The notes beneath the pieces were generated by a model, which saw only the letters and a program-made list of their open reading frames with translations, did not search any database and was not told the origin of the DNA. Positions 1 through 32,438 of a DNA stretch of 32,438 nt are shown in pieces. Within the stretch, counting starts at the first letter, position 1. Each line of letters starts with the position of its first letter. This stretch comes from a virus. Made by a program: the position numbers and the translations under genes. The stretch is from the IMG/VR virus record IMGVR_UViG_3300030419_005498, positions 1 to 32,438 of that record. One strand, given 5' to 3'.

Positions 1-260
1 GTCCCCCTTATTTGTGTATTAGCCCCATTAAAGAGCATACAATTTTGATCCGTAATAAAAAAATTATCTCCAGTATTAGCTAATCCAAAAACCGACCTCC
101 CATTAGTTAATAAGGAACCAGTAAAAGCAAAGTCTCCCGTTAGACCTTTTGATAAATTCATTTTAACCCCAGTATCCGTCTGGGTAATATTGAAGTCGCC
201 AGAATCACTGAAAAAAGTGGCTAATTGAATCTGTTCAGGTTGAATTTTGTTAAAGGCCAT
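1..260 (-). CDS. Partial virion/tail-fibre-like protein (5' end only)
   Basis: The first 86 codons of a minus-strand gene run off the left edge. It starts at the ATG complementary to 258-260 and begins MAFNKIQPEQIQLATFFSD, followed by FNITQTDTGVKMNLSKGL and a G/T/N-rich stretch. Openings of the form 'NKIQPEQIQLxxFxSxSGDF' are, from memory, typical of phage tail-fibre or other distal virion proteins that decorate an attachment head with beta-rich repeats; I did not confirm this by search. It points away from the plus-strand operon at 299 and shares a 38-bp intergenic gap with it. It is on the same strand as the structural cluster, so it is probably the continuation of the tail module beyond the inserted plus-strand island. 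No Shine-Dalgarno sequence precedes the start; a GTGTAA box lies 25 bases upstream. The frame is solid; the function is tentative. Confidence 0.65.
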   Translation of the reverse strand, partial: MAFNKIQPEQIQLATFFSDSGDFNITQTDTGVKMNLSKGLTGDFAFTGSLLTNGRSVFGLANTGDNFFITDQNCMLFNGANTQIRG

Positions 261-298
261 AATACAATAGATTATCTTTAATAGATTACACGAATTCA
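261..298. promoter_or_regulatory. Divergent intergenic gap with start signals for both strands
   Basis: These 38 A+T-rich bases are the only DNA between the divergent starts at 260 (minus) and 299 (plus), so control signals for one or both units are expected here. It holds a 9-bp direct repeat (AATAGATTA at 266-274 and 280-288) and, on the minus strand, a GTGTAA box (286-291). No convincing sigma-70 -35/-10 pair and no Shine-Dalgarno sequence can be seen for either gene. That it is a promoter/operator is inferred from position only. Confidence 0.4.
266..288. repeat. Two direct copies of AATAGATTA, 14-bp period
   Basis: AATAGATTA occurs at 266-274 and again at 280-288. The copies are exact over 9 bases and spaced 14 bases start to start. 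The pair fills most of the divergent intergenic gap and could be a tandem binding site for a regulator of both directions. In such A+T-rich DNA chance is not excluded. Confidence 0.5.
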
Positions 299-865
299 AT
301 GAAATTTACTCTTTATAAGCCAAACTCTAAAAACACAGGGGCAGCCTTTAGCTTTGATTTAGCTAAAGACAAGAAAGGGAACGCAGTTATGTATGTATCC
401 ATGATCCAACAGCACAGTTGGAATGATCAGACAAAAAGTGCCTCCTTTAAGGAAAATGCTAAAAATCCTGAAAAATCTGGCACCATTAAACTTTCCCCGA
501 CTGAGGCTGGAGAGGTTCTTTCGTCCTTTAAAACAAGAATCCCCTTTGTGGCATTCCACCGCAGAGGAGAAGACACTACCATTATTAGGTTTACTCCGTG
601 GGATAAAAAAAGGAAGGTAATGGAAAAAGAAGGGGAAAAATGGCACACTACCCCAGCCTTTGGCCTTACCGTTACAAGAAACTCATCTCAGACATTTAAA
701 CTGCCGCTAGAAGCTGGAGAAACGGAAGCTCTCTCTGAATTACTTAAAAAGTATATTTTAGATTCTTTTGTTATTAATGATTCTTATAAAGTTCAAGCCC
801 CGAAACAAGAGGCTCGCGAACCCGAAGAAGCCGTTGAACTTGAAGATTTAGATGTCCCATTCTAA
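299..865 (+). CDS. Putative single-stranded DNA-binding protein with SSB-like acidic tail
   Basis: This 188-residue protein is the first gene of the plus-strand operon. It has a beta-rich body (MKFTLYKPNSKNTGAAFSFD, then a FVAFHRR/TTIIRFTPW strand region around residues 82-101). It ends in a charged linker and an acidic tip, EEAVELEDLDVPF. Bacterial and phage SSBs end in an acidic tail with a terminal D-[ILV]-P-F that recruits repair and replication partners; this protein ends in exactly D-V-P-F. The body does not look like the usual OB-fold SSB; a compact PC4/Whirly-like ssDNA-binding fold is possible but unproven. It overlaps the next gene by 14 bases, implying coupled translation, and the same operon ends with a candidate annealing protein, which supports a DNA-replication/recombination role. 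No Shine-Dalgarno sequence precedes the ATG. Confidence 0.6.
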   Translation: MKFTLYKPNSKNTGAAFSFDLAKDKKGNAVMYVSMIQQHSWNDQTKSASFKENAKNPEKSGTIKLSPTEAGEVLSSFKTRIPFVAFHRRGEDTTIIRFTPWDKKRKVMEKEGEKWHTTPAFGLTVTRNSSQTFKLPLEAGETEALSELLKKYILDSFVINDSYKVQAPKQEAREPEEAVELEDLDVPF

Positions 866-2555
866 AAAACTAAAAGTTTTAGTCCACTCTAACCAAAGTA
901 GATTGGTAACGGGTTTCGGCAAAAATGCCAGAAACATACTCCTAGCTCTCCATAAAGATCCAGACATAGAAGTTGTAGAGGCGGGTAATGGAGCTAAGTT
1001 CGGGGCAGATTTATTAACTCCGTGGGAGTCTTATGGAACCCACCCCACTGACCCTAATGTCCTACAGTTTATTCATGGAGATGGAGGGAAAGAAAGAATG
1101 GCTTCTTATGGTTTCTATACCATAGATGAAATTGTTGAAAAATGTAAACCCGATATTTATTTGGGTATTGAAGATATTTGGGCTTTTTCAGAATATCACA
1201 CTAAGCCGTGGTGGAATAAAATAAATAAGGTTTTATGGACCACTCTTGATAGCTTGCCAATTTTAGATCAAGCTCGGCAAATGGAACCACACTGCGACAA
1301 AATGCTCGTCTGGGCTTCTTTCGCAGAAAAGGCCATGAAGGAGCTTGGGCATAAAAATGTCCAGACCATACACGGCGCAGTTGATTATACTAATTTTAAG
1401 CCTCTGAAAAACAGAGAGAAAATTAGAGAGGATTTTGGGCTAAATGATTCTTTCGTAATAGGTTATGTATTTAAAAACCAATTAAGAAAATCTGTCCCTA
1501 ATTTATTACAAGGTTTCAAAATTTTTAAAGAAAAAAATCCAGAAGTAAAAGCGAAGTTGCTCCTTCACACGGACTGGGGAGAGAGGGGGTGGGATATCCC
1601 TCGCTATATTCAGGAAATGAAATTAGATCCCAAGGATATTCTTTCTACTTATGTGTGCCACTCTTGTGATTTTTATTTTATATCCCACTACCAAGGAGAA
1701 GATAAAAACTGTCCTCGGTGCGGTGCTGAAAAAACCTTTAAAACAAAAACAAGCAATAAAGGGGTTGGTGAAAAACAATTAAACGAAATCTATAATTGTA
1801 TGGATGTTTATTGTCATCCCTTTACTAGTGGAGGGCAAGAACTACCGATACAAGAAGCAAAAGCTGCGGGTCTAGTAACTCTTGTTACAGAATACTCCTG
1901 TGGAACGGATTCTTGTTATGAACATCAGGGGGGAATTCCTCTTGCATGGAACGAATATAGAGAACCTCACACACAATTTATCAAAGCATCAACCTGCCCA
2001 CATGACATAGCGAGAAAGTTAAGCCGCGTTTATCATATGGATGAAACTGAGAAATATGATCTTTCGAGAAAGGGAATGAGTTATGTTAAGGACAAATTTT
2101 CTGTTCAAAACATAGCAAATAAACTAAAAAAAACATTATTATCCCTCAAAAAACCAACGATCAAAAACGAAGATAAAACCAATAACAATAAGACCGTAGA
2201 TCTAGGTGATTTACTCGATGATGAAGGGGCTGAAAAAAGAATAGCTGTTGTCCTTCCCGAATCTGCGGGAGATTTGCTAATTCTTAATTCCCTAATGGAA
2301 AACTTAAAGACATTATATCCTGATAAAAATATATATGTTTTTACAAAACCTGAATTCTATCAAATGATAGAAGACAATCCCAATGTTCATAAGATGCTTC
2401 CTTATCAGCAAAATGTAGAAAACTTGTTATTTCTTGAGGGGAGGGGTTCCTACGAAGGCTATTTTGAATTAGCCTTTCTTCCAAACATAGGAACGCAGAG
2501 ACATTTAAACTATCTCCATAATGGTAAAGACAAAACCCAATTTGAACTAAGATGA
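852..2555 (+). CDS. GT4-type glycosyltransferase fused to N-terminal half of a GT9 domain
   Basis: This is a 567-residue protein. Residues 1 to about 435 form a GT-B retaining glycosyltransferase of the GT4 kind: an N-terminal Rossmann start (LKVLVHSNQSRLVTGFGKNA), and a C-terminal donor-binding region with GGQELPIQEAKAAG at 327-340, where the last E (335) matches the second glutamate of the EX7E motif while the first position appears to be G. A zinc-ribbon-like insert sits at 269-290 (C269-x2-C272, C287-x2-C290). After a lysine/asparagine linker, residues about 462-567 (KRIAVVLPESAGDLLILNSL...) match the first Rossmann half of GT9 heptosyltransferases and then stop. The next gene begins with the other half. 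The stop overlaps the next start (ATGA). Transfer of a sugar to a virion, cell-surface or DNA target is inferred; donor and acceptor are unknown. Confidence 0.8.
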   Translation: MSHSKKLKVLVHSNQSRLVTGFGKNARNILLALHKDPDIEVVEAGNGAKFGADLLTPWESYGTHPTDPNVLQFIHGDGGKERMASYGFYTIDEIVEKCKPDIYLGIEDIWAFSEYHTKPWWNKINKVLWTTLDSLPILDQARQMEPHCDKMLVWASFAEKAMKELGHKNVQTIHGAVDYTNFKPLKNREKIREDFGLNDSFVIGYVFKNQLRKSVPNLLQGFKIFKEKNPEVKAKLLLHTDWGERGWDIPRYIQEMKLDPKDILSTYVCHSCDFYFISHYQGEDKNCPRCGAEKTFKTKTSNKGVGEKQLNEIYNCMDVYCHPFTSGGQELPIQEAKAAGLVTLVTEYSCGTDSCYEHQGGIPLAWNEYREPHTQFIKASTCPHDIARKLSRVYHMDETEKYDLSRKGMSYVKDKFSVQNIANKLKKTLLSLKKPTIKNEDKTNNNKTVDLGDLLDDEGAEKRIAVVLPESAGDLLILNSLMENLKTLYPDKNIYVFTKPEFYQMIEDNPNVHKMLPYQQNVENLLFLEGRGSYEGYFELAFLPNIGTQRHLNYLHNGKDKTQFELR

Positions 2556-3676
2556 GCCACCTAGCAGAAGAGTATGCAAAATCTTGCGGTGTTAAGATAG
2601 GTAAACCTGTTTTAAATCCTCATTATTTTCCTGTTTTACATGACAAGTATATCACAATTCACAATGATAAAAAAGTTCAAGCAAAGGAATACGACATGTG
2701 GCCAGATGTTATTGAACTTATTAGACCCTTTCTTGGAGAAATAAAAATAATTCAAATAGGGGCTTTTGGAGAGCCAACTATTTTTGGGGTTGACAGCCAC
2801 ATCCCTACAAACTCCTTAAAACAATCTTCTTACATAATTAAAAACTCTCTAGCACATGTTGGGATTGATAGCGTCCCCGTTCATATTGCCTCGGCATTTG
2901 ATAAGCCAGTAGTTGGTATTTATGCACACACTTATGCCAACACTTGTTGTCCACTATGGAATGATAAATCAAAATTTATAACAATCGAGTCTGATAGAGG
3001 AGGAAATAAGCCCAGCTTTTCTCTGGAAGAACACCCAAAAACAATTAATTTTATTAAACCAGAAAAAATTGCCCAAGCTGTCCTTGATGTTTTAGGAATA
3101 GAAGAAAAAATAAATCACAAAACTATCTTTATCGGAAATAACTACACATCCAAATTTTTAGAAGTAATACCAATATCAGAACCAAGGCTTATACCTAGCC
3201 CCATTGATGTTAGAATGGATATTGCTCATAACGAACAAAATCTTTCTTTTATAGTCAGAGATTATGAAGTGGAGGTCACACTCTCTAAACCTATTGACAA
3301 GAAGTTCCTTGCTTGCGGTAGAATTAAAAAAATAGCTTATAAAACTGACAGATTTGATCCAGAGTTTTGTGATCTAATGAAAGCTCATGCAATCCCCCAC
3401 GCTCTTATATGCACCTCCCCTGAAACCCTTTCTGAAGAAAGAGAAAAGAACTTTGACCTTTTAATTAATTATTTAAATGAGGAAGAGATAATTTTAAATA
3501 ATAAAAAAAGAATCAAGGTCGATGATTTTAGTAAAATCAAAATAAAAAGCGGCAAAACAGTTGTTTCTGGCCAACAAGCCTATGAAACTTTCTTTGATTT
3601 AAACGATAGGAAAAATTTAGATCATTTTTATCTTGATTTAGATTATTTCAGGGTTTACACTGAAGAAGATGAGTAA
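2552..3676 (+). CDS. C-terminal half of GT9-like glycosyltransferase plus unknown domain
   Basis: This is a 374-residue protein starting at an ATGA overlap with the GT4/GT9 gene. Residues 1-185 look like the second half of a GT9 (heptosyltransferase-type) enzyme. MSHLAEEYAKSCGV resembles the inter-domain helix, and HVGIDSVPVHIASAFDKPVV at 102-121 matches the donor-site signature (in the family usually nDSGPmHlAaalg.P). It lacks the first Rossmann half, which is at the end of the preceding protein, so the two may have to associate to form one active site. Residues about 190-374 are an unrecognised domain (IFIGNNYTSKFLEVIP..., ending YFRVYTEEDE). The frame upstream of the ATG is closed by TGA at 2543, and I see no slippery site, so this is a coupled start rather than a frameshift. 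It overlaps the next gene by 8 bases. Confidence 0.7.
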   Translation: MSHLAEEYAKSCGVKIGKPVLNPHYFPVLHDKYITIHNDKKVQAKEYDMWPDVIELIRPFLGEIKIIQIGAFGEPTIFGVDSHIPTNSLKQSSYIIKNSLAHVGIDSVPVHIASAFDKPVVGIYAHTYANTCCPLWNDKSKFITIESDRGGNKPSFSLEEHPKTINFIKPEKIAQAVLDVLGIEEKINHKTIFIGNNYTSKFLEVIPISEPRLIPSPIDVRMDIAHNEQNLSFIVRDYEVEVTLSKPIDKKFLACGRIKKIAYKTDRFDPEFCDLMKAHAIPHALICTSPETLSEEREKNFDLLINYLNEEEIILNNKKRIKVDDFSKIKIKSGKTVVSGQQAYETFFDLNDRKNLDHFYLDLDYFRVYTEEDE

Positions 3677-4448
3677 GAAAAAGATCTACGGACCAGATAT
3701 CTACAAGCGTAACGGGCATGGATTGCTTGAAAATGTAGATTATGAATTTAATGAAGATGGCTCTGTCAATTGGAGGGCCATGATTAAGGAGGAATTTCTC
3801 TATCCCAATAAGGATTGGTTTGCGTCTAGGAAGAAAGATGTCCCTAGTTCTGTTGACGGTCTTTCTGATAAACAGCTTCTCATTATGCTTGGCGGCATCA
3901 AAGAGTTAGCCAAAATGAGGGGCTACCACTCTATTGACTTTACAGTAACTAATGTTTCAAGTGATTATGTCACCGCAAAATGCCAGATAGACTGGATAGA
4001 AAATTATGAGAGCGCGAATATTGGAATATATCCTCGATATACAGATGTAGCCAATGCCACTCTTGCAAATACAGATAACTTCTGTGCTAAATTTCTAGAA
4101 ACAATCGCTTGTAATCGTGCTTTTGTCCGTTGTGTGCGTAATTATCTCAATATCCACATTGTGGGCGCAGATGAGATTGATAAGTCAAAAGGAGCCAATA
4201 ATTCCAATACCGTGGAATATGATGCCTCTAGCGACTCCGCTATGCTCCCATTAACGCCCTCAGGGACGCTCCAGAAGGCTTTGAGCGATGACAATGGGGT
4301 AAACTCCTTTGATGAGTTTAAGGCTCTTCTACGGGCATTCTGGAAGGAGGACATTTACCGCAATGAAGAGGCGGCAGTTTGGGAATCCTATGAGGATATT
4401 CCCGCCAAGGAATGCAGAAAGCTCATCGCGATCTGCAAGAAATCATAG
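3669..4448 (+). CDS. Putative Rad52-like single-strand annealing protein
   Basis: This is a 259-residue protein, last of the plus-strand operon. The core (about residues 65-168) runs helix (KQLLIMLGGIKELAKMRGY), strands (SIDFTVTNVSSDYVTAKCQI), then a long helix with regularly spaced arginines (ETIACNRAFVRCVRNYLNI). This order, and the 'ETxAxxRAxxRxxRxxL' helix in particular, resembles phage Rad52-superfamily annealing proteins, in which the helix contributes to the DNA-binding ring. The C-terminus (about 205-259) is a separate acidic/helical segment. The operon starts with an SSB-tailed protein, a common partner of annealing proteins. This is pattern recognition only; a structure comparison would decide. 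Its sequence looks less A+T-rich than the two glycosyltransferase genes. It ends inside the convergent tail gene (6-bp overlap). Confidence 0.45.
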   Translation: MSKKKIYGPDIYKRNGHGLLENVDYEFNEDGSVNWRAMIKEEFLYPNKDWFASRKKDVPSSVDGLSDKQLLIMLGGIKELAKMRGYHSIDFTVTNVSSDYVTAKCQIDWIENYESANIGIYPRYTDVANATLANTDNFCAKFLETIACNRAFVRCVRNYLNIHIVGADEIDKSKGANNSNTVEYDASSDSAMLPLTPSGTLQKALSDDNGVNSFDEFKALLRAFWKEDIYRNEEAAVWESYEDIPAKECRKLIAICKKS

Positions 4449-7127
4449 GCCAAGCACGTTCTTTTGACCAGCACTCAGCCACGAAGCTACCCCCTTTGAG
4501 GTTACCACTGCCTCATTAGCTTTGTTAAGCAAGAATGATTGACTTGGTGGGAGCAACTTAATAGTAGACTCGTTGATTGTGGTGGTAATACCGTCACCAG
4601 CTACGCGAATAGATAAACTGGTTATAGTTGGGGTATATTCTGGGATATGTAAACCATACATGGTTTTAACACTAGTTTTAGTGCTACTCGGTTCTTCTTC
4701 GTATTCCCCTTTTATTTTTTCTAGGGCAATCATTTCTGTGACTCCACCAGAATGACTAGATAAACTTAAGTCATTTAACATATTATATTCGGGGCCGCTC
4801 ACTCGGAAATATTTCAAATCAAACCTGTCAAAAAGTTCTGCCATTTTGTTTGCATCAGAAGAGCTTTCAGACATATCATTGTCCTCCTTTTCCTCTTCAA
4901 ATGGATCATCAATAATCTTATTAACTCTTGTTTTGGTTCTTTTATATTCCATCGGGAGACTTTTGCTTAGTAATAGCTTGGCTTTTTTATAGTTACTCCA
5001 AGATAAACTAACCGCATCATTGATGAAAAAATCATGATGGCCTTCTTTTAGAGCCACTGTGGGTCCACCCAAGAGCAAATGATCTTTCCCACCTGCATTT
5101 TCACCCTCTAAAAACTCCAACATTTTTAACCCCCTAAAGTCAACCATCATATCATTTTCTTGTCCGTTTTTTCTCTCTAATTTAGGGAGATTACGAATCG
5201 CTATAAAATGAAAATCGTTGACAGCTTCTGTTTTCATAAAGCCATCTTGAACCGCTTTGGTCGCCAACCACAAATCTCTAACCTTCAATCTACTCTTAAC
5301 CTTCAAGATACTCAATACGTCCCAAAGCTGAGAAAGATCATCTATATCTTTTATTAAGGTGTCCCCATCAACAGGTCCAACAATAGTTAGGTTATTTGTA
5401 TTTTGAAATTGCATTCTTTCTACCCTGTATCGACCATAAGGGTTTGAAACATAAACCCCTCCAGCTATAGCATAAAAAGCTTTCATAAATGTATATAAAT
5501 CGCTCTGTGAGGGTCGCGTCATTTTTACATTATGTTTGCCCAAATCTGAATTACAGCTAATGTATTGGAATTGGTTGTCATAACGATCATAAACATCATC
5601 CTTGGCTGGTCCAAATTTAAGAGCAGACCTACGTCTTTTCTGGCTTTTTGCTTTTTGCTTACCTCGCCAAACATACGCCAGTGCTCCTTTCTTTTTTGGG
5701 TCATGATTTTTGGGTTTTGGACCCCAATCCCATGTCTGATAATTGCGAGGCTGTCCCCAATATAAACCACCATACTGCAAGGTGCTGGAATCCATATTAG
5801 CATTGAACGCATCTGGGTTATCCAAAGCCATACCCCACCTGTTGCAATTGTCGTCTGGGTTTCGCCATTTAGGATCATAATTATCATGCAATAACCTAAA
5901 CATAAACTTATCGAATGTTTCAGGGTCATCGCTACCTTGGTTAAATAGCGCGAATAAAGCTCCTATTTCTTCCTCGAAATACCATTTGCCAGTTTCAGTG
6001 TCTCTTCTCCCGAAGTCAGGGTATTCTACATCAGCAAGAATATCGTATCTTTTAAAGAATACTCTTTTAGGTCTGTCTTCATCCTTGGGTTCTTTATCCT
6101 CTTTCTTCTCGCCTGTTCCTGCAAAAACATTTACAATTTTGGGTGATTTGAGACTTTCTGTGAAACTAGCGTTAACCATGTTTTCGTCCTGATTTTCACT
6201 TTTTGTATAATCTGTAATTTCAAGCTGGCTAGCTTCTTGGGTATTAATAAACGAAAGATATCCATTAAAAGGATTAACAAACCAAAAATAACCAAAATAA
6301 GAGGCCACTGTCCCGACTACACTCTCCAGAGTCCCGCTTGCTTCGAATAAAACATTATCAGCCCCCTCTGCATCACTTAAATTGTTTTCGGGGTCCATTT
6401 GGACGTTAGCCAAACTTAACATTGAGAAAAAGTCCGTTAAGGTATATCCAAGTTTTAAATCATATTGCTGTAAATCAGGACCACCAAAAAAAACATTATT
6501 TTCATTTCTAAATCCCTTATACATCGCACTGACAGCCTCGTCGTTTAAGGATAGATTTTCCTGAAGCTCCCTGTTGTTATATACTAGGTTTATTTTTATA
6601 CCATCATACTCAGCCGCTGATTCAAAATTATATATTCTACCCGCAGCTATAATGGAACCATGTTTGACTGGAGGTAAAGATGGAAAGGGGAACTCTCTCC
6701 CTAAACTGTCTTTAATGTTAGGCGAGTTTATTACTTCACTAAAGAAGGGGACTTCCCCTCCATACACTCTGGATGTATTTGAAGGATCGACTGCACCAAA
6801 ATCTAGAGTCCCACGGGGTCCACAATCGCGCCCTCTAACTAACACCATATGAGATTTTAATAATAAAGAGGTTTTATCGACATACTTTCTGGTTCTTGAT
6901 GTAAAATTTGGTTGTGCAGCCGTAGAAATTTCAGTGCAAACAAAATTAGACATTAAATCATTTAGTGAATCATTAGAAAAGGCATTAAAATCACCCATAT
7001 CTCCTATTACGACACCCATGTCGCCTCCTGTTTGAACACTTTTAGCATTCAAAAAGGTTCCCAGAGTAGCACTATGCCCTCCTCCACTATTAGTGAAATT
7101 AAGATCTACTGTTTGTATTGCTTCCAT
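4443..7127 (-). CDS. Putative baseplate hub / tail tip protein
   Basis: This is an 894-residue virion protein, last gene before the plus-strand island. Residues 227-297 (LGYTLTDFFSMLSLANVQMD ... TLESVVGTVASYFGYFWFVNPFNGYLSF) look like the 'evaluate domain with a narrow pocket' segment of tail hub proteins, where a helix and the phrase 'Y[FW]xxxPxxGxLxF' recur. A very basic stretch (KQKAKSQKRRRSALKFG) lies mid-protein, and an acidic stretch (DDPFEEEKEDNDMSESSSD) lies later. The order after tape measure and several beta-rich tail proteins fits a hub or tip component that contacts the host. The ATG directly abuts the stop of the gene upstream (TAGATG). Its stop overlaps that of the plus-strand gene. 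Role is tentative; that it is a tail virion protein is likely from position. Confidence 0.6.
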   Translation of the reverse strand: MEAIQTVDLNFTNSGGGHSATLGTFLNAKSVQTGGDMGVVIGDMGDFNAFSNDSLNDLMSNFVCTEISTAAQPNFTSRTRKYVDKTSLLLKSHMVLVRGRDCGPRGTLDFGAVDPSNTSRVYGGEVPFFSEVINSPNIKDSLGREFPFPSLPPVKHGSIIAAGRIYNFESAAEYDGIKINLVYNNRELQENLSLNDEAVSAMYKGFRNENNVFFGGPDLQQYDLKLGYTLTDFFSMLSLANVQMDPENNLSDAEGADNVLFEASGTLESVVGTVASYFGYFWFVNPFNGYLSFINTQEASQLEITDYTKSENQDENMVNASFTESLKSPKIVNVFAGTGEKKEDKEPKDEDRPKRVFFKRYDILADVEYPDFGRRDTETGKWYFEEEIGALFALFNQGSDDPETFDKFMFRLLHDNYDPKWRNPDDNCNRWGMALDNPDAFNANMDSSTLQYGGLYWGQPRNYQTWDWGPKPKNHDPKKKGALAYVWRGKQKAKSQKRRRSALKFGPAKDDVYDRYDNQFQYISCNSDLGKHNVKMTRPSQSDLYTFMKAFYAIAGGVYVSNPYGRYRVERMQFQNTNNLTIVGPVDGDTLIKDIDDLSQLWDVLSILKVKSRLKVRDLWLATKAVQDGFMKTEAVNDFHFIAIRNLPKLERKNGQENDMMVDFRGLKMLEFLEGENAGGKDHLLLGGPTVALKEGHHDFFINDAVSLSWSNYKKAKLLLSKSLPMEYKRTKTRVNKIIDDPFEEEKEDNDMSESSSDANKMAELFDRFDLKYFRVSGPEYNMLNDLSLSSHSGGVTEMIALEKIKGEYEEEPSSTKTSVKTMYGLHIPEYTPTITSLSIRVAGDGITTTINESTIKLLPPSQSFLLNKANEAVVTSKGVASWLSAGQKNVLGL

Positions 7128-7967
7128 CTATAGGTTTAAATCTTTGGTAGTAGCGTTTGTGGGTGGTCCTCCACTAATCAGTGCAGAAACCCCCGACTTT
7201 ATAATAGTTACACCTGTATAAAGCTCTAGATAGTTATCTTTAAGCTCTTGTAGGCCATTTATGTAATGGATTGTTCTGCCTTCGATAAAACCAGTATCGC
7301 TATATAAATCAGGATTAGAACCAGTTACAGAGACAGTCCTATCTCTTTTCTTATATGCAGTGTATTTAAATTCATTTTTATTGGAAGCAGTAACAACTCC
7401 CCCCACATTTGCCGCAGTCCCAAATCTAGGTATAAAATCTGTCCCATCAGTCCCCAGTGAAACGCCGACTCCGACCCCTGAATAAACTTTTTGACCATTT
7501 AAAAAATAATCGCAATGACTGAACACTGCGCTAGTCCCAATACCCCCACGAATACTCCCCCTTAGAGAGTCTCCTAAATCTCCCGTTGCGGCAAAATTTC
7601 CTCCAGTTATTACTTGGTAGTTTAATTTATAATTACTTTTAACTGGAGTAGTCTTTGAAAAATACAGTTTAGATCTGCTGATTGTATCAGCCTCTTGCCC
7701 TTTTATGAAGAAGTCCCCAGTTTTATTCTGATAAGAAATTGAATTTACTGCTTGTCCAGTAATTGGAACTTCTTGCAACAAGGTCTGACCACCCATTGAT
7801 AACTGTATATTGGTTTGACCAGTAACAAGTTCCCTGTCATAGAAGAAAATTCCCCTTGTTCCAGCCGCCTTTATATTTCCAGAATTAAAGATATTTGTGT
7901 GCAACTGTGCTGAAGAGCACCCAGATATAGTCGAGTCTCCAGTAGATAAAACTTTATCGTAAATCAT
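7128..7967 (-). CDS. Tail virion protein, beta-rich, unknown role
   Basis: This is a 279-residue protein, rich in G, S, T and N with alternating hydrophobic residues, the style of beta-sandwich or fibre-like tail proteins. Near its end it has HYINGLQELKDNYLELYTGV, a short 'xxxNGxxxxxxxYxE' phrase like those in tail tip and fibre proteins that end in repeated small domains; an earlier DYFLNGQKVYSGVGVGVSLG is similar. It starts at an ATG whose codon overlaps the stop of the 7964-9400 gene (ATGA), and a fortuitous GGAG lies five bases upstream, the only Shine-Dalgarno-like site among the tail genes. It probably assembles with the neighbouring tail proteins at the distal end. No enzymatic motif is visible. 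Confidence 0.55.
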   Translation of the reverse strand: MIYDKVLSTGDSTISGCSSAQLHTNIFNSGNIKAAGTRGIFFYDRELVTGQTNIQLSMGGQTLLQEVPITGQAVNSISYQNKTGDFFIKGQEADTISRSKLYFSKTTPVKSNYKLNYQVITGGNFAATGDLGDSLRGSIRGGIGTSAVFSHCDYFLNGQKVYSGVGVGVSLGTDGTDFIPRFGTAANVGGVVTASNKNEFKYTAYKKRDRTVSVTGSNPDLYSDTGFIEGRTIHYINGLQELKDNYLELYTGVTIIKSGVSALISGGPPTNATTKDLNL

Positions 7968-9400
7968 GATACTCCAGTTATCCTTTCTCCTAGATAATAA
8001 ATATAATTCTTTTTAAAGTCCTTGGATAGTCCACCAAGCCTTACACCACTAGTCGGAAGTGCTGGCGTATCTATAACGGTTCTGTAAACAGGCTCCTGTA
8101 TAACCCCGCTCACCCCTGATGTAACACCCGTCATCATCCTAGACCCATAAAGTTGCACGGCCACTGTCCCCGCGCCCGAAATTCCTACTTGTTCGACATA
8201 CTCTCTTACAGCGACATCTATATCTCTTAAGCCTAATGTATCAAAGGCTCGTCTGTCTCCTGTGGGAGTATATTGATATCCAGACCCTGCGCCCCCATAC
8301 AATGCACCCACCTCTTCTTTAACGAAAGATTTAACACCGCTATCAGACAACGCATCATCAAAAGAACGGTAAATAAAGTATCTGTCTCCCTCCCCCGTGC
8401 TGGTAATAGAACCACCAAAAAAGTTACCAGTCCTCATATACTGCCCCGTCTGCATATTTATACTGCCCGTCCCCTCATATTCATATCCCGTAATACCTGT
8501 TTCGTAAACTACAGTTTGGTTATATCCCGTTAACTCGCTTCTCATCACAGGGGTTCCCTCATCTTCAAAATAATCCCCTATTAAACCACTTCCAATTGAA
8601 AACAAGGCGCTGGCTGGAAAATAGCCAGAAAGCAAACAAAATGAATTTAAACTTAAATTAGCTGTTTCGAATTCCCCCGAAGGTCCACTGGCCCCTCCTC
8701 TAAAGTATTGGTCCGAACCCCCCAAAAAAAACTGAGAGTTATTTGCTATATTTCTTGATTCTAAGAAAAAAGTTTCTTTTTGTGTTTTATTATTTAAATA
8801 GTCAAATCTAGACATATTTAAAATATTATTTCCTAAAGAAAACGAAACCACATTCCTCTTCGCTAAATCAATAGAGCTAGCAGTATGAATGAAATCACCG
8901 TTAGCACCAAACCCTTGATAAAACAGCTTGCCCCTATCATTTATCCCAACATTAAATCCCCTTGCTCCAGTTATTACCTCGTTATTTATAGTGGTAGATG
9001 TTTTTTCTAGGGAACCCATTAAAACACAATCTGAAACACTTTGATTAAATTCAAAATCAATTATTACTGAGCATTTGGAGTAAGGAATATTATCTGTGCC
9101 TGTTACCTGAATATTAGACTCCGCTAAGTTAGCCTTATCTCCCTTTAGGAATGTTCCTGTTGTGAAGTGCTTCGCCGCCACAACGCTACTGCCGAAGCCA
9201 CATACGATCCCGCTATAAATCCCTGTGTTAACAGAAGGATCGCAGTTTTCAATTACTCCATAATTAAGGCCACCCCCATCTGGCTCCTCATCAGTTCCTA
9301 TGTGTCTCCCGCTCATTCCAGAGAAATCATAAAAGACTAGAAGGTTATTTGTGCCTCCCACAGTGGTGTTCAGTGTGTAATGTATGCCCGACTGACTCAT
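7964..9400 (-). CDS. Tail protein with LamG-like (concanavalin) domain
   Basis: This is a 478-residue protein. Residues about 15-265 fit a concanavalin/LamG-type beta sandwich: LLVFYDFSG near the start, CSVIIDFEF, then FNVGINDRGKLFYQGFG, then NVVSFSLGNNILNMSRFDY, ending NSFCLLSGYFPASALFSIG. Such domains commonly bind glycans and are found in phage tail and receptor-binding proteins. The C-terminal portion (about 290-478) is Tyr/Gly/Thr-rich, with ITGYEYEGTG and a TALPTSGVRLGGLSKDFKK-like end. It is flanked by other tail genes and separated from the upstream gene by two bases, with the downstream start overlapping its stop. Host-surface glycan binding is inferred from the fold guess, not shown. 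Confidence 0.6.
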   Translation of the reverse strand: MSQSGIHYTLNTTVGGTNNLLVFYDFSGMSGRHIGTDEEPDGGGLNYGVIENCDPSVNTGIYSGIVCGFGSSVVAAKHFTTGTFLKGDKANLAESNIQVTGTDNIPYSKCSVIIDFEFNQSVSDCVLMGSLEKTSTTINNEVITGARGFNVGINDRGKLFYQGFGANGDFIHTASSIDLAKRNVVSFSLGNNILNMSRFDYLNNKTQKETFFLESRNIANNSQFFLGGSDQYFRGGASGPSGEFETANLSLNSFCLLSGYFPASALFSIGSGLIGDYFEDEGTPVMRSELTGYNQTVVYETGITGYEYEGTGSINMQTGQYMRTGNFFGGSITSTGEGDRYFIYRSFDDALSDSGVKSFVKEEVGALYGGAGSGYQYTPTGDRRAFDTLGLRDIDVAVREYVEQVGISGAGTVAVQLYGSRMMTGVTSGVSGVIQEPVYRTVIDTPALPTSGVRLGGLSKDFKKNYIYYLGERITGVS

Positions 9401-9402
9401 TT

Positions 9403-11022
9403 TTAATAAAATCTACTAATATTATATGAAATAGTTTGATCATCTACACTACTATTCTCTGAAAAGGTATAAATCCCAGTTAAGTGACCACTCACCACAT
9501 CCTTTAGTGTCTGTATATCTCCAGTGTCTGCTTCACAATTCGCAGAAACTTGATATTCCCCAGCGGTTCTATTGGCTATCTTTTGTTTAGCAAAGCCCCC
9601 GAGACTTTCAACGATACCGCTTAACTCCAGAGGCTTTTTGTCAGTTATACTTACCTTAAGGCCCGATAAAGTTCCTGAGGAAAGATCGACAGAATTATTA
9701 AACTGAGCACTGTAACTTATGGTGCTGTCTGCTGGGGTTTTGTTTACACTTCTTTCTATAAAAGTGGGATTGAGGTAATCCCCACTTATATGATACCCAG
9801 TAGCATCTTCTCTAAAATATTTAAAAGCCTCTAAAGCCATATTAAACAGCCCCGAGTTTTCTATAACTCCGCTATATCTTGCATCAACCTCCTTAAACCT
9901 TTCTCCTGTAGCTGGATCTCCCGTCCCAAACATGTCAAAAGTGGTATTATATTTTAAGTTACCTCTCACCGACACAGTTACAATTGATTGATCCTTGCTG
10001 GTCGCAACCGTTGCTGATCTGGTATGCAAAACATTCCCCTCTTGGTCTAACTCTTGGTTATCGAAAGTAAAAGAAAAATCTATTTTGTTTGCTCCAGTGT
10101 CGATATTATAACTTGTCGAGGTTGGCCCTCTTTGTATAAAAGTATAGGTGCCAGTTTCAAAATCAGATAACGAAGAAGCAACGGCGTTAATTGCTATTTC
10201 TGCCGCTTGGCCTGATGTGAAAACCCCTGTATGAAGCAAACCTGTCCCCCCTTTATTGGCATCCATAGACCCTTGAATCGAAGCGTTAACACGAACACTT
10301 AGGCCCGCATCCTTATTATAAGATATTTGAGTTTCATTTCGAAATACACCCGAATCTGTAACAGGGTTTTCGCTAGTATCATATTGATAATTTTCTGTTA
10401 TAGAATATGAACTTTCAGACCTATTTATCTCTTCATTTCTGCTTATTAAAAAAGCTACAGGAGCCGACCCAACACCCACTCTTCCTGTTTGAAACAGGCT
10501 TATATCAGCAAACCCTGTAGCCCTGCCAGTAACGAAATGGCGAGCATTCACTAATGCGCTTGTAGCATCCACCTTTACCCCTTTTGCCCTTACTGTATGA
10601 GTTGCATTAGTTATTCTGTTCCCTTCTTCTGCGAAGGTCCAAGAATCCGTAGGTTCTGTTACCCTATAAAATTTTGAGAAAGAACCTGAAGAACGAGAAG
10701 AAAACTGAACAGCATATGGCAACATGGTGGTCATGTTGCTATCTGAAAAACTAATAGACTCTGGAGTTGTAAAATGAAATCCTGTAGTCGAGTCTTCGTG
10801 TGTTATATTTAGGCTATTGAATTCAGACATCAACCCACTAATCATCTGCATTTTCTGCAAATGTATCCCACTTAAATTAGATCCTGTTAAATTACCAACT
10901 ATCTCAATAGAATCTATATAATGATCTATTTTACCCTCCACATAAACTGGCTCAACTCCTTGTCCGACTAGGGGGGTAGGTTCAGGAAATGTGTAAGATC
11001 CATATGTTACAGACTCAGCCAT
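9403..11022 (-). CDS. Tail virion protein, paralogue of the 11015-12565 product
   Basis: This is a 539-residue beta-rich protein. Several stretches follow the same plan as the neighbouring 516-residue protein: TDSWTFAEEGNRITNATHTV here against ENYSFSRDGGNYNSTRDVSI there, each followed by an alternating strand and a helix-like ALVNARHFV / NDAKTFLTN; and DFSFTFDNQELDQEG against TLTMSFSTDPKRNQD. This suggests an old duplication of a tail-protein module, probably a repeated beta-sandwich. It has an ordinary ATG start, which overlaps the stop of the upstream gene by 8 bases, and lies downstream of the tape measure in the tail operon. No catalytic motif was recognised. Likely a distal tail or tip component. 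Confidence 0.6.
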   Translation of the reverse strand: MAESVTYGSYTFPEPTPLVGQGVEPVYVEGKIDHYIDSIEIVGNLTGSNLSGIHLQKMQMISGLMSEFNSLNITHEDSTTGFHFTTPESISFSDSNMTTMLPYAVQFSSRSSGSFSKFYRVTEPTDSWTFAEEGNRITNATHTVRAKGVKVDATSALVNARHFVTGRATGFADISLFQTGRVGVGSAPVAFLISRNEEINRSESSYSITENYQYDTSENPVTDSGVFRNETQISYNKDAGLSVRVNASIQGSMDANKGGTGLLHTGVFTSGQAAEIAINAVASSLSDFETGTYTFIQRGPTSTSYNIDTGANKIDFSFTFDNQELDQEGNVLHTRSATVATSKDQSIVTVSVRGNLKYNTTFDMFGTGDPATGERFKEVDARYSGVIENSGLFNMALEAFKYFREDATGYHISGDYLNPTFIERSVNKTPADSTISYSAQFNNSVDLSSGTLSGLKVSITDKKPLELSGIVESLGGFAKQKIANRTAGEYQVSANCEADTGDIQTLKDVVSGHLTGIYTFSENSSVDDQTISYNISRFY

Positions 11023-12565
11023 TTTTCAAATAAAGATATTGTATATTCCTGCTAGCCGTCCCTTCTCCGAGATTTAGACTTACACTGTCATTAGTTATAT
11101 GAATTATATCTTCATCGACCAAATCATTAAACTCTGATGTTTTAGCCTCTAGCTCCTCTTTTGCTTTATATATCCCCTCACTTTGACTTACGGTTAAAGT
11201 TCCCTGAACAGTAGCCGAGCCGACTGTTTTTTTGTCACTCACAGTAACAACTTCTTCCAAGTTAGATAAATTTAAAAATTTATTAATTCTGTTTATTTGG
11301 TGGTTTTTTGATAGTGTTTTTTTGAATTTTAATATTCCATCGTCATTATCCTTGTATGAATCATCCGTGGTAAAACCTATATTTTCAGAAACAAAACCCT
11401 GAGATCTTTCAAAAACCGTAGATCTACTTTTTTCATAAATCGGAACAGTTGGATGAAATAATCTCTGCATTCTTTCTAAATTTAATTGCTGACCGCTAAC
11501 CCATGCTTTTTTTGAGTTTGAAAATTTTTCATCATTATTTTTACCATTAGATTTATATGCTATTTGCAGAGTATATTCTGTAAATTTACCCGCTTTTGAT
11601 TCTCCCCCTGAATAAGACTCTGTGGTATCTTGATTCCTTTTGGGATCTGTGCTAAAAGACATCGTGAGCGTAGCGGTTTTCCCGTCTTTAGTTATTCCCT
11701 TCGAAATCTGAAAGGGATTTCCAAACTGTTGCTGCTCAAGGGTTATTATTTCATCAACTATTTCAGCTAAAGCCTTGGTTAGAACAACTTCAGAATCTCT
11801 CTGAAGAGCACTTAAATTTATATTATAGGTTTTATTTAAAAAGCCTTCTTTGGTTATCTCTAGACTTTGCTTTTGATCCCTCCCCACATGCAAGCTATCA
11901 TCTATAAAAGAAGAATTTACTCTTTCGCTTAATTTAACTGAAAGACCCAAAAGGTCATAAGTCTCTGTAATTATCCCCCTATATCCTTTATCTATTTTCC
12001 CATCTTCGGATATTCCGTCTTCTTGGTAACCAAAAGACGGCCTGATAGCGAAATAATAATTAGTTAAAAATGTCTTCGCGTCATTTAAAAACTGATCCCC
12101 TGCTTCTTGATCGTATGTTATAGAAACATCTCTAGTGGAGTTATAATTTCCTCCATCTCTGCTAAAACTATAATTTTCAGAGAAACTTGATAATTTGTGA
12201 GGGTTGGGGATATACTTTGCGAAGTTAGTGGAAGCATAACTATCGAGCCTTTTATATTCTTTTATTTTTATATTGACTGTTTCGCTTCCCACCAAAGGAT
12301 TCGAATCAAAATTGTAAGATTCAATTTGTCCGTTTAAATAAGCGTCAGCCCCAATTCTGGCCACTATATTGGGTCTTCCATAAGCTGTTTTTATAGCTTC
12401 CCTGCCCTCCAAGAGAACAGTATCTCCTTGTTGAAAATTTATATCAGAAATATTAACTACATAATCTCCTACTACAGTATAACCAAAAACTTCTTCTGTA
12501 TCGTGATATTGATATTCAATATCCACCGTTGAGGTTAAGACGTTATATATTAATAAAGAGGCCAT
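11015..12565 (-). CDS. Tail virion protein downstream of tape measure
   Basis: This is a 516-residue protein encoded immediately after the tape measure; its ATG shares one base with the tape-measure stop (TAATG). Position directly after the tape measure usually holds the distal tail protein or another tail-tip component, which is the best guess here. The N-terminus (MASLLIYNVLTSTVDIEYQY) is strand-rich; a segment at about 135-175 and another at about 300-345 resemble parts of the 9403-11022 product, pointing to paralogy. The C-terminus has a helical stretch (KAKEELEAKTSEFNDLVDED). No enzymatic signature is visible. Confidence 0.6.
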   Translation of the reverse strand: MASLLIYNVLTSTVDIEYQYHDTEEVFGYTVVGDYVVNISDINFQQGDTVLLEGREAIKTAYGRPNIVARIGADAYLNGQIESYNFDSNPLVGSETVNIKIKEYKRLDSYASTNFAKYIPNPHKLSSFSENYSFSRDGGNYNSTRDVSITYDQEAGDQFLNDAKTFLTNYYFAIRPSFGYQEDGISEDGKIDKGYRGIITETYDLLGLSVKLSERVNSSFIDDSLHVGRDQKQSLEITKEGFLNKTYNINLSALQRDSEVVLTKALAEIVDEIITLEQQQFGNPFQISKGITKDGKTATLTMSFSTDPKRNQDTTESYSGGESKAGKFTEYTLQIAYKSNGKNNDEKFSNSKKAWVSGQQLNLERMQRLFHPTVPIYEKSRSTVFERSQGFVSENIGFTTDDSYKDNDDGILKFKKTLSKNHQINRINKFLNLSNLEEVVTVSDKKTVGSATVQGTLTVSQSEGIYKAKEELEAKTSEFNDLVDEDIIHITNDSVSLNLGEGTASRNIQYLYLKNG

Positions 12566-15500
12566 TACTTAGGAACATTAGGATTGGGAATAAAATCAGC
12601 ACCCCCGATTCTTTTGCCTACTTCTGAAGGTATGGGCTGACTGAGGGGACTATCGCTACTCCCCAGCGTTGCAACATAGGCTTCTATTCGTTCAACTGCC
12701 TTCGATAAAGTTTGCATCGAGCCAATGGCCTGTTGGTTTAGGGTTGTAGTTTGACCAATAAGCTCGGCTGTCGCATTTGTTTGAGCGGTAAATGTCTCAG
12801 TAAAATTACCAAAGCCCTCTATACTTGTCCCTGCTTTCTTTAATTTTTCCGCGAATTCTTTAATTGCTGCGGCCTGACCTTCGCCCCCTTCTGTATCAGC
12901 TTCAATGCCAGTTAGTTTTTCGAAATCTGCAATCATCTTATCATACAGTTGAGTTAGAGCTTTCTTTCTATCCGATAATTGATTTTGAGCTTTAACATCT
13001 TCGTCGTGCTGTTTAGCTAAGAAGGTATAACCAAGTTCTTGTGCGCCCTGAGCTTGGGTTGGATCTCCGAAATCTGTATCCAGTTTTCTGGCTCTTTCGG
13101 GATCTATAAGATCATGCATCGAGAGGTCACGCAGTGCTTCAGACAATGTTTGTTGAGTAATCCCAGCCATATGAGCGACCATCTCGCCTTTTTCTCCGAA
13201 TTTACCAGTATCTAATTCAGACCAAGCCTGCATCAAATCGCCTGCATCAACATTCTCTGGATTGGCTATAAACGCTTTGATCATCTGCCCGACATCCATA
13301 GCATCATCAGTAACATCCTCAAACCTTAAGCCCTCGCCCTTCATTCTAGCGTCGATTAAGTTACCCGCCCTTTGTATTATGCTGGCGCTTATTTCATCTA
13401 GCTGTTTGGCGACTTGTAGCTGAGCCTGTGAAACATCGTTTATAGACCCCGCAAGGAACATAGCGGCATCTTTAATCTTATCTTTTAGCCTATCCCCCGC
13501 TTCTGCTATATCGGTCTCAAGTTGAGGGACTGTTCTGTGGTCTACCTCGACTTCAGCAAATTTATCATAAGGACTCTCTCCTTCTTTCAAGGTGACTCGC
13601 TTAATTCCTTTTTCAGCCATCTCCCGAGCAAGCGTGGCTTCTTTTATAATTGCTTGTTCCCCTTGAATACCTCTCATGTGAGCTTCAGCCCCTATAAAGG
13701 TTCCTAGCTCTTGCTGGAGAGGCAAACCCTTCAATGTCTTCATCATTTCAAGCCCCATATTTGCCTCGTCCATATCACGGGCAGCCTGTCGAGTAGTCTG
13801 TTGCGCTTGGGCTAAGGGGGTATTAAAAGTCTCCTTTGCTAACTCCCTCTGATGATGAAGAAGCGCCTTAACAGTGAAAGTCACCCTTTCCTGAAGCTTT
13901 TCCTCCAGTTGTTTTTGTTTGTATGTTCTCTGGTTCAGGGTAAGCATGGTTTTCTCCAAAGCTGCTCTCTTTTTAGCTATAGCCTCCTGCTTTGGGTCTT
14001 TCGTTTCTTTGCCCCAAGACATGACGTATGAAAGCATAGGGGTTACGTTTTCTTGCCACCAGTTTATACCCACTCCTGCTTCGGCATCCCGAAGCTCGGC
14101 TTTTTGTTGAACTGCTTTCTCTTGTAACTCTCTCGTTTTTTGTTTGCCCTCTTCAGTAGCCTCTCTCCGCAACATCTTTTTTCTTTCCTCTGGCTTAGCT
14201 TGCATCCACTCCATCATCCCGATGCCTTTTTCTATTCTGTCCACCCCCTCATTTAAAGATGCATTAAAATCCTTCTCGTTCATTCCGAGCCTCATTGTTT
14301 GAGTCGCTCTACCCTCTGCTTCTGCCCACTCAGCGGCTGCATCTCTCCCTCCAAGTTTTTTATCGAGCCAATCTCCCCCAAAAGCTCCTACTGCGGCCCC
14401 GATCAAAGCTCCGACGATAGGAATTGGAATAGCTGCCTGTCCTATCATTGCACCCGCTATTGCTCCTCCTCCCTGAAATGCTGCTGATCGCATTTTATTA
14501 GCCCGTTCAGCAGAAGTCGCACTTTTATCCATCGCAGCCGTTAATACAGCAGCGGCAGAAATTGCTGCGCCTATACCCGCAGTTCCTCTTCCCATGCTCC
14601 TTAGCCCTACTCTTCTATCCGCAAATTTTCTGGCTTGAGCTTGAGGCATTGCACTCCTCCTGCCCAGCCCCATGAATCGACTAGCATTCCCAGCCATTGC
14701 CTGACGAGTAATCCTATCACTTGCTGCTGATTTTGCTGCCGCCCCAAACCCTAGTCTTTTTCCTATCCCCCCTCCAAATCTGCCTAAGCCGCCGCCTGTA
14801 AAAGTATTTAAAGCAGAAAGAACCATCATGGATGATATTACAGTTTGAATAGTTTCAGATAGCTGCATGAGGGACTGAGTAGATTTCTCCACTTCGCTCG
14901 TCTTCCTCTTTTCAGCATCCATCAAATTCATCCTTTGACTAGCCTCCATCTCCATTGTCTTGAGCTTATTTATCTCCTCTTCCTCTTCAGCTTTTCTAGC
15001 AGTAACCGCTTTTTCAGCCGAAGCCTGAAACATCCCCATTACCATCTGAACTCCAAACATGACACTCATTAGAGCCGTGCTTTTATCACCCACTCCCTCT
15101 AACCCGTCTGCTGCTTGTTTTGAGTATTTCCCTAAAGCAAGAACTTGCTTGTTCACAGCGTTTTGTCCAACCTGCATTTTTCCACCCTTCATCCCCGCTC
15201 CAAAATAATTAGGGATAAATCCAGAGGCAAACATGCCTATTCCTTGGCGCTCTCTCTTAACAGCATCCTGTAAGCCATTAGGCTCATCTCTTAAATTCGT
15301 AACAGCAACTGGCGAACCTGCATCATCTTTATGAACCCTCATCATGGACATGGGGACACCTCCCGCACCAGCATAGTTAGGTATATAGCCTCTAGCTTTA
15401 CTTTTTCTGCCTAAAGCAGTCAACATACTAGTTGTGCTGTTTTTATATTTTTCGTTGGCTATCTTTTTAATAAAACTGGTTCTATTGGGAGGACTATCTG

Positions 15501-17934
15501 TAGCCTTAAAATCACCGATTGTAGTGCTTTTAGCTTTTCCTTCTCCGTAAAATAATTCTCTAACTTTTTCTGTTACAGGTCTAACGTCAAAATCCCCCCC
15601 CTCTTTTTTGATCAAGTTACTCATCCGCAAGCCAGTTACAATTGCCGCCTCAAAAGCGGCTCCGACTGCTGCATGAATAGCCCCCTTACCCCCTCCTTGG
15701 GTCATTAAGGCATTTTTGATTTCAGAGGTTGAAGCTGCGTTTCTTTTCGTGACGGGAGTTAGCGTATTAGAAAACTGCCTTGATCTTTTCGCTATATCTT
15801 TAATGACGTTATCTTTTAACCTGTCATCTTCAGGCTCTCCCGCAGCATCCACACCGTGTGGAAGTTGTGGTCCTCTTACTTTGAATCCACCTTGCAAATC
15901 GTAAGGAATTTTATGCTTACCCTTCATGAAAAAACCTTGATGGGGTTTAACAGAGGCTTTATGGTTTAATATAGGAACAAACATTCCCTTACCCGCCCCC
16001 GTTAAAGGCAGTCTTTTCATGTTCGCCTTCTCCGCAGCCCGCTTATCCATTTCAGCTAATTTTTTCCGAGCAGCCTCTTTTTGTTTAGCTGTTTTATGAA
16101 ACCTGCTTCCTACAGGTTGCTTACTATTTATAATTGATAGTAAATTTTGCCTTGAATAATTGGGAACAAACCCTCTAGCATAATGTGGGATTATTGCAGA
16201 GTCTGGACCTCCCGCGAAGTTTCTAACTTCGGTTTCATGGTTGTTTATAATAGCCCTTCTCCCGCCTATAGTGCCTTCGCTTAATCTGGCTTTAACATCA
16301 GCGGGTGCTCCTAAAGCCCTAGCTTCAGCTTCTTCTGCTCTGAAGCCCATACTAAATCTTCCCTTCCCCTTTCTGCCACTAAAGCCTGTTGGCCCAAATC
16401 CCCCAACACCCCTCATCGCGGCGGCAGTAGCTAAGCCACGCATAATCGAAGCTTGTTGACTCAGTAAAGCATTCTCTTGTCTTATTGCATCTATAACTAA
16501 TTGTTCTTTCTGAGCCTGAGTTATAGTAGAGGAGTTAATTTGATTACGGAGATTTTCATCTCTCTGTAAAAGCCCCACTATGCCAGCCTCTATACTCCTT
16601 ACCCTGTCTGCCTGAGTCCCCATTTTAAGGAGAGAACTCAAACCTTCTTTTGCAAATTTTGCGACTAGACCAAATATTTTAATAAACGCCCCTGTAAACA
16701 TAACCACCGCTGGCCCGCTGAGAAATGTGCCTATAGCCTTAAAAAAGCCCTTAATAAAAACATTACCTTTTTCTGGGTCTAGCGCCTTATCTAGAAACCC
16801 AACAAACGTGTCTGCAACTCCTATTAAGTTTTCAAGTAGAGGTCCGAATGTTAAAGACCCCACCTTTTCTGCCAAACTAGTTAAGCCTTGCACTAATGCA
16901 TTTATTTGATGAGCCATCCCCTCACTGAGCATGGCATTTTTTTCAAAAGCTTCGTTTACAGCCCCCACAGAAGCTTTAGTAGCGTTTGCGAAAATAGATG
17001 ATTCACTTCCAATATCTTTTAACGCAGCACTCACCACGTTTATCTGGAAAACTCCACCAGCAAGTTCTTTGATTTTAGCTGCAACGGTTGGATCACCAAC
17101 TGTTTCTAAAGCATCAGACAACGCTTTGAGTTTCTGGACTCCGCTTTGAGTTGCATCAATCTGGACACCAAGCTCTTGTAATTTACCAATTGTAGTTCCT
17201 CGCGCAAGACGAGTAAAAATTGATTTAAAAGCGTTACCGATAACAGCCCCTCCCCTTGCGGTTCTTTGCTCAACCGCAGTCACTAAACCTAGAAGCTGGT
17301 CAAAACTAACCCCAGCATCTTCCGCAGTAGAACCCGCTCGCGAAAAGGCTTCCGCAAGATCCTCAGTAGACACTGCAAAGGCCGTGTCCACTGCGACCAT
17401 TTTGTTGACGATCTCATTATGCTTTAACCCAGCAGATGAGAAACCATTGATCGCAGCCGTAAGAGCCTTTACGGATTTTTCTGCGTCCATTCCTGAAATC
17501 CTAGTTAAAACCAAAGCTGACTTTAACCTGCTAGCCGTCTCTTCCGCGCTTAAACCTTGGCGAGCTAATTCCGCAGCACCTTCTGCGACAGTATTAAAGG
17601 ATTGTCCTGTCTCCTTGGCTACGTTGAATATGGAATTTCTAAACCTATTAAAAGTTACTTCTGTGGCCTGAAAAATCGAATTAATCTCAAGCAACCTTTT
17701 TTCAACTTCTATTGTAGTCGAAACTAATTTTTTAAATGATTGTGTTACTCCGTTTAGAACAACAGTTGTCGCTCCAAATGCAAAAACACGGGCTGTAGAA
17801 GCGTCCAGAGATTTCTGGAATTCTGACGCTTGCCCCGTAATTCTCCCTAAAGCCTGTTGAACCTGCCTACTGGCTTGGTTAAGACTCTGAGGATTTAGGG
17901 TTACATTTAGGGAAGCATTTAGACTTGTTGCCAT
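12565..17934 (-). CDS. Tail tape measure protein
   Basis: This 1789-residue protein is the longest in the window, and its length should set the tail length. Residues about 1-300 match the TP901-type tape-measure core: a long helical start (SLNQASRQVQQALGRITGQA), AAELARQGLSAEETASRLKS, SRAGSTAEDAGVSFDQLLGL, then RGGAVIGNAFKSIFTRLARG. Hydrophobic segments follow near 395-425 and around 1150 (GAIAGAMIGQAAIPIPIVGA), suggesting membrane insertion during DNA entry. Three G-[FY]-[IV]-P-N-Y motifs (586-593, 847-854, 903-910) and a shorter one at the very C-terminus punctuate the middle and end. A nuclease-like stretch lies at about 745-830. Charged coiled-coil-like regions follow (about 1180-1350). 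It is preceded by two probable chaperone genes, and a GTGTAA box lies 10 bases before its ATG. Confidence 0.9.
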   Translation of the reverse strand: MATSLNASLNVTLNPQSLNQASRQVQQALGRITGQASEFQKSLDASTARVFAFGATTVVLNGVTQSFKKLVSTTIEVEKRLLEINSIFQATEVTFNRFRNSIFNVAKETGQSFNTVAEGAAELARQGLSAEETASRLKSALVLTRISGMDAEKSVKALTAAINGFSSAGLKHNEIVNKMVAVDTAFAVSTEDLAEAFSRAGSTAEDAGVSFDQLLGLVTAVEQRTARGGAVIGNAFKSIFTRLARGTTIGKLQELGVQIDATQSGVQKLKALSDALETVGDPTVAAKIKELAGGVFQINVVSAALKDIGSESSIFANATKASVGAVNEAFEKNAMLSEGMAHQINALVQGLTSLAEKVGSLTFGPLLENLIGVADTFVGFLDKALDPEKGNVFIKGFFKAIGTFLSGPAVVMFTGAFIKIFGLVAKFAKEGLSSLLKMGTQADRVRSIEAGIVGLLQRDENLRNQINSSTITQAQKEQLVIDAIRQENALLSQQASIMRGLATAAAMRGVGGFGPTGFSGRKGKGRFSMGFRAEEAEARALGAPADVKARLSEGTIGGRRAIINNHETEVRNFAGGPDSAIIPHYARGFVPNYSRQNLLSIINSKQPVGSRFHKTAKQKEAARKKLAEMDKRAAEKANMKRLPLTGAGKGMFVPILNHKASVKPHQGFFMKGKHKIPYDLQGGFKVRGPQLPHGVDAAGEPEDDRLKDNVIKDIAKRSRQFSNTLTPVTKRNAASTSEIKNALMTQGGGKGAIHAAVGAAFEAAIVTGLRMSNLIKKEGGDFDVRPVTEKVRELFYGEGKAKSTTIGDFKATDSPPNRTSFIKKIANEKYKNSTTSMLTALGRKSKARGYIPNYAGAGGVPMSMMRVHKDDAGSPVAVTNLRDEPNGLQDAVKRERQGIGMFASGFIPNYFGAGMKGGKMQVGQNAVNKQVLALGKYSKQAADGLEGVGDKSTALMSVMFGVQMVMGMFQASAEKAVTARKAEEEEEINKLKTMEMEASQRMNLMDAEKRKTSEVEKSTQSLMQLSETIQTVISSMMVLSALNTFTGGGLGRFGGGIGKRLGFGAAAKSAASDRITRQAMAGNASRFMGLGRRSAMPQAQARKFADRRVGLRSMGRGTAGIGAAISAAAVLTAAMDKSATSAERANKMRSAAFQGGGAIAGAMIGQAAIPIPIVGALIGAAVGAFGGDWLDKKLGGRDAAAEWAEAEGRATQTMRLGMNEKDFNASLNEGVDRIEKGIGMMEWMQAKPEERKKMLRREATEEGKQKTRELQEKAVQQKAELRDAEAGVGINWWQENVTPMLSYVMSWGKETKDPKQEAIAKKRAALEKTMLTLNQRTYKQKQLEEKLQERVTFTVKALLHHQRELAKETFNTPLAQAQQTTRQAARDMDEANMGLEMMKTLKGLPLQQELGTFIGAEAHMRGIQGEQAIIKEATLAREMAEKGIKRVTLKEGESPYDKFAEVEVDHRTVPQLETDIAEAGDRLKDKIKDAAMFLAGSINDVSQAQLQVAKQLDEISASIIQRAGNLIDARMKGEGLRFEDVTDDAMDVGQMIKAFIANPENVDAGDLMQAWSELDTGKFGEKGEMVAHMAGITQQTLSEALRDLSMHDLIDPERARKLDTDFGDPTQAQGAQELGYTFLAKQHDEDVKAQNQLSDRKKALTQLYDKMIADFEKLTGIEADTEGGEGQAAAIKEFAEKLKKAGTSIEGFGNFTETFTAQTNATAELIGQTTTLNQQAIGSMQTLSKAVERIEAYVATLGSSDSPLSQPIPSEVGKRIGGADFIPNPNVPK
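12568..12600 (-). other. C-terminal DFIPNPN motif of the tape measure
   Basis: The last residues of the tape measure read GADFIPNPNVPK. The F-I-P-N core matches the three internal G-[FY]-[IV]-P-N-Y motifs, so the protein appears to end on a degenerate fourth copy. Confidence 0.4.
15205..15228 (-). repeat. Tape-measure motif copy 3 (ASGFIPNY)
   Basis: Residues 903-910 of the tape measure read ASGFIPNY, followed by FGAG. It matches the copies at 847-854 and 586-593. Similar G-F-[IV]-P-N-[FY] repeats are, from memory, common in tape measures of marine phages; their function is unknown to me. Confidence 0.7.
15373..15396 (-). repeat. Tape-measure motif copy 2 (ARGYIPNY)
   Basis: Residues 847-854 of the tape measure read ARGYIPNY followed by AGAGG. 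It closes the nuclease-like segment on its C-terminal side, about 37 residues after the candidate D-x-K. Confidence 0.7.
15440..15700 (-). other. Candidate PD-(D/E)xK nuclease-like segment within tape measure
   Basis: Residues about 745-832 of the tape measure contain a glycine-rich helix start (GKGAIHAAVGAAFEAAIVTG, E762), then GGDFDV (D781, D783), then TIGDFKAT (D808-F-K810). A helix glutamate, an aspartate on a strand and a D-x-K on the next strand, about 20 to 25 residues apart, is the layout of PD-(D/E)xK nucleases. The segment sits between two G-[FY]-[IV]-P-N-Y motifs, as if it were a discrete inserted module. This is a motif match only; activity or even fold is not established. Confidence 0.35.
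16156..16179 (-). repeat. Tape-measure motif copy 1 (ARGFVPNY)
   Basis: Residues 586-593 of the tape measure read ARGFVPNY, preceded by a short hydrophobic/polar lead (DSAIIPHY). It is the first of three well-preserved copies. Confidence 0.7.
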
Positions 17935-17944
17935 ATAGTCTAAA

Positions 17945-17950
17945 TTACAC
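17945..17950 (-). promoter_or_regulatory. GTGTAA box 10 nt before the tape-measure start
   Basis: On the minus strand GTGTAA lies 10 bases before the tape-measure ATG, just after the stop of the upstream gene. The same hexamer lies 8 bases before three other structural gene starts in the window. Whether it acts in translation or transcription is unknown. Confidence 0.3.
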
Positions 17951-18823
17951 CTATCCGCTTAAAAAGTCTTCAGGTTTAAGCTTTCCTCCTCTTACTTTGG
18001 TCTTAGCCTTTAAATCATCTAACCCGTGAGAGACCGTCTTATCGGTCTGCTCCTCTTCTTCATATTCGTATATTTTTATGGGGTCGCCGCTAAGTTCTTC
18101 TGGTATTTTTACATGTTTAATCTTATTTAAAAGAGAGTGGGTTATGATCATCAAACCTCTTTGAAATACTGTTAATTCAGCCATTGTTTTGCCAAATAAA
18201 GCTATAGGATTTCTATACTGAGTGGCGAAAAGATCAAGAAAACCAGAGTGATAAGAACACATTAATAAATTATCCCTGTCAGTAAAAGAGGCGTATGTTG
18301 CGAACATTAACGGGGCTAAAGCAAGTCTCAAATCCTCCGATACTTTTTCTTTGAATTCTTCGTCGCAAAATAACGAAGATTCCAGCATTCGGTTTACTTT
18401 TTTAGTTTGAGCTAAATTTTCCGCACTATAAGCAATTATCTTCCTACGAGCTTCGCCTATGCTTGCCAACTCTTCTCTTTGTTTTTCTATTTGAGAATTA
18501 AAAACCTCCCTCTGCTTTAAGTCCTGCATTTTCCCCAATGCAACAGTTGATTTTTTAATCATCCATTCCAAGGACTTTATCTGGTCCTCTTTTTGTTGAG
18601 ACCAACTACCCATCTCCATAGCATCGCTCAAAAGAACCTCTTGTTTTTTAACACCCCTCTTAACGGACCTAGCTACATCAATTTCCATAAGAGCGTCCAT
18701 CTCCAAAGTCTGCTCTAAAGAAAAATGCCTGAAATAATATTCTTTATTTAAGAAATTAAATTTATTATAACCACGAAGAATATCTAAAAAATCTCTATGA
18801 TTTTTGTAGTGATTCTTGTTCAT
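17951..18823 (-). CDS. Probable tail assembly chaperone (second, pre-tape-measure)
   Basis: This is a 290-residue, largely helical protein with a charged, coiled-coil-like middle (KSTVALGKMQDLKQREVFNS and following) and a hydrophobic region near 190-225 (LALAPLMFATYASFTDRD). It sits directly before the tape-measure gene, where most long-tailed phages encode the assembly chaperones that coat the tape measure. It overlaps the upstream helical gene by 29 bases in the +1 (equivalently -2) frame, and no Shine-Dalgarno sequence precedes its ATG, so it may be made by re-initiation or as a frameshift extension of the upstream protein. No sequence similarity to known chaperones was recognised; the assignment rests on position, size and helical character. 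Confidence 0.5.
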   Translation of the reverse strand: MNKNHYKNHRDFLDILRGYNKFNFLNKEYYFRHFSLEQTLEMDALMEIDVARSVKRGVKKQEVLLSDAMEMGSWSQQKEDQIKSLEWMIKKSTVALGKMQDLKQREVFNSQIEKQREELASIGEARRKIIAYSAENLAQTKKVNRMLESSLFCDEEFKEKVSEDLRLALAPLMFATYASFTDRDNLLMCSYHSGFLDLFATQYRNPIALFGKTMAELTVFQRGLMIITHSLLNKIKHVKIPEELSGDPIKIYEYEEEEQTDKTVSHGLDDLKAKTKVRGGKLKPEDFLSG

Positions 18824-19610
18824 GGTCGGTAAAAAGCTCTTTTATAGATTTTTCTATATCCTCTTGATTTTCTCCTATTTTATTATACCAAATACTAGCC
18901 GCTCTAATAAAAGTAGTATAAGAAGAATCAAAAATATTTTTAGCTTTAAGTAATGACGTTTCCTCGATGTCCTGTATATCTTGTTGTAGATTTAATAAGA
19001 CCGCCCTTTTTTCTTCGTAATTTTCCCCTTCAAACAAGGGGAATAAAGTTTTTTTATCGTCATCCAATGTGTCCTCATAATAAGAAAAATTTAACACGAT
19101 CCACTCAATAAGCTTCTGTTCTGCTTTCGCCTCTGCGGTTTGATTAAATTGACTCCTCATATCTGCCTCTATGGTTTGGACACCCTTGGCGCTAAGTGCA
19201 AATCTTTCTCTAGCATCCTCTAATTGCTTTTTCTGTTCCTCATCCAAATTCTCACTACCCTCATAAAACTCAATTGTCCTAGAGGCTTCTAGGTTTTCTG
19301 AGATTAACTCTCCCATAACTTCCTCCGTTTTTTTAGAATGCATCCCCCCGATATCGCCCATTTTTTTGGACAACATGGCTTTTGTCAAAAACCCCGCATT
19401 AATTAACTCATTGAACTTTTGACCATAAAAGAAATCAGCATCCTCTAATTGAGCTATGGACGGCTTAACGAGAACCATTTTATTTTTAATGGTTTTCTTG
19501 ACTTTTTTTGTAGACTCTACGGGACCGTTCTTCGTTTTCTTTACATAAGGGACTTCTTTTTCGATAGTTCTCTTAACATTAAAGGAGTATAGTTCTTTTA
19601 AATCTTTCAT
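18795..19610 (-). CDS. Probable tail assembly chaperone (first)
   Basis: This is a 271-residue protein, strongly helical and charged, with a lysine-rich N-terminal region (VKKTKNGPVESTKKVKKTIK) and long acidic helices (SENLEASRTIEFYEGSENLD, EEQKKQLEDARERFALSAKG). Together with the next gene it occupies the two-gene slot before the tape measure that holds tail assembly chaperones in long-tailed phages. The end overlaps the following gene by 29 bases; an A5 run lies two codons before its stop in that overlap, where a -2 slip of the lysine tRNA would be possible. The leader is A+T-rich without a Shine-Dalgarno sequence. Function is inferred from context. Confidence 0.5.
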   Translation of the reverse strand: MKDLKELYSFNVKRTIEKEVPYVKKTKNGPVESTKKVKKTIKNKMVLVKPSIAQLEDADFFYGQKFNELINAGFLTKAMLSKKMGDIGGMHSKKTEEVMGELISENLEASRTIEFYEGSENLDEEQKKQLEDARERFALSAKGVQTIEADMRSQFNQTAEAKAEQKLIEWIVLNFSYYEDTLDDDKKTLFPLFEGENYEEKRAVLLNLQQDIQDIEETSLLKAKNIFDSSYTTFIRAASIWYNKIGENQEDIEKSIKELFTDHEQESLQKS

Positions 19611-19640
19611 TTAAATATTATATAAAATAAGAGAGTAAAA

Positions 19641-20048
19641 TCAACTTACAGATCCACTTGAACTAACATTAAGGCTAGAATTCCCATGTTTATCGAAAGA
19701 AACAAAATTTACATTTCCTGTTTGTAGAACAGCATAACCAGTCACATCTAAATCATTAGCAATCAGCACACCGTCCCAATAATAAGAAAAACTAGAATTA
19801 ACAAAATCATAATGTGTTGTTATAGTGAAAGGCTTGCCACTTTCATACCCTCCAAAAAAATGGCCGCTTTGATCAAAGAGATACCCCTCTTTGCCAGAGA
19901 ATGTCACTAGGTTTGCTGTCTTAAAAGCACCTGCTCCACTCCCTGTCTCCATCAAGGAGACCTCAAACCCGCTAATGGGGCTGTTAAGAGTCAAGGTTAA
20001 GGAATGAACCGAATTCTCATATTGGGGTAAACTTCCAGTTGTAATCAT
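19641..20048 (-). CDS. Small beta-rich tail protein
   Basis: This is a 135-residue protein between the second tube-like gene and the chaperone genes. It has alternating strands (SLTLTLNSPISGFEVSLME), then FTITTHYDFVNSSFSYYWDG and VLIANDLDVTGYAVLQTGNV, and ends in a Ser-rich tail (SSLNVSSSGSVS). The phrase 'FSYYWDGVLIANDL' is reminiscent of LamG/lectin-like sandwiches, so it may be a small surface decoration of the tail. Its ATG overlaps the stop of the upstream gene by 4 bases, suggesting translational coupling. No known family was recognised. Confidence 0.6.
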   Translation of the reverse strand: MITTGSLPQYENSVHSLTLTLNSPISGFEVSLMETGSGAGAFKTANLVTFSGKEGYLFDQSGHFFGGYESGKPFTITTHYDFVNSSFSYYWDGVLIANDLDVTGYAVLQTGNVNFVSFDKHGNSSLNVSSSGSVS

Positions 20049-20899
20049 TGTATTATAGGGAAATAATAAGAAAAACTTATCATTGTATTATCGTCCAAAG
20101 CAGTGCTTTCGTCTACGCTTTCTAGGCAACAGCCACTAGTAACAAAGTCCATAACAGAATTACCGTCATCATCTTTTAAATCAATTTTAATGACCCCCGT
20201 TTCACATACCAATGCAGAAATATCTAAGCCCGTGACTTTATTTTTAATCATATTAAATTGAAGAGACCCCGCATTTTCCGTAGAGGGATAGCGAGTTATA
20301 GGAACTCTTGTCCCTAACCGAGTTATAGGGGTTTTGTCAATAGACACAGATATGGAAAAATCTTGTATGTGTAATTCATTTGAGCTTACCCCCTCTTTTC
20401 CTGCGGCCCCAGCTTCAGTAGAAACAGTTATATCCTGTGGGGCAAAAAAACCCCCAAATTCGTCTGTAGACTCAGTTGTTAATGCTCCCGCTGGAGTGAA
20501 TATCTCTCCGTCTCCTCGATATGAGGAGTTCCCTCTTGCAAGAGAACCCACTGCCCCCTCCACACTATAAGATGTAAGGGTCGCTCCTGAAACTGTAGAA
20601 ACCCCCGCGACATCTTTCTTTTCAAATTTAAAGCTTCCCGTAGAAAGAAACCCAGACTGCATCTGCTGGTAGCTATAAAACGGATCAATACCCGTTGCCC
20701 CAGTAGTTAAAAGAATTGAATAATCAACTATAGTGGCTTGGTTTGGGCCTAAAATGGTTTCTGTTAAATGGGCTACCCCTAACCTTGAAAGTCTGTTTTG
20801 GTTTTTTTCAGAGCTAAAAGTTAGAGACTGGACGGCGGGTATACGCTGTCCATCCACAAAAAGTTGTGTGTCACTAGAATGAACTCTATTGATCGCCAT
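20045..20899 (-). CDS. Tail tube-like protein, second copy
   Basis: This is a 284-residue protein resembling the tube protein encoded just upstream. Both have an N-terminal strand pair (IPAVQSLTFSSEKNQNRLSR here, HRVDTFSFDIDIAGARQDIR there) followed by a 'GxxxxxTxTxLxPxxxxxYxL'-like stretch. Both also share the pattern 'xLHIQxxxxxVxxxxTxxxxLGxxxPxxxPxxxxxxxxxxM' (SNELHIQDFSISVSIDKTPI against LSDMHIQSASIEVPMSRTNI). This suggests a duplicated tail-tube fold; the shorter copy might be a tube initiator, a terminal ring or a minor tube protein. A GTGTAA box lies 8 bases before its ATG. A terminator separates it from the upstream tube gene, so it likely has its own promoter or is reached by read-through. 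Confidence 0.6.
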   Translation of the reverse strand: MAINRVHSSDTQLFVDGQRIPAVQSLTFSSEKNQNRLSRLGVAHLTETILGPNQATIVDYSILLTTGATGIDPFYSYQQMQSGFLSTGSFKFEKKDVAGVSTVSGATLTSYSVEGAVGSLARGNSSYRGDGEIFTPAGALTTESTDEFGGFFAPQDITVSTEAGAAGKEGVSSNELHIQDFSISVSIDKTPITRLGTRVPITRYPSTENAGSLQFNMIKNKVTGLDISALVCETGVIKIDLKDDDGNSVMDFVTSGCCLESVDESTALDDNTMISFSYYFPIIQ

Positions 20900-20907
20900 A
20901 TACTAGT

Positions 20908-20913
20908 TTACAC
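20908..20913 (-). promoter_or_regulatory. GTGTAA box 8 nt before the 20899 start
   Basis: On the minus strand the leader reads GTGTAAACTAGTATATG; GTGTAA ends 8 bases before the ATG. It follows directly on the terminator hairpin. The 8-base extension GTGTAAAC also occurs before the portal and main tube genes. Confidence 0.35.
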
Positions 20914-20914
20914 A

Positions 20915-20944
20915 AAAAAGCCCCGCATCTCTGCGGGGCTTTTT
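20915..20944 (-). terminator. Intrinsic terminator after the main tail-tube gene
   Basis: There is a perfect hairpin: AAAAAG-CCCCGCA, loop TCTC, TGCGGGG-CTTTTT. Eight G/C-rich pairs are extended by five A:T pairs on either side, so an oligo-U tract follows the stem in either direction. It lies 20 bases after the stop of the 20964-22208 gene and before the second tube-like gene. On the minus strand it would end most transcripts of the main tube gene. Confidence 0.9.
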
Positions 20945-20963
20945 GTTGATATTGCGACTATTC

Positions 20964-22208
20964 TTAATATGGAGTGCGACCACCCATTTTATCATATACA
21001 AGCCCAGAAATGGTATTTCCTACAGTTTGTCTCGTAATGAAGTCTGCATCCAGTCCAAATGAACCAGAATAAAACAACCCTTGAGTTGTTGTGGTAGGGC
21101 CACCAATTTGCGCTGAGAAGGTAAGATCGACAGTTTCGTTGTCGTCAAGTCCAACCGCGAAAGATTGGTTATCCAAAACAGCCTTCTGCAAGATAAACCT
21201 ATTAGCCACAAGACCTTGATCATTTTTAACGTCAAGGGTAATGTTAGTAGTTTCATCTCCTGCTGCTCCAGTTAAGACCATATCAAGTGCTCCCTTATGG
21301 AAATTCTTAAGTAATGCACTGATAGACATAGTGACGTTAATCGGAAAGTCCAGTGGCTTAGCCACAGCCCTTTCTGCACCAAGGGCAGAAATATTTGTTC
21401 TAGACATGGGAACTTCAATAGAGGCACTTTGAATATGCATATCAGAGAGGTTCGTTCCACCAAGATCAAACTCGTCATCACTAAAGCTAACGGTTACATC
21501 TTCTGGACGAAGAACGAGAACATCCATATCGCCAGTGCTGCCAGCATCAAGTCTAGCCTGACCTGTGTCTGCACGACCTCCATCCCTGTTCAGAGATGGG
21601 TTCCATAAACCAGAACTCATTGATTCGTAAAATTGAATATTGGAAGCTTCACCTTCAATATCCACCCTTGGGATTTCTCCTACTGCGAAATTAACTGTAT
21701 AGCTACTAATGGTAGCATTTCCGAAGCCCACTACATCATGAGTAGATCTTTCGGCAGTGGTGTAAGGGGTAGATTGGAATGCATCCTCTCCCTCTTCCAC
21801 AGTAAGAACGAATAGGTTTTTTTCTCTTTTCCTGAATTCTTCGGTAATAATACCTGAAATAAACTGGCTCTTGATGTTGCCATCAGTTCCGATTCCTTGA
21901 GGGTTAAAGCCGAGGTATCCCTCATTTTCTCCATTCCCTAAGTAGTAACCCAATGAGAAAGTTGGGTTAAGTTCTGACATTGTGATTGTCCCGATTCGTG
22001 CTAATTGACCAAATTCCCTAATATCTTGACGCGCACCCGCGATGTCAATATCAAAAGAAAACGTATCAACACGATGAAGTTGTTGGGGTAAAAAGCCCGA
22101 CTTTGCAATTGCTGTTGTTCCTCCACCGATTAACGTAGTGGGCAAAATACCCGTAGGAGAAGCATAAACGCACTTGCTTTGTGAAATTACTCTTGTTCTA
22201 GAAGCCAT
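20964..22208 (-). CDS. Major tail tube protein (probable)
   Basis: This is a 414-residue beta-rich protein. It lies in the tail-tube position, after the head-completion and tail-terminator genes and before the chaperones and tape measure. The N-terminal core has FSFDIDIAGARQDIREFGQL and IGTITMSELNPTFSLGYYLG, the C-terminal half LSDMHIQSASIEVPMSRTNI and FHKGALDMVLTG. It has a shorter paralogue just downstream. Its sequence is visibly less A+T-rich than the neck genes and uses C-ending codons such as AAC and TTC, as the capsid gene does, which fits high expression. It is followed by a strong terminator. The 48-base leader (22209-22256) holds an inverted repeat with a GTGTAAAC box. No tail sheath gene follows, so a non-contractile tail is inferred. 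Confidence 0.7.
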   Translation of the reverse strand: MASRTRVISQSKCVYASPTGILPTTLIGGGTTAIAKSGFLPQQLHRVDTFSFDIDIAGARQDIREFGQLARIGTITMSELNPTFSLGYYLGNGENEGYLGFNPQGIGTDGNIKSQFISGIITEEFRKREKNLFVLTVEEGEDAFQSTPYTTAERSTHDVVGFGNATISSYTVNFAVGEIPRVDIEGEASNIQFYESMSSGLWNPSLNRDGGRADTGQARLDAGSTGDMDVLVLRPEDVTVSFSDDEFDLGGTNLSDMHIQSASIEVPMSRTNISALGAERAVAKPLDFPINVTMSISALLKNFHKGALDMVLTGAAGDETTNITLDVKNDQGLVANRFILQKAVLDNQSFAVGLDDNETVDLTFSAQIGGPTTTTQGLFYSGSFGLDADFITRQTVGNTISGLVYDKMGGRTPY

Positions 22209-22223
22209 GTTGTAATAAAGTTA

Positions 22224-22245
22224 AAAGTGTGATTGTTTACACTTT
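22224..22245 (-). other. Inverted repeat in the main tube leader, holding a GTGTAAAC box
   Basis: On the minus strand AAAGTGT pairs with ACACTTT around an 8-base loop, 15 bases before the tube ATG. It is followed by TAACTTTATT, not a strong U tract, so it is a poor terminator for the upstream genes; it could be a 5' UTR hairpin or a regulator site. GTGTAAAC spans its first arm and loop. Confidence 0.3.
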
Positions 22246-22256
22246 CTTACACGGAT

Positions 22257-23141
22257 TTAGAGTCTAGGGAAACGATAAGTGCATAATTCAAAGTCGAGAA
22301 AGCCTATAGAGATGTTTTTATTTAGGTTTTCCCTGATTCTTTCTGAAACGACTTTCGAGGCCGAAACCTCTAGAATATGAGACTTTACTGGCTCAGATTG
22401 AGCGGCCACCAATGTGTCATAATTATATGGAAAATCTTTAATTGAAAAAGAAAACCCATATGGGAAATCCCCATAAGGCACATGAGTAATATCCTCCCTT
22501 ACAGTGTCCCTGAATAGGGATAGCACCGAGTCTAGAATATAGCTATCGAAAGAAAGCACCATAACCCTTATTCTAGACCTAGTATCTTCTTCTCCCCCGA
22601 AGGAAAGTTCTGTGTTATCGGAGGAAGCTACCGAAATAAAACAAGCTGGCAAAAAATATGTTGTTTCATCATATTCGCCCGTTTGCCCATATTGATAAGG
22701 CAACTCAGTTGCACTATCCTTGAAGTCTGAATGAAGTATGGTCTGGGCATCTGTATCATTTGTTATATAGGTATTTACTTCTTTTACTGTAGAGTTAGCT
22801 GTAATTTCTTGAGATCCTATTCTAGCTCCAGATGCCTGTGGAAAAATCAATCTACCATTATCGTAATCGGTAAAGACATTCCCGTTCTCATCATAGTTTC
22901 CAGTGATGAAGCCATCTCCTACAAAAAAACCAGAGTTTGGTTGATCTACATTATGCTCTCCAACTAACTGTCTAAATTTACCTTGAAAGGCTATGTGGCT
23001 TGGAGGTATGTCGGGAAAATTACCCGAAGTAAAGGCATTATCTAAATCGGTTTGGTAAGCCTTGGACTTTGTATCCAACAAGCGGTTCTCAAACCACAAG
23101 TAAAAACTTGATAAAACATTCTGGTCAAATTGAACTTTCAT
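22257..23141 (-). CDS. Putative tail completion/terminator protein
   Basis: This is a 294-residue protein immediately before the main tail-tube gene, where tail terminator (tube-capping) proteins usually lie. It starts MKVQFDQNVLSSFYLWFENR (helical start), then an extended Gly/Asp/Asn-rich segment (GDGFITGNYDENGNVFTDYD), and after residue 165 a strand-rich half with RIRVMVLSFDSYILDSVLSL and DITHVPYGDFPYGFSFSIKD. The N-terminal helix plus a mixed alpha/beta second half is compatible with a terminator fold, but no signature was recognised, so the role is by position. Its ATG overlaps the stop of the upstream gene by 4 bases. Confidence 0.5.
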   Translation of the reverse strand: MKVQFDQNVLSSFYLWFENRLLDTKSKAYQTDLDNAFTSGNFPDIPPSHIAFQGKFRQLVGEHNVDQPNSGFFVGDGFITGNYDENGNVFTDYDNGRLIFPQASGARIGSQEITANSTVKEVNTYITNDTDAQTILHSDFKDSATELPYQYGQTGEYDETTYFLPACFISVASSDNTELSFGGEEDTRSRIRVMVLSFDSYILDSVLSLFRDTVREDITHVPYGDFPYGFSFSIKDFPYNYDTLVAAQSEPVKSHILEVSASKVVSERIRENLNKNISIGFLDFELCTYRFPRL

Positions 23142-23779
23142 TTATCTAATTTTAATAAATCCGATTTAAATTTCTCTATCAGCTTGCTGACATACGGCAT
23201 TCTAGTAAAACTTACACCAGAAGACTTGTTTTTGGCCTGTATACCTGTCCCTGCTCTTGAAGTATTGAAGCCGCTGGAACTATATACATATTGTCCTAAA
23301 TTGCTTAAACTACCCTCCTCTACGCCTTTGACCCAACTTTTTCCAGTCATCCAAGGAATCGGAGTTAAGCTATAAATTTCCTCTATGGACGGGATATAAA
23401 AAGTAATTTTATATCGACCAGAAGAATTAACCCTTCTAACCTTAAATTGCATCTTTTCTTTGAAAATAGCCTCTATTAAAGCTGTCGGTCTATCTGTGGA
23501 ACTGAAGCCTATGAAAGAAAACAAGTTCCCATATCCCCCCAATGTTCCACTAGTGTTTCCCGCCCTTGGGCCAGCATTAAGTTCTACGGTAATGGGATGT
23601 GAGTTAAAGCTTCTTGAAAGCTCTTTCTGTCTTTCCTCCAATTTAGGTTTTATTTCATTCCTTATAGCAAGAGCCATGCTCCTGCTATTCGTCCCATCGA
23701 CAGTTAATTCTCTTAATAGTTCCTTGGCGTTAACTGTTACTACAGGCTTTGATACCGATATAAAAGCTTTCCCAGCCAT
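23138..23779 (-). CDS. Putative head-tail joining / tail completion protein
   Basis: This is a 213-residue protein with a helical segment (SMALAIRNEIKPKLEERQKE), followed by a loop rich in G/N (LNAGPRAGNTSGTLGGYGNL) and then strands (IEAIFKEKMQFKVRRVNSSG). The order between the head-closure-like gene and the probable tail terminator matches neck proteins that join tube to head (HK97 gp10-type), and the helix-then-glycine-loop plan is similar to those I remember. It ends in a basic helix (SKLIEKFKSDLLKLDK). Its start shares one base with the stop of the upstream gene. Assignment is by position and general pattern. Confidence 0.5.
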   Translation of the reverse strand: MAGKAFISVSKPVVTVNAKELLRELTVDGTNSRSMALAIRNEIKPKLEERQKELSRSFNSHPITVELNAGPRAGNTSGTLGGYGNLFSFIGFSSTDRPTALIEAIFKEKMQFKVRRVNSSGRYKITFYIPSIEEIYSLTPIPWMTGKSWVKGVEEGSLSNLGQYVYSSSGFNTSRAGTGIQAKNKSSGVSFTRMPYVSKLIEKFKSDLLKLDK

Positions 23780-24225
23780 TAGTTCTCACGTTTTAAAAAT
23801 ATAGAATAAAACTGAGCGTCAAATGGTCCGATTACTTTAGCATCTCCGTCAACAACGTATAACTCATCATCAACTTCAATTTTGGAGCAAATTTTTATTT
23901 TCTCATAAGCATCAGATTTTACCTTAATCCTAATTTGTCCCTCTGAGGCAATTAAATTCATTTGGGCATTACCATCAATAATGTCCTCCTTTTGTTCAGC
24001 CTTATAAAACACTCGCGCAGTATAGGTATATCTAGTCAGAGTTTGTTCTGAAGATATCTTCGCAGTGTCCTTTCTCCTCCCATATAAAGGGTTGTAATTA
24101 AGCTCCACAGGCACGGTAGAACGCTCTTCAACATAAACATAGATGTTCCGTGCGAAAGTATCGTGAATATCGCTCAGGGCCGACTGAACCGCTGACTTCT
24201 CTGCGTCTGTAAGTAATGATGCCAT
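23779..24225 (-). CDS. Putative head closure (stopper) protein
   Basis: This is a 148-residue protein. An N-terminal helix (TDAEKSAVQSALSDIHDTFA) is followed by a strand-rich body: NIYVYVEERSTVPVELNYNP, LYGRRKD, then TLTRYTYTARVFYKAEQKED and a final YVVDGDAKVIGPFDAQFYSI. The N-terminal helix plus a small beta-barrel with 'IYVYxEE...YNPLYGRR' is the plan I associate with head closure proteins that plug the connector in long-tailed phages. The gene lies directly after the adaptor-like gene and before the tail-completion genes, consistent with this. Starts and stops abut (24225/24226). Confidence 0.55.
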   Translation of the reverse strand: MASLLTDAEKSAVQSALSDIHDTFARNIYVYVEERSTVPVELNYNPLYGRRKDTAKISSEQTLTRYTYTARVFYKAEQKEDIIDGNAQMNLIASEGQIRIKVKSDAYEKIKICSKIEVDDELYVVDGDAKVIGPFDAQFYSIFLKREN

Positions 24226-24714
24226 TTAGACAAGTTTCCCAGACAAGTTGAAAGTTCCATCTGTCCCAGCCACCTGAATGGGGGAAGATTTTTGATAGTT
24301 ATATTGATAAAGAAGATTATCTAATCTAGAGTTAGCCTCTTTACTTAAATCCACATAAGTTTTAGAAACAGAGTTTTTATTCTGTCTTTGTATTGTGGTG
24401 TCACCCTCTTTTAAAGTTATCCAATCAACAGAAGAATCGTAAGTAAAACTCCTCAAAGATTCCCTAGAAGATTTTTGATAATAGTATAACTCATATAGAG
24501 TGGAAAATATATTCTCCTCTACTGGAGCTAACCCTGTCCCATCTGCTCTTATCGCGCCCGTTGAGTCTACTTTAAATTCTTCATGAAGCAGACCATTTAA
24601 CTCTCCAATATTGGTTTCAAGCCACCCTGACACAAAGCCCATATTATATGTTCCCGTGTCATTCGGAAAATCATATGTAGTGATCCCGCTAGCTATCCTC
24701 CCAAGGTCATTCAT
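24226..24714 (-). CDS. Putative head-tail adaptor/connector protein
   Basis: This is a 162-residue protein, largely helical: ETNIGELNGLLHEEFKVDST, EENIFSTLYELYYYQKSSRE, then DWITLKEGDTTIQRQNKNSV with KTYVDLSKEANSRLDNLLYQ. The 'W-x-x-[IL]-K-E-G-D-[ST]-x-[IV]-x-R' phrase followed by a helix is a plan I associate with head-tail connector (gp6/neck) proteins that dock under the portal. It comes after the capsid gene and before the closure protein, which fits. The start is four bases after the upstream stop; the minus-strand leader ends TTATAACTTTATG, an A+T-rich box also found near other starts. Confidence 0.55.
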   Translation of the reverse strand: MNDLGRIASGITTYDFPNDTGTYNMGFVSGWLETNIGELNGLLHEEFKVDSTGAIRADGTGLAPVEENIFSTLYELYYYQKSSRESLRSFTYDSSVDWITLKEGDTTIQRQNKNSVSKTYVDLSKEANSRLDNLLYQYNYQKSSPIQVAGTDGTFNLSGKLV

Positions 24715-24718
24715 AAAG

Positions 24719-25153
24719 TTATAAGTCTTTAAATAACTTTACAGCATTTTCATACTCTGGGGAACTCGGATCTATAATTGGCTTAGCTTGGCCCTGCACA
24801 GTAACGTCATGTTTTTGGGCATAAAAATCAAAAGACTGCATCAGAGAGTTTTTTAAAAGCCTCATATTTCTTTCTCTAGGTAGCCCTACTCTAGCCGCTA
24901 AATCAGTCAACTCAGATGCAGAGCAATCTTCTAATTTACGCTTAAATAATTCACGATTAAGAGTCCCATAGGGATTCATTTGAGGCATACCAAGCAACTC
25001 TTCAAGCTCTTTAACTTCCTGTAATTCCTTTTCGAATTTGCTTCTATCCTTGCCATCCGTAACATCAAATTCTTCTAAGTGTTTTTTCTCTACACCCTCT
25101 GAAACCTGAGTTTTTGGCGCTGTCTTCTTCTTAGCTGACTTCTTCTTACTCAT
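24719..25153 (-). CDS. Hypothetical head/neck protein with SAP/HeH-like helices
   Basis: This is a 144-residue protein between the capsid terminator and the adaptor gene. It has a very basic N-terminus (MSKKKSAKKKTAPKT), a charged helix (KFEKELQEVKELEELLGMPQ), then NPYGTLNRELFKRKL. Residues about 78-109 (CSASELTDLAARVGLPRERN and following) resemble the two-helix SAP/HeH 'SxxELxxLAxxxGL...LKxxL' pattern, a nucleic-acid or connector fold. Proteins with the same 'NP[FY]GT' plus helix pair follow capsid genes in marine phages, from memory. Role not known; probably head or neck. It is the first gene after the capsid terminator and has an 89-base leader. Confidence 0.5.
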   Translation of the reverse strand: MSKKKSAKKKTAPKTQVSEGVEKKHLEEFDVTDGKDRSKFEKELQEVKELEELLGMPQMNPYGTLNRELFKRKLEDCSASELTDLAARVGLPRERNMRLLKNSLMQSFDFYAQKHDVTVQGQAKPIIDPSSPEYENAVKLFKDL

Positions 25154-25192
25154 ACTATATGATATCTAAAAGTTATAAAAAATCAAAAAAAA

Positions 25193-25218
25193 GAGCCGCC
25201 CCCTTCCGAGGGCGGCTC
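25193..25218 (-). terminator. Intrinsic terminator after the major capsid gene
   Basis: GAGCCGCCC at 25193-25201 pairs with GGGCGGCTC at 25210-25218 around an 8-base loop. On the minus strand the stem is followed by eight T (25185-25192) and another T-rich stretch, the form of a strong rho-independent terminator. It lies 24 bases after the capsid stop codon. On the plus strand the following sequence is only GATTTT, so it acts mainly on minus-strand transcripts. Confidence 0.92.
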
Positions 25219-25242
25219 GATTTTATGAGTAGCATCAGTTGC

Positions 25243-26382
25243 TTACACAACGAGGCCGATAAGAGCGCGGTCATCAATACAGATCCGACCCTCCTCGACT
25301 TTGCCGTAGTAACCGATCTTGTTCTGACGAACAGAGAACTGGTCGTCAACAAGAATCTGCAAGTCATCAGAGAGACCCTCACCGATAACCGTAGGACGAA
25401 TAAGAGCGTCCTTGCTACGGTCAATACCAATAAGGATTTCGTCATCAGCCTGAGTGAAGCTGCCAGAGCCGCCGCCGCCAGTAATATTACCTTCGGCTGC
25501 TGCAACAACAGCGAACAACTTGTTGAACGACTGGTCAACACCCAACTGATTGATCTCCATGATATTGATACCATAGAAACTTGGAAGGCCACCTGCGCTG
25601 AACAACTCCATACGGAGTGCATCAGCAGCTACTTGACCATCGGTGTCGGCAGGGGCAGAGCCATCTGCGTCAATCGTGTTAATTGGGTTGTAAGCCATCG
25701 AACGAAGTGCCTCGACCATCTCTGGGGAAACCAAGAGATCGGTAACTCCAGACTTAACGCCACCAACAGGAGTCCCTCCATCGAAGGAACTGTTGATGCG
25801 CTTGCTCTTGGTTACCAACCTGTTAAGGTCGTCAAGAACAAAACGGCTCTCAGTAGTAGAACCAATTACTTGGCTACCCTGAGTCGCGTTGCTTCCCTGT
25901 GCTTTACAGAGAGCAGTAGCGAGGACATTGAAAGAGGTTTTAGTCTGCTTAAGCAGAATTTCCTGAGCCATCCGAGTGAAGGTCTTGCTAACAACGTCAA
26001 GGCGAGCCTTACGGACATACTTGCGGTCAAACGCAAGAGCACTGTCCAGACTGTAAGTCGCGAACTTGAGTTCATTGTGAGCAGGGAAGACCTGACTATA
26101 GGGAAGACCCCCAGCGACCTGCTGAGAATACACCTGAATGTAGTTCTCGTCAGTGATATCGTGGAAAAGATCCAGAGGCAAAGAAGGATTATCATCCTCT
26201 CCATAGGAAAGGGTTGTATACAAGTTTCCAATAGTAGGAGCGTTGTTGATAACCTGAGAAACAACAGGGCTGAGTAATTCAGCAACTGCCGCCTGAGCCT
26301 CGTATGCTTCTTCACGATTATTAGATCCCATTGCCCTAATGAGGGCTAACTGATCTTCAGTTCTTTTGATTGTGATTTTCAT
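25243..26382 (-). CDS. Major capsid protein (HK97-type fold expected)
   Basis: This is a 379-residue protein; the chosen start is the ATG at 26382 (MKITIKRTEDQLALIRAM), since the longer frame to 26403 would use TTG and run up against the upstream gene. The length, the place after protease/scaffold and decoration genes and the plan (an N-terminal charged helix region, a long strand-helix body with NELKFATYSLDSALAFDRKY, and a C-terminal GIDRSKDALIRPTVIGEGLS followed by DDLQILVDDQFSVRQ) fit phage major capsid proteins. The codon choice is biased toward C-ending codons (AAC, TTC, ATC), unlike the neck genes, suggesting strong expression. The sequence reads openly on the plus strand too, an artefact of this bias. 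It is followed by the strongest terminator in the window. Confidence 0.85.
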   Translation of the reverse strand: MKITIKRTEDQLALIRAMGSNNREEAYEAQAAVAELLSPVVSQVINNAPTIGNLYTTLSYGEDDNPSLPLDLFHDITDENYIQVYSQQVAGGLPYSQVFPAHNELKFATYSLDSALAFDRKYVRKARLDVVSKTFTRMAQEILLKQTKTSFNVLATALCKAQGSNATQGSQVIGSTTESRFVLDDLNRLVTKSKRINSSFDGGTPVGGVKSGVTDLLVSPEMVEALRSMAYNPINTIDADGSAPADTDGQVAADALRMELFSAGGLPSFYGINIMEINQLGVDQSFNKLFAVVAAAEGNITGGGGSGSFTQADDEILIGIDRSKDALIRPTVIGEGLSDDLQILVDDQFSVRQNKIGYYGKVEEGRICIDDRALIGLVV

Positions 26383-26392
26383 GATCGTAAAA

Positions 26393-27019
26393 TTAGCATT
26401 CAAGTTTTAAAATTGCATATGCACCAGCGAAAGCATCGGTAGTGCCTTGAGAGACCCTATTACCTGTTGCGATAAACTGCCCAACCGCGTGAGCGTGATG
26501 GGTGTGGTGTGCCGCAGCAGTTGTAGCCACTCCAGTAAGCGTTCCGTTCAAGGAAGGCAATGCCCAAGAGTTAACCGCTGGAGCAACTCCGTTAGTTAAA
26601 CCGTTGACATTGATAGTGAACAGACCCTTAGTAGCGATTGGAACCGCTTCACCAGATACAACGCACTGAAGTTCTTCTTTCTTTTCAGGGTAATATAAGA
26701 GATTCTCCCCATTTTCATCTTTGTTGCGAACATCTCGCAACATGATTCCCAACGCCCGAACACCAGCACCAGTATCACTGACTTTAGTCACCTTGTAAGG
26801 GACTTCAGGATACAGGGATAGCGCGTGACCCAAAGTTGGGTCCCAAGAATCCGAATCGGTTCTTTCGACATATTTGACAGGCTCATTCTGAAGATCCCCA
26901 TTGGAAACCCTCACGACAGAACCTGCTTCGCCCGTTTCCCCATCATATGAATAAAAATTGATAACATCGTTATCATCATATTGACGGAAGGGCAATAAAC
27001 GTGTGATTTCGTTAGCCAT
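26393..27019 (-). CDS. Putative capsid decoration/stabilisation protein with His cluster
   Basis: This is a 208-residue protein between scaffold and capsid genes, where head decoration proteins lie. N-terminal strands (RLLPFRQYDDNDVINFYSYD, GSVVRVSNGD) are followed by a beta-rich body with SGEAVPIATKGLFTINVNGL near 122-141, a pattern like lambda gpD-type decoration/head-stabilising proteins. Five histidines in seven residues (171, 172, 174, 175, 177) sit in a loop (TTAAAHHTHHAHAVG), which could bind a metal or form a trimer contact. The A+T content appears lower than in neck genes, fitting high expression. It starts 19 bases after the upstream stop, and 10 bases separate its stop from the capsid ATG. 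Confidence 0.6.
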   Translation of the reverse strand: MANEITRLLPFRQYDDNDVINFYSYDGETGEAGSVVRVSNGDLQNEPVKYVERTDSDSWDPTLGHALSLYPEVPYKVTKVSDTGAGVRALGIMLRDVRNKDENGENLLYYPEKKEELQCVVSGEAVPIATKGLFTINVNGLTNGVAPAVNSWALPSLNGTLTGVATTAAAHHTHHAHAVGQFIATGNRVSQGTTDAFAGAYAILKLEC

Positions 27020-27037
27020 GATTAGTTAATTGTTGAA

Positions 27038-28549
27038 TTAAGATACCTCTACAGAAAAGCCCTCCTTGAGCCTCTCTATAAGGGAAAGTTTTTCGCTAGC
27101 CTCTGCGTTGTTATTAGGGATAGAAGCTTCTGCCTCTTCCTTCTCTTCAACCTCAAGCTCTTCTTCTGGCTCTTCTTCGCCTTTATCCTCACCCTCTTCT
27201 TCTCCACCGTCTTCTTCGCCTTCTTCGCGATTAGCAACAGCTTCATCAATGCGGGCTTTGATATCAGCTTCCTGAGCTTCGATATTCTTCTTGAGCTTGT
27301 GAGCAAAAATAACCTCAAGCCTAGCCTTGTATGAATTAAAATCTTCTTCAGAAGAACTAAGCTCCTTGACTTCAGCAGTAACTAAGGCGAGTTCTTGCTC
27401 GTTAAGGTCGTAATCACTATCAATGAAGTTCATACGATCATTAAAGAGATCAACCGCAGCTTTTGCCTCAACATCATTTTTGAGCGAGTCAAGTTCTTCT
27501 TTTGTCTGCTTAAAGGAGTCTTTTAACTCCTCAAGCTCGGCTTCAGCCTTAGCTTTAGCCTCCTGTTCAACTTCGACCTTGGATTTCCAAGTCTCGTTGT
27601 GTTCAGTTAGGACATCACGGATGTTCTCTCCTACTGTCTTAGCTTCAGAGTCCTCCCTCACAGCGGAAGCAACACTCTTAGTCAACTTGTTAATAAGTTC
27701 TTCGAATTGTTCTTTATCCATATTAAAAATGCTTTTTAATTTGTCAGACTTTACATTAATATTAGAGTTTCGGGAAATTTTTTCTATATTTTTATTATCT
27801 GAGGTTTTATCAGGAACATACAATCCTTTGACGGAAGCGGCAGGGTTTCTTGTCAATGCCGCCCCCAGTGGGTAAGTTTGACCAACAATTAATCTATTGA
27901 CAGGGGTGCCGTTTTCGTCTTCTCCTTCGCCACCCAAACCCTTGACATATTGCATAAGGTCTTCTTTTTGAGCACCTTCTGCTATAGTTGAATCTTTTAA
28001 ATATTTAGATCCTACTGCTACCTCAAACTCCCTAAAAGCTAACTCCCAGCTTGTAGAGATACTCTGATAGGACTCTTCTTCCTCATCAGAAGCCTCTGCA
28101 ATTGCTTCAGCTAGATCTGGGTAGACTGATTTATATATCAATCCAGCCGCATTAATGTAAAATGGTTCTTTTTTGTCAGCATAAGATTCAATATCGTTAT
28201 TTTTAAAGTCAAACTCTCGCTCAGAGAAAGACGCATTGATCATATGGCCAACAATTTTATCTTTTTTGTGCTCAATATTAATTGGCTTATTGATAAATCT
28301 TTTTACAGCGGCTATCGCGGTTTTAGCATCAATGCCGTCACCATTTTTATTGAATTCATTGACTTTGGCCAAATTAAAAACAACAGGTAATACGTCGATA
28401 TTTTGTTCAGGGTCGAAATCTTCTGGAAGTAGCGATTGTGCCGCTTCTTGTATTGATCCTTGAGAGAGACCAAATAGTTCAAACTCCTCTTCTTTGATTT
28501 GTCTTATCTTACCTTCGAAATGGCAAATATTAAATTCATCCAATGGCAT
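27038..28549 (-). CDS. Prohead protease fused to scaffold
   Basis: This is a 503-residue protein. Residues about 45-200 look like a prohead serine protease: DVLPVVFNLAKVNEFNKNGD, then KPINIEHKKDKIVGH with H94 as the likely catalytic His, and YQSISTSWEL with S163 or S165 as the likely nucleophile. Residues about 277-503 are a scaffold-like region: long charged coiled coil (VEQEAKAKAEAELEELKDSF) and a very acidic stretch (EEGEEDGGEEEGEDKGEEEP), then SIPNNNAEASEKLSLIERLK. An in-frame ATG at 27721 (residue 277, MDKEQFEELINKL) could start a separate scaffold product, and base composition seems to rise in G+C from there. It starts 8 bases after a GTGTAA box that overlaps the portal stop. Confidence 0.8.
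   Translation of the reverse strand: MPLDEFNICHFEGKIRQIKEEEFELFGLSQGSIQEAAQSLLPEDFDPEQNIDVLPVVFNLAKVNEFNKNGDGIDAKTAIAAVKRFINKPINIEHKKDKIVGHMINASFSEREFDFKNNDIESYADKKEPFYINAAGLIYKSVYPDLAEAIAEASDEEEESYQSISTSWELAFREFEVAVGSKYLKDSTIAEGAQKEDLMQYVKGLGGEGEDENGTPVNRLIVGQTYPLGAALTRNPAASVKGLYVPDKTSDNKNIEKISRNSNINVKSDKLKSIFNMDKEQFEELINKLTKSVASAVREDSEAKTVGENIRDVLTEHNETWKSKVEVEQEAKAKAEAELEELKDSFKQTKEELDSLKNDVEAKAAVDLFNDRMNFIDSDYDLNEQELALVTAEVKELSSSEEDFNSYKARLEVIFAHKLKKNIEAQEADIKARIDEAVANREEGEEDGGEEEGEDKGEEEPEEELEVEEKEEAEASIPNNNAEASEKLSLIERLKEGFSVEVS
27719..27721 (-). promoter_or_regulatory. Candidate internal start for a separate scaffold protein
   Basis: The in-frame ATG at residue 277 of the protease-scaffold gene lies at the junction between the protease part and the coiled-coil part. 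It is preceded by an A+T-rich stretch (GCATTTTTAAT) on the minus strand, with no Shine-Dalgarno sequence. In lambda (C/Nu3) and similar phages the scaffold is made from an internal in-frame start; that precedent makes this ATG worth testing. The expected product is 227 residues. Confidence 0.3.
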
Positions 28550-28557
28550 GTTCTCTA

Positions 28558-28563
28558 TTACAC
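28558..28563 (-). promoter_or_regulatory. GTGTAA box 8 nt before the protease-scaffold start
   Basis: On the minus strand the leader is GTGTAATAGAGAACATG; the box contains the last codon and stop of the portal gene (GTG TAA). It has the same 8-base spacing to the start as the boxes before the portal and the 20899 gene. Being partly coding, it could be coincidental. Confidence 0.3.
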
Positions 28564-30543
28564 AGAAATTTGAGTAGAATGATATAAAATCGCAGAGGAC
28601 AAATCATCTAGTTGATGCTCGGAGCCAATTTCCAGAATTTTAGCATGGACATTAAGGGATGTTAACTTGTCTAAATCTTCAACAATTTCAGTCAAAGTGG
28701 ATTCCCATTCCTCTGAGTCTTTCGCTATAACAATTGATTCGCATACTTGCGTAACCATTTCTTTCTTTTGTTTGGACATTCTCTTAATCCCAAACTTTGA
28801 TGCAAATTCTCTAAAGGCCAATAGCTCAAACTCGTTTAGTTTTTTAGTGGCCTCAACAATATGTTTTTTAGAAAAGTTTTTTGAATTAGAAACTCCCATA
28901 GGTCTACCTCCCGAGGGGGCTACAGGAGGAGTCTTTTCAGGTTTTTGAGCATCTTTCGGTTCAGGATCTCCACCCACAGGAAGAGACTCATCATACAAAT
29001 TGATTGTATTTACCAAAGGCATATAATGACCTCTTTCTCTATCATCTTTAAATTTGTCTTGAGCTTTTTCCATTTCCTTCGGCTCTGGGAAAGAACCCGT
29101 ATGAACAACTTGCATACCCTGCTCTGGTGTAAGCACACCCAACTCCATAAGCCTTGTGGCTAATTTTGCTAAATTGTTATCGTCCATCGTGTCGGTTTTG
29201 GCGAACTTGGCTTCTGGCCATGAACGCAAACCTGCTGCCTTGCAAATTCTTCTGATTTCTGGATTGATAAAATCATTTAAAAAGGAGCTTCTTGATTCTT
29301 CAAGCCTCTGGAAAAACACCTTCAGCTTTACTTGAAGATCGGAATATTTTGAATCCCCGATTAATACGTTTTGTAATCCGTCCTCGATATCCTTGTTAAT
29401 TACCTCATATTTTGCTGGCCCTACGACCTTCCTTATATCAGGGATAACAAAATCTGCTTTTGTGGTATAATCGGAAACCAGCACCCTACCAACACTTTGA
29501 TTTTTAAAAATTGTTTGCATGGCCGCTAAATTCTTATGGTTTATTCCCCCTTTGTCGGGATCATTTCCCATTGTGACAAGTAAGACTACATTTTCAATAG
29601 AACGGCTAATTGCCTGATCAATGTTCTTTAATTCTATTTTTCTATTTATATCGTCTAGCACAGAATACCCTACAGGCACAGCAAGAGGCTCATAGTCTTG
29701 TTTTTTAGAAAAAATTACATGAAGGAATTTAGGGTCTAGCTTGATTTGAATTCTAGACATCCCGTAATTATTGTTACTCTTGATTATCATCTTCTGAGTC
29801 TCTTCGGGTAACGAGTCATACATTTCTTTTTCTCTCTCTGTCTGTGGATTTTGCAATCTAGCGACCTCGAAAGGAGTCAAGACTTTAAAATATTCATAAC
29901 CACTGAAAGTAATAGACCCCTTGGTTGCAATATCGCTAGGATTTATTAATAAATAACGAAGAGGGATGTCATGCCTGACGCTGGCCCCATAAGCCTCTAG
30001 CATTTTTTGAGAATTTTTTAATGGAATTTTACCATCAAGTCGATACATGAAAACATTACCAGACCTATAAAACTCTCTAAAATATTGTGCTTTTAGATCA
30101 TGCATTCTAATCCGCTTGAACCAAGCATTTATAAACCTTCTGGACTTATCATTGCCTCCTTCGATATAAATATTAGAATTAGCGAACTCTGATAAAAGAT
30201 CAATAGTTCCCCTAAAGTTTGCGATATTAAAATAAGCCTTCTGACAAAGCTCTATACATTCTCTAACATCGGCAGAGTCTTTTGTATAATTATAAGGTAA
30301 AACACCGTCTTTGATGTTTTCGAACTTATCTCCAACTCCCGATCTCGCTACCCTGTTGGTTCTTACGGCTGTTCTCGCCGTGGGTGCAGAGAGCCTAGAA
30401 GCCTCACTACTGCTATAAATAGATTCTCCAATTAACTCAGGAGAAAATTCATCTTCCCCTTGTTTCGCTAAGTTCTCAATTGGTTGCTCCCTTTTTTTGA
30501 ACTTGGCCCAATATTCTGATCGTTTGGTATATTTCCGAGGCAT
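28558..30543 (-). CDS. Portal protein
   Basis: This is a 661-residue protein from the ATG at 30543 (MPRKYTKRSEYWAKF); an alternative ATG at 30597 adds 18 residues and would overlap the terminase stop by 11 bases. The shorter start is preferred because it follows a GTGTAA box at the same 8-base spacing as two other genes. Landmarks in order: DVRECIELCQKAYFNIANFR with RGTIDLLSEFANSNIYIEGG (wing/stem start), RYLLINPSDIATKGSITFSG, GYSVLDDINRKIELKNIDQA, SVGRVLVSDYTTKADFVIPD, then the stem helices INKDIEDGLQNVLIGDSKYS and FFQRLEESRSSFLNDFINPE. The dodecameric portal conducts DNA at one vertex of the capsid and joins the neck. A C-terminal extension past about residue 550 (FSKKHIVEATKKLNEFELLA) is of unknown role. 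Confidence 0.85.
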   Translation of the reverse strand: MPRKYTKRSEYWAKFKKREQPIENLAKQGEDEFSPELIGESIYSSSEASRLSAPTARTAVRTNRVARSGVGDKFENIKDGVLPYNYTKDSADVRECIELCQKAYFNIANFRGTIDLLSEFANSNIYIEGGNDKSRRFINAWFKRIRMHDLKAQYFREFYRSGNVFMYRLDGKIPLKNSQKMLEAYGASVRHDIPLRYLLINPSDIATKGSITFSGYEYFKVLTPFEVARLQNPQTEREKEMYDSLPEETQKMIIKSNNNYGMSRIQIKLDPKFLHVIFSKKQDYEPLAVPVGYSVLDDINRKIELKNIDQAISRSIENVVLLVTMGNDPDKGGINHKNLAAMQTIFKNQSVGRVLVSDYTTKADFVIPDIRKVVGPAKYEVINKDIEDGLQNVLIGDSKYSDLQVKLKVFFQRLEESRSSFLNDFINPEIRRICKAAGLRSWPEAKFAKTDTMDDNNLAKLATRLMELGVLTPEQGMQVVHTGSFPEPKEMEKAQDKFKDDRERGHYMPLVNTINLYDESLPVGGDPEPKDAQKPEKTPPVAPSGGRPMGVSNSKNFSKKHIVEATKKLNEFELLAFREFASKFGIKRMSKQKKEMVTQVCESIVIAKDSEEWESTLTEIVEDLDKLTSLNVHAKILEIGSEHQLDDLSSAILYHSTQISV

Positions 30544-30551
30544 ATCAAAGT

Positions 30552-30557
30552 TTACAC
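30552..30557 (-). promoter_or_regulatory. GTGTAA box 8 nt before the portal start
   Basis: On the minus strand the leader is TATAACTTTAGTGTAAACTT then TGATATG. GTGTAAAC is identical to the boxes before the 20899 and 22208 genes, and TATAACTTT also occurs in the 24714 and 25153 leaders. It sits inside the alternative longer portal reading frame. Confidence 0.35.
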
Positions 30558-30586
30558 TAAAGTTATAAAAGTTACTTTTAAACTTT

Positions 30587-32438
30587 TCAAATTGCAAACG
30601 GAATAAATGTATTTTCTATCTGCCTCTCTGGAGAGGCGTTCTCAGCATCAAAATAAACCTTGGCGAACCAATTGCCTAAAACTAGGGCAGAATAAGAGTC
30701 TTTCCTTGCTCTATGTGGCCCCTTTTGTCTTCTTAGATTTTGGGGTAAGTTAAATGATTGAGATCCCTGTGGATTAGCGACAACCTCTATGTTAGCACAT
30801 TCTGCTTTTGTAAGCTCAACAATTGACTTTTGATGATCTATTAGGTCAATCATCATTGCCCCCTTAGATGCCTTCGGAGCCTTTATATCCCATTTTAATT
30901 TCTCTATGGGTATATTCTTTTTCCTTTGTGCGTCAAAATGCGAATCAACCGCTCTAGAAGCAAATAAAATTCTTTTGTGATCTATTGCTGCTTGCAACAT
31001 CTCATTAGCATTCCTTATCCAGTTAGAGGTTGGTTTTCTTAGAATGCAGTAATTTCTTTCTTTTACGTTATATTGATTTTTAAACGCTAAAATATCAGAA
31101 TGCCAATTTTCTGGTTTTTCTAGGTCAACTTCAATAACTCCAATTTTTATGTTTTCTTGTTTAAACAAAGCACTCTCGTTACAGGAATTAATAAACTGAA
31201 CACCGCCATTGTAGTCCCCGCAGATACCAACAATATTAAAGTGTTGTATTAAATAAAGGAAATACTCCATATGCTGTTTGAGTGACACACCAGCTATTGC
31301 ATAACTATGAACCAAGCAGATCTTTTGGGCATCTCGATCTATTTTAAACACATGCATGGCGAAATGGTCAGCACTTGTATTCCCAGCCCAGTTAGGGTCA
31401 AAGGCCAATAAATACTCATCACTTGGATTCCCTACCACCTCTACAGCAGGAGATTCCCCGTCAGGTATTGTGCAAGCGGCCATTTTTGATAATCTAAAAT
31501 ACCCATCGCTTTCATCTATGAATTGCGCCCCAAACTCTCTCTTGAACTGCATCTCGCTCATAGTGGCTTTAGCCTGTTTAAGCAGATTTTGATCATACAA
31601 TCTTGTGGGAGCACAGTCATAGCTAAGTTGCATGACTAGCCTGTAAGCTTCATCCTTAAAGTCATCCTCCTCTTCGCCCTCTCCTTCTTTTACCGTTAAC
31701 CCACTTATCAAGTCTACATACTTCTTGTAAAGCTTATACATATACTCAAATTTGAATGATGGAGATGAAAGAATAATAAGTTTATTATTCGGCCAGATAT
31801 ACCTGTCCTCTTCTGTCATCTCGCCTTTGTCGATTAATTTGGATTCTAGATTATGTAACTCTTCCCTTTCTATAGGATTCTCTACCACCCCAAGGAAAGG
31901 TATAATAACTTCATTAAATATCTTTTCGGGTATAGTTAAGAACTCATCCAATACAATCCTGTTAAATCGAAATCCACGGAGTCTATCACCATTAGCCAAC
32001 GGAAGGGCTATCGCCCTAGCACTACCTAAAGTCATAGTCCACTGGTCAGTTCCTTTTTGTATTTTAAAACCGCACTCTTTAATTAGGCTAGCTTCTGATT
32101 TACTGACAATATCTTCCATCTTTTGAAAGATTTGTTTTGATTGCCTGAATGTCCCTGCAATAACACCTATATTTGAATTAGGATTAAGCAGACACTCTAG
32201 TAAAACATAAATAGCTGTAGAGAATGTCTTCGACATACCCCGAGAAAAGACAAACATGGAATAATCAGAAACCATCATTCCCTTGATGGCCATTGCCTGA
32301 AATGGAAATAATTTAACTCCTAAAAATAACTCAGAGGTAAATGCTATATTGTTCCGCAGAAACTTATACAGTAAATACTTTGCCTCTTCTTCTTTGATAC
32401 TGCCTTCTAGTTCTTTAAGAGTCTTATTTAACTCTTGC
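30587..32438 (-). CDS. terL: Terminase large subunit (partial, 5' end beyond window)
   Basis: This is the ATPase-nuclease that packages DNA through the portal. The frame stays open through the right edge: reading upstream of the ATG at 32293 gives SELFLGVKLFPFQAM in frame without a stop, so 32293 is not the true start and the gene runs out of the window. Landmarks: adenine-binding PFQ, a Walker A-like FSRGMSKT (32225-32248), Walker B IVLDEF (31940-31957), then a nuclease domain with AFDPNWAGNTSAD, IVGICGDYNGG and a C-terminal MMIDLIDH, supplying the expected acidic cluster. The P-loop is a variant (S-R-G-M-S-K-T) of the phage 'SRxxGK[ST]' form. At least 617 codons are visible. The stop overlaps the longer portal frame. 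Confidence 0.92.
   Translation of the reverse strand, partial: QELNKTLKELEGSIKEEEAKYLLYKFLRNNIAFTSELFLGVKLFPFQAMAIKGMMVSDYSMFVFSRGMSKTFSTAIYVLLECLLNPNSNIGVIAGTFRQSKQIFQKMEDIVSKSEASLIKECGFKIQKGTDQWTMTLGSARAIALPLANGDRLRGFRFNRIVLDEFLTIPEKIFNEVIIPFLGVVENPIEREELHNLESKLIDKGEMTEEDRYIWPNNKLIILSSPSFKFEYMYKLYKKYVDLISGLTVKEGEGEEEDDFKDEAYRLVMQLSYDCAPTRLYDQNLLKQAKATMSEMQFKREFGAQFIDESDGYFRLSKMAACTIPDGESPAVEVVGNPSDEYLLAFDPNWAGNTSADHFAMHVFKIDRDAQKICLVHSYAIAGVSLKQHMEYFLYLIQHFNIVGICGDYNGGVQFINSCNESALFKQENIKIGVIEVDLEKPENWHSDILAFKNQYNVKERNYCILRKPTSNWIRNANEMLQAAIDHKRILFASRAVDSHFDAQRKKNIPIEKLKWDIKAPKASKGAMMIDLIDHQKSIVELTKAECANIEVVANPQGSQSFNLPQNLRRQKGPHRARKDSYSALVLGNWFAKVYFDAENASPERQIENTFIPFAI

Follow-up and report, generated by a model that had tools for sequence, protein, structure and literature searches.

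The stretch of DNA analyzed here, referred to as the window, is 32,438 nucleotides long (IMG/VR record IMGVR_UViG_3300030419_005498). Its minus strand encodes a protein designated as a tape measure protein based on its matches to Pfam PhageMin_Tail (1.3e-25) and several PHROG tape-measure profiles. The great length of the gene and the hydrophobic segments of its product agree with this designation. An internal module is found between two G[FY][IV]PNY motifs, and the features are as follows.

12565..17934, minus strand: tape measure protein gene, 1789 aa (open reading frame, Pfam PF10145 at 1.3e-25, PHROG tape-measure families)
17056..17619, minus strand: PhageMin_Tail domain, the constant N-terminal part of the tape measure, aa 106-293 (Pfam)
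16156..16173, minus strand: 5' junction motif GFVPNY, aa 588-593; in relatives with a swapped module, DNA homology stops at its codons
15370..16179, minus strand: module as modelled, aa 586-855, net charge +28 in 270 aa
15865..16017, minus strand: N-terminal beta part of the module with conserved P654, aa 640-690 (AlphaFold secondary structure, conservation)
15448..15696, minus strand: putative catalytic core with the E762 helix, D783, the D808-F-K810 strand and the K824 helix, aa 747-829 (conservation and AlphaFold)
15649..15651, minus strand: E762 codon (56 E and 2 D among 58 modules)
15586..15588, minus strand: D783 codon (58/58)
15505..15513, minus strand: codons of D808-F809-K810, the (D/E)xK motif (58-row alignment)
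15463..15465, minus strand: K824 codon (50 K, 8 Q)
15373..15390, minus strand: 3' junction motif GYIPNY, aa 849-854 (sequence and DNA homology of relatives)
15223..15339, minus strand: short constant element RVHKD..VAVTNLRDEP.. after the cassette, aa 866-904 (sequence, relatives)
15205..15222, minus strand: third motif GFIPNY, aa 905-910 (sequence)
14362..14469, minus strand: hydrophobic glycine-zipper segment, aa 1156-1191 (PF13488 at E 6.7e-4, below the cut-off; hydropathy; GxxxG)

Two genes with glycosyltransferase matches are located at the left end of the window (852-3676, plus strand; PHROG glycosyltransferase, 1.9e-21; Pfam family 9 heptosyltransferase, 1.6e-7).

The module is flanked by hydrophobic segments on both sides, of which the later one is the glycine zipper. 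Judging from its residues, aa 1156-1191 is a candidate for the membrane-crossing part of the tape measure. A glycine zipper common to some tape measures is needed by a type VI secretion system (T6SS) DNase effector for crossing into target cells (PMC10240207).

The initial annotation had proposed a nuclease-like module, at about residues 745-832 of the tape measure, with E762, D781/D783 and D808-F-K810 arranged as in PD-(D/E)xK nucleases and G[FY][IV]PNY motifs on both sides. Translation places all of these residues as proposed, and the motifs are present at aa 588-593 and 849-854, with another at aa 905-910. The core was correctly located, but the real module is larger, about aa 595-848, and adds the conserved N-terminal beta part. 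The cassette is internal, at aa ~594-848 of 1789, and it occupies the corresponding place in relatives. In the comparison with relatives, the net charge per 100 aa is +6.5 in the module and +1.4 outside it, and the module is the more basic part of the protein in 66 of 68 relatives. Elements like aa 866-904 (NP.GLAVTNTRDEP.G-like) are seen beside the junction motifs in the relatives L041 and L028, sometimes in several copies.

A profile covering the N-terminal part of this tape measure retrieved 67 further loci from IMG/VR. This part shows 40-98% identity among relatives. An iterated module HMM recognized the module in 49 tape measures of the IMG/VR set, including the one described here. The remaining tape measures that reach the site contain E...D...(D/E)xK by eye (e.g., SVFESG/GIEAK and NIQELG/TGEVK), where L030 was judged from its twin L029. 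Profile-profile comparison linked the L026/L045 group to the main module family (90% probability, E 1.4e-6), and linked the PFDFE group, which is partly caught by the module HMM, more weakly (32%, E 4.9e-4). Scanning with a peptide pattern taken from the module only revealed 48 loci, and all 46 new ones encode the module. In 44 of these 46, it resides in a tape measure whose N-terminal half shares 39-79% identity with that of the present protein; the other two are truncated ORFs that do not include the N-terminal half. No tape measure of the clade that extends to the site lacks such a module, which is therefore a constant companion of the clade, not a one-off. All relatives are metagenomic. 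None was found in two scans of bacterial genome contigs, and tblastn, with five versions of the module and one additional cargo as queries, found no match in 50,697 isolate phage records.

In the PD-(D/E)xK superfamily, the core fold is alpha-beta-beta-beta-alpha-beta, with E carried by a helix, D preceding a short strand, and (D/E)xK on the strand after it. A conserved K/Q on the helix following (D/E)xK is an accessory feature of many of its families. The loose pattern E-x15-30-D-x10-40-[DE]xK starts 13 times in this tape measure, compared with a mean of 16 in 200 shuffled sequences. The pattern is no rarer than chance, so its observation in a single sequence proves nothing and its significance comes only through relatives. 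The relative L002 is about 78% identical over the first 460 residues and about 30% in the module, which keeps E, D and DFK in register. An alignment of 58 non-redundant homologous modules has a mean column identity of 24%, and its five least variable columns are G758, D783, K810, G751 and E762. E762 is replaced by D in two modules (56 E), the acidic residue D783 is invariant in 58 of 58, and K810 is present in 57. At D808, 50 D and 7 E are observed, with one misaligned row. Accordingly, (D/E)xK is found in 57 rows, and the 58th (L045) has IEAK displaced by one column. The column of K824 contains 50 K and 8 Q, a K/Q on the helix after (D/E)xK, and P654 in the N-terminal beta part is also strongly conserved. 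The proposal had been made to depend on conservation of the acidic and lysine residues in homologues, and they are conserved, with the exception of D781, which is D in just 40 of 58 modules and was ruled out as a catalytic residue. The alignment therefore shows a conserved acid of the first helix, D and (D/E)xK in the order of the superfamily, kept in relatives down to about 15-20% identity. These residues support the assignment of a PD-(D/E)xK nuclease-type catalytic signature to the module.

The AlphaFold2 model of the module (270 aa, 33 sequences) has a pLDDT of 84 and a pTM of 0.73, and that of the relative L091 (217 aa, 58 sequences) has 86.5 and 0.77. The two models share the same elements: beta structure in the N-terminal part, long helices, the helix of E, a short strand at D, a small helix, the strand of DxK and a final helix. 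In the comparison with PD-(D/E)xK folds suggested in the initial annotation, the order of secondary structure elements is compatible with the core fold of the superfamily, but no solved structure was matched by either model with Foldseek or VIA-align. VIA-align rows with Z of 2-3.4, many of them G-protein alpha chains, were taken as background. The model of this module had no Foldseek match in BFVD either, and the module matches no known family in Pfam, PHROGs, NCBIfam or PADLOC. Scattered sub-threshold family matches, mostly limited to one member each (e.g., Phage_TAC_15, E 0.014), were taken as chance, as were MazF over the beta part (E 0.13), the best result of a profile search against PDB sequences, and uL23 over the D-helix-DxK stretch (E 0.29) in the same search. 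As neither model matches a solved structure, the membership in the PD-(D/E)xK superfamily rests on the sequence signature. The module resembles the superfamily in having E, D, (D/E)xK and K/Q in the right order on predicted secondary structure compatible with it. It differs in that no solved member was detectably similar in sequence or structure, that a helix separates the D strand from the DxK strand, and that extra strands come from the N-terminal part.

A new finding is that the tape measure carries the module as an exchangeable cassette. The N-terminal halves of the backbones of L010 and L116 are 98% identical and their modules 19% identical, whereas L079 and L078 share 39% in the backbone and 54% in the module. 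Module subtypes only 15-20% identical to each other are found on backbones 80-98% identical; the identities of module and backbone are decoupled. The DNA of L010 and L116 is 90.6% identical up to aa 596, just past the motif GGFVPNY (590-595). Beyond this position it is unmatched, except for a 36-bp island of 94% identity at the 3' motif, and after the cassette the two are again 87% identical. Among the closest motif-bearing pairs (backbone identity of 83% or more; overlapping pairs from at least three independent groups), the 5' edge of DNA homology is 2 residues or less from the motif end in 17 of 23, and homology resumes near the 3' motif. Older swaps have blurred edges. On the backbone tree, no fewer than 20 changes are required to account for the ten module subtypes, where 9 would be the minimum. 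The end of DNA homology at the GFxPN codons in recent swaps indicates that the motifs already recognized in the initial annotation are the cassette junctions. An intein was ruled out; the protein contains no cysteine, and the 3' end of the module reads SKARGYIPNYAG, with no HN. A second class of breakpoints is seen about 70-80 aa upstream of the cassette, in tape measures around aa 500-590 (e.g., L010 vs L009). The hinge around aa 500-590 has two versions, GTKDDVPAMLTSGEFVM and GTIGGRRFIMNN, which appear to be exchanged too.

Further GFxPN-bounded segments are carried by some relatives. The tape measure of L041 is 2464 aa long, and those of L041 and L033 include extra segments of this kind. 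A P-loop module (GPSGAGKST / GPAGSGKST) is located at aa 1259-1447 in L041 and at aa 593-754 in L033. Between GFxPN motifs at aa 1027-1182 of L041, there is a second, unrelated PD...ExK candidate (IFEALL..GPDI..VREAK; IFEALL..GPDITSGSFAVREAK), for which no match was found in Pfam or isolate phages. More GFxPN-bounded segments are present in L041 (aa 1448-1805), L106 (aa 622-782) and L077 (aa 873-995).

When the whole contigs of L010 and L116 (58.8 and 79.7 kb) are compared, homology extends without a break for about 9 kb on the upstream side of the swapped cassette and about 7.5 kb on the downstream side. In this pair, the one compared in full, neither an adjacent immunity gene nor a co-swapped neighbor was found. 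Other unmatched stretches of L010/L116 lie at G001 15.8-24.4 kb, 25.9-27.9 kb and 33.3-34.1 kb, and these could hold a distant partner of the cassette. Neither Phage_integrase nor N6_N4_Mtase was matched in 12 large related contigs (78-203 kb, which may be incomplete). The phages look virulent from the lack of a Phage_integrase match in these contigs. With no adjacent immunity gene in L010/L116 and no N6/N4 methylase in the 12 relatives, self-protection is unexplained.

It is somewhat likely that the module is an exchangeable, diversifying nuclease cassette of the PD-(D/E)xK type, delivered with the virion; its fold, catalysis, substrate, delivery and the sparing of the phage's own DNA are what we infer. 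The constant parts of the tape measure would build the tail and, at infection, be ejected before the phage DNA and assist its passage through the inner membrane. The lambda tape measure was placed at an inner-membrane entry complex by proximity labelling (PMC13190303). The nuclease would travel along with the constant parts, be either retained at the entry site or released, and cut nucleic acid other than the phage's own in a metal-dependent manner. Its targets may be the host chromosome, plasmids, prophages or the DNA of a rival phage. Recombination at the GFxPN-coding junctions would swap the whole cassette with the active site kept, and specificity would diversify in this way. A kept active site in a diversifying remainder is the pattern of toxins and restriction enzymes in conflict. 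The conserved signature, the fixed position, the basic charge and the exchange edges at the motifs speak for a delivered, diversifying nuclease, and the attack on competing DNA suggested in the initial annotation is consistent with the diversity of the cassettes. The lack of a structural or family match and of an immunity gene or methylase counts against a delivered nuclease, as does the need for a folded domain of about 25 kDa to fit the tail tube.

An entry nuclease is unlikely, yet it is kept as an alternative because the universal presence of the module would fit an entry function too. Such an enzyme would carry out an obligatory trimming or nicking of the incoming genome, or would clear periplasmic or host DNA at the injection site. 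A core function would be expected to place the module in every clade tape measure reaching the site, as is observed, and a DNA-entry nuclease of the EndA kind is the model proposed for Tme, a related effector of a contractile injection system (PMC11126660). A housekeeping step, however, needs no wholesale exchange of the kind seen here, with modules 15-20% identical on backbones 80-98% identical.

It is improbable that the E/D/DxK residues belong to another enzyme fold, unrecognized and not a nuclease. Two confident models that find no PDB match would agree with it, but the order, the spacing, the D/E swap at the first (D/E)xK position and the K/Q on the next helix fit PD-(D/E)xK. We know of no other superfamily that fits these features in combination.

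A selfish, homing-like activity has a low probability as well. The nuclease would then cut tape-measure genes containing another cassette during co-infection, and repair through the GFxPN-coding flanks would copy the cassette in. The coincidence of the cassette edges with short conserved coding motifs, the 36-bp, 94% identical island amid unmatched DNA in L010/L116, and the many exchanges are all compatible with homing. Yet toxin domains are shuffled without homing too, and with no cysteine and no intein the product must stay within an essential virion protein. Finally, an enzyme relic, serving as a nucleic-acid-binding or structural module for contacts of tail and DNA, would suit the basic charge and the lack of a structural match to active nucleases, but is equally doubtful, as retained catalytic residues with just E/D, D/E and K/Q exchanges at 24% mean identity are unexpected for a relic.

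The preferred reading, a delivered and exchangeable nuclease cassette, can be compared with several known systems. No nuclease module in a phage tape measure is described in the open-licence literature searched. The available part of the report on Tme, from Streptomyces davawensis, describes an effector with remote tape-measure homology and a proven EndA-type endonuclease domain (PMC11126660). Like the protein reported here, Tme is related to tape measures, carries an endonuclease domain and is delivered by a tail-like machine; unlike it, the nuclease is C-terminal, belongs to the EndA (DRGH / H-N-N) type and is not part of a phage virion, and the same part of the report contains no cassette exchange (PMC11126660). 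MuF polymorphic toxins are also virion proteins in which a constant part is joined to variable toxin domains, often nucleases, and are thought to be delivered with phage DNA, but they are associated with the head or portal, have a C-terminal toxin and are limited to temperate phages (PMC5576092). Here, the cassette is internal to the tape measure, and the 12 large contigs had no Phage_integrase match. As in polymorphic toxins in general, a constant delivery part is combined with exchangeable, putatively toxic domains; the cassette is not a C-terminal toxin domain, and L010/L116, a single pair, revealed no adjacent immunity gene. The tape measure of mycobacteriophage TM4 has an enzymatic module inside, but this is a peptidoglycan hydrolase motif, a cell-wall enzyme and not a nuclease, according to the accessible text (PMC1796659). 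Polyvalent proteins of phages and conjugative elements are multidomain proteins that are injected and carry effector domains, nucleases included, and the accessible text describes no tape-measure cassette among them (PMC5512222).

It is possible, though we put it forward tentatively, that the tape measure is a cargo bay, in which the GFxPN codons act as junctions for exchanged effector cassettes. These would always include a PD-(D/E)xK-type nuclease, and in some cases also the P-loop module and the second PD-ExK candidate (L041, L033). A large clade of phages, uncultured and apparently virulent, would in this case possess an injected, recombining effector system without adjacent immunity genes.

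If the delivered nuclease is confirmed, a widespread group of uncultured phages would use an essential tail protein also to carry a diversifying nuclease, and a new route for the injection of phage effectors would be added. The module would represent a domain family missing from current libraries, and the tape-measure stretches between GFxPN junctions would be a place to look for more effectors. It would also pose the problem of how the phage's own DNA is spared, and would allow one to test directly whether tape measures enter the cytoplasm.
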